A DNA stretch of 36,497 nucleotides from a virus: IMG/VR virus record IMGVR_UViG_3300030116_003819, positions 1-36,497 of that record. One strand, 5' to 3'. Below the pieces are notes generated by a model that did no database searches, was not told where the DNA came from, and saw only the letters and a list, made by a program, of their open reading frames with translations. Shown here piece by piece: positions 1 to 36,497 of the stretch; positions within the stretch are counted from its first letter, which is position 1, and the number at the start of each line of letters is the position of its first letter. A program made the translations under genes and the position numbers.

Positions 1-184
1 CAAGCATCTGAATAAGTGTTTCCTGCTTTATACCTCTTACACTCTATAAGGTATGGAAAAGTATCGTCTTCTATCAAAATGTCTCCTCTATCTGCCGTCC
101 TATACTGCTCTATGTCTCTCTTAACGAAACCCTTGATGTTTAGATCAAGTTGTAAGTTCTTACAAATTTCGCGCTCGAAAGATG
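1..184. repeat. Terminal repeat, left copy (contig overlap)
   Basis: Bases 1-184 align without gaps to 36314-36497 with 11 mismatches (positions 48, 50, 51, 60, 72, 75, 78, 123, 156, 165 and 171 of the left copy). Both copies encode the same stretch of a resolvase-like protein and every difference is silent. The simplest reading is that this is the closing overlap of a circular or circularly permuted genome assembled from closely related population variants. A true terminal repeat with two diverged copies cannot be excluded. Confidence 0.9.
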
Positions 185-209
185 CCCCTTTAGCACGACT
201 GTTAACCAT
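1..209 (-). CDS. Holliday junction resolvase-like nuclease, N-terminal part (continues at window end)
   Basis: Probable structure-specific endonuclease of the PD-(D/E)XK superfamily, resembling Hjc-like resolvases of phages. The start ATG is at 209 and the N-terminus reads MVNSRAKGASFERE, the basic RxKGxxxERE signature of this family. Then come GDI (Asp43) and ECK (Glu56, Lys58), which with Glu14 make the expected metal-binding and catalytic set. The gene runs off the window start and resumes at 36313. Joining the two parts gives 135 residues, a normal length. The start overlaps the stop of the ribbon-helix-helix gene by 8 bases, so the two are likely translationally coupled. It heads the leftward recombination/replication block, which suggests branch resolution before packaging. 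The assignment rests on motifs only. Confidence 0.75.
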   Translation of the reverse strand, partial: MVNSRAKGASFEREICKNLQLDLNIKGFVKRDIEQYRTADRGDILIEDDTFPYLIECKRYKAGNTYSDA

Positions 210-408
210 CTACCTCTATAAGCTCCTCATCATCATACTCGACATTAATACCGAGTGTTTTGATTTTGTCAGACAGATAATCTTGCATAGCCATGTCAGC
301 CAATACGCCTTTTGGTATGCGCGTATGATTACTTATACTGTCAAGCATTACAGTAGTTTTGCTACTTAATCGCAAACACTGCTGTTTTACCTCTTGTCTT
401 TGTTTCAT
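202..408 (-). CDS. Ribbon-helix-helix (CopG-like) DNA-binding regulator
   Basis: A 68-residue protein. After a short basic start it has a strand-like segment LRLSSKTTVMLDSIS, followed by IPKGVLADMAMQDYL. That pattern of a beta strand plus two helices is typical of MetJ/Arc/CopG-type regulators. I chose ATG 408 over the upstream GTG at 414 because GAGGAG ends 6 bases before ATG 408. It is the first gene of the leftward block and faces the divergent control region 415-513, so autoregulation of that region and repression of the rightward gene at 514 are plausible. It overlaps the resolvase gene by 8 bases. The fold call is by eye. An antitoxin-like role is possible, but no toxin gene is seen beside it. 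Confidence 0.6.
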   Translation of the reverse strand: MKQRQEVKQQCLRLSSKTTVMLDSISNHTRIPKGVLADMAMQDYLSDKIKTLGINVEYDDEELIEVDG

Positions 409-429
409 AGTCACTCCTCAATATTTTGT

Positions 430-458
430 TTGACACTATTGCATTTATTCGATATCAG
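430..458 (+). promoter_or_regulatory. Candidate sigma70-like promoter, rightward
   Basis: A perfect TTGACA (430-435) is followed after 17 bases by TATCAG (453-458), which matches 4 of 6 positions of the -10 consensus. It lies 55 bases upstream of the start at 514. A second possible -10, TATAAT, occurs near 485 without a good -35. Transcription start not determined. Confidence 0.45.
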
Positions 459-470
459 AAAATATGTCAA
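442..470 (-). promoter_or_regulatory. Candidate sigma70-like promoter, leftward
   Basis: On the minus strand a perfect TTGACA (470-465) is followed after 17 bases by TAAATG (447-442), a weak -10. It lies 34 bases upstream of the regulator start at 408. It overlaps the rightward candidate promoter almost completely, and the two TTGACA boxes form an inverted repeat, so the two promoters would compete or be co-regulated by one bound protein. Confidence 0.45.
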
Positions 471-513
471 CACGGAAACGTAATATAATAAAGCATAAAG
501 AAAGGCTAAGAAA

Positions 514-762
514 ATGAAGATCGATAAAAATGTTCCTATTCCGACAAAATCAAAACGGGATAATTTAAAAGATATGTCGAAGCTTATGGAAGTTGGCGAC
601 AGTATATTATGCAGACCTAGCCAAGCAAATCAAATTGCACAGTATTTGTATTATATGCACTGCCCCTCTGAACACTGGAGCGGCAAAGGTAAATTAAGTC
701 GCAAACTTTTTGCCTTAACCGTAAAGGAAGGTAACAAGAGAAGAGTATGGAGAGTAAAATGA
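514..762 (+). CDS. Small phage protein of unknown function
   Basis: An 82-residue, basic protein that opens with MKIDKNVPIP and contains LMEVGDSILC followed by SQANQIAQYLYY. I have seen this general layout (a short basic start, a MEVGDS-like turn, then a helix) in small early proteins of marine phages, but no function is known to me. No membrane segment or catalytic motif is visible. The start is preceded by AAAGAAAGGCTAAGAAAATG, the early-gene initiation cassette found before many genes in this genome, which links it to the early regulon. It is the first gene of the rightward block B and its stop overlaps the next start as ATGA. Confidence 0.75.
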   Translation: MKIDKNVPIPTKSKRDNLKDMSKLMEVGDSILCRPSQANQIAQYLYYMHCPSEHWSGKGKLSRKLFALTVKEGNKRRVWRVK

Positions 763-1400
763 AAGTAGATATTAGACAAATTGCAGTTACACACATTATA
801 AGATCAGGTCAGGCTTTTGGTAAATGTTTGCGAACATTTGATGAAATTTTTATAAATAAAAAATTTGTTAATGATTATGATCTTGAGGTAAATGATACTT
901 TTTTTGCAGAAGTTACTGAAACTTCAGAGGGAGAAAAAAAGACGTTTATCGACAGAGGCAAAGACGTAAGTGATTATAAAATAAAAGCTATATATGATGA
1001 AAACAGTCCATTCATTCATTTGCTGCAAGAATATAAAGCAACAGGAAATTTTAATATAGCTGAGAAAAAACCTGATGAACGGCTTATTAATTGGGATGAG
1101 GCTATTCTTACAATATTAAAAGATAACGATAACTTCATGACAACTAGAGATGTGATTGATGCGTTACAAGAAAAATATAAAGATGCTGGACAGGCACACT
1201 TTACTGGAACGAATATAGGTAATAAGCTGAGCAGCCTACATAGAGTAGGTAAGGTGGCTAGGTTAGCCCTATCTGTAGACGGTGGGAATAAGAGAGTAAG
1301 CGAAGTTTGCTGGTGTCTCTCAGATATTGCCACTGAATTGTATAGAAATAATGTGTTTGGAATTTTTGAGGATGAAGAAAATAACGTGCATCACTTGTAA
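759..1400 (+). CDS. Unknown protein with possible OB-like N-terminus and winged-helix-like C-terminus
   Basis: A 213-residue protein. The start at 759 is preferred over ATG 747 because it overlaps the previous stop as ATGA and has GGAGAG 5-10 bases upstream. Residues 1-70 carry alternating hydrophobic strands with an FINKKFVNDYDLEVND segment, reminiscent of a small nucleic-acid-binding barrel. Residues about 100-190 contain DNFMTTRDVIDAL, then NIGNKLSSLHRVGKVARL, which looks like a helix-turn-helix with a wing. A DNA- or RNA-binding regulator is therefore a reasonable guess but no family is firmly recognised. It is the largest gene in block B. Its last 29 bases overlap the next gene. Confidence 0.7.
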   Translation: MKVDIRQIAVTHIIRSGQAFGKCLRTFDEIFINKKFVNDYDLEVNDTFFAEVTETSEGEKKTFIDRGKDVSDYKIKAIYDENSPFIHLLQEYKATGNFNIAEKKPDERLINWDEAILTILKDNDNFMTTRDVIDALQEKYKDAGQAHFTGTNIGNKLSSLHRVGKVARLALSVDGGNKRVSEVCWCLSDIATELYRNNVFGIFEDEENNVHHL

Positions 1401-1587
1401 TAATACAGGTTATATTGAGGTAGAGGTGGTGTATCCAGTGAGCTTTTTGCCTAACATTGGATACGTCACCAAGCAGAAACAAATTTGCGAGGATTGTGAC
1501 AATGGAACTGAAACCAGAAGACAGGAATCTGAGAGACAGTTTAAAGAGGGAAATACAGAGACTAGAGCCAATGGCGCTATTAGATGA
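1372..1587 (+). CDS. Small putative zinc-binding protein
   Basis: A 71-residue protein with two CxxC knuckles: CITC near residue 6 and CEDC near residue 39, separated by a strand-rich stretch. This resembles a DnaJ-type or rubredoxin-like zinc knuckle. The C-terminal third is charged and low in order. The start at 1372 puts the first knuckle at the very N-terminus, with GAGG directly adjacent. That spacing is tight, so an upstream ATG at 1351 is an alternative. It overlaps the end of the previous gene by 29 bases and the next gene by 86 bases in another frame. Such a long overlap means one of the two may be shorter or not expressed. Four paired cysteines make this one credible. Confidence 0.55.
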   Translation: MKKITCITCNNTGYIEVEVVYPVSFLPNIGYVTKQKQICEDCDNGTETRRQESERQFKEGNTETRANGAIR

Positions 1588-1681
1588 TGCGCCGCCAGAG
1601 ATTAAGCAGCAATTCAGAGAAGCACAAGCTGCAATGAAGGTTCTTATTAGTAAGTTACAGGCAGAGGGCGTAGATATATGA
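1502..1681 (+). CDS. Small helical protein of unknown function
   Basis: A 59-residue, charged and probably all-helical protein (MELKPEDRNLRDSLKRE ... FREAQAAMKVLISKL). The start at 1502 follows GAGGA with about 8 bases spacing. It lies in a different frame across the last 86 bases of the zinc-knuckle gene. Its stop overlaps the next start as ATGA, the coupling seen throughout block B, which supports it being real. No family recognised. A small coiled-coil partner for a neighbouring protein would fit the composition, but that is only inference. Confidence 0.6.
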   Translation: MELKPEDRNLRDSLKREIQRLEPMALLDDAPPEIKQQFREAQAAMKVLISKLQAEGVDI

Positions 1682-1941
1682 GTACGCACACGCTAAAGGC
1701 TAACAGGCGTCACCCAGATGCAGATAGGGATTGCATACAGGTAGGCCATATAACTTTTGAGTTTAGCAGAAAGAATAAAACTTTTGCATTAAAAGCTGGT
1801 GAAGCTGCAAATGCGAAAGACCGTAGCCCTTTGTTTTCAGGGCTTATTGAGAAAGGGATGCACAAAGAGCTATTGCGCTTAGCATCTGTATTTAGACAAA
1901 TAGAGGAGAAAGATAATGAGCCAGTTAAAGGAACTAATTAA
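1678..1941 (+). CDS. Small protein of unknown function
   Basis: An 87-residue protein with a basic N-terminus (MSTHTLKANRRH) and a central strand pair (IQVGHITFEFSRKNKTFALKAG), then two helices. The start overlaps the previous stop as ATGA at 1678 and the coding end overlaps the next gene by 26 bases. No membrane segment, cysteine cluster or nuclease motif is seen. It lies in the middle of the tightly overlapped block B operon, so co-translation with its neighbours is likely. Function not recognised. Confidence 0.65.
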   Translation: MSTHTLKANRRHPDADRDCIQVGHITFEFSRKNKTFALKAGEAANAKDRSPLFSGLIEKGMHKELLRLASVFRQIEEKDNEPVKGTN

Positions 1942-2143
1942 TTCCACAGATATTGTTGAAGTAAATGGTGAGGTGGGCATATCAATGCCTGACAAAAAAT
2001 TTCGCCTAACGCCTGAAGAAACTGAAACTTTTCTAGCACATTTAAAGCAGTTAATGGATGAGGTGGAATTTATAGAAGGAAAAGAATGGAATAAAGATTT
2101 TAAAAATCTTTTAAACAATGCTTTAAGTAAAAAAAATGACTGA
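1916..2143 (+). CDS. Small acidic protein of unknown function
   Basis: A 75-residue acidic protein: MSQLKELINSTDIVEVNGEV, then FRLTPEETETFLAHLKQLMDEVE, then a basic tail NNALSKKND. The start has a strong GAGGAG 9-14 bases upstream. It begins inside the previous gene (26-base overlap) and ends in an 8-base overlap ATGACTGA with the next. The charge pattern suggests a small helical binding protein, for example a host-factor inhibitor, but there is no specific evidence for this. Confidence 0.65.
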   Translation: MSQLKELINSTDIVEVNGEVGISMPDKKFRLTPEETETFLAHLKQLMDEVEFIEGKEWNKDFKNLLNNALSKKND

Positions 2144-2345
2144 AGAAGAGATAGCTGAGATTTGGCGAGACATGGTTAAAGGTGAGAAAGACGCCCATCG
2201 CAGGATGCTGCATGGGTCAGCCAAAAGCATAACGCAAGAGAATAAATTTAAGCTATTAAAAAATAACGGTAAGCGTAATCGTGAGGAAGCCTCTAGTGAA
2301 ACCAATACGAGCAGGAAAAGTATAAAGTTAAAAGGCTTCCTCTAA
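2136..2345 (+). CDS. Small charged protein of unknown function
   Basis: A 69-residue highly charged protein, with an acidic helix at the start (MTEEEIAEIWRDMVKGEKDA) and a basic Ser/Lys-rich tail. The start overlaps the previous stop by 8 bases. The DNA of its last 20 codons contains a 10-base perfect inverted repeat (2283-2292 with 2333-2342), so the end of the gene may fold into a hairpin in the mRNA. No function recognised. Confidence 0.6.
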   Translation: MTEEEIAEIWRDMVKGEKDAHRRMLHGSAKSITQENKFKLLKNNGKRNREEASSETNTSRKSIKLKGFL

Positions 2346-2376
2346 AGTTAGATTAACATAACGAGCAGGATAGGCA

Positions 2377-2583
2377 ATGGAATACTATAGTTTATTAACA
2401 GTGGTCTATGAGCAAATGGGTCATACATGGGAATTTAGCATTTGGTTTCCTAGTGAAGATAAATGCTGGAGCGTGCTAACAGAGGTTAACACGATATATG
2501 ACAGAGTTAAGGCCACAGAAGGCTACTGTCAGGTCACTGAGGTAGCCTCTAAGATAGTTAAGCCAATGATTAGGCCTTGGTGA
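2377..2583 (+). CDS. Small protein of unknown function, last gene of block B
   Basis: A 68-residue aromatic-rich protein (YYSLLTVVYEQMGHTWEFSIWF, here broken by position 2-23) with several Trp and Tyr, so probably a compact beta-rich fold. GCAGGATAGGC gives a Shine-Dalgarno-like site before ATG 2377. It ends with TGA at 2581-2583, directly touching the stop of the convergent endolysin gene at 2584. No family recognised. Confidence 0.65.
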   Translation: MEYYSLLTVVYEQMGHTWEFSIWFPSEDKCWSVLTEVNTIYDRVKATEGYCQVTEVASKIVKPMIRPW

Positions 2584-3036
2584 TTAAACCATTAACTCAA
2601 AGTGTGGAGCATCAATAAATGGACGCCTATTTTGTGAACGTCTAGTATCTATGTAATCGTTCATAGCGCTTTCCATATCACCTTGCCACTGAGCAATATT
2701 AGGCACTGTCCATGCTGCTCCCCATCTAATTGGAACGTCACATACTCTAGCTGCTTCTGCCATTGCGTCAGCTATTTCATCATATAGATTTAGCTCCCAG
2801 CGTCCACCATTCACATAGGCCATTAGATCAACAGCGTGTCCATCAATGTGTTTTGACCGCATGGTTTGGCTAGCACCTTTTGCTACCAAAGCCTTCTGTT
2901 CTTCAATAGTTCTAAGCCCACATATTACTGAAAAGTCTTGCTTACTCACACCTATAGCGTAGCGCACAACAGCATCCATGCGCTCGTCTATGCCCTCTAG
3001 CTTTGCTAAACTACTTTTACCTAACTTGTAGCTCAT
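2584..3036 (-). CDS. Endolysin, M15-type zinc peptidase (VanY / L-Ala-D-Glu peptidase-like)
   Basis: Cell-wall hydrolase expected to cut peptide stems of peptidoglycan in the periplasm at lysis. The 150-residue length fits single-domain phage M15 endolysins such as that of T5. The zinc motif SKHIDGHAVDL gives His63 and Asp70, and APHFEL gives the third ligand, His145. There is no signal peptide, so a holin should release it, and a holin-like gene lies immediately upstream, overlapping as ATGA at 3033-3036 with AGGGA before the start. It is the last gene of the late block. The family call is firm. The exact bond cut is inferred. Confidence 0.9.
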   Translation of the reverse strand: MSYKLGKSSLAKLEGIDERMDAVVRYAIGVSKQDFSVICGLRTIEEQKALVAKGASQTMRSKHIDGHAVDLMAYVNGGRWELNLYDEIADAMAEAARVCDVPIRWGAAWTVPNIAQWQGDMESAMNDYIDTRRSQNRRPFIDAPHFELMV

Positions 3037-3374
3037 TTTTTTAATCCCTTCATTGTTCTAATTCCAAAAGAGGCAGCTATGCTGGCATACATTGCCCAGC
3101 TAAACCACTGTGGCGCAGCCTGTAAATTCTCAAAACCTTGTTTCATATAAGGCTGTAACCAAGGCACAAATGAGCCTAGCACTATAGCAATAAAGCATAG
3201 AGTCCACGCCTCGTCTTTCCAAGAGTCTGCACTGGCCTCTATTGCAGCTTGTTCCCAACTAATCTCACCTGTTGCAATCTTCATTTTGGTTTCGGCTTCA
3301 GCAGCTTTTACCTTTGCCTTACTATCAATGTAAGTTGTAGCTAGACCTGCTACACTTTGTAATATCCCTATCAT
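3033..3374 (-). CDS. Holin, GTA-type 3-TM holin family
   Basis: A 113-residue membrane protein resembling the 3-TM holins described for gene-transfer-agent release. The order is: a short hydrophobic N-terminus (residues 1-15), a charged helical middle containing DSWKDEAWTL, a hydrophobic helix (about 57-74), and a second (about 88-104) with a basic C-terminal tail GLKK. It would form membrane lesions that let the endolysin out. Start and stop overlap both neighbours as ATGA, a compact lysis cassette. Confidence is high for a membrane protein next to an endolysin and moderate for the named family. Confidence 0.78.
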   Translation of the reverse strand: MIGILQSVAGLATTYIDSKAKVKAAEAETKMKIATGEISWEQAAIEASADSWKDEAWTLCFIAIVLGSFVPWLQPYMKQGFENLQAAPQWFSWAMYASIAASFGIRTMKGLKK

Positions 3375-3676
3375 TGCCCTTTACCCATGTTTGTAAATCC
3401 ATAATAAGCAGCGACTATAGCAGCAATACTTACATAGTATATATTGCTCATGCTGCTTAACATTTCTGACGCTCTAGGTAGCTCCATCCACTCTGTAAAC
3501 ACTACACCGAAGGGGAACAAAAGCATACCAGTAAGGCTAAACCATGCCATTCTGCGCTGTGCATCTCGTTTTGCGTCAGCATCAATCATTATTCTACGGC
3601 GATCCTCAAGCATAATTGCACGCTCATCTGGATCAATCTTGCCATTATCGTTTAAGTCGTATTTTGCTTTGGGCAT
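3371..3676 (-). CDS. Small membrane protein with N-terminal EF-hand-like loop
   Basis: A 101-residue protein with a 12-residue canonical calcium loop at residues 7-18 (DLNDNGKIDPDE: Asp7, Asn9, Asn11, Gly12, Ile14, Asp15, Glu18). A basic helix (19-43) and two hydrophobic segments (about 44-60 and 79-95) follow. It lies directly upstream of the holin with an ATGA overlap, so it may be a second holin or an antiholin. I have seen such short EF-loop proteins beside lysis genes of other marine phages, but no role is established. The N-terminal 32 bases overlap the next gene upstream. Whether the loop binds calcium is not known. Confidence 0.7.
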   Translation of the reverse strand: MPKAKYDLNDNGKIDPDERAIMLEDRRRIMIDADAKRDAQRRMAWFSLTGMLLFPFGVVFTEWMELPRASEMLSSMSNIYYVSIAAIVAAYYGFTNMGKGQ

Positions 3677-3854
3677 TTGCGTACTCCTGTACTATCCTAC
3701 GGTTATATCCCAGTATTATTAGTCTACCACGTTTATCATATGCTGCAAACTTCTTACCGTGTTCTATTACTATTGGGTCATGATCTCCAAACACGAAACC
3801 TTCATGCTGTTGTGTGTCACCAGTATGTTTGCTTTCTTTTTTTCTTTTTGGCAC
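3645..3854 (-). CDS. Small basic protein of unknown function
   Basis: A 69-residue protein starting with GTG at 3854 (GAAGA just upstream). The first 12 residues are Lys-rich (MPKRKKESKH), then a compact strand-rich part (KFAAYDKRGRLIILGYNRR) and a basic tail. The 32-base overlap with the downstream EF-loop gene is longer than usual. The region 3855-3936 before it has no visible gene. Function not recognised. Nucleic-acid binding would suit the charge, but this is a guess. Confidence 0.55.
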   Translation of the reverse strand: MPKRKKESKHTGDTQQHEGFVFGDHDPIVIEHGKKFAAYDKRGRLIILGYNRRIVQEYANAQSKIRLKR

Positions 3855-3936
3855 TCTTCAAAATCCGAAAACGTAGCAATCTGATAGTATTTTAAATTAT
3901 CTGTATTAATAAAATGCAGAAAGACTAAAACATAAA

Positions 3937-4392
3937 TCATCTAAAATAATCCCTAACATCAATCCAACCCATATAATCCAAGTACAGCGCAGAGCCAACA
4001 GCGCTGAACAGGAGTAGCACAACAATTCCAGCTATGGTTATCATCAGTTCTTGACGTTCTATAGCCTCACGGCGCAGCCTAGCCTCCATCTCGCGCTTTT
4101 CTTGCAATACTTCTTTTCTAATTCGTAGCAACGCCTGCCACTGAGATAATCCTAGATTATTTGTCACCCACTCGCGTAACTCCTCTTCAGCTTGAGCAGC
4201 CTCACGTTCTTTTGCCCATCTGTCCAACGCTATAGAGTTTACATCTGAACTACTAACGCCCTTCTTTTGCAGTTTTTTCTTAGCCGCATCTGTAGCATCG
4301 AAAAAGTTTCCGATTTCTTTAGATAAAGACGCTACTGTTTTTCCTGCGGCAAGTCCTGTTTTCAGTCCTGCTAGTATTGTTAAAGGGTCTAT
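3937..4392 (-). CDS. Lysis-region coiled-coil protein with one C-terminal membrane segment; no standard start codon
   Basis: The frame is open from 4410 to the stop at 3937. The most conserved-looking part is upstream of the first usable TTG (4227): it reads DPLTILAGLKTGLAAGKTVASLS then EIGNFFDATDAAKKKL when split at the helix break. That matches the style of a protein common in marine phage lysis regions. It is followed by a charged coiled coil (to about residue 125) and a single membrane helix MITIAGIVVLLLFSAVGSAL, then a short tail. No ATG, GTG or TTG exists between the upstream stop and codon 4227. I place the start at ATA 4392 because GGGA lies 7 bases before it. The alternatives are a sequence error or TTG 4227 (96 residues). 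Possible spanin or holin accessory role. Confidence 0.55.
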   Translation of the reverse strand: MDPLTILAGLKTGLAAGKTVASLSKEIGNFFDATDAAKKKLQKKGVSSSDVNSIALDRWAKEREAAQAEEELREWVTNNLGLSQWQALLRIRKEVLQEKREMEARLRREAIERQELMITIAGIVVLLLFSAVGSALYLDYMGWIDVRDYFR

Positions 4393-4394
4393 TT

Positions 4395-4796
4395 TTACAT
4401 CCCATCGTTTTTAGTAAACTGTAAGGTTTTTTCTATTACTGCTATGCGTGATTGTAGCTTGATGATTTCCATCATATGAGCAGCCATGCCGCCCAAATCC
4501 TCATTGATCATTTCAACATCTTCCCAAAGCTCATCGTCTGCATCTTCCATGTCTTCATAAAACTCTGCAAGTATGTCGATTATTTCTTGTAAATCTTCTT
4601 GGTTTTTCTGCACATCCCTAATTAAATTAGTTCTGTCAGTCGCATTATTCTCTATTGTAAGTGTGTTTACTTGCTCTGTTAGACTTTCAATAACAGAGGC
4701 TTGCTGAGAAGCGTACCATATACCACCGCCCACGGTACTGACTATCGCCACCACTGCACTTGCAGCAACGGCTATATTTACCTTAGGCAAGTCCAT
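4395..4796 (-). CDS. Membrane-anchored coiled-coil protein (possible i-spanin-like)
   Basis: A 133-residue protein. An N-terminal signal anchor (about residues 8-28, VAASAVVAIVSTVGGGIWYA) is followed by a long acidic coiled coil with regular hydrophobic heptads to the end. This topology (inner-membrane anchor plus periplasmic coil) and the place near the lysis genes fit an inner-membrane spanin, but no outer-membrane lipoprotein partner with a lipobox is visible. A virion-associated coil is the alternative. It starts at ATG 4796, just after the previous stop, and its end lies against the coding part of the start-less downstream gene. Confidence 0.65.
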   Translation of the reverse strand: MDLPKVNIAVAASAVVAIVSTVGGGIWYASQQASVIESLTEQVNTLTIENNATDRTNLIRDVQKNQEDLQEIIDILAEFYEDMEDADDELWEDVEMINEDLGGMAAHMMEIIKLQSRIAVIEKTLQFTKNDGM

Positions 4797-4797
4797 G

Positions 4798-5100
4798 CTA
4801 GTAACTGCCTTCCCAAACTCTAAGCTTGCTAAATTCGTTACTCATTAACTTACGTTTTAGCACATCTTTAACGGCTTGGGTATCCGTCCATTGTACGCCA
4901 GCTTCTTTTAGCCACACGTTGAGCAATGCCATATCAACATTCCCAACGTGCTTATAATCTGAACCAAAATCATTGCCAGTTACTTCTCTTGCTTGCTCTG
5001 CATCTTTTAACATATGCGTTGCGTCAAAAGTATTTTTGATGATCATTTTGTCATCATCAAAGGTAACTGTCTCTTTGATTTTAGTAGAGTGACTAGGCAT
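4798..5100 (-). CDS. Conserved phage protein downstream of capsid genes, unknown function
   Basis: A 100-residue protein. I start at ATG 5100 (MPSHSTKIKETVTF), which overlaps the end of the previous gene, rather than 12 codons earlier. It has a strand pair (ETVTFDDDKMIIKNTFDATH) and ends in a helix-rich part with VWLKEAGVQWTD and LKRKLMSNEFSKLRVWEGSY. Proteins ending in a similar KxKLxSxEfsxLRVW pattern occur after capsid genes in marine podoviruses and myoviruses. No function is established. A head-completion or late accessory role is only suggested by position. Confidence 0.72.
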   Translation of the reverse strand: MPSHSTKIKETVTFDDDKMIIKNTFDATHMLKDAEQAREVTGNDFGSDYKHVGNVDMALLNVWLKEAGVQWTDTQAVKDVLKRKLMSNEFSKLRVWEGSY

Positions 5101-5353
5101 CTTCCCAAGCCTCATTTTCTGGCGTGCTAGGGTCATCCGCTTTTAGAGTACCGTCTTTATTTCTTGCTCTCTTTTTTTTTGCGGTAGTTTTCTTAGCAGG
5201 CTTGGGCTTAGCTTCTGTTTTTAATATCTCAAATGCTGAAGGCTCCATGACCATTATTTTCTTAACTTCTGCATCAGGTAGCTCAACCTCATCACCATTT
5301 CTAAAGATACCTTTAGATGTTGAGATACTTCTATCTTTTACTAATACCTTCAT
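5093..5353 (-). CDS. Small head-region protein with basic linker and conserved acidic C-terminal motif
   Basis: An 86-residue protein: residues 1-45 form a small strand-rich domain (SISTSKGIFRNGDEVELP), then a Lys/Ala-rich linker, then RNKDGTLKADDPSTPENEAW. This RNKxGxxxxDDPSTPxxNEAW-type tail is common in proteins encoded just after phage capsid genes. It may be a head decoration or head-tail joining accessory. The start has a strong AAAAGGAG site and lies directly after the putative terminator behind the capsid gene. Its end overlaps the next gene by 8 bases. Confidence 0.75.
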   Translation of the reverse strand: MKVLVKDRSISTSKGIFRNGDEVELPDAEVKKIMVMEPSAFEILKTEAKPKPAKKTTAKKKRARNKDGTLKADDPSTPENEAWEDA

Positions 5354-5363
5354 TTCTTTCTCC

Positions 5364-5393
5364 TTTTAAAAGTAGGGGCAGTTATGCCCCTAC
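5364..5393 (-). terminator. Intrinsic-type hairpin after the major capsid gene
   Basis: On the minus strand a 9-base perfect stem (GTAGGGGCA / TGCCCCTAC, 5393-5385 and 5380-5372) has a 4-base loop and is followed by only four T. It sits 12 bases past the capsid stop and before the next ribosome site. A partial terminator here, as after gene 10 of T7, would make capsid message more abundant than downstream lysis messages. The short T run suggests incomplete termination. Confidence 0.7.
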
Positions 5394-5404
5394 CTACTAT
5401 CTTA

Positions 5405-6361
5405 TTATGAAGTTGTATTGTCAGCAATAATACCGTTTGCTTTTTCATTTTTAGCGCACAGTGTAAGCTCTGTTACAACTTGTCGTTTGCTGCTATCGCC
5501 TGTTTTTGCAAGCTCTACGTTTTTAGTTGGACGTAGCACAGCAACTTCCCACATATCATCTTGCATGATGAATACGTCACGCGATCTGTTCTCGCGGCTT
5601 GGGATGAACTCCACAGTCCCCCACGGAGTCACATATACCGCTAAACTTTTGATAACACGCTCATCACCGCCCTGTACATTTGAGCGTTGGTTGTTGTTAC
5701 CAGTGAACGCCAATGCTTTATTCATCTGAAATGCAGATAAATATACACTGTCTGGATTCCCTCCGTTCTCCCAAATTGACTGCATAACTGTGTCAAATTT
5801 GGTTTGTGAAAACGCTGTTGGAGTACCGTCATCAGTTCGAGCGTCAGTACCGTCACCAGTTGGGTTAGCACCAGAGTTACCTGATTGGAAATCAACATTT
5901 GTTTTAATCCAAGACGGTGCGCCTGCCAACTCTCTCGCGGTACTGGCGTTCCCTGCTACTTTTGCGTTATTGTCAAAGAGTGCTTTTTCGATGTCTAATT
6001 TTTGCTCTTTTGCAATTTTTAGCACCTGATAAGCCATCTCACGCTGACGTCCTGCCTTGTCAAGACCCTCATCCGTATCTGGAACAGTCACAGCATTTTT
6101 GAAAATCTGTGTTCTGTTGTTCAAACGGCTTGTTGCAGTCATTGCATTAGCAGTAGTCTCGTCTCCTTCGATGTGCGCATTGGCCGCACTCGAACGTAAC
6201 GCATCTGTTTGCCATTCTACCAAAGTGTTCTTTGCAGTAGTCTTGCGACACTTTGTATGGAATGGAGTTTCTTCAGGGCTAACATTAGTGATAATATCAC
6301 TCAAGTCTTCCCTAATACCAACAGCATCATAGCTGTCGAATGTATTTGTAGGTTGTGCCAT
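5405..6361 (-). CDS. Major capsid protein, SU10-type (DUF5309)
   Basis: Forms the icosahedral shell, HK97-fold. The 318-residue length and the opening MAQPTNTFDSYDAVGIREDL, followed by ISPEETPF-like text (NVSPEETPFHTKC) and LVEWQTDAL, are the hallmarks of the SU10-type capsid family. A central Gly/Asp/Thr-rich loop lies around residues 150-185, and the C-terminal half contains NREWRD-like basic strands with RENRSRDVFIMQ. It sits between the scaffold gene and the small head proteins, the usual order, and is followed by a terminator hairpin. The start at ATG 6361 is preceded by a weak GGACAAG site. Confident call. Confidence 0.92.
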   Translation of the reverse strand: MAQPTNTFDSYDAVGIREDLSDIITNVSPEETPFHTKCRKTTAKNTLVEWQTDALRSSAANAHIEGDETTANAMTATSRLNNRTQIFKNAVTVPDTDEGLDKAGRQREMAYQVLKIAKEQKLDIEKALFDNNAKVAGNASTARELAGAPSWIKTNVDFQSGNSGANPTGDGTDARTDDGTPTAFSQTKFDTVMQSIWENGGNPDSVYLSAFQMNKALAFTGNNNQRSNVQGGDERVIKSLAVYVTPWGTVEFIPSRENRSRDVFIMQDDMWEVAVLRPTKNVELAKTGDSSKRQVVTELTLCAKNEKANGIIADNTTS

Positions 6362-6401
6362 TTTTCTTGTCCTTTCAACGGCTTAAAGCATTAAGTTAAT
6401 G

Positions 6402-7379
6402 CTAAGTTCTCATGATCAAGTCGATTGCATCTTCAATTCGACCGCTTTTTTGCAACCTTTGTTGTTGCTTACGCATTTGTGTGCCTTGAGGGTCAGCTAC
6501 TTTCTTAGCACCAGCCTTTACAACAGGTTTGGCTTTCTTGCCTTTGGCTTCTGCCTTTTTGCGATTTGCAACAATTCTACGATACTTCATGGCGTCATTT
6601 GCCATCTGTATGTATCTAGCATCGGCTGTGGCTGCGATTTCTTCATCGCTAAAACCATACTCTTTAGCGCTACTCATTAGTGACTGCCAGTGAGTTTGAC
6701 TCTTTGCTGGATCAGCCAGTTCAGGAATTTTGCTTCTGATTATTTCGCCTTGCTCTCTAACAAAAGCTTGGTGCTGTTCATCAGCTTGCTGCTGTTGTTG
6801 ATATTGCAATTGCTGCATTTGCATCTGTTGCTGCTGGTAACTCTGCATATCAGCATCGTACTTTGCCCTTTGCTCCATATAAGCTATGGGGTCACTCTCT
6901 GCCAGATTTGCATCTGGTAACTGAGGTGGTGACATAAAGCCTTGCTGCTGCGATTGATTGTAAAGCTGATTTACCGTTTGCTCACGTTGCGAGACTTCGC
7001 TGAATTTTTGTTCAAGTTGCTTGCGCATTTGAGCTAATTCTTGAAATCTATTTTGTATTGCTCTTTGACCTGAAAAATCTTGCTTTAACTGCTCTATCGT
7101 TACCTTTTCTTCCTTGCCATCAGCCTTGACGGTGTAATACTCTGGCTCAACAGTTTCTTCTTCAATGTCATCTGCTTCAATTTCGGCATCCTCAATATCT
7201 TCTTCAGATACCTCTAATTCATCAAGCTCTTCAGTTTCCTCAACTGCTTCCAACTCAACCTCATCGGCCTCTGGAGTTACAGTTGTTTCTTCCTCAACTT
7301 GATTAGTTTCGCCTGTTTCTTCTTGCGCTGGCGCTATGATTTTATCAATGGCGCTTTCTATGTTGTCAGTCGCTTCCAC
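6402..7379 (-). CDS. Scaffolding-type protein
   Basis: A 325-residue protein with a strongly acidic N-terminal third (Glu/Asp runs to about residue 85), a Gln-rich coiled-coil middle (about 100-205), and a basic C-terminal helix pair ending in a Lys-rich stretch (about 265-320). The charge gradient, coil and position directly before the capsid gene are typical of phage scaffold proteins that guide prohead assembly and then leave. It starts with GTG at 7379, with GGAG 11 bases upstream. The name is by context and composition, since scaffold sequences are poorly conserved. Confidence 0.78.
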   Translation of the reverse strand: MEATDNIESAIDKIIAPAQEETGETNQVEEETTVTPEADEVELEAVEETEELDELEVSEEDIEDAEIEADDIEEETVEPEYYTVKADGKEEKVTIEQLKQDFSGQRAIQNRFQELAQMRKQLEQKFSEVSQREQTVNQLYNQSQQQGFMSPPQLPDANLAESDPIAYMEQRAKYDADMQSYQQQQMQMQQLQYQQQQQADEQHQAFVREQGEIIRSKIPELADPAKSQTHWQSLMSSAKEYGFSDEEIAATADARYIQMANDAMKYRRIVANRKKAEAKGKKAKPVVKAGAKKVADPQGTQMRKQQQRLQKSGRIEDAIDLIMRT

Positions 7380-7390
7380 GGTGCTGCTCC

Positions 7391-7627
7391 TTATTGTTTA
7401 CGATCTAAAAGTGTCTCTGCTGCTATTGCAGCGTCAAGTTGTACTTCGATCTTGTTTAATGCACGCAAAATAGCGTGCGCCTCTTCACGTTGCTCAACGT
7501 CTTGAGCATCGCTAGTCGTAAAAAGCCTAATTTGCTCATTACGAACATCCTCAATAAACTGCGTAAAAGCAGTATCGTTTTTTAACCTTTTGGCATCTTC
7601 TGCCTGTATTCTTATTTCTGTTGTCAT
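7391..7627 (-). CDS. Small helical protein between portal and scaffold genes
   Basis: A 78-residue, charged, helical protein (MTTEIRIQAEDAKRL ... HAILRALNKIEVQLDAA). Its start overlaps the portal stop as ATGA. Small helical proteins in this place are usual in podovirus head operons and may be assembly factors, but no role is established. No cysteines or membrane segments. Name by position only. Confidence 0.7.
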   Translation of the reverse strand: MTTEIRIQAEDAKRLKNDTAFTQFIEDVRNEQIRLFTTSDAQDVEQREEAHAILRALNKIEVQLDAAIAAETLLDRKQ

Positions 7628-9726
7628 AAGCCTGCTGCTCTAGCGGTCATATCATTTATTTGCCGCTCTCTTTCCTGCTCTGCTTTTATTCTAGCCACAT
7701 CTACAGTTGATCCATATTGACCTAGCGTTCTAGCTGCATCAACATATAAGTTCTGCGCCATCTGATCCCTCTTTAGATCATCCTGCATAGTCATTTCTTC
7801 ACGCTTTCTAGCATCATCCATTTGCGCTTTCTGTAAGTCAACTTGCGCTCTAGTCTGAGCCTTCATTGCTTCAGCTTGCACCATCATTGATGCAGGGTCT
7901 TGCCCCTGCCCTTGCTGAGCCAGCATAGCTTGCTGTTGTTGCTGCATTTGCATTAACTGCATTTCAATCTCTGGGGTAATTGGCGCAAAGTAACGATCTG
8001 CATTTCTAATACCGCTAGACGCTAATATGTCTGCAAGAGTGTTGCGAATGTTTGTAAGCGACACTAAGCCATTCATAGGACCATATGTCTGATAGACCAT
8101 AGTTTGTTGTTGCAGAGCCATAGCCAGAGCGCTTGTTTTCTCTTCCTCTCTGCCAGTACCAAGACCTACGTTAATGCTAATATCCATATCCACATCAAAA
8201 GCTTTGGGATCAACAGGCTGAAAACGCCCATTCATACGCATCATCGCGCCATCTTCCATATTCTTTTGCAGCAATCTCAACATTAAGCCAAACAAGTCTC
8301 TCGCACCGTCAGCTAGGTTTCTCACCATTACTTCCACTTGCCCAGCAGCAGCCTGCACAGTAGCCTGTACAGCCGCTTTAGTTGTAGACTGCATAGCATC
8401 AGGGTCTAGCCCCATAGAGGCCTTAGTAACGCCTGTCTTACCCTCTACAAGCTGATCTAGATAAGTTAGTGCGCCTAGTGTCTGACCTGCTGTAAAAGGC
8501 ACAGCTAAATCCTGTACTGCGCCAGCCTGACGCATACGAACAATAGCGCCAATCTCATTGTTTAACACATCGTCTATATTGACTGCGCCATCAACTATAC
8601 CAACTCTGGGGTTATTAGTCATAGCCACGTTATCCAATATGCCTCTTAAAATAGAGGTTGCTGCGTCCTGATCATCTATGACTAGATCAGCAATGCTTCT
8701 GCCATAAAATGTGTGGGGTTCAGGGTCTACTTCAAATTTTGCAAAAGGTAATTCGTCTGCTAACTCATAATCTAGCAATTTGTACTTTGTTCCACCGCAT
8801 AGAAATCTATGCAACACAGCAACCCCTGTTCCGTCTACATCCATTCTCATATAAGCCTCTGTAACAGTGACTTGCCTCATAGATGGATCAGAGCTTGTTT
8901 CATTAAAGTCATCCTCATAGCCTTGACGCTCATAACGCTCTGCCTCAGTCATTTCTGTGCCTGCGTCAAAGCTATCTAAATCAAGAACCATTTCCGCATC
9001 ATAGCCCATAGCTATAAGATCACTTGCTCTCATTTCTGATCTATGCACAACAACATGAGCATCCTGCATAGTTCTTGCATTTCTATCCACAAAAAACTCT
9101 TCTGGCGGTACGCTTTCTATACGAAGCCTGCCAGTAGTTTCTCTGCGCGATACTTTAGCAGAATGAACAGGTGTGCTTACTTCAACACCTTGTTCATCCA
9201 TACTCATCTCCTGCTCGACAGTATGCTCAAGAACCGTTACATCATCATCCTGTACTAAAAACGTATACTCATCATCAGATAGGTTTGTATAAGTATATAT
9301 TTCTGCTGTAGGAGTTTCTTCAAAGTAAGCTTTAACAATACCTTGCTTTTTGATTAGCGCATCGTGAAACGCATCATTCAACACCCTATAACCATTGCTA
9401 CGCTGAAACTCGTAGTGAACGTAATCAGTAGCCTGCTCTGCCATATTTACATCTTCAGGACCATGCGGCATAAACTCTACTGGTCTTGCAGTGCTTAAAA
9501 ATACACGCATCAAACTTGGTTTAATCGCACGCACCGTATCTCGAACCTTAGTAGCGACTACTTTGCTCCGACCATCCTCATAGCCTATATCTACCTCACC
9601 ATCGTAATAGCGTTGCGACCTGATACGATCTTCTGATATTTCGCTTTCTACAAAGTCTACTGCATCATCTATAGCGTTTTGAACAATAGTTTCTATTTCG
9701 CGTTCTGTTTTAGCTTTTAATTCCAT
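7624..9726 (-). CDS. Portal protein, P22-like podovirus type
   Basis: Dodecameric ring at the capsid vertex through which DNA enters and leaves. At 700 residues it is close to P22/SU10-type portals. The N-terminal clip/stem parts include RYYDGEVDIGYEDGRSKVV and SLMRVFLS. The middle has VPPEEFFVDRNARTMQDAH and DLVIDDQDAATSILRGILD, motifs commonly seen in this family. The C-terminal 100 residues form a Gln/Met-rich coiled coil (LMQMQQQQQAML), consistent with a barrel extension. It starts at ATG 9726 immediately after the previous stop, with GGAG 9 bases upstream. Confident call. Confidence 0.9.
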   Translation of the reverse strand: MELKAKTEREIETIVQNAIDDAVDFVESEISEDRIRSQRYYDGEVDIGYEDGRSKVVATKVRDTVRAIKPSLMRVFLSTARPVEFMPHGPEDVNMAEQATDYVHYEFQRSNGYRVLNDAFHDALIKKQGIVKAYFEETPTAEIYTYTNLSDDEYTFLVQDDDVTVLEHTVEQEMSMDEQGVEVSTPVHSAKVSRRETTGRLRIESVPPEEFFVDRNARTMQDAHVVVHRSEMRASDLIAMGYDAEMVLDLDSFDAGTEMTEAERYERQGYEDDFNETSSDPSMRQVTVTEAYMRMDVDGTGVAVLHRFLCGGTKYKLLDYELADELPFAKFEVDPEPHTFYGRSIADLVIDDQDAATSILRGILDNVAMTNNPRVGIVDGAVNIDDVLNNEIGAIVRMRQAGAVQDLAVPFTAGQTLGALTYLDQLVEGKTGVTKASMGLDPDAMQSTTKAAVQATVQAAAGQVEVMVRNLADGARDLFGLMLRLLQKNMEDGAMMRMNGRFQPVDPKAFDVDMDISINVGLGTGREEEKTSALAMALQQQTMVYQTYGPMNGLVSLTNIRNTLADILASSGIRNADRYFAPITPEIEMQLMQMQQQQQAMLAQQGQGQDPASMMVQAEAMKAQTRAQVDLQKAQMDDARKREEMTMQDDLKRDQMAQNLYVDAARTLGQYGSTVDVARIKAEQERERQINDMTARAAGL

Positions 9727-12375
9727 CTATTGCTCCTGTAGTGTTGCCGAAGCTCCAACCAAGTAAGGCGCTATGCTTCTTTCTATTCTTGCAAAGTTTT
9801 TAGGGTTTTTAACATCTAAAAGTAAACTTTTAAACAACTCTTCATCTTCAACAGCACGCATCATTAGCTGCTCAGCTTTATTTGATGTTAATCTATTTAA
9901 TAAAGCTTTCATTCTTTCTGAACCCATTTGAGCCGCTTGCAACCCACCACCAGCCGTAGGTCCACCTAATTGAGCCGCCTGTTTAGCTGCGTATATTCTG
10001 CCAATAATCTCTACAAGTTTGTTCGTTTGAAAAGGACTTATTCCCTCTTTTGTAGAGCGCCCTACTCTTGCTATATCTAATTTTTTTACTTCTTTTGTAA
10101 TTAAATTTAACCTATTTAATTCTGCACTCGTATAAACCTGATTAGCTACAGACTTAAATGTTTCATCATTAAGTTCGCTTTCTAACTTAGTTCCTCTTAC
10201 TTGTGACGCAGGCAAATCTACATTAGCTGCAACTTGTGGTGTATCTATGGATTTGCTTAAAACTCTTTGAGACAATGCAGATTTTATTCCATTTAAAGCC
10301 TGACCTGTTGTATCTTTCTTTGCAGTTCTAACTAGATTAGCCATTTCTATTTGAGGGTTTTGAGACTCAAAAATATTATTTAAAGCTACTTTTGTATTTG
10401 ACTGAGAAAATCTTGCTAAAGTACCAGCTTCTACATTTGCTACCAAGTTTTGCCCTGTTTGAGCAATATCTTCTATTTTCTGCTTAGTATTTAAGGCGTT
10501 CTCTACATCTGTTTTTATAGCAGCAAACTCTGGAGAGTCTAAAACTCTATTATATTTTTGTAAAAAACTATCAGCTTTGCTTTGATTAAATTTACCATTA
10601 GGAAAAACATCTTTATCAAACCTCACTCTTAAAAAGTTTGTTATCGCTCCTATACCCTCATCTCTACCAGCTTCAGTAAATTCATCGCCAGATAAAGCAG
10701 CTTTAAAATCTTTAGTAGATAATAAATTTTCTACATCACTGCTTTTAGCTAAAGATTTTTCTAAAGTAAGCTCATCTCTTACATTCGGATCACCTGTTGC
10801 TTTTTTAGCAAGCAAATTACCTACAGTTCCACGAGAAAATTTATCGTGATATATTCTAGTAAAGTCTCTAGCTTCAGCTATTGCTCTTCCAACATCAGTA
10901 GCTAAATCAACATTATTTAAATCCTCTAAAATGTCATTAGCTATTTCATTAGCCAATCTAGCCATATTACTGTTTGGGGTTGCGCCAGATGAAGCATCTC
11001 TAGACCTTGTTCTGAGCTTAGAATATAAATCAAGTAAATCTTTAACTTTTATCTCTTTATTCTTTTTTGCATATTTTTTACGAAATTTATTAATTTCTGG
11101 CGGCATATCTGCTTTAGAAAATTCACCTAAATTTTTCTTTTGAGTAATAACAGCCTGATTAGTTAATGGTGAGCTTATTTTCTGTTCTTTCGGAATACGA
11201 TTCCACAGCCTATTTCTTTCTACCTTTGCAGCATTTTTAGCTCTTAAAAGTTCTGCAGTTAGTATAACGCTAGACTGCATATCATCTGCACCCTCATCTG
11301 CTATTTTAGTCTGTGCAGATTGTTGTGCAGCCTTTACATATTGATTAACTCTATCAGTAAATGCTTTTACTCTTTGTGCCATAAAAGCTTGAGTGTCCTG
11401 TACGTTTCCTTCAGGAGTAAATTCTCTTCTAGCAATTTCATCCGACTCTGCCCTTCTAGTCTCAATTCTTTCTTTTACTAGTGGGTCTCTTTCCATTGCT
11501 TCACGCTCAACCCTTGCAAAGTATTCCTCACCTGTTTTTTGCATTGGGGTTAAGTTTAATGGGCTTTCTCCCATTCTATTCTCAGCTATGTTTGTTGCCG
11601 CTTCTCGCCCTCCTGCACCAGCCACAAGACGATCAGAAACAAGCCTTTCCGCTCCTGCTCTGCTAAAAGGTGCGATAGCTGCTTTTGTTCCCTCATATGC
11701 GTTTGCAATAGGTCTAGCCACATATGCAGCAGGTGGTAAATTTAAAGCAAGATCACCTACTTGCCTTGCTTGATCTGTTGCAAGCCTTGCTCCTGCTGGC
11801 AATACGCCAGTAGCAATACTACCTAAGACACCAGCAACATCCTGAACAGGTTGCGGATAACCTCTATCAGCAGCCTCACCTTGAGCAACCCTACCACCTG
11901 CACCAGCTAAAAGCTCTGCTAAAAATCCACTTTTAGTTGCCATTGTTGGATAAATTCTATCAGCAATTGCTCCTGTTATACCTTGTGCGCCCCTTAAAGC
12001 TTTTACACCAGCCGTAAACGGTAAAGCATATGATGCAGCCTCACCTATACCCTTACCAATTCTCTCATCAACCGTTTGAGCTTCGCCTTCTGCAACATTT
12101 ATATTCGCCATATCCATAAGATTTTTAAGGCCAGTTTCAGCCGAACCTGTGTATTGGTCAAATGGATTTATCAAATCCACCATGCCACCTACACCCTCTG
12201 CAATCTCTTTATTAATTTGCCCCATAATATTAGAAAAAGTAGATTTTTTAGGTTCAGCGTTTTCCTGACTATTTGCTAATCTATTAGCAATTACAGCTAA
12301 TTTTGCAGCGTCCTCTTTTCTTCCAGCCGCTTCTGCGTTTCTTAGAGCTTCTAGTGTTTGTTCTAATTGAGACAT
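9727..12375 (-). CDS. Large internal virion (DNA ejection) protein
   Basis: An 882-residue, mostly helical protein between portal and other internal proteins. Residues about 55-200 hold Gly/Ala-rich amphipathic stretches (IGEAASYALPFTAGVKAL, LLAGAGGRVAQGEAADRG, VLGSIATGVLPAGARL) of the kind seen in ejection proteins that cross the host envelope. The remainder is charged helices, with no enzymatic signature (no lysozyme or transglycosylase motif). The likely role is to form, with the 470- and 213-residue neighbours, a trans-envelope conduit after adsorption. The start at ATG 12375 has a weak upstream GG site. The name rests on context, size and composition. Confidence 0.68.
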   Translation of the reverse strand: MSQLEQTLEALRNAEAAGRKEDAAKLAVIANRLANSQENAEPKKSTFSNIMGQINKEIAEGVGGMVDLINPFDQYTGSAETGLKNLMDMANINVAEGEAQTVDERIGKGIGEAASYALPFTAGVKALRGAQGITGAIADRIYPTMATKSGFLAELLAGAGGRVAQGEAADRGYPQPVQDVAGVLGSIATGVLPAGARLATDQARQVGDLALNLPPAAYVARPIANAYEGTKAAIAPFSRAGAERLVSDRLVAGAGGREAATNIAENRMGESPLNLTPMQKTGEEYFARVEREAMERDPLVKERIETRRAESDEIARREFTPEGNVQDTQAFMAQRVKAFTDRVNQYVKAAQQSAQTKIADEGADDMQSSVILTAELLRAKNAAKVERNRLWNRIPKEQKISSPLTNQAVITQKKNLGEFSKADMPPEINKFRKKYAKKNKEIKVKDLLDLYSKLRTRSRDASSGATPNSNMARLANEIANDILEDLNNVDLATDVGRAIAEARDFTRIYHDKFSRGTVGNLLAKKATGDPNVRDELTLEKSLAKSSDVENLLSTKDFKAALSGDEFTEAGRDEGIGAITNFLRVRFDKDVFPNGKFNQSKADSFLQKYNRVLDSPEFAAIKTDVENALNTKQKIEDIAQTGQNLVANVEAGTLARFSQSNTKVALNNIFESQNPQIEMANLVRTAKKDTTGQALNGIKSALSQRVLSKSIDTPQVAANVDLPASQVRGTKLESELNDETFKSVANQVYTSAELNRLNLITKEVKKLDIARVGRSTKEGISPFQTNKLVEIIGRIYAAKQAAQLGGPTAGGGLQAAQMGSERMKALLNRLTSNKAEQLMMRAVEDEELFKSLLLDVKNPKNFARIERSIAPYLVGASATLQEQ

Positions 12376-12386
12376 ATTAATAAACC

Positions 12387-13799
12387 TTAATCGGCTGTTG
12401 GAACAAATTGCGGTGTAGTTACGTTAAGCTTTTGCTCATTAGGCAAATTTCTATTAATTAAATCTATTTCATCTGAAGAAAGATTTGGCGCTGATTGTAT
12501 TGTTGCGTTACCTTGTAAAGATTTAAGAAGAGATTTGTAATCTGCTAAATAGCGTTTTACTTTGGGTAGCTCTTCTGTTGCTAAACTAATTGATTCAGGT
12601 TTTACTCTTGTATTTCCACTAACAATGTTTTGATAATGATTTACAGTATCCTCTAAAGCTTTAACCATAAGCTTTGATTTTTCTATAGCATCAGCCACAC
12701 CAGTTCTAGTTGAGCTAGGATCAATAGTGTAGTTAGCCAAAACCATCTCTCTAGTAAAGTTTGAAGGCCTCCCCTCAACTTCAACAGTAGCAGCAAGAAC
12801 AGTGTCGGCTTGTAGCTTTCTTAAAGCTGCGTTTGCTTCACCAGCTTCATCAAAAAGAAATTGCCCTACAATAGCGTCTGATATTTTATTAGCTATATTT
12901 TTACCAAAACCAGACAGGCCTAACGCTTCTGTAGCATCCTTACCAGTAAATGCTCCTGTTGGCTCTGATTTATCTGTGTCGCTATCTGTTTTTTCAGTCT
13001 GACCATCAGCGCCAACAGGCGTAAAACTTTTTACAGACATATCAGCTAAATTATATAAGAAAGCAGAGCCATTAACTGGATCAGGTATTACTTTAAGAAC
13101 ACCATCAACTAACCCTACAGCATCCTTTCGAGATAAACCATAAGCACCCTGTATTCTGTCAATTTCTTTTTCTCTTTCAGATTTATCCATTGCAGCTTTT
13201 ACTTTAGCCAATTCTACTTGGTCATTTAATTTTTCTATTCTTTGATTGTTTTGAAAAATTCTATTATCTTTAGACTCTTGCAATCTAGCTTCTCTGTTTA
13301 GTTCATTCTGATCCGCTTGAAAATTTCTACCTATTTGATTTTGGTCTGCTTGGAAATCTCTACCTATTTGATTTTGACTAGCGGTAAAGTCTCTACCTAT
13401 TTGATTTTGACTAGCGGTAAAGTCTCTACCTATTTGATTTTGACTAGCGGTAAAGTCTCTACGATCTCCAGCTAATATTCTTTGTCTCTCAAACGCTAAA
13501 TCAGCAGCAGCCGTAGCTCTAGCCGCAGCCCTTTGCTCACTTTCTATGTCAAACATTAATTTGTAAGCATCAGCGCCTTTTAATTGACCTGTTCCAACCA
13601 TAGCAGCAAGCCTATCTCCCATAGGCGTACCTAAACCTTTTAAATACTCAACAGTTTTATTTTTTGCTCTGTTAGCTGTACGTTGCTGCCGTATAGTTTG
13701 TAGAGCTTCATTAAGACCCTTATCAGGCTCAAACCTTAGTGTGTTAAATGCTCTTGCTGCTGCACCTGCAAAGTCTCTAAAGTCATAATCTTTAATCAT
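12387..13799 (-). CDS. Internal virion protein with tandem 11-residue repeats
   Basis: A 470-residue protein. Residues about 1-110 are helical and basic. Residues about 114-169 contain five 11-residue repeats based on RDFTASQNQIG (three identical, two variants RDFQADQNQIG and RNFQADQNELN). A long coiled coil (to about 215) and a mixed C-terminal half with Asp/Ser-rich linkers follow. Eleven-residue periodicity gives a right-handed coil suited to a long stalk. Next to the 882-residue ejection protein and upstream of the portal, it is probably a virion or ejection protein. No enzymatic motif. Confidence 0.65.
   Translation of the reverse strand: MIKDYDFRDFAGAAARAFNTLRFEPDKGLNEALQTIRQQRTANRAKNKTVEYLKGLGTPMGDRLAAMVGTGQLKGADAYKLMFDIESEQRAAARATAAADLAFERQRILAGDRRDFTASQNQIGRDFTASQNQIGRDFTASQNQIGRDFQADQNQIGRNFQADQNELNREARLQESKDNRIFQNNQRIEKLNDQVELAKVKAAMDKSEREKEIDRIQGAYGLSRKDAVGLVDGVLKVIPDPVNGSAFLYNLADMSVKSFTPVGADGQTEKTDSDTDKSEPTGAFTGKDATEALGLSGFGKNIANKISDAIVGQFLFDEAGEANAALRKLQADTVLAATVEVEGRPSNFTREMVLANYTIDPSSTRTGVADAIEKSKLMVKALEDTVNHYQNIVSGNTRVKPESISLATEELPKVKRYLADYKSLLKSLQGNATIQSAPNLSSDEIDLINRNLPNEQKLNVTTPQFVPTAD
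13293..13457 (-). repeat. 33-base tandem repeat array inside a virion gene
   Basis: Three perfect 33-base copies (13359-13391, 13392-13424, 13425-13457) are preceded by two diverged copies (13326-13358 and about 13293-13325). The unit encodes 11 residues (RDFTASQNQIG and variants), so copy number can change without a frameshift. The perfect identity of three copies points to recent expansion. Confidence 0.9.
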
Positions 13800-13802
13800 G
13801 CT

Positions 13803-14444
13803 TTACCCCATAAATGAAGGCATACCAGCTATGCCAGAAAGCCCTGCGGTTAAGTAATCCATAATTCCTAATTGCCTAGATTGCGTCTGAGTTTGCGGTA
13901 CTGGTGCAGCGCCTAACGCAGCAAGAGGTAGCTGTAGTTTGTTCATTGGTGCGTTAGCGTATTGACCGTACTGGCCTCTAGCTGCATTAATAAGGTTTTG
14001 CATCAATTGTTGCTGCATAGAACCTTGTTGCAATTGTTGCTGATTAATAGCCTGACCCATGTTAAATGCTTGAGAACCTACGCCTTGCAGACCTTGTGCA
14101 GACCTAAAAGCATTATTCATAGCATTGTTAAAGCCTTGCTGATTTAATCTAGAAACCTGATCAAGCGCCTGTTGATTAAAACCTTTTAGTGCTTCAGCTT
14201 CCATAATGCCCTGCCTTGAGCCACCATATGCCCCAGCACCTTGAGCTTGTGCGCCTATATTATTAAGCCCCATTTGTGCGGCATTACCTACATCTCGAAT
14301 TGTAGCATCAACCACTTGTTGCTGATATGGGTTCATAAATTGGTTTACATTTGGATTAGCAAATGCTTGCCCTGCTGCCATTGTTGCTTGTGCAGCCCCC
14401 TGAAAGGGGTTCATTGTCATTGCTGGATTTGCTGCGCCTGCCAT
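13803..14444 (-). CDS. Internal virion protein of the NPYQQQVVDATIRD type
   Basis: A 213-residue Gln/Asn/Gly/Ala-rich protein. The segment FMNPYQQQVVDATIRDVGN followed by AQAQGAGAYGGSRQGIMEAE is a pattern I recognise from many uncharacterised marine phage virion proteins near ejection genes. The middle is Gln-rich (INQQQLQQGSMQQQLMQ) and probably helical. The C-terminus ends in Gly/Met/Pro-rich sequence. Likely a virion component packed inside the head. No catalytic motif. It starts right after the 164-residue neighbour. Confidence 0.68.
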   Translation of the reverse strand: MAGAANPAMTMNPFQGAAQATMAAGQAFANPNVNQFMNPYQQQVVDATIRDVGNAAQMGLNNIGAQAQGAGAYGGSRQGIMEAEALKGFNQQALDQVSRLNQQGFNNAMNNAFRSAQGLQGVGSQAFNMGQAINQQQLQQGSMQQQLMQNLINAARGQYGQYANAPMNKLQLPLAALGAAPVPQTQTQSRQLGIMDYLTAGLSGIAGMPSFMG

Positions 14445-14445
14445 A

Positions 14446-14940
14446 TTACTTACCCCTCGCCATAGTATCTCTTGATATAGGTTGCACCCCTAAAGGTGAG
14501 TTATTTGTATAGCCTGTAGGATTGAAACTTTCTGCGCTGCCTAACGGAGCAGCATTACTACCTGCCTCACCTGTTTGAGGGTTCATAAAAAATGTATCCA
14601 TGTACTGACTTTGCGCTGGCCTAAACTGCGCTAAGTTTTCAACAGATTGCTCGAACATAGGAGCAGAAGAGTACCCCATAACGCCACCAGCAAACTCTGT
14701 TGGTTCAGGCGCATATTGCCCTGCACCAGTATTCATACCAAAGGCTGACGCTGCGTCTTGTGTGTTTTGAAAAGCTGCGTCTTGCATTGGTGTAAATGCT
14801 GCAACATCAGGTCCATAATAAGGCGTGTAACCTATATTAGATATTTTATCAGCAAGCGCTAAATTAGATTTAGCAGCATCTTCAATGTAATCTGGTATTT
14901 GTGTTGTCGTAGTTCTGCCGCCACCTTTGCCGCCACTCAT
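14446..14940 (-). CDS. Virion-associated protein of unknown role
   Basis: A 164-residue Gly/Pro/Asn/Thr-rich protein. The start at 14940 (MSGGKGGGRTTTTQIPDYI) is chosen because AAAAGGAGAT lies just upstream, instead of a longer frame from 14985. The N-terminal GGKGGG plus TTTTQIPDYIEDAAKSNLAL and the later YYGPDVAAFTPMQ resemble the first half of longer ejection-type proteins, where this part is fused to the MNPYQQQVVD part found here in the next gene. The two genes may therefore be a split version of one protein. This is inference from pattern memory. Confidence 0.65.
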   Translation of the reverse strand: MSGGKGGGRTTTTQIPDYIEDAAKSNLALADKISNIGYTPYYGPDVAAFTPMQDAAFQNTQDAASAFGMNTGAGQYAPEPTEFAGGVMGYSSAPMFEQSVENLAQFRPAQSQYMDTFFMNPQTGEAGSNAAPLGSAESFNPTGYTNNSPLGVQPISRDTMARGK

Positions 14941-14941
14941 C

Positions 14942-15316
14942 TTATATCTCCTTTTGAAATGAAGCGTGCAATGGTTTCCAACCATGCGCCTTCAAAGGTT
15001 TCTTCCATCCAAAACGACCTGTAATCGTCAAAGCCTCACACCCATAACTTTTTGCCCAAGCTGTAACATCATTATGCATATCTAGCAATTGATCTAGTTC
15101 ACCGCCGCCTAAAAACACATTTAGAACCTTTTTTCTAGGATATATCACAATTTCAGTAACAATGCACCCCCTTGGAGTAGGCCATAGCTGCATATTGCCT
15201 TCAACAATACCTTTTGCCACATCTTCAAAAATATGTGTACCACCTGAATACTCCAAAGCCGCCTCTATCCAAGGGCGGCATCTTTCTAATTCATTTACTT
15301 GTGTGTCTTTAGGCAT
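14942..15316 (-). CDS. GNAT-like acetyltransferase fold protein in virion cluster
   Basis: A 124-residue protein. The order of elements, namely helix (ELERCRPWIEAALEYSG), strand (GCIVTEIVIYPRKKVLNVFL), GGGELDQLLDMHNDVTAWAK helix, strand (CEALTITGR) and final GWKKPLKAHGWKPLH, resembles the small GNAT-like proteins often encoded among phage tail genes. The GGGEL turn replaces the usual acetyl-CoA pyrophosphate loop, so activity is doubtful and a structural role is possible. It starts with ATG 15316, right behind the previous gene. Confidence 0.5.
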   Translation of the reverse strand: MPKDTQVNELERCRPWIEAALEYSGGTHIFEDVAKGIVEGNMQLWPTPRGCIVTEIVIYPRKKVLNVFLGGGELDQLLDMHNDVTAWAKSYGCEALTITGRFGWKKPLKAHGWKPLHASFQKEI

Positions 15317-15664
15317 TTAATATGTAGACAGCGCTACCCTCTTCCAAATTGCTGTTGATCCATCATGTGCGGCAGTGCAGATATAAATATAATTAGCATC
15401 CCAAGCTATCATTCCCGCAACATCACCAGCCGCACCAGTGCTACTACTTGGCGTTGCTTGCTTCATAGCAACCTGTCTAAAAGCACCATCGCTTGATACG
15501 ACAGGATAGTTGTTAGCATCATCCCATAAAAATATACCGTTTTCGGCAGGAATATCATCAGATTGTTTAAAAAATAATTTACCTAAGTTTCTACTTAGAA
15601 ACAGGTTTATTTCTCTGCCCCACTGACGAATATCTGTACCTATAACTGGCGGTGTAACTGGCAC
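15317..15664 (-). CDS. Small tail-associated structural protein
   Basis: A 115-residue protein starting with GTG at 15664, overlapping the previous stop by one base. The C-terminal segment GMIAWDANYIYICTAAHDG followed by IWKRVALSTY is a beta motif frequent in tail proteins of marine phages, where it often ends fibers or caps. The N-terminal part is a helix with RQWGREINLFLSRN. It is likely a tail component placed next to the nozzle gene. No enzymatic signature. Confidence 0.65.
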   Translation of the reverse strand: MPVTPPVIGTDIRQWGREINLFLSRNLGKLFFKQSDDIPAENGIFLWDDANNYPVVSSDGAFRQVAMKQATPSSSTGAAGDVAGMIAWDANYIYICTAAHDGSTAIWKRVALSTY

Positions 15665-17490
15665 TATCTACGCCCTCCAGCTTTTGTTTCTAATCTCATA
15701 GTTCCAACTCGCCAAGCAGTAGCTTTATCGCCATCAACTCTCATTCTCATTTGCCGACCAGTAAATCGTAAAGATGTTGGGTTGCTTGGGTTAAATGGGC
15801 CATGCGTTGTTTCTGTATCGTTAGGATGAAACCTAGTTTTAAATTTTAAATCAACATCACCTTGCGTTAGCTCATCAGGAATAACTGATGTAACTTTTGC
15901 AACCTGATCACCATTACCAATAGATATTGGACCTGTTTCACAAAAAATAGAACCACTGTCGTAGTTTAAGCCTTGCTCATGGTTATAAATTACAACTGGC
16001 TCAATAACATTTATAGTCCCACCCATACCACTATGGTTTGTACAAAAATAATAAAGAGTTGAGGGCGTACTGTCCGAAACAACTATTTGCACATATGCCC
16101 CTGCCGTACCTGCCGTACCGACTATTGTTACGCCAGTAGTATAATTTGAGCCGCCACCATGTGTGCCATTTGACGTTGTGGAAAACTGTAGTGGGTGCGT
16201 ATCATTAGAGGCATCAGATTGATCAAATTTATAAGTGTTACCCTTTTTAAGGGTTAGCGTTGGAGCAGAGCCAGAATGATCTGATATGTAATATTTATTA
16301 CCGCCATCATCTGCTACCGTTACATTATAAGTAATTGTTTCAGAGTATTCACCACCCATAATAGGCGTTCTAAATACACCTCTTGGCACGCCACCTGTTC
16401 TTGAAAGATTACCTATAAGCCAATGATTTTCTAACAAATCTACAGCAACATATCGGTCTATTTCTAAACTATTTGCAGATGGATAAAACCACCAAACTTC
16501 ACTAAATTCAGTATTGCTTAATGCCCATATTTTAGATTGTTGGTTTACGTTAATATCATCAAAAACATAGTCATGAACTTCGCAAGGTAATTCTTTTACT
16601 GAGTTTCCGTCAAAACCAAAAAAACCTTTTTGCCCCATCCAGAACGCACCCATGTCAGTATCAACAGCCGACATACGCGAAACTGCACCACAAGATGTGC
16701 CAACTCGATTAAAACCATAAACATAAGGTGGTCCAAGATATTTTGCTGAGAACGCATCGCTATCAGTAATAATTAATGTTTGGCCTCTGGTGTTTAAGCC
16801 CTGCATAATCTGACCAGTTGTTTGCAAGGTAAAGTCACCTGCCTCATTTGTTGCCGCTGGCGTCCAAGTTGTGTTTGCTTCTTTGTCGCACCACTGAACT
16901 TTTCTAGGTTCACCACCTGCTCCTAATAAAAATATAAAACGCTCTTCAGTCACAACTAAACCAAGATTGTTTGTTGGAGCGTTTGCCACTGGAGCAGCAA
17001 CGGCTGACGATCCAAGTTGCCATTCCACAAGCGTTCCTGTGTCGTAATGTACACCAACTAAGTATTGACCAAAGTTATCAAGTGACCAAGAGGTTGCTTC
17101 TGAATATGTGCCTGTTGCTGGTCTTTGTGTGCCAAAATATCCAGTGCCGTAAAATCCACCACCAAATCCTAAGTTTTGTGCAGCATCTTCACGGCCTGTA
17201 CTCATTGTGGCTGGAGTTATGTCGTAAGCTGTTCCTGCACCTGTCATAGCAGTTAGCTTGTCATGACTGCCAGCAGCAAAATAAGCTGTTCCATTATTAC
17301 TTTCCCAAGCGTGTGCGCCTCGAATGGGATTGGCAGAAAACCCATCTTTAAAAGATTGCCAACCACCTATTGGACGTAATGAGCCATCACGCCACCTAAC
17401 TAAGCTACCATCACGCCATCTGTTACTAGCGTCAAACTCTGTACCGTTACGATAAAAACCAGCTTTTAATTTTAAAGGAACTAACGCCAT
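15664..17490 (-). CDS. Nozzle-like tail protein with inserted cupredoxin-type domain
   Basis: A 608-residue structural protein. The N-terminal part (MALVPLKLKAGFYRNGTEFD, RWRDGSLRPIGGWQ) and the C-terminal end (FTGRQMRMRVDGDKATAWRV, then GTMRLETKAGGRR) are typical of tail hub or nozzle proteins of P22/SU10-like phages. Between about residues 390 and 500 lies a separate strand-rich module with THPLQF (His432) and YYFCTNHSGMGG (Cys483, His486, Met489). The spacing and ligand order His...Cys-x2-His-x2-Met match type I copper sites of plastocyanin-like folds. Related modules occur in marine phage structural proteins, but copper binding is untested as far as I know. The start overlaps the previous gene by 10 bases with GGGGG upstream. 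Confidence 0.8.
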   Translation of the reverse strand: MALVPLKLKAGFYRNGTEFDASNRWRDGSLVRWRDGSLRPIGGWQSFKDGFSANPIRGAHAWESNNGTAYFAAGSHDKLTAMTGAGTAYDITPATMSTGREDAAQNLGFGGGFYGTGYFGTQRPATGTYSEATSWSLDNFGQYLVGVHYDTGTLVEWQLGSSAVAAPVANAPTNNLGLVVTEERFIFLLGAGGEPRKVQWCDKEANTTWTPAATNEAGDFTLQTTGQIMQGLNTRGQTLIITDSDAFSAKYLGPPYVYGFNRVGTSCGAVSRMSAVDTDMGAFWMGQKGFFGFDGNSVKELPCEVHDYVFDDINVNQQSKIWALSNTEFSEVWWFYPSANSLEIDRYVAVDLLENHWLIGNLSRTGGVPRGVFRTPIMGGEYSETITYNVTVADDGGNKYYISDHSGSAPTLTLKKGNTYKFDQSDASNDTHPLQFSTTSNGTHGGGSNYTTGVTIVGTAGTAGAYVQIVVSDSTPSTLYYFCTNHSGMGGTINVIEPVVIYNHEQGLNYDSGSIFCETGPISIGNGDQVAKVTSVIPDELTQGDVDLKFKTRFHPNDTETTHGPFNPSNPTSLRFTGRQMRMRVDGDKATAWRVGTMRLETKAGGRR

Positions 17491-18299
17491 TGCGCCCCCA
17501 CCATAACAAACAAACCATTGTGAATTGAACCTACAGAACCTACAGAATTATCATTTGTAACGGTATAAGTAACATTACCAGAAGGTATTCCTGTTTTTGA
17601 TACCGTAAAACTTGAGCTACCTGTTTGTGAGTCTGTCCTTATAGTAGCGCTTTGATTTACTGTGTTATTCCCAGAATAAGAACGACCTGCAACAATGATT
17701 GCTCCATTACTATCTTGTCCATTAAACGTGATACCATGAGAAGTAGCAGGGCTGCTCACGTTATGAGTGCTAACTGTTATTGCAGGGGTTGAACTAATAA
17801 AGTTTGTTAGTTCAAATGCTTGAAACTCTGATGGACCTGCTCCTGTTCCAAAACCTGCTCCTGTTACTGCTAATGAACCTGATGCGGTTGTTTCCTTATA
17901 AAAAATAGCAACATTACCGCCCCTGTTACCACTGTCTATTGATTTTAAATCAACAGCCTTAGTTAGAGATGTACCCCCAACGCTTACAGTGCTAATTGGC
18001 GTTGATGATGTTGTTTGTTGAGAAATAACAGCAATAACAATAATTTTATTTCCGCTAGAAAATGTGTGCGTGCCGTTTGGAAAACTACTTGTGGCCGTTG
18101 CATCACGACCTATAAAGTTTACGGCAACTGGCGTGTTGCTAGCACCATACCATTCACTAAAGCTCATATTTGTGCTTGCAGATTTACTAATAAGACCTCT
18201 TATATCACTATCATTTATAGACACTTCACTACCTGATGAACCGCCTATCTCAACGTGCATTTGGTCTAAACTTATTGCGCCACTACTCGGCAGAGCCAT
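17481..18299 (-). CDS. Tail fiber-like structural protein with MALPSSG anchor
   Basis: A 272-residue Ser/Thr/Gly-rich protein. The N-terminus MALPSSGAISLDQMHVEIGG, then MSFSEWYGAS, is a recurrent attachment module at the start of marine phage tail proteins. Residues about 55-265 are beta-rich with Ser/Thr-rich strands, like an adhesion or fiber domain. No collar, S74 or enzymatic motif is visible. It begins inside the end of the S74 tail gene (17-base overlap) and runs into the nozzle gene. Probably a receptor-contact or fiber-accessory protein. Confidence 0.65.
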   Translation of the reverse strand: MALPSSGAISLDQMHVEIGGSSGSEVSINDSDIRGLISKSASTNMSFSEWYGASNTPVAVNFIGRDATATSSFPNGTHTFSSGNKIIVIAVISQQTTSSTPISTVSVGGTSLTKAVDLKSIDSGNRGGNVAIFYKETTASGSLAVTGAGFGTGAGPSEFQAFELTNFISSTPAITVSTHNVSSPATSHGITFNGQDSNGAIIVAGRSYSGNNTVNQSATIRTDSQTGSSSFTVSKTGIPSGNVTYTVTNDNSVGSVGSIHNGLFVMVGAQWR

Positions 18300-19107
18300 T
18301 TTTTAGTTCCTCTATCTCTGCTTTTAGTTCTTTGATAGCTTCTATTAAAAGACCATGTAATTGATCATATTGAACAGTCTTATATTCAACACCTTCTTGA
18401 CCATTAAAAACTAGTTTTTGATTTTGTACAGCCGAAGGTAAAACATTCTCTACTTCTTGCGCCACAACTCCTGCGCTTTGCTTTCCATCATCGTTGTAAG
18501 TAAAAGTATAACCATTTATTTGCGATACTTTTTCTAACGCATTTTCTATTTTATTTATATCGTGCTTTAATCTTTGGTCTGAAACTGTTGTTGAATAAGC
18601 GGTTACATTACCATCAACGTGCAGATCACCGCCATCTGTCAGCCTCATATCTTCTGCGCCAGCAGTATAAAAACGCATACCTACGTCAGCATCATAAAAT
18701 ACATAATCAGCGGTGTTGCCAGTATAAACATCTACGTTGCCGCTTTTTCGCATATCATTATTTAACGTAAAGGTTAAATCGTAGGGGTCTGCATCTGAAC
18801 CTGTTGATGTATCAGTCCAATCAATATCAATACCGCCACCCTCAACAAACTTTACCTCTTTACCACCTGCAATAGTTACTTCTGTTCCATCGCCATCCTC
18901 CAAAACAAATCCAGTAATTGCATTTGTAAGGTCTGAGGCTGTAGAGGTTACAGTAGTGCCATTTATGGTAAGTGTTGTTAAATCAGGCGCTAGTGTTCCA
19001 GATGTTCCATTAGCTGCATTTACTATAGTATCGAGAGCGGTGTTGATTGTGTCACCCCACGTTCCCTCACTACCGCCAACCGTAGGTTTTGTTATACTAA
19101 TAGCCAT
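18283..19107 (-). CDS. Tail fiber with C-terminal S74 self-cleaving chaperone domain
   Basis: A 274-residue protein. The N-terminal part (MAISITKPTVGGSEGTWGDT) is a tail-attachment style found in marine phages, and the middle is beta-rich. The C-terminal about 100 residues form an intramolecular chaperone of the Peptidase_S74 family: SDQRLKHDI gives the Ser176/Lys181 pair that matches the Ser-Lys dyad of endosialidase-type chaperones, followed by GVVAQEV and VQYDQLHGLLIEAIKEL. The domain helps the fiber trimerise and then cuts itself off. The start has AGGAG 8 bases upstream. Confident call for the domain, moderate for the fiber identity. Confidence 0.85.
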   Translation of the reverse strand: MAISITKPTVGGSEGTWGDTINTALDTIVNAANGTSGTLAPDLTTLTINGTTVTSTASDLTNAITGFVLEDGDGTEVTIAGGKEVKFVEGGGIDIDWTDTSTGSDADPYDLTFTLNNDMRKSGNVDVYTGNTADYVFYDADVGMRFYTAGAEDMRLTDGGDLHVDGNVTAYSTTVSDQRLKHDINKIENALEKVSQINGYTFTYNDDGKQSAGVVAQEVENVLPSAVQNQKLVFNGQEGVEYKTVQYDQLHGLLIEAIKELKAEIEELKNGSAE

Positions 19108-19137
19108 TTTTTTCTCCTATTAATCTAAAGTACCACG

Positions 19138-19764
19138 TTAAGCCGCATCCGTCCATATTGCTGGTGGCACAGTAGGACTAAACCATCCTCTAAATTTTAC
19201 ATCAAACCCTGTATAAGTAAAAGCGTGTGGGCTTGTTATAGATATTTTTCTGCCATGCCTTAAAGTAGCACTTTGCCCTGTTAGAGCAAATGTTCCAGTT
19301 TCGGCATCAATTTTAAAACCAAATATTACACTGTTACCAGTAAGCGTAAATGTTCCAACAGGATCACCTAGCGATACATGAACATCATAAGTTTGATCTT
19401 GACCTGTTAACGTAAATGATCCGACAGCCGCATCTGGACTTAAATTGGCTTGAAAACTTACAGCATGGCCTGTTGTTGTGAAAGTTCCAATAGGCTCTAA
19501 TACTATTCCTTTACCAAGAGCCGTAACTACATTTTGACCAGTAAGCGTAAATGAACCGCTTTGAATATCATAATCGTAAGCAACAGGCGTTAATAAAGCT
19601 TGACCACTTAAAGCAAAAGTACCGCTTGGATATATGTCTGTTATAAGTTTTGCAGCACCCTGCATAGACAAGGTAAACGTACCACTGTTAGCAACTAACG
19701 CATAATTTGCGCCACCGCTTGAACCTATCGGGCCTGCGCCTATCGGACCTGCTGCAATAGTCAT
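19138..19764 (-). CDS. Beta-repeat tail-region protein
   Basis: A 208-residue protein that opens with a Gly/Pro/Ile-rich tail (MTIAAGPIGAGPIGSSGG), then carries about eight repeats of a strand-turn unit close to GTFTLTGQ spaced 17-25 residues apart. The units are GTFTLSMQG, GTFALSGQA, GSFTLTGQN, GTFTTTGHA, GSFTLTGQD, GTFTLTGNS, GTFALTGQS and AFTYTGFDV. It probably forms a repetitive beta solenoid or prism on the virion surface. It ends in an aromatic Trp-rich segment. AAGGAG precedes the start. Such repeats are seen in marine phage structural proteins. The role is not established. Confidence 0.7.
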   Translation of the reverse strand: MTIAAGPIGAGPIGSSGGANYALVANSGTFTLSMQGAAKLITDIYPSGTFALSGQALLTPVAYDYDIQSGSFTLTGQNVVTALGKGIVLEPIGTFTTTGHAVSFQANLSPDAAVGSFTLTGQDQTYDVHVSLGDPVGTFTLTGNSVIFGFKIDAETGTFALTGQSATLRHGRKISITSPHAFTYTGFDVKFRGWFSPTVPPAIWTDAA

Positions 19765-19767
19765 AAC

Positions 19768-20073
19768 TTATTCTCCTTCTGAAGAAGCTCTTAATTCGTC
19801 ACAATAACCCTGCAAATCAACAAAAACTGGATATGAATTTACATTGTCACTTCGTGAAACATCTACACTTGTAACTTTATGCACAAAACTTTGCTGCACA
19901 TTTATTTCAATATGTAATTCAATAAGTGCCTCACCTTTTATTTCAGCAAGTAAATCTTCTAATGCTGTTTTTCGATCTTCACTAAATGCTGTATCAGTAA
20001 CATCTGTAACATATTGCTCAGTATCGGTTGTAAACTCTACCGCTCCATTTGTTTTTAAATTAAAAGCCTTCAT
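19768..20073 (-). CDS. Small tail-region protein of unknown function
   Basis: A 101-residue acidic protein with alternating strands and a central helix (DRKTALEDLLAEIKGEALIE). The start overlaps the previous stop as ATGA, with GGAG upstream. No recognised domain. Being placed between the DUF-type 230-residue gene and the beta-repeat gene, it may be an assembly factor or minor structural protein. Confidence 0.65.
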   Translation of the reverse strand: MKAFNLKTNGAVEFTTDTEQYVTDVTDTAFSEDRKTALEDLLAEIKGEALIELHIEINVQQSFVHKVTSVDVSRSDNVNSYPVFVDLQGYCDELRASSEGE

Positions 20074-20762
20074 CGCCTATGCTCCATCTTGTGCCAAAAT
20101 AACTTTCTATAACCATTACTAAAATAAGTTATTAAACTATTTTGTACTTTATTTTGCTTTTTCTTGTTTAACACAGAAACCTCTAAACCTAAAGTTTCTC
20201 TCTTAAATGGTATTACTTGGATAAGAGGCGTTCCCCTCGTAATTAAAAATTTACCTTCACCGCCTGTCCAGATAAACGGAAAATGTACATGGTTATAGTA
20301 TGTGTCCGTATCTACAACACCATCTAAAACCTTAAATCTTTTCTCCATTCTGTTAAACGGTGAAGTAAATAAACAGCTATAATTTTTTGGCGTTTCAATA
20401 ACCCAAGGATTGTGCCACTTCAAAGGTACGTTGCCAAAAGGCTCATCTTTCATGGGGTGACCCATAACTTGATCATAACTGTGATCTGACATACCTGCCG
20501 TTAATTCTTTTTCCGCAAACTCAAATCTTAAATTGTTATTTTCTGCGACAACCCAAACATCGCAATGAAAAGGTATAATATAACCTTGAGACATTGCATC
20601 AATAAACGGCAAACATCTTTTTACAGAGCTACTTCTTGGGTGATCACTTAGTGCGGCTGGTAAGCTTTTAAACCAATCTGGCATAACTTTGCCAGATGGA
20701 TAAGGGTGCGGAAATGCATCAACTATTTCTTGCGTGGCATGAAATTTTATTTTGTTTGCCAT
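20070..20762 (-). CDS. Conserved marine phage protein with Cys/His/Trp motifs, unknown function
   Basis: A 230-residue protein. It reads FPHPYPSGKVMPDWFKSLP, then SVKRCLPFIDAMSQGYIIPF, then HCDVWVVAE, and later WHNPWVIETPKNYSCLF. The order (a P-x-W-F-K start, a K-x-C-x-P-x-x-D-x-x-x-x-G-Y stretch, then a polar Cys/Asp-Trp pair) resembles uncharacterised proteins (DUF6065-like) of cyanophages and pelagiphages. It sits among tail genes but does not look structural: compact, Cys- and Trp-rich, no repeats. It could be an enzyme carried between virion genes. Function unknown. Confidence 0.65.
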   Translation of the reverse strand: MANKIKFHATQEIVDAFPHPYPSGKVMPDWFKSLPAALSDHPRSSSVKRCLPFIDAMSQGYIIPFHCDVWVVAENNNLRFEFAEKELTAGMSDHSYDQVMGHPMKDEPFGNVPLKWHNPWVIETPKNYSCLFTSPFNRMEKRFKVLDGVVDTDTYYNHVHFPFIWTGGEGKFLITRGTPLIQVIPFKRETLGLEVSVLNKKKQNKVQNSLITYFSNGYRKLFWHKMEHRR

Positions 20763-20763
20763 C

Positions 20764-21828
20764 TTATGATTTCATTATAAACGCCAACGTAAAATAAACA
20801 GGTGTAGTTGTTACTGAAGTTCCTGAACCAGTAGCGCCAGTTGTGCCAGTGACACTATGCGTATGAGTGCCAGAGTTTCCACTGTTTGCATTAAAATTAT
20901 GGCTGTGGTCACCTGCTCCGTATGTTGCCACGTTATGACTGTGTGCGCCTGAACTATTCATATTATTTGTTGTTCTTGAATAAGCTGCCTGACCAGGATT
21001 TGAAGAGAAAATATAGTTCGTGTCGCTGCCATTGTTATAAGTATAAACAAGGCTGTGATTATGGCTACCAGTGTTTGAAGTATAACCGTTGTGCGAATGG
21101 TTTCCTGAGTTGCCTGTATTCGCGTTAAAATTGTGCGAATGATCTCCACCTGCACCTGCTGCAAGATTACCTGTGCCATGAGTGTGGCTTGGTAAATTAC
21201 CTTCAGCTAACGTAACTGTATTAGAGCCGCCTGTGCTGTTTGTGTTTGTTGAGCCGCCACGACCTAATATAAAACGATCTGTTAAATCAGGAGTACTATT
21301 TGAACCATCGCAAAGCTTCCAACCCGAAGGTATATTAGCATTTGTGCCTGACCACATAACAATAACACCAGAAGGCACTGTCGTAATACCAGTTAATGCA
21401 GAGCCATCTATCGCAGGTAAAGCACCAGTAAGTTGGCTTGCTGGAATTGTACCCGACACTGAAAGATTGCCTGTTACGGATGCACCTGTTGCAGACACAG
21501 AAACCTTTGTAGAGCCTCCATGCTCTAACCTGTTAAAATCGTCATCTATACCAGTAACAGAAACCGTTGCTGTTCCTGAGAGCGTAATTGCCGAACCACT
21601 GTTGCTGCTTTCTGTAGGCGTTCTTGTAAGCGTAGTTCCCGAAGCCGTATATGTTCCAGTGCCTATTTCAAAATTAGCACCTTCCTCAATAACATACTGA
21701 ACCACATCGCCATTCGAAACACCAGCATCAGCAAACGATTGAAAGCCTACAGAAGCACTACCCAAAGTTACCGTACCAGCACCAGTAGTGCTAGTAGTCA
21801 TCTTGGCTCTGTTAAATAGCTTTGCCAT
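20764..21828 (-). CDS. Tail collar / short-fiber protein with histidine-rich metal-site tip
   Basis: A 354-residue protein. The N-terminal 100 residues are a small beta domain ending in DDFNRLEHGG, followed by a beta stem. A phage tail collar domain (about residues 153-190) reads VIVMWSGTNANIPSGWKLCD then DLTDRFILGRGG. The C-terminal part (about 210-340) has repeated HxH pairs (HTH, HSH, HNH) between Gly/Asn/Ser-rich linkers, as in T4 short tail fibers, where such His pairs bind iron along the fiber tip. The start has AGGAG upstream. It is likely a receptor-binding fiber and a host-range determinant. Confidence 0.85.
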   Translation of the reverse strand: MAKLFNRAKMTTSTTGAGTVTLGSASVGFQSFADAGVSNGDVVQYVIEEGANFEIGTGTYTASGTTLTRTPTESSNSGSAITLSGTATVSVTGIDDDFNRLEHGGSTKVSVSATGASVTGNLSVSGTIPASQLTGALPAIDGSALTGITTVPSGVIVMWSGTNANIPSGWKLCDGSNSTPDLTDRFILGRGGSTNTNSTGGSNTVTLAEGNLPSHTHGTGNLAAGAGGDHSHNFNANTGNSGNHSHNGYTSNTGSHNHSLVYTYNNGSDTNYIFSSNPGQAAYSRTTNNMNSSGAHSHNVATYGAGDHSHNFNANSGNSGTHTHSVTGTTGATGSGTSVTTTPVYFTLAFIMKS

Positions 21829-21840
21829 GATGAACTCCTA

Positions 21841-22272
21841 CTATGTAAGTGTTAAGATACCGTTAGTTCCAATATCTACTGTAAAAGTATCGCCATCATT
21901 AAGCGTCAAAGATGACCCATAATCATAATAACCAATAATAGGATCGGCTGGGGATGTTGGTGTATCATTGTAGATAATAACATATCTAAATGCTGCAACC
22001 GCACCACCTGACGCTGTCAAAACCAAATCATCAGCCGAAAGTTTATATGTGCCTGATGTTTGTGTGCTAGTTACATTTGCTAATGTACGAGAAGATAAAT
22101 TTGTATAAGATATTTCAGTAACATTAGCTAAAACACCATTTGTATCAGCCGTTGCGTCTGTGCCTGATGTTGGGTCTGTATTAGATAGCGCAACTTTTAG
22201 CGTGTCGCTGTCTAAGTCCATTGCGTTTGCTAAGTTAACCACAAAGTCATTAACCTTAGTAAAACTTGCCAT
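21841..22272 (-). CDS. Tail-region structural protein of the MASFTKVNDFV type
   Basis: A 143-residue beta-rich protein. The opening MASFTKVNDFVVNLANAMDL and later GVLANVTEISYTNLSSRTL and FRYVIIYNDT are a pattern common in small structural proteins of marine phages placed near the adaptor gene. AAGGAG lies just upstream of ATG 22272. It may be a tail-associated or head-tail joining protein, and no enzymatic motif is present. Recognised by style only. Confidence 0.68.
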   Translation of the reverse strand: MASFTKVNDFVVNLANAMDLDSDTLKVALSNTDPTSGTDATADTNGVLANVTEISYTNLSSRTLANVTSTQTSGTYKLSADDLVLTASGGAVAAFRYVIIYNDTPTSPADPIIGYYDYGSSLTLNDGDTFTVDIGTNGILTLT

Positions 22273-22890
22273 TTAGTAGCTCCTTATTTTCATTCTGCGA
22301 CCAGAGCCGCCAGTGGTTGCTCGTTCACTCTCCGCATTTATATCATTGATTGCCTTTTGATACAATGCACTCCATTCTGCTATTCTATTAGCTTCAGATA
22401 AATATGGCGCTGAGTGAATTAAAGAGCCATACAAATAGGCAGAGGGATAGTAAGTCATTAACCAGTTTGTGCTGTTTGTAGCTAAGTCTGGTATTTCCTC
22501 ATAATACGTTAACTCAAGAGTATGATCACCGTCTGGAGTTGGAAATACTTCAAACGCTTGATCTAAAATTGTATAAACCCTAGGAACACCAACAGTATCA
22601 AGGGCTTCCTGTCTTAACTTTGATATTTCTAAAGCACCCACAAGCTCTAATATTCTAAACTCTCCTGAAGTTTTTACCATCCTAACAGGCTCAAGAAAGT
22701 TATTTGGCAAAGCTGTGTATTGAGAATCAACGGTTGAAACAACCCTATCCTGCATACGCCAATGCCTAAGTTCTTTGTTTAACTGACCTTCAGCAAGGGT
22801 AATAAAATCAGGTATAACTGCCGTTAAATCATCTCTATTTAAAAAATCAGCAATACTTGCTTTTAAATCATCATAGTTAGTTAAAGCCAT
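22273..22890 (-). CDS. Head-tail adaptor protein, SU10-type
   Basis: A 205-residue protein that would form the ring below the portal. The pattern MALTNYDDLKASIADFLNRD, then FITLAEGQLNKELRHWRM, and LPNNFLEPVRMV matches the SU10/P22-gp4-like adaptor family. The middle contains FEVFPTPDGDHTLELTYYEE and the C-terminal part is helical with RRMKIRSY at the end. It lies at the head of the tail genes, followed by the small structural gene. The start has GGAATTG upstream and follows the DUF6321-like gene. Good confidence. Confidence 0.85.
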   Translation of the reverse strand: MALTNYDDLKASIADFLNRDDLTAVIPDFITLAEGQLNKELRHWRMQDRVVSTVDSQYTALPNNFLEPVRMVKTSGEFRILELVGALEISKLRQEALDTVGVPRVYTILDQAFEVFPTPDGDHTLELTYYEEIPDLATNSTNWLMTYYPSAYLYGSLIHSAPYLSEANRIAEWSALYQKAINDINAESERATTGGSGRRMKIRSY

Positions 22891-23157
22891 CTAACAATTC
22901 CATCTTCTACGAGCAGCTTTGCCACGTTCACCTGTCCAGCCTCTAGACCTAGCGCAAAAAGACTTCTTACGAGCCTTCTCTTTTGCAGTTAAATTTTTCT
23001 TTTTTGTTACAGCCGTTTTTAATTTCGACTTTGGATTTTTTCTTCTATGTGCGGCTACGCCAGCAGCAGTCATGCCAGCGCCTTCTTTTACCGTTCTATA
23101 GTTACGACCTTTGCCTTTAGTCGTTTTAGGTATAGCTTTTTCGCGTCTTCTGGGCAT
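22891..23157 (-). CDS. Small very basic DUF6321-like protein
   Basis: An 88-residue, strongly basic protein. The motif GAGMTAAGVAAHRRKNPKSK, then LKTAVT, and the Cys-bearing end SFCARSRGW and ARRRWNC match the conserved layout of DUF6321 proteins of marine phages. The likely role is DNA or RNA binding, or packing inside the head, but no experimental function is known to me. It is the last of a series of basic small proteins between terminase and adaptor. No strong ribosome site is visible before ATG 23157. Confidence 0.75.
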   Translation of the reverse strand: MPRRREKAIPKTTKGKGRNYRTVKEGAGMTAAGVAAHRRKNPKSKLKTAVTKKKNLTAKEKARKKSFCARSRGWTGERGKAARRRWNC

Positions 23158-23176
23158 TAAAAATTACTACTTACAT

Positions 23177-23944
23177 TTAATTTAAAGACATAACAGCATT
23201 CATATATTGAGCTTGCTGTTCTGGCGGCATCATATTAAAATCCAAACCAGCCCTAGCAGCTAAGTCAATCGCCCTAATTCTTGCTTGTTGCATTGCGGCA
23301 TTATAAGCGCCAGATTGAACATTATTGCCCAACATATAACTTTCCATATTACCCAACCTATAACCCTCTGTAGCAGGATCACTTGGAATGTTAGTAGGGC
23401 TAGGCGTAGCGGCAGGCATAGAGCCAGCAGGTTGCTGACCAAAACTCATACTCGGCATTGATCCTGCTGGTTGATCACCAAATTGCATTGATTGTTCTGG
23501 CCTTACTCTTGGCCTTGGAATTGTGCCAGAAACAGCCTGCACAATAGGTGACGTATTAGGGCTAACCATAGCACGCTCCATTTGAGAGCCGTATGGTTTT
23601 ACGCCTAAATCATTAAGCATACCGCTAAAAATACCGCCCTTAAACTCATCACCGCGAGTATCAAAGCCACCGCCATCCATCATATCAAATATAGCAGGAA
23701 CGTAACGCTTATTTACCTCATCAAAATAGCCGTATCTACCATCAGAGTTAGCTTTTGCACGATCTTCAGCAGAAGTGTTTTGATACCTAGCTGCACCTTT
23801 GTTAGAGCCAAGACCACCTTTTCGCTGCGCTGGTGTGCCGCTATGAGCAGCAGCAAAAGGATTAGGCCTTCCAAGTATTCTAAAATGATCCGCAATCTTT
23901 TCAGCGTGCGTCATATCTTTTCGCTCTTTACGCTCTTCAGCCAT
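23177..23944 (-). CDS. Pro/Gln/Gly-rich protein of unknown function
   Basis: A 255-residue protein. Residues 1-50 are charged helix (MAEERKERKDMTHAEKIADH), then a disordered stretch with Pro, Gly, Ser and Gln, including a near repeat (MQFGDQPAGSMPSM and MSFGQQPAGSMPAA). It ends with a helix AARAGLDFNMMPPEQQAQYM. Such composition is usual for scaffold-like or linker proteins in phage late operons. The start overlaps the previous stop as TAATG. No function recognised. Confidence 0.65.
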   Translation of the reverse strand: MAEERKERKDMTHAEKIADHFRILGRPNPFAAAHSGTPAQRKGGLGSNKGAARYQNTSAEDRAKANSDGRYGYFDEVNKRYVPAIFDMMDGGGFDTRGDEFKGGIFSGMLNDLGVKPYGSQMERAMVSPNTSPIVQAVSGTIPRPRVRPEQSMQFGDQPAGSMPSMSFGQQPAGSMPAATPSPTNIPSDPATEGYRLGNMESYMLGNNVQSGAYNAAMQQARIRAIDLAARAGLDFNMMPPEQQAQYMNAVMSLN

Positions 23945-24063
23945 TACTTCTTACCCTTCTTCTTTTTGCTCAATTTCTTAAAATCAGCTTTTGTAATCTT
24001 TTTACGAGGTGGAGCAACAGCAGCAAGCTTTTTTTGCTTTGGGCTGTATTTAGAATATGGCAT
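23944..24063 (-). CDS. 39-residue basic small protein
   Basis: A short, very basic protein: MPYSKYSPKQKKLAAVAPPR, then a Lys-rich tail with ADFKKLSKKKKG. Both ends are linked to neighbours by TAATG overlaps, so the frame is set by translational coupling. Short genes with the MPYSKYSPKQKKLA opening occur beside terminase genes of marine phages. It probably binds nucleic acid. The role is unknown. Confidence 0.7.
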   Translation of the reverse strand: MPYSKYSPKQKKLAAVAPPRKKITKADFKKLSKKKKGKK

Positions 24064-24293
24064 TACTTCTTACCCCTCTTGCTCTTTGTTTTCCAACTTA
24101 TCCTAGCTGGACCTGTCTTACGTTTAGCCGCTCTCTTAGCAGAGGCGGAACTTGCTTTGCTTTTAGGACGACAAGCAGGGTAAGGTCTACCTTTATCTTT
24201 CTTGCCACTCCTGCCGCACTTCTTACCCGTTTTAACATCGCGCCAATCTTCCTTGAACCATTTAGTTAGTCCACCTTTGGGCTTACTAGGCAT
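24063..24293 (-). CDS. Small basic DUF5872-like protein
   Basis: A 76-residue protein. The pattern GGLTKWFKEDWRDVKTGKKC, then GRSGKKDKGRPYPACRP, is the signature of the DUF5872 family of marine phages, with two conserved Cys and a rich Lys/Arg background. The second half is a Ser/Ala/Lys tail. It is joined to the downstream gene by TAATG and overlaps the upstream gene by 8 bases. Role unknown. DNA-binding or DNA-compaction fits the charge. Confidence 0.8.
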   Translation of the reverse strand: MPSKPKGGLTKWFKEDWRDVKTGKKCGRSGKKDKGRPYPACRPKSKASSASAKRAAKRKTGPARISWKTKSKRGKK

Positions 24294-24450
24294 AAGTACC
24301 GCCGCGCTTTTTATACTCTCTTACCAGCCAAGCATTTGCATAAGCCGAAGGATAAACCTTAAACTTACGCTTTGCAGCAGCCTTTACCCTAGCATATAAA
24401 GCAGGGTTTTTAGGCTTGGGGCTAGATGATTTACGAGCTTTTTTAGCCAT
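24286..24450 (-). CDS. 54-residue basic protein with VYPSAYANAWLVREYKKRGG motif
   Basis: A 54-residue protein. The N-terminal Lys/Pro-rich tail is followed by LYARVKAAAKRKFKVYPS and the motif AYANAWLVREYKKRGG, a strongly conserved element in small proteins of marine podo- and myoviruses. It is basic and helix-rich, so likely to bind DNA or another virion protein. The start overlaps the upstream stop as TAATG and the end overlaps the next gene by 8 bases. Function not established. Confidence 0.78.
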   Translation of the reverse strand: MAKKARKSSSPKPKNPALYARVKAAAKRKFKVYPSAYANAWLVREYKKRGGTYA

Positions 24451-24626
24451 TACGTCCTCTTTCTAGCTTTTTTCTTGGCAGTCGCACTCAACTCAGCAAA
24501 ATGATATAATCTTTTGCTATTCTTACCATGCGTCTTGCCGCTATGAATTTGACCATTAGGCATTTTGTGCATACCGCCTGTATGCTTTGTGCCATCCTTA
24601 AAGTAATGCCCAACACCTTTAGCCAT
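24450..24626 (-). CDS. 58-residue conserved protein of the HYFKDGTKHTGG type
   Basis: A 58-residue protein rich in His, Gly and Lys: MAKGVGHYFKDGTKHTGGMH, then GQIHSGKTHGKNSKRLYHF and a basic tail. The spaced His/Gly/Thr pattern reminds of small marine phage proteins near terminase genes. TAATG overlaps link it to both neighbours. It may be a structural or metal-binding small protein. The role is unknown. Confidence 0.72.
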   Translation of the reverse strand: MAKGVGHYFKDGTKHTGGMHKMPNGQIHSGKTHGKNSKRLYHFAELSATAKKKARKRT

Positions 24627-24721
24627 TATCTACCAAACTTTTTAGCTAAACACTGGCCTGCTCTCTTGCAAGCAGCTTTTGTTGGGCAACCAGCGCAAGG
24701 CTTAAACTTACTACCGTCCAT
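24626..24721 (-). CDS. 31-residue Cys-rich mini-protein
   Basis: A 31-residue protein with four cysteines: C-x2-C near residues 9-12, then Cys at about 18 and 24, in MDGSKFKPCAGCPTKAACKR and AGQCLAKKFG. It may fold around zinc. The TAATG overlaps with both neighbours make it part of one coupled unit. It is too short for database-style recognition, but the clean coupling and Cys spacing support a real gene. Confidence 0.65.
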   Translation of the reverse strand: MDGSKFKPCAGCPTKAACKRAGQCLAKKFGR

Positions 24722-24774
24722 TACTTTTTCTTTCCACCTTTTTTCTTGCCGCCCATTTTCTTACCATAACCCAT
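24721..24774 (-). CDS. 17-residue Gly/Lys mini-protein, first of the coupled train
   Basis: A 17-residue peptide (MGYGKKMGGKKKGGKKK) with a strong AAAAAAGGAGATAGCT site before ATG 24774, the best ribosome site of this stretch. Its stop overlaps the start of the 31-residue gene as TAATG. Gly/Lys mini-proteins with a MGYGKK opening are frequent near terminase genes in marine phages. It may be a nucleic-acid-binding peptide, or a leader whose translation feeds ribosomes into the following coupled genes. Confidence 0.6.
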   Translation of the reverse strand: MGYGKKMGGKKKGGKKK

Positions 24775-24805
24775 AGCTATCTCCTTTTTTCTGCAAAATA
24801 ACACA

Positions 24806-26212
24806 TTATGCAATTCCACGCAAATTACGTTTTATCTCACCCTTCCAGCTAGAAAATGCACCAGATAATGCAGTTGCAGCATCACTAGCCATCGTTAAAC
24901 AAAGCGCATCAGCTAAGTCAGGTGAAGCTAACCCACGCTTACGCATCTCATCTTTACTTTCTGCTTTCATCTTGCCAGAAGACGTAAAACTATACCGAAT
25001 ACCCGTTAACTCAGCCACTAACTGATCATCTTTCGGCAACTTACAAGCACGATCTTCAAACCAAGCCTTTGTCTTAAACCACAACTCAGAGCGCAAATTT
25101 AAATATGTAGCGCCCATACTAGGCGCTTCTGCAACATTAATACCTCGAACAGGTAAGCCAATCTCACGCAACCTATCAACAACACCAGAGCCAAGTCCAA
25201 TACTATCAACAAGTATCTCTCTAGGCTGCTTAGAAGGCAATAAAGCCTCATATTCAGCCACAACACGACCCACAGTCTGCATCAAATCTAAGCCAGCCCA
25301 AGACCTAATTTCAGTCACAACAGAACCCTGACGCTTACATAGCGCAGTTTTGTCATTACCAAACCTACTAACGTCCAAACCCCACACACTTGGCAGGTTA
25401 TCATCACCCTCAATGTCGCGGTGTGTAGCCGTTTCAACTAGGTGAAATGGTATGATTGTGTCGTCATCTGCTTGAGGAAACTCGCCTAACACTCTGATTC
25501 TAAAGGCATTACTGTCCTCGCCATAGCGCAACTTCATCTCTTCGATAAATTCATCACTCACCAAAGGACTGTCAACGCAAGACCAGCGCCTCGTCCACCA
25601 GCTATCTGCAAGCCTGTTTTGGCTCTCAAAAAACGTGCCGCTAGACCTAGTGGGGTTGCTCAACATAATTGTAGTAGCATTATGACCAGACATAGAACCA
25701 GCCGCAGCCTCAAATACTTGCTCTGGCACACCACTAGCCTCGTCTACAATCAGCATAACGTGTTCTGAGTGTACACCAGCCAGCGCTTCTGGCGTTTCTG
25801 CTCTTGAGGTTCTAGCCGAAATAAACATCTCACTAGGCGCAGACGTATGCTCAACACGGTCAGACTTCACGTTTAACACTTCCTTAAACGCATCAGGTAA
25901 TTCATTGATCCAGCGTTTCATTTCTGCAAATAAAGCATCAAATAACTGGCTAGAGGTGGGAGCAGTTACAACCACCTTATTCGGGTAGTGCATCAAAAAA
26001 TACCACAGCATAGCCCATGATGCTGCTGTACTCTTGCCAGTTCCATGACCCGACCTGATGCTGATTTTCCTTTCACCAGAAGCTATAGCCTCAAGAAACT
26101 CAGCCTGATAATCTAACGGCTCTACACCAAGCACTTCTCTCACAAACAATGTCGGGCTTCTAGCGTAGCGCTGAGTAAACTCAATCATCGTATTTTGAGA
26201 CAAGTCATTCAT
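24806..26212 (-). CDS. terL: Terminase large subunit
   Basis: ATPase-nuclease that pumps DNA into the prohead and cuts it. The Walker A motif SGHGTGKST lies near residue 54 and the Walker B stretch VMLIVDEAS near residue 155. The nuclease half has WGLDVSRFGNDKTAL (first acidic residue), EILVDSIGLGSGVVDRL (second) and SPDLADALCLTMA (third). The 468-residue length is standard. I start at ATG 26212, which overlaps the small-subunit stop by 8 bases (ATGAATGA), not at the TTG 9 bases earlier. No inserted intein. Confident call. Confidence 0.93.
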   Translation of the reverse strand: MNDLSQNTMIEFTQRYARSPTLFVREVLGVEPLDYQAEFLEAIASGERKISIRSGHGTGKSTAASWAMLWYFLMHYPNKVVVTAPTSSQLFDALFAEMKRWINELPDAFKEVLNVKSDRVEHTSAPSEMFISARTSRAETPEALAGVHSEHVMLIVDEASGVPEQVFEAAAGSMSGHNATTIMLSNPTRSSGTFFESQNRLADSWWTRRWSCVDSPLVSDEFIEEMKLRYGEDSNAFRIRVLGEFPQADDDTIIPFHLVETATHRDIEGDDNLPSVWGLDVSRFGNDKTALCKRQGSVVTEIRSWAGLDLMQTVGRVVAEYEALLPSKQPREILVDSIGLGSGVVDRLREIGLPVRGINVAEAPSMGATYLNLRSELWFKTKAWFEDRACKLPKDDQLVAELTGIRYSFTSSGKMKAESKDEMRKRGLASPDLADALCLTMASDAATALSGAFSSWKGEIKRNLRGIA

Positions 26213-26699
26213 GATCAACAACCTTCATCTTACGCAACGCATCTAAATGCAAATCACCAATGTTAATTTGGATGTTTTGCTGACTGCCACTACCATAACG
26301 ATTTTTGTTTAAAGATGAAGCTATAAAATTGTGCTGCTGAGCTAAGCCCTTCGCAATGCCAATATCAACCTGATTAACATTCGCTTCACTAATGTCACGG
26401 CTGTTCTTACCGTTTAGAGCCTCATCAACCTCAAGCTCACGCCGCTCACGAATATCGTTCAGCATATCAAACGCCGCATCAGCATGAGCATCAGCAACTT
26501 GATGCTCTATCTCGCGTATGGCGTTGCCATACTTTTCGTGCTTCACAATATTGCGTCTAAAATAGCCGCGATCTAATCCAAGCTCTTTTGCAATCATAGG
26601 TATCGTTTTACCTGCAAGTAATTCTTGCTGCAAAACCTCAACTCCACCTCGTTTATCTAACTCTGCAATAGCTTGTTTGAATTTTGGTTTACCTGCCAT
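26205..26699 (-). CDS. terS: Terminase small subunit
   Basis: A 164-residue DNA-recognition partner of the packaging motor. The N-terminal helix-turn-helix includes LLAGKTIPMIAKELGLDRGY followed by FRRNIVK. The middle is a long charged oligomerisation helix pair (AIREIEHQVADAHADAA). The C-terminal segment NIQINIGDLHLDALRKMK would contact the large subunit. GAGGAAAGC lies before ATG 26699. It is the first gene of the late leftward block and faces the non-coding control region. Identity is by motif plus position directly upstream of terL. Confidence 0.85.
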   Translation of the reverse strand: MAGKPKFKQAIAELDKRGGVEVLQQELLAGKTIPMIAKELGLDRGYFRRNIVKHEKYGNAIREIEHQVADAHADAAFDMLNDIRERRELEVDEALNGKNSRDISEANVNQVDIGIAKGLAQQHNFIASSLNKNRYGSGSQQNIQINIGDLHLDALRKMKVVDHE

Positions 26700-26735
26700 G
26701 CTTTCCTCATATTATGACTTCGCCCCGTACTGCAA

Positions 26736-26777
26736 CTAATAATAATAATATACTAAAGTAATTATTATTATTATTAG
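26736..26777. repeat. 15-bp AT-rich inverted repeat upstream of terS
   Basis: CTAATAATAATAATA (26736-26750) pairs perfectly with TATTATTATTATTAG (26763-26777), leaving a 12-base loop. It lies 37 bases before the terS start on the minus strand. A related CTAATAATA repeat follows near 26813, and a 13-base palindrome CTAATAATATTAG near 26834. Similar hairpins recur at 32170-32207. Confidence 0.8.
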
Positions 26778-26962
26778 TATTAGTAATAGTACGCAGAAGT
26801 ATAACTAATAATAATAATAAAAGCTAATAATATTAGTTTTATTAGTGGGGTGGGCGCTGCGAGAAAGCATAATAAAACTCAGGGAGGTTAGATTTTATTA
26901 AACAACGCCCAAAAACTGTATAACACAAATTTTTGTGTGTGGGAATGTGTTATAGTAACGGT

Positions 26963-26989
26963 GGGGGGGAGGGGGCTAGGTAGGGGGGG
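26963..26989 (+). repeat. G-run cluster with quadruplex potential
   Basis: Runs of seven, five, two and seven G (26963-26969, 26971-26975, 26979-26980, 26983-26989) lie on the + strand within 27 bases in an otherwise AT-rich genome. Splitting the seven-G runs allows four tracts of at least three G with short loops. It may form a quadruplex on one strand or mark a replication or transcription switch. Confidence 0.65.
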
Positions 26990-27073
26990 TCTAATTTTTG
27001 TATACCGTTGGACTACTTTGTTTGCAGCTAGTCAAAAACAGTACCGCCAGAGTCAAACATGGGGCGTTGTTCT

Positions 27074-27113
27074 AAGTTTAACTAAGTTTAAACAAAGTTA
27101 AACATTGTTAAAC
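27074..27113. repeat. Four phased GTT(T)AAAC repeats (iteron-like)
   Basis: AAGTTTAAC (27074), AAGTTTAAAC (27084), AAGTTAAAC (27095) and TTGTTAAAC (27105) begin 10, 11 and 10 bases apart, so all copies face the same side of the helix. GTTTAAAC is self-complementary. A protein-binding array for initiation of replication or for transcription control is the natural reading. Confidence 0.7.
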
Positions 27114-27208
27114 AAAACCTTGCGCTCTGTTTTGTATTGTTTTATTCGCGCGCGCCCGTGCGCAACCTTGTGTCTTTGTCTGTGTCGAGCAGCTTTTTAA
27201 CAAAAACC

Positions 27209-27237
27209 AAACAATGCTAAACAATTGAAAACAATTG
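27209..27237. repeat. Three phased AAACAAT(TG) repeats
   Basis: AAACAAT at 27209, AAACAATTG at 27219 and AAACAATTG at 27229 repeat with an exact 10-base period. This is a second in-phase array 100 bases after the GTTTAAAC array. Phased A-tracts also favour curved DNA. Together they resemble a bacterial or plasmid-type origin. Confidence 0.65.
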
Positions 27238-27350
27238 TATACTAAACAGGCCATATGCTCTGAGAGGCTCTGAGAAGCCCCCAGAATCGCTAAAGGCCTT
27301 TTGTAATGCCTAGGTCAAAAAATCTCGTTTCGCTAATATTGAGCAAATTT

Positions 27351-27385
27351 ATGTTTTAGACATTTAATATCGCTATAATATTAAA
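27351..27385 (+). promoter_or_regulatory. Candidate promoter with operator-like inverted repeat for block D
   Basis: A perfect TATAAT lies at 27374-27379, with a poor -35 (ATGTTT, 27351-27356) 17 bases before it. TTTAATAT (27363-27370) and ATATTAAA (27378-27385) form an 8-base inverted repeat overlapping the -10, and AATATTAAA recurs near 27399. A weak -35 likely means an activator is needed, or that the inverted repeat is the operator of a repressor. Confidence 0.4.
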
Positions 27386-27467
27386 AGCATTTGACCCAAT
27401 ATTAAATATATGCTTATTAAAGGTATCAAAAGATTTTTAAAAAAACTGATTCGGAAAGGTTAAGCAA

Positions 27468-27662
27468 ATGATTAGTCAAAACATACATAGAGTAGCGAAC
27501 TTTAAAGTTGAGGACATTAAAGAAGGCACAAGCTGCAATGAAACATTTTATACAAGAAAAATTCTTGTGATTGATAACAAAGGCAACGAGCTTGAATTAA
27601 CAATGTTTAGCGATGACAGAGACACACTAATTCCAGCTATCAGCGATCAACTAGGTTATTAA
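27468..27662 (+). CDS. Small unknown protein, first gene of block D
   Basis: A 64-residue protein with a strand-rich layout (VANFKVEDIKEG, FYTRKILVIDNKGNELELTM) and an acidic end. The start has the GGAAAGGTTAAGCAAATG variant of the early initiation cassette. As the first gene after the control region it should be expressed earliest. No family recognised. It could be a host-takeover or anti-defence peptide, but nothing in the sequence proves that. Confidence 0.7.
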   Translation: MISQNIHRVANFKVEDIKEGTSCNETFYTRKILVIDNKGNELELTMFSDDRDTLIPAISDQLGY

Positions 27663-27664
27663 TA

Positions 27665-27708
27665 ATTGTATCAAAGTGCAGCGTTGCGGCGCTGCATTAT
27701 CATACAAT
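27665..27708 (+). other. Two-tier RNA-like hairpin after first early gene
   Basis: The outer stem ATTGTAT (27665-27671) pairs with ATACAAT (27702-27708), and the inner stem TGCAGCG (27677-27683) pairs with CGCTGCA (27690-27696). A 5x5 internal loop separates them and the apical loop is 6 bases. There is no T run, so it is not a standard terminator. It shares design with the structures at 28628 and 28957. Confidence 0.7.
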
Positions 27709-27736
27709 TCAGTATGGCAAAGAAAGGTTAAAAAAA

Positions 27737-28639
27737 ATGGACAAAAAGACAACTCAAATAATGACAGAGATAACAGCCAGAGTAACATCTGACATGGCAA
27801 CAGCAGGCCTTGATTGGGTAAAACCTTGGGTCAATGTATTGCAGCACAATCAACCAATGAGTGCTAGAAAACATCAATATAGAGGTATCAATCGAATTAA
27901 TTTATCTATGATAATGGCCGCTAGAGGTTACACATCACCTGTTTTTGGAACTTGGAATCAATGGACTCAAGACTTAGGTTATGAATTGGAAGGTGCAAAG
28001 GGTAAAGGTATCAGAATTGTTTTCTGGTCACTCATTAAATATGAAGACAAGAAAACAGGTGAAGAAAAGGTTTATCCTAAATGGAACTCTTGGGTGGTTT
28101 TCAACTCTCAATATGTTAAAGGCTGGAAAGGTGATTTTTTACCTGAAGAAAAAAAGCTGTCTCAAGATTGGAGCGACATTATAGACGCTGAAAACCTTGC
28201 CGAGCTATCAGGTGCTAAATTTGTAAATGAAGACGCTAACAGCGCCTACTATCGCCCATCTAATGACACAATCAATATGCCAGCTAAAGAGCAATTTAAA
28301 ACGGCGTCTGGCTACTATGGAACACTGTTTCATGAGCTTGCCCATTGGACAGGCAGCAAAAACAGATTAGACCGTAAATTCGGGACTCGCTTTGGCTCTG
28401 AGGGCTATGCTTTTGAAGAACTAATTGCCGAGCTAACAAGCGCTATCTTATCAGGTCTAACTAAAGTTGACGCTGAGCCTCGTGCAGATCATGCCAAGTA
28501 TTTAAACGGCTGGATCAAGTGCCTTAAAGATGATCCTGAGGCCATCTCTAAGGCCTGCGGCGCTGCTGATAAGGCTGCTACGTTCATTTTAGAAGCTGCT
28601 GAGCAATCAGAAGCAGAAAATCAAAAAGTAGCGTCCTAG
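27737..28639 (+). CDS. ArdC-type anti-restriction protein with zincin domain
   Basis: A 300-residue protein of two parts. The N-terminal ArdC ssDNA-binding domain spans about residues 1-135: WVKPWVNVLQHNQPMSARKH, then YRGINRINLSMI and TWNQWTQDLGYELEGAKGKG, a well-known pattern. A C-terminal zincin-like metallopeptidase (about 190-270) has the HELAH zinc motif (His199, Glu200, His203) and the later helix FEELIAELTSA supplying the third ligand. ArdC proteins of plasmids block type I and II restriction of incoming DNA, and phage versions are assumed to protect injected DNA or act on host proteins. It is the second gene of block D, with AAAGAAAGGTTAAAAAAAATG before the start (19 bases apart). The stop lies in a hairpin loop. 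Confidence 0.88.
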   Translation: MDKKTTQIMTEITARVTSDMATAGLDWVKPWVNVLQHNQPMSARKHQYRGINRINLSMIMAARGYTSPVFGTWNQWTQDLGYELEGAKGKGIRIVFWSLIKYEDKKTGEEKVYPKWNSWVVFNSQYVKGWKGDFLPEEKKLSQDWSDIIDAENLAELSGAKFVNEDANSAYYRPSNDTINMPAKEQFKTASGYYGTLFHELAHWTGSKNRLDRKFGTRFGSEGYAFEELIAELTSAILSGLTKVDAEPRADHAKYLNGWIKCLKDDPEAISKACGAADKAATFILEAAEQSEAENQKVAS

Positions 28640-28647
28640 GGCGCTAC
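28628..28647 (+). other. Hairpin spanning the stop codon of the ArdC gene
   Basis: GTAGCG (28628-28633) pairs with CGCTAC (28642-28647) around the loop TCCTAGGG, which contains the TAG stop. The loop sequence and the stem differ from the hairpin at 28970-28989 (GCAGCG/CGCTGC, loop TCTTAGGG) by a paired T-A to C-G change, evidence of RNA-level selection. Confidence 0.7.
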
Positions 28648-28654
28648 ACTAACC

Positions 28655-28674
28655 AAAGAAAGGCTAAAACAATG
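28655..28674 (+). promoter_or_regulatory. Early-gene initiation cassette (representative copy)
   Basis: AAAGAAAGGCTAAAACAATG at this site is one of about 18 near-identical copies placed directly before starts. On the + strand they precede 514, 27468, 27737, 28672, 29038, 29289, 29734, 29948, 30200, 30444, 30580, 30753, 30971, 31222 and 31421. On the minus strand they precede 34249, 34964 and 35823. The AAAGG part is a Shine-Dalgarno site. The TAA behind it often ends the preceding gene. Late genes use GGAG-type sites instead. Confidence 0.85.
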
Positions 28675-28953
28675 ACAGTTAAATTAGACTCATTCAGCAA
28701 CAAAAATTTAAGCTTAGACCATGCAAAAATGACTGCTGACACACTAGCATCAATCTTTAATGATATGATCCAAGCTTCAATAAATTTGGAAGCTACAAAC
28801 TATGAAGACAAAGAAGCAAAAGAGATTTTCGAGAAAACCTTTTGGCGCATTTATAACACTATCGGATTTATTGAGACCGATAAATTCAGGCATCCGCACC
28901 AAGTAGGCCGAGAGGGTAACAATAAGACAATTTTTGAGAAGGCTACTAAATAA
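28672..28953 (+). CDS. Small helical early protein of unknown function
   Basis: A 93-residue protein, largely helical and acidic-to-neutral (MTVKLDSFSNKNLSLDHAKM, then LASIFNDMIQASINLEA, and FWRIYNTIGFIETDKFRHPH). The start uses the cassette copy AAAGAAAGGCTAAAACAATG. It lies between two related hairpins. No cysteines, membrane segments or known motifs. Early position suggests interaction with a host factor, but this is only inference. Confidence 0.7.
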   Translation: MTVKLDSFSNKNLSLDHAKMTADTLASIFNDMIQASINLEATNYEDKEAKEIFEKTFWRIYNTIGFIETDKFRHPHQVGREGNNKTIFEKATK

Positions 28954-28956
28954 ATT

Positions 28957-29002
28957 AATATAGCGCTTAGCAGCGTCTTAGGGCGCTGCCTTGCCCTATA
29001 TT
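28957..29002 (+). other. Two-tier RNA-like hairpin downstream of 28672 gene
   Basis: The outer stem AATATAG (28957-28963) pairs with CTATATT (28996-29002), and the inner stem GCAGCG (28970-28975) pairs with CGCTGC (28984-28989). The loop is TCTTAGGG. The layout copies that at 27665-27708 (7-base AT-rich outer stem, about 6x6 internal loop, GC-rich inner stem). There is no T run after it. Confidence 0.7.
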
Positions 29003-29037
29003 GATATAGGATAACAAAACAAAGAAAGGCTAAATAA

Positions 29038-29292
29038 ATGACAAACAAATTTGATTTAAATGTGCAGTTCCACAATGGCAAATGGTGGACGGTAACTTGG
29101 ACGAGTGACACAAGGTACGACAAGCACACCAAACAGCACACTTCTAAAAAGAAGGCTATTGAATATGGTGAAAGGCTACAAAATGATGAGGTAGTTGATA
29201 ATTTATGCGTCTATACAAAAGACGGTAAATTTGAGTCACAAAGTTCAGTTTTATTTATTAGACCATCAAACAAAGAAAGGTTAAGCAAATGA
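29038..29292 (+). CDS. Small basic early protein of unknown function
   Basis: An 84-residue protein with a Trp-rich strand segment (FHNGKWWTVTWTSDTRYDKH) and a Lys-rich centre, then a helix with EYGERLQNDEVVDNL. It starts with the cassette (AAAGAAAGGCTAAATAAATG) and its own last residues NKERLSK are encoded by the next cassette copy (AAAGAAAGGTTAAGCAAATG), with the stop overlapping the following start as ATGA. Function not recognised. Confidence 0.7.
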   Translation: MTNKFDLNVQFHNGKWWTVTWTSDTRYDKHTKQHTSKKKAIEYGERLQNDEVVDNLCVYTKDGKFESQSSVLFIRPSNKERLSK

Positions 29293-29633
29293 GATTATAT
29301 GCAAATGTTCACGGTCAATGGTGCGGTACTCAGATTGAGGCTAAAAAGATTGATGCTCGTTATGTCGAAGTGCCTACTGACAAACCAAACTTAATAAAGT
29401 TTTTAAACAAGCTAGGACAATCTTTTATCAATACCGCCATGTCAGAGATAGACAAGGCTAAAGAGATTGGAAAGGCAGAAGGTCACAAGCTTTCCAGAAG
29501 CGCTACAAGTGCAAGCGATTTAAACAAGTATGATGTGCATGATGTAGTTTTAAATTGCGATAGGAAGCACCTAGGTTCAGCCCTGAGTGCTATAATTAAT
29601 CGACTCCATGATGAAGTTAATGAAGCGCAATAA
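29289..29633 (+). CDS. Early protein of unknown function
   Basis: A 114-residue protein. It opens with MRLYANVHGQWCGTQIEAKK, a strand pair, then PNLIKFLNKLGQSFINTAMS and a Lys-rich helix, and ends with LSAIINRLHDEVNEAQ. The start overlaps the previous stop by 4 bases. A hairpin follows 9 bases after its stop, in the 100-base gap before the next gene. No family recognised. Confidence 0.7.
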   Translation: MRLYANVHGQWCGTQIEAKKIDARYVEVPTDKPNLIKFLNKLGQSFINTAMSEIDKAKEIGKAEGHKLSRSATSASDLNKYDVHDVVLNCDRKHLGSALSAIINRLHDEVNEAQ

Positions 29634-29642
29634 CATTATCAG

Positions 29643-29664
29643 ACTAGCCTTTAATTAGGCTAGT
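29643..29664 (+). other. Perfect 8-bp hairpin in intergenic gap
   Basis: ACTAGCCT (29643-29650) pairs with AGGCTAGT (29657-29664) around TTAATT. The flanks AATAACATTAT and ATAATATTATT pair further, with one mismatch. No clear T run follows, so this may be an RNA-processing or regulatory element. The rest of the gap to 29734 is AT-rich with no gene. Confidence 0.65.
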
Positions 29665-29733
29665 TCATAATATTATTGTAATATCAGATAATATTGCTAA
29701 ACTAATAATACGAATCAAAGAAAGGCTAAAACA

Positions 29734-29943
29734 ATGGACAATAATTTATGGGAAGCTGAAACATGGCGCGATATGTCAGGCAACTTTGTAGGCTACAGAG
29801 TTTTAAAGAGAGACAGCAAAGGTCAAGTTTCAGATATTAACTCAGGTTTTGTAGTTGATATTTATAATCCTAAAAGAAAAACTCATATGATGTATGAGAA
29901 AGCTTTAAACAGAGCTAACGAATTAAACACAATGAAAGGCTAA
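29734..29943 (+). CDS. Small early protein of unknown function
   Basis: A 69-residue protein with an acidic Trp-rich start (MDNNLWEAETWRDMSGNFVG), a strand pair and a helical end. It begins with the full cassette AAAGAAAGGCTAAAACAATG. Its last two codons and stop (KG, TAA) are supplied by the next cassette copy. No recognised domain. Confidence 0.7.
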   Translation: MDNNLWEAETWRDMSGNFVGYRVLKRDSKGQVSDINSGFVVDIYNPKRKTHMMYEKALNRANELNTMKG

Positions 29944-29947
29944 AACA

Positions 29948-30196
29948 ATGAAACTTAAAAAATTAAAATCAAACGTCACAGAGTTAACTTTTAGAAATAA
30001 CTATGATGATTGTGATGTAACTTTATTATTCTCTTATGAAACACCTGTTGCAGGTTATGATGCAAAGGGCGCGTTTAAAACTACTACAAAGTACAGCCCA
30101 ACAACTACCAAACACATCAATCAATACTTTGGTGATGTTCAACCTCGTTTAGTTGTTCAAGAGTACATCAATGCAATAAGAGACGGAGAGGCTTAG
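29948..30196 (+). CDS. Small early protein of unknown function
   Basis: An 82-residue protein, basic at the start (MKLKKLKSNVTELTFRNNYD), with a strand-rich centre (CDVTLLFSYETPVAGYDAKG) and a helix LVVQEYINAIRDGEA at the end. ATGAAAGGCTAAAACAATG sets the start. Function not recognised. Confidence 0.7.
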   Translation: MKLKKLKSNVTELTFRNNYDDCDVTLLFSYETPVAGYDAKGAFKTTTKYSPTTTKHINQYFGDVQPRLVVQEYINAIRDGEA

Positions 30197-30199
30197 ACA

Positions 30200-30439
30200 A
30201 TGACACTTGCACAAAAAATAGCTGCTGCAATTGATGAGGCAGCAACACCAGAAAACGCAGCGATATACAAAACTAAAGTAGACAAGTTTTTATTTGCTGA
30301 ATCTTGTTTAGAGCATACACCATCTTTTCAAGATGTGAAGCTTGAACAGTTTAGTTTAACTTATACGCCAAACCGAGTTGAGAGGGCTGTGGAAGCGCTT
30401 GAAAATCGTTTTGATAAAATCAATGCAGAGAAAGGCTAA
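30200..30439 (+). CDS. Small helical early protein of unknown function
   Basis: A 79-residue protein, mostly helical (MTLAQKIAAAIDEAATPENA, then RVERAVEALENRFDKINAEK). GGAGAGGCTTAGACAATG is a diverged cassette copy, and its own C-terminus and stop are supplied by the next copy (GAGAAAGGCTAAGACAATG). No motif recognised. Confidence 0.68.
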   Translation: MTLAQKIAAAIDEAATPENAAIYKTKVDKFLFAESCLEHTPSFQDVKLEQFSLTYTPNRVERAVEALENRFDKINAEKG

Positions 30440-30443
30440 GACA

Positions 30444-30575
30444 ATGACTACATGGGAAATAATCTGGTTTACTGTAACAAGATTTTTAATATTAACTGGT
30501 GTTTTTGCATCGCTGTTTATGGGCTATGCAATCACCGATTTAATGAACGAAATAATTTTAATGATGAAAGGCTAA
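30444..30575 (+). CDS. 43-residue membrane mini-protein
   Basis: A short protein with one strong hydrophobic helix (about residues 4-30, WEIIWFTVTRFLILTGVFAS) and a short tail. I chose ATG 30444 because it lies directly behind the cassette; a longer frame upstream runs through the previous gene. It probably sits in the inner membrane of the host and could modify permeability or exclude superinfecting phage, but that is inference. Ends with KG and TAA from the next cassette. Confidence 0.65.
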   Translation: MTTWEIIWFTVTRFLILTGVFASLFMGYAITDLMNEIILMMKG

Positions 30576-30579
30576 GACA

Positions 30580-30735
30580 ATGGAACTTAAAGAGGAAATT
30601 ATTGCAACTATTAGAGTTGCTTTAGAGAACAATAACACGTCAGAAGAACAAGCTTTGCGTTACGAGATGGTTAATTTAATCAAAAGCACAGTAGCGCACG
30701 ATATGGATTTTAAAATTGAAATAAAAGACTATTAA
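30580..30735 (+). CDS. 51-residue acidic early mini-protein
   Basis: A short acidic, helical protein (MELKEEIIATIRVALENNNT, then LRYEMVNLIKSTVAHDM, ending in IEIKDY). ATGAAAGGCTAAGACAATG precedes the start. It stops with TAA at 30733-30735, and a new cassette begins 2 bases later, so the next gene is not fused in frame here. Function unknown. Confidence 0.65.
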   Translation: MELKEEIIATIRVALENNNTSEEQALRYEMVNLIKSTVAHDMDFKIEIKDY

Positions 30736-30752
30736 AATGAAAGGCTAAGACA

Positions 30753-30974
30753 ATGAAAAAAGCATATTTAGTAAAAGACATAAAAATTTCTACTGATAGT
30801 TTAGGATTTAGAACAGCAACACACGGTGGAAAAATATTAATAGATAGCGCCCTTTTTAATAGCAGAGAGGAGTGCAGAAGAGAGGCTGTTAAAATAGTAA
30901 ATGAAATGAATGAGGAAGCGGAAGCTTTCTGGCAAGATTTTGAAGATAGAAAATCAGAAAGGCTAAACCAATGA
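30753..30974 (+). CDS. Small early protein of unknown function
   Basis: A 73-residue protein, basic first (MKKAYLVKDIKISTDSLGFR), then GKILIDSALF and an acidic helix EMNEEAEAFWQDFEDRKSER. The last residues ERLNQ are encoded by the following cassette read in another frame, and the stop overlaps the next start as ATGA. No family recognised. Confidence 0.7.
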   Translation: MKKAYLVKDIKISTDSLGFRTATHGGKILIDSALFNSREECRREAVKIVNEMNEEAEAFWQDFEDRKSERLNQ

Positions 30975-31225
30975 CACATAATCAAGTAGAAGAAAGACAC
31001 AGCGCAGGGTATGAAGCAGGGGTTGAGGCTATAGCAACTTTATATGACTCAAATAGAACAAATAAATCTAATGAAAGCCCTGAAGCTGCTTTAGCAGGAT
31101 TACTGCAATCCGTTTTAAACTTTGTTTACTTTGCAGCGCCAAATATAGAGGAAGCTGAAAAGTTAATTAAATTTGCTAAAGATAGCGCTTATGAAAATAT
31201 GTTAAAGGAAAGGCTAAACCAATGA
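30971..31225 (+). CDS. Small early protein of unknown function
   Basis: An 84-residue helical protein (MTHNQVEERHSAGYEAGVEA, then LAGLLQSVLNFVYFAAPNIE, and KLIKFAKDSAYENML). A moderately hydrophobic middle could be a membrane-facing or dimer helix. As in the preceding gene, the C-terminal KERLNQ and stop come from the next cassette, giving two unrelated proteins the same tail. Function not recognised. Confidence 0.7.
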   Translation: MTHNQVEERHSAGYEAGVEAIATLYDSNRTNKSNESPEAALAGLLQSVLNFVYFAAPNIEEAEKLIKFAKDSAYENMLKERLNQ

Positions 31226-31416
31226 CTACACAATACATAGACGCGACTCCCACATGGGAAAATATAACAACATCTCTTTTGCTTGTTTACGAAAGCGCAA
31301 AAAAGCCCAGCGATAAAAGTTGGGCTAGAGATGAGATTTTAAAAATGGCTAGGCTTGCAGATCAATTTGTAGAGCTAACCAAAGATGTAAACGAAACCAA
31401 AAGAAAGAAAGGCTAG
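31222..31416 (+). CDS. Small early protein of unknown function
   Basis: A 64-residue protein, helix-rich (TPTWENITTSLLLVYESAKK, then EILKMARLADQFVELT) and basic at the end (KRKKG). Start overlaps the previous stop as ATGA with the cassette upstream. The KG end and TAG stop again come from a cassette copy (AGAAAGGCTAGAACAATG). No motif. Confidence 0.68.
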   Translation: MTTQYIDATPTWENITTSLLLVYESAKKPSDKSWARDEILKMARLADQFVELTKDVNETKRKKG

Positions 31417-31420
31417 AACA

Positions 31421-31714
31421 ATGAGATTAACTTTAACTTATTTTGATTTAATGCAAGCGATACACGCGCATTTAAAAAGCAAAAATATAGAGTGGCGTCA
31501 TGCTGAATATGATGACATTTGGATTAAATTTGAAAAACCAGTTTGGGCAGAAAAGAAGCACAAAAACGGCAAGGTTGTTAAGTGCAAACATGGCTACCCA
31601 GAAAGAGAGATTGTTAAATGGGAAACCATAAGTGAACATTTTGGCGAAATGGACGAAATGCACATACATTATGATAAAAACGGTATATATCCGTTTGATG
31701 AGAAAGAAAAATAA
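31421..31714 (+). CDS. Last early protein of block D, unknown function
   Basis: A 97-residue protein with charged, Trp/His-rich text (KNIEWRHAEYDDIWIKFEKP, then HKNGKVVKCKHGYPEREIV and HFGEMDEMHIHYDKNG). A single Cys and several His could bind metal, but no clear motif is present. It ends 25 bases before the terminator stem at 31740. Cassette AGAAAGGCTAGAACAATG sets the start. Confidence 0.7.
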   Translation: MRLTLTYFDLMQAIHAHLKSKNIEWRHAEYDDIWIKFEKPVWAEKKHKNGKVVKCKHGYPEREIVKWETISEHFGEMDEMHIHYDKNGIYPFDEKEK

Positions 31715-31731
31715 CAATAACCTTTCTTGAG

Positions 31732-31935
31732 TTAAACTTGACCCTGTTCCGCAGGGTCTTTTTTTTGTGATCCCTTGCCGTATATCCAGCGAATAGAGTT
31801 ACTTAATTCTGCTATCAGGTGGGTAGCCTCATCAAAAGGTATTACCCCCACTGTACGGCCTTCTGAGAAGATGTGAAGGCCATCTGGATATACAGCCCAC
31901 CTTATCGCTTGTTTCTTATTTCCATCAGACGCCAT
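31732..31935 (-). CDS. Small protein of unknown function overlapping a terminator
   Basis: A 67-residue protein: KKQAIRWAVYPDGLHIFSEG, then VGVIPFDEATHLIAELSNSI and RWIYGKGSQKK. The strand-helix layout looks compact and real. It starts inside the previous gene (34-base overlap). Its last ten residues (KKDPAEQGQV) are encoded by the terminator hairpin of the opposite block, so the C-terminus is shaped by the terminator. No family recognised. It is the last gene of the leftward replication block. Confidence 0.62.
   Translation of the reverse strand: MASDGNKKQAIRWAVYPDGLHIFSEGRTVGVIPFDEATHLIAELSNSIRWIYGKGSQKKDPAEQGQV
31740..31766 (+). terminator. Strong intrinsic terminator ending block D
   Basis: GACCCTG (31740-31746) pairs perfectly with CAGGGTC (31752-31758) across the loop TTCCG, followed by eight T (31759-31766). 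It ends the rightward early block 26 bases after its last stop. The stem lies inside the 3' end of the convergent minus-strand gene (31732-31935), whose message shows no T run, so it acts in one direction. Confidence 0.92.
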
Positions 31936-32147
31936 TTTATAGCCTTTACTTGTTCATCGCTCCATTCAGGCAGATTAACACCTAGAACGCGCCTACGGTT
32001 AGCGAAACCGTAAAGCTCCTCTTCAGTTGTAATACTTGCCAGCTTGTCTTCAAAGCTCTGCAAAGGTTTAATCTTACTTGTTCCATGTTCGAATGTCCTT
32101 GCAAGGCCTTTGCTTAACTTGTCTTTTATATAGTTAGAATAATCCAT
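31902..32147 (-). CDS. Small basic protein downstream of helicase, unknown function
   Basis: An 81-residue basic, helical protein (MDYSNYIKDKLSKGLARTFE, then EELYGFANRRRVLGVNLP and EQVKAIKWRLMEIRNKR). It follows the helicase gene after a 154-base structured gap. The charge pattern suits DNA or RNA binding, but there is no domain match. It overlaps the next gene by 34 bases. Confidence 0.65.
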   Translation of the reverse strand: MDYSNYIKDKLSKGLARTFEHGTSKIKPLQSFEDKLASITTEEELYGFANRRRVLGVNLPEWSDEQVKAIKWRLMEIRNKR

Positions 32148-32169
32148 ACTAATTTTTCCTACATCATAA

Positions 32170-32207
32170 TAATAATAATACTATTTAGAAAAATAGTATT
32201 ATTATTA
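32170..32207. repeat. 17-bp perfect AT hairpin between helicase and small gene
   Basis: TAATAATAATACTATTT (32170-32186) pairs perfectly with AAATAGTATTATTATTA (32191-32207) around the loop AGAA. It is built from the same (TAA)n text as the hairpins near 26736. It has no T run, so it is not a simple terminator. Confidence 0.8.
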
Positions 32208-32215
32208 GTTCTATT

Positions 32216-32298
32216 AATGTTTTGTACTATTTAGATAATAATCAGCTAATAAAACTAATAATTTACTATCTAAACCATTGTTAATAATACAAAACATT
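32216..32298. repeat. Nested inverted repeats in the 154-base gap
   Basis: AATGTTTTGTA (32216-32226) pairs with TACAAAACATT (32288-32298), 11 bases, and inside it TTTAGATA (32230-32237) pairs with TATCTAAA (32267-32274), 8 bases. It lies just before the helicase 3' end on the + map. With the hairpin at 32170 it makes nearly the whole gap a structured element, possibly regulatory RNA, a termination or a replication site. Confidence 0.72.
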
Positions 32299-32301
32299 TT
32301 A

Positions 32302-34203
32302 TTAGTCCTCATCAAACGGATTTTTAATTGTTCCATCTTTATCTACAAACCAAATATAACCTTCATTTGCAGCTATATGCCCAGCGCTGATTAAAGCCGT
32401 TACAGCCTGTTTATAAGTCTGTGCAGGGTTAGAAGCGCCTACAAGTTTACCTTTGAAGTGATCCTTAATTGTCTCTTCATCTATGCACCAGTAAGTTTTA
32501 CCTTTAGGCCACCCTGCACCACTTGGATTAGGCTTGCCAATACCTTCACCTCTAAGCTGATAAAACACTTGCTTAAACAGTAATTGATTCTTGCCAGATA
32601 TTTTCGGCTTATTGTTTTCTTTTATTTCTTCCTCAGTTGGCTGTCTAATGGTGCAAGTTGTTATTTCATCCCCATCCTCATCTTGCCCAAGCTCCTCTCG
32701 CGTAAGAACAAAGTCTATACTTTTGCCTAACTCCATATCTCGTTGCTTAGTTGTTACAGCCGTTCTTATATTAGAGGTGCTATCTAAAGTTATTTCTATT
32801 AATGTTTCTGCTGCTGCTACAGCAGAGTAAGAGCCTCGCAAACCTTTGCTCAAGTCTTTGCCAGTGTGTCCGACAAGCATAATATGCACGCCTGTCTCCG
32901 CTCGAATCAAATCCAAGTTCGCTAGGAATTTAGAAAACTCTGAATTTGAGTTCTCCTCTAGCTGCCCTTGTGTTGCTCTGGCAATTGTATCGACACACAA
33001 AACCTTAACATCGCCATGCTTCTTGCTGATCTCTTTTATAAGAAGCTTAACCTTGGCTATATCGTTCTCATCATTAAATAGATTTATAGGTAAAGCCCTG
33101 ACTGCAAGTTTAACATTTTTAAACTCTGGATATTTATTTCTAAGCGCAACCAAACGTGTGTTAAACGCTGTACCGCCCTCAGTTTGAAGGTAAAGCACTG
33201 AACCGCCTCTAACCTTACAGCCCATCCAGTTTTGATTAGCTCCAATGTGATAAGCCATATCCAGACAGAAAAAGCTTTTCCCTACGTTTGACGCGCCAAA
33301 CACAATGCTAGTTGTGTCTTCCGATAACCAACCTTTAACTATGTAGTTCGATTGCGTTGGTATTACTGCGTCTTCAGGCATAACTATTTCATCTAGAACG
33401 CTAGTAGGTTTTAGCGCTCGTCTTGTATATGCAGCGCCCTCTCTAACATAAACGTCATTCCAATCCTCACCCTCTTCATCAGGTAGGACATATGTTATTC
33501 CGTGTTGCTCTAAAGCTTTAGCGCATACCTTACGACCAGCCTCATCATTATCGCCTGCTATTACAAGGCTTACTTCAGGTCTAACTTCTTTGAACGCTTC
33601 GATCACATCAATGATATTTGCAGCGTTAAGACAATGTATTGCAGGTTGACCAGTTGCTTCAGTTACAGCAGCAGCCGTAGCAAAGCCCTCGCACAGCCAA
33701 GCAAAGTCTTTTATCTTGCCATTGAGTACAGAGAAGCAGCCCTTAAACTTTAACCCAAAGTTAAACTTTTTGTTTCCATCAGCATCAATAAACTGTGATC
33801 CCTGCTTCTTACCTGTTTTATCTATGATTGGCACTACAAGGTCAGTCTCATCAATCTCAGCGTTATGTAATTTAATTTTCTTGCGCGTGAGGTACGGATG
33901 TATGTCCTCAACTTTGTGCAAGTTAATTACATCTTTTTCTGCTGAGTATTCTGGTAGCAACTTAAAGTCTTCCCTGAGTATTTTAAATATTTGCGCAAAG
34001 TCGTTACACTTTCGACAGTTTACACGGATTTCACCATTGTAGTTATTAATTCGAAACCGATCAACTCCACCACAATTAGGACAACCACCGCAATACTCGT
34101 TTTCGTTGACCTTCTTTAACTCTAACCTGTCAATAATTCCTGACGCATAATCACTCCAATATGCTGTGGATGTGTTGCGTTTACTCCCTATATCTTGTAA
34201 CAT
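32302..34203 (-). CDS. Primase-helicase: zinc finger, Toprim and RepA-like AAA helicase domain
   Basis: A 633-residue replication protein. The zinc finger at residues 38-66 has CGGCPNC (Cys38, Cys41, Cys44) and VNCRKC (Cys63, Cys66). The Toprim primase core has CEGFATAAAV (Glu172) and VIAGDNDEAG (Asp218, Asp220). The C-terminal RecA/AAA ATPase has Walker A GASNVGKS at 303-310, VLCVDTIARA (Walker B) and HIMLVGHTGKD, like RepA/AAA_25 helicases. It would prime and unwind at the fork, and since no phage polymerase is present it probably recruits the host replisome. The start ATG 34203 has GGAG only distantly upstream. A small 22-codon frame overlaps the start. Confidence 0.9.
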   Translation of the reverse strand: MLQDIGSKRNTSTAYWSDYASGIIDRLELKKVNENEYCGGCPNCGGVDRFRINNYNGEIRVNCRKCNDFAQIFKILREDFKLLPEYSAEKDVINLHKVEDIHPYLTRKKIKLHNAEIDETDLVVPIIDKTGKKQGSQFIDADGNKKFNFGLKFKGCFSVLNGKIKDFAWLCEGFATAAAVTEATGQPAIHCLNAANIIDVIEAFKEVRPEVSLVIAGDNDEAGRKVCAKALEQHGITYVLPDEEGEDWNDVYVREGAAYTRRALKPTSVLDEIVMPEDAVIPTQSNYIVKGWLSEDTTSIVFGASNVGKSFFCLDMAYHIGANQNWMGCKVRGGSVLYLQTEGGTAFNTRLVALRNKYPEFKNVKLAVRALPINLFNDENDIAKVKLLIKEISKKHGDVKVLCVDTIARATQGQLEENSNSEFSKFLANLDLIRAETGVHIMLVGHTGKDLSKGLRGSYSAVAAAETLIEITLDSTSNIRTAVTTKQRDMELGKSIDFVLTREELGQDEDGDEITTCTIRQPTEEEIKENNKPKISGKNQLLFKQVFYQLRGEGIGKPNPSGAGWPKGKTYWCIDEETIKDHFKGKLVGASNPAQTYKQAVTALISAGHIAANEGYIWFVDKDGTIKNPFDED

Positions 34204-34249
34204 CTCTACAAATACTCCGCTTTAGGTTTATTTTACTGCTGTCTGGCAT
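34181..34249 (-). CDS. Possible 22-residue leader peptide overlapping helicase start
   Basis: GACAGAAAGGCTAATAAATG, a clear early-cassette copy, lies directly before ATG 34249. The frame MPDSSKINLKRSICRDVTRY(+RE) runs 22 codons and stops 20 bases inside the helicase gene, which itself lacks a good ribosome site. Translation of this peptide could feed ribosomes to the helicase start by re-initiation. No product is known. Confidence 0.4.
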   Translation of the reverse strand: MPDSSKINLKRSICRDVTRYRE

Positions 34250-34280
34250 TTATTAGCCTTTCTGTCAGACTAACTTATTA

Positions 34281-34302
34281 AGCCCCCTCGCTTGAGGGGG
34301 CT
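34281..34302 (-). terminator. Strong GC hairpin after the SSB-like gene
   Basis: AGCCCCCTC (34281-34289) pairs perfectly with GAGGGGGCT (34294-34302), with a 4-base loop. On the minus strand it comes 9 bases after the SSB-like stop and is followed by TTAATAAGTT, too few T for an efficient intrinsic terminator. On the + strand ATTTTATTTT follows, but no gene needs terminating there. It could be an attenuator that lowers helicase expression relative to SSB, or an mRNA 3' stabiliser. Confidence 0.65.
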
Positions 34303-34310
34303 ATTTTATT

Positions 34311-34964
34311 TTAAAAAGGGATTTCGTCCTCAAACTCGTTTTTTGATTCGGTTTCCACTTCAACTTCTTGCTCACCATAAACGACTGTCTCTTTAACTAA
34401 TGGCGCAGCTTCCTCTTCAGCTTGATAAACAAAACCACCATTAGGATTAGGTTCAAAGTCTATTGGTGCTTCCTGCCTGTCAGCCAATTCGTTCACCATT
34501 ACATCAGTCAGACGCAAAGTAATACCTTGATGCGCTCCGCTTCTATAAGCATTGATTACAACCTTACAGTTAATATTACTGCCAGATGTTAACTCAAAGT
34601 TTGGCGGTAATTTTTTAAGGTTAGAATCAAGCTGCCTTACCTTAGTATTTTCATCGTAGCATCTAAGCTTCATCTTAACGTAGCCTTTACCATCATCATC
34701 CTCATCCAAAGGATTACGCATTTCATTTGGCTTTTTAACAGGCTTGCCTGCTTTCTCTTGTTCAGCAACAAACTCTTTCCAAACTTCCTTGATAAGCTTG
34801 TCAGCTTCTTGCCATTGCTCATTACTGAGATAAGCATCTAAGTAAAATGCAGCGCCGTTAGCATCCCAATTACAACCAACGTAAGCATTATCTTTATCAG
34901 ACCAAACGTAAGGTTGATTAAGCTTTGGATAGCGTGCGGTTACATTCATAAATTTATGTTTCAT
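34311..34964 (-). CDS. Single-stranded DNA-binding protein (OB-fold, gp2.5/DUF2815-like)
   Basis: A 217-residue protein. The N-terminal strand-rich body includes NVTARYPKLNQPYVW, then YVKMKLRCYDE, SGSNINCKVVINAYRSGAHQ and GITLRLTDVMVNELA, the usual layout of phage OB-fold SSBs. A flexible acidic tail of about 50 residues ends in NEFEDEIPF, close to the DDDIPF tip by which bacterial SSB recruits partner enzymes. It therefore probably protects ssDNA and docks host repair and replication enzymes. It sits between the exonuclease and helicase genes. The start has the cassette GAAAGGCTAATGATATG. A hairpin follows its stop. Confidence 0.85.
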   Translation of the reverse strand: MKHKFMNVTARYPKLNQPYVWSDKDNAYVGCNWDANGAAFYLDAYLSNEQWQEADKLIKEVWKEFVAEQEKAGKPVKKPNEMRNPLDEDDDGKGYVKMKLRCYDENTKVRQLDSNLKKLPPNFELTSGSNINCKVVINAYRSGAHQGITLRLTDVMVNELADRQEAPIDFEPNPNGGFVYQAEEEAAPLVKETVVYGEQEVEVETESKNEFEDEIPF

Positions 34965-34983
34965 ATCATTAGCCTTTCACTAA

Positions 34984-35823
34984 TTAAAATGGTTGCTCTT
35001 CAGTAGCTTCCTGAAGATATTGAGGCAGGTGTATAGTATTCTCCATCTCCCACCCTGTTGTAAAGCGACCTGACACTTGACTGTCTAATAGGTCACTCAT
35101 TGCTTTTAACATACGCTGGCGTGCGTGTGCTAAATACAATTCCGATAAAACGTGCGCCTGACAAATACCTGTCTCTTTGCAAACTGCAAAAAAGATAAAC
35201 TTCTCAATAGGTATTTTAGCTGCGGCACAAGTATGCAAGTAGAACGCTGCCTGAACGTCATACGACCATGATTTTACATCCTTGAAAAAGGTAGACGGAT
35301 GTATGTTGTTGGTAGTCTTTATGTCAAAGATTATACCGCCCTTACCTTTATCGTCAGGCATAATCATACCGTCTGGCCTACAGCGTATATCGAGCTTTGT
35401 TTCTGAACACTCTGTAAATACAGAAGCTTCAGCAACGAAGCGCTTGTCTTTTAAAAGCTTAACTAAGTATGCGTTTGTCTCCATCGCTTTTGTAGCAATA
35501 CGCAAAGCATCATCAAAAGTTGCTTCAGGCAAAAGTGTTTTACCTTCTTTGGCAAGCTCCTCTTTCTGCTTTTTAAACTCTTTTGTTCTACCTGAACCCT
35601 CACTACGCACAAACTCGCCTTTGTTTGGCTCTAATATAAATGCGTGTACTGCGCTGCCTAACAGCATAGCAGGTGTAGGTTCTTTTCTAGGTAGCTCTTG
35701 TTTTATTATCCAGTGTAGCGGTGAGTTCTTAACCACTTCTTTAATATCTGACGAGCTAAAATGCGGATGTAGTTCCGTATTATGGTAATCCTCATTACTC
35801 ATCTCATAATCAATGTGTGTCAT
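34984..35823 (-). CDS. PD-(D/E)XK exonuclease (RecE/exonuclease VIII-like, DUF3799)
   Basis: A 279-residue nuclease expected to degrade one DNA strand from duplex ends for recombination. It opens with EMSNEDYHNTELHPHFSSSD, which leads to MLLGSAVHAFILEP, the conserved His motif of the family. The core is RPDGM (Asp), then IIFDIKTTNNIHP with catalytic Asp and Lys in DIK, then VQAAFYLHTCAAAK, the usual helix with Gln and Tyr. The C-terminus ends in EEQPF, acidic and PF-like. It is next to the SSB-like gene, and an annealing protein of the usual Redbeta/Erf type is not visible. The start cassette is TAGAAAGGCTAAATATG. Confidence 0.85.
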   Translation of the reverse strand: MTHIDYEMSNEDYHNTELHPHFSSSDIKEVVKNSPLHWIIKQELPRKEPTPAMLLGSAVHAFILEPNKGEFVRSEGSGRTKEFKKQKEELAKEGKTLLPEATFDDALRIATKAMETNAYLVKLLKDKRFVAEASVFTECSETKLDIRCRPDGMIMPDDKGKGGIIFDIKTTNNIHPSTFFKDVKSWSYDVQAAFYLHTCAAAKIPIEKFIFFAVCKETGICQAHVLSELYLAHARQRMLKAMSDLLDSQVSGRFTTGWEMENTIHLPQYLQEATEEQPF

Positions 35824-35834
35824 ATTTAGCCTTT

Positions 35835-36125
35835 CTAAAGTCTTTTCATTTCTTTTATATTAAAGAACCCATCATACTGAGGGTAATCCTTCATAAACTT
35901 TCGTGAGTACAAAGCAATAAAATCATTACTTATTTTATAGTCCTCACCAGTTGTTACTATCATTGTTTCCCACCTGATACGATTTGCAATAAGCCATGCT
36001 GATAACTTTGTATGGCCTTTATTTATTGCTTCGAGTGTAAATCTTTGAAACAACTCGTATACTTTTGGATTGTTTCTATTAAACTCGTTAAACCTATTTA
36101 AAAGTGGTGTATATTCATCTAGCAT
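35835..36125 (-). CDS. Conserved small phage protein, unknown function
   Basis: A 96-residue protein. LNRFNEFNRNNPKVYELFQR, then FTLEAINKGHTKLSAWLIAN and RIRWETM, later GFFNIKEMKRL, is a pattern found in many phages beside resolvases and exonucleases. It is helical with a conserved NPKVYELF-style element. No catalytic motif is proven. The start overlaps the resolvase stop by 11 bases. A role in recombination is inferred only from its neighbours. Confidence 0.72.
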   Translation of the reverse strand: MLDEYTPLLNRFNEFNRNNPKVYELFQRFTLEAINKGHTKLSAWLIANRIRWETMIVTTGEDYKISNDFIALYSRKFMKDYPQYDGFFNIKEMKRL

Positions 36126-36497
36126 CGTTCCAGTTCTCCCTAGCTATGTAACAAAAAGCTTCCCAATCCATTCTTACTTTCTCTTCATGCAGCGCACCAT
36201 CTCGCATAAGGTGTTCTAATCGCATAACGACTGTAACAGGTTGTCTATCAAACTTGTAAACTAAAACAGGTTCTTTCTTCATATTCTCTGCGGCTCTTTC
36301 TACCTGCTGCCACCAAGCATCTGAATAAGTGTTTCCTGCTTTATACCTCTTACACTCTATTAAATATGGAAAGGTATCGTCTTCGATTAATATGTCTCCT
36401 CTATCTGCCGTCCTATACTGCTCTATGTCTCTCTTCACGAAACCCTTGATGTTTAGATCAAGTTGTAAATTCTTACATATTTCTCGCTCGAAAGATG
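36115..36497 (-). CDS. Holliday junction resolvase-like nuclease, C-terminal part (continues from window start)
   Basis: The remainder of the gene seen at 1-209. The readable part begins SFEREICKNLQLDLN, repeating the region covered by the left copy with identical residues, and carries GDI (Asp43), ECK (Glu56, Lys58) and a C-terminal helical part with WWQQVERAAENMKKEPVL and VVMRLEHLM. The catalytic set is intact. The ATG start lies beyond the window end, but it is present in the left copy at 209. The stop at 36115 overlaps the next gene. Confidence 0.78.
   Translation of the reverse strand, partial: SFEREICKNLQLDLNIKGFVKRDIEQYRTADRGDILIEDDTFPYLIECKRYKAGNTYSDAWWQQVERAAENMKKEPVLVYKFDRQPVTVVMRLEHLMRDGALHEEKVRMDWEAFCYIARENWNDAR
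36314..36497. repeat. Terminal repeat, right copy (contig overlap)
   Basis: Gap-free partner of 1-184 with 173 of 184 bases identical. The encoded residues are identical. See left copy. It marks where the circle closes, between 36313 and 1. Confidence 0.9.

Follow-up and report, generated by a model that had tools for sequence, protein, structure and literature searches.

The tail nozzle protein encoded in the stretch of viral DNA analysed here (36,497 nucleotides in full length, hereafter called the window) contains a domain which, as is well supported by computation, has the cupredoxin fold and the ligand set of a type-1 copper site; copper binding by the domain and its role are inferred. 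The identity of the carrier as a nozzle, the insertion of the domain, its fold, the selection on the four ligands and the mobility of the domain are each supported by computation. Taken together, it is probable that a mobile cupredoxin domain situated in a nozzle hairpin binds copper on the outside of the tail and serves virion stability and/or host contact, a reading that is based on computation and on no experiment. The relevant features of the window are as follows.

15664..17490, minus strand: tail nozzle protein (P22 gp10 / T7 gp12 type) of 608 aa with the inserted cupredoxin domain, assigned by PHROG 3287, matches to solved nozzles, and the full-length model with Foldseek
16345..17490, minus strand: N-terminal nozzle part, residues 1-382, from alignment with the insert-free relatives L002-L005
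16000..16344, minus strand: inserted cupredoxin-like domain, residues 383-497 (~115 residues), from a family profile match (E 1.2e-55), a model of pLDDT 96 and PDB fold matches
16195..16197, minus strand: codon of His432 (CAC), predicted copper ligand 1, invariant, codon different among relatives
16042..16044, minus strand: codon of Cys483 (TGT), predicted copper ligand 2, invariant, at the end of the next-to-last strand
16033..16035, minus strand: codon of His486 (CAT), predicted copper ligand 3, invariant, in the loop joining the last two strands
16024..16026, minus strand: codon of Met489 (ATG), predicted axial copper ligand, invariant, in C-x2-H-x2-M spacing
15667..15999, minus strand: C-terminal nozzle part, residues 498-608, from alignment with L002-L005

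The 608-aa ORF at 15664-17490 on the minus strand is the podovirus tail nozzle of a bacterial virus. Residues 5-378 matched PHROG 3287 (E 3e-77), and the sequence matches of the ORF were P22-type 'phage stabilization' proteins and, among solved nozzles, the Pa223 tail protein (E 2e-27) and the VP1 nozzle (8e-17). The full-length model had a pLDDT of 87.6, and its best fold matches in Foldseek were the podovirus nozzles of Pa223, VP1, SU10 and A4, P22 gp10 and T7 gp12. Nearby genes encode portal, scaffold, head, ejection and tail fibre proteins, and both this context and the matches in sequence and fold place the ORF among the podovirus tail nozzles. The closest annotated relatives are Octadecabacter virus DB2 for the nozzle and uncultured Manatee Spring phages for the terminase. 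On the minus strand, a 272-aa protein (17481-18299) overlaps the start of the nozzle gene by ten bases and has a family match limited to its first 69 residues (PHROG 26746, unknown function); the CDS at 18283-19107, also on the minus strand, encodes a tail fibre protein with a C-terminal Peptidase_S74 (endosialidase-type) chaperone domain. Farther away, the CDS at 27737-28639 on the plus strand matches the anti-restriction family PHROG 7245 (E 8e-68).

The carrier is of the same kind as the P22 gp10 and T7 gp12 nozzles by sequence and fold, but most relatives examined have a short turn in place of the domain. The site is 117-126 residues long in domain carriers and only 7-10 in most insert-free nozzle relatives, and in the full-length model the insert is bounded by the nozzle strands 377-381 and 499-504. 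These lengths, together with the nozzle fold matches, bear out a preliminary description of the window, made from the sequence alone, in which the flanks were read as one continuous nozzle and the module as inserted. The same description placed the domain at 15985-16320; the domain is indeed there, but those boundaries clip its first strand and run a few residues too far at the other end, the profile giving 16000-16344. On the nozzle tree, two changes are required to explain the carriers at this site, and a nozzle without the insert (L121) is nested beside two that have it (L119 and L120). A second insertion site lies after about residue 170, where the domain is within a larger added region; three nozzles (L169-L171) have the domain at this second site only, and one (L026) has copies at both. 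The ORFs starting at 1556 in L026 and at 832 in L169 are such second-site carriers in the same nozzle family. In distant relatives (L177-L188), other inserts of 24-60 residues were observed at the first site, which, judged from the alignments, looks like a position that tolerates additions. Since additions are tolerated there and the nozzle is the DNA channel, the domain is inferred to face outward, and its location on the outside of the tail is very likely.

In cupredoxins, one ligand His stands before a strand, the ligand Cys ends the next-to-last strand, and a His and a Met are in the loop that follows. The predicted ligands of the window domain are held by the sequence YYFCTNHSGMGG, in which H432 is predicted to precede a strand directly, C483 to end the next-to-last strand, and the loop leading into the last strand to contain H486 and M489. 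Two tests of membership in the cupredoxin superfamily, the beta-sandwich fold and the order His, Cys, His and Met at the right strands, were met. The model of the domain, made by AlphaFold2 from 36 family sequences, had a pLDDT of 96 and a pTM of 0.89. When it was compared with the PDB by Foldseek, cupredoxin-fold copper proteins made up 49 of the 50 best matches, including the first 27; among them were rusticyanin, AcoP, pseudoazurin, laccases and other multicopper oxidases, all with a probability near 1, although the scores were modest (TM-scores of only about 0.5 to 0.6, E about 1e-3). The preliminary description had proposed a cupredoxin-like domain with copper ligands at His432, Cys483, His486 and Met489 and had suggested structure prediction as a check. 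The four residues are exactly at these positions and, as an indirect form of that check, they fall at the cupredoxin places on the predicted strands; the model, its structural matches, the profile comparisons and the conservation pattern all point to a cupredoxin-like domain with a complete type-1 ligand set.

Sequence homology of the window domain to known copper proteins is weak. Pfam found no copper family in the full-length 608-aa protein, and the isolated domain matched PF00127 below threshold (12.9 bits (0.15), cut-off 21.2). A phmmer match of the window domain in the PDB to ribosomal L31 (E 0.16) was judged to be due to chance. The close-family profile gave no significant match in the PDB, pseudoazurin being ranked second, and in hhalign its alignment with cupredoxins covered the last 29 columns only. 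Divergent cyanophage copies, obtained by family-profile search, gave stronger results: a P-HM1 copy matched plastocyanin 1b3i (4.9e-5) in an alignment that pairs the C, H and M, the best phage copy reached 20.9 bits for PF00127 (cut-off 21.2), and PF13473 was matched with an E of 2.9e-4. An eleven-sequence profile of divergent copies found copper nitrite reductase, plastocyanin, rusticyanin and amicyanin in the PDB at 1e-5 to 1e-3, and hhalign of the divergent-copy profile against 19 bacterial cupredoxins of the PF00127 class gave 95.6% and E 1e-8. The divergent copies used were selected from motif-keeping hits, a choice that favours the match. The third test, significant homology to known cupredoxins, is thus unmet by the window domain alone and met via the divergent phage copies, and by sequence comparison the domain family is linked through them to plastocyanin, rusticyanin and amicyanin with significant E-values. 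Because no phage copy reached the PF00127 cut-off, the domain is filed as a superfamily relative and not as a member of PF00127.

The four ligands are strongly conserved. H432, C483, H486 and M489 are the sole invariant positions in 44 sequences of <70% identity from many carrier proteins, so the motif of the domain is not a chance occurrence; in 29 sequences of <60% identity, Y481 is the only other invariant position. Both sets contain only matches reaching profile position 98, and truncated copies and the degenerate copy of L080 were excluded. The motif in 82 distinct copies was C-x2-H-x2-M in 74 and C-x2-H-x3-M in six; it was truncated in one and absent in one. A tblastn search gave 14 phage loci, and these and three loci in bacterial assemblies all keep the four residues. 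Third codon positions differ at the Cys and both His ligands, as expected under purifying selection. One search pattern included C and H, so selection bias was possible; since the motif is mostly or wholly kept also in the tblastn hits, in a scan without the C-H-M part and in whole-genome profile hits, this bias does not explain the conservation. Diverged copies without the motif were seen in L249 (first copy), L252, L257, L258 and L259 and in the second copy of L080, where all ligands are lost. That some cyanophage copies lack the motif indicates that the fold is usable without metal, and these copies together with that of L080 suggest a metal-free branch of the domain family.

The window domain matched 86 of 50,697 phage records, which by name are all phages of Synechococcus, Prochlorococcus, Pelagibacter or Methylophilales or are from seawater. 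One deep copy matched 167 records, and all except one of them (166/167) are cyanophages or marine viruses. Among the PHROG families matched by the carriers are tail fibre and baseplate wedge, besides other virion families, and up to five domain matches were found within single cyanophage genomes. Cultured carriers include the Pelagibacter phage Baldr and the cyanophages S-TIM5, P-HM1 and P-SSM2. The domain family is mobile: it occupies two sites in nozzles and is present in proteins of fibres and baseplates as well, with marine phages as the source of nearly all carriers. The preliminary description needs a correction here, in that the domain is not peculiar to the phage of the window: it is widespread in tail and other virion proteins of marine phages. 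A search for a plasmid source of the domain gave no plasmid matches. Three bacterial assemblies matched (L086, L087 and L088); in L088, a SAR11 single-cell genome, the domain is in a phage-like stretch. In L086, a single-cell genome of an uncultured alphaproteobacterium, the domain is in a repeat-rich and perhaps secreted protein of 930 residues (1173-3965). No description of cupredoxin domains in phage tails was found in the open-access papers searched.

The phage domain resembles rusticyanin, plastocyanin, amicyanin and pseudoazurin (PF00127 Copper-bind) in fold, in the strand positions of the ligands and in the His/Cys/His/Met set, and the C-x2-H-x2-M spacing of amicyanin is the same as its own. 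It differs from these small blue copper proteins, whose kind serves photosynthesis and respiration, in that it sits in a hairpin of a virion protein without a known electron-transfer partner and in that most phage copies have a Pro after the ligand His. A cupredoxin coded by ocean phages is already known, namely the plastocyanin gene petE of cyanophages (PMC5083919). Its product is a stand-alone protein thought to serve electron transport in the infected cell and not the particle, whereas the domain studied here is internal to the 608-aa nozzle and so does not qualify as a stand-alone plastocyanin, a separate small protein. Metal is also held on phage tails by the iron HxH sites in the tail fibres of T4 (gp37) and marine phages (PMC11705849), but the metal, the motif and the fold are different, and those sites are in trimeric fibres rather than in a globular insert. 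With invariant H, C, H and M and no HxH pair, the domain does not meet the test for an HxH iron fibre site. Ig-like decoration domains of tailed phages are mobile beta-sandwich modules found across unrelated virion proteins. The copper-site domain is like them in mobility and beta-sandwich structure and differs in its cupredoxin fold and invariant metal-ligand set.

It is conceivable that the fold is used without metal, as a protein- or sugar-binding beta-sandwich comparable to ephrins and Ig-like phage domains, and that the four residues are left over from an ancestor or contribute to packing. The few motif-less cyanophage copies are still in virion proteins, and the L080 copy without any ligand fits this idea as well. 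A remnant would drift; instead, no positions in the whole family are as well conserved as the four ligands, whatever the carrier and even at low identity, and they persist while the length of the loop from C to M changes. We consider metal-free use of the domain unlikely. The site might instead hold zinc, iron or some other metal, iron being the one held by the HxH sites of tail fibres; iron sites of this kind are known and have been proposed for marine phages (PMC11705849). Yet a Cys, two His and a Met in a cupredoxin fold are the type-1 copper set, the profile searches led to copper proteins and there is no HxH motif, which makes another metal very doubtful.

Two further possibilities accept copper and differ on its use. 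Copper on the tail could act as a Trojan horse, a bait by which the phage docks to copper-uptake or copper-handling proteins of the host. The near confinement of the domain to ocean phages with varied hosts agrees with this, as does the iron version proposed for marine phages (PMC11705849); with no known receptor, and with carriers at very different positions in the virion, many of which are not obvious first-contact proteins, the idea appears improbable. Alternatively, a change in the state of the copper at the host envelope could trigger ejection or let the tail sense copper or redox conditions. Redox activity is usual for type-1 sites, and electron carriers have this fold and ligand set, but no redox partner was recognised among those window proteins that were searched, and nozzles of the same clade without the insert are evidently functional (L121), so that a redox function seems most improbable.

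Copper binding by the window domain is likely, as an inference without binding data. We propose that a blue-copper domain of ~115 residues entered the hairpin of a P22 gp10-like nozzle and that each subunit would most likely bind one copper ion via His432, Cys483, His486 and Met489; if the nozzle is hexameric like those of P22 and T7, there would be six copper sites per virion. Copper would probably be loaded once lysis has freed the virion from the reducing cytosol of the host. The metal may then lock the fold, and the module may aid the stability of the virion and/or its contact with the host surface, a role like that proposed for Ig-like phage domains; stability and host binding, along with copper sensing, were also put forward as possibilities in the preliminary description. 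The spread across unrelated phages of one environment fits a seawater-linked or general surface-contact role better than a single receptor. The role in stability or host contact is inferred without direct evidence and is tentative, nearly as open to doubt as to belief. A bolder idea, that the virions of marine phages carry type-1 copper active in infection, acquired outside the cell and then, at the host envelope, either reduced or recognised, or else used in docking to copper-handling proteins of the host, and that infectivity depends on the copper chemistry of seawater, is in our opinion rather unlikely.

Direct tests are feasible, since the domain is small enough to be purified and carrier phages are in culture. 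The recurrence of the domain in unrelated phages suggests, as yet untested, that many such ocean phage particles carry copper. If copper is bound, many ocean phages would be copper-carrying particles, and the recurring domain would receive a name where genome records and PHROGs now list only tail fibre or unknown. Bound copper would also extend the known biology of phage tails by a second metal, and perhaps by redox chemistry, and would set a copper parallel beside the iron hypothesis on marine viruses.
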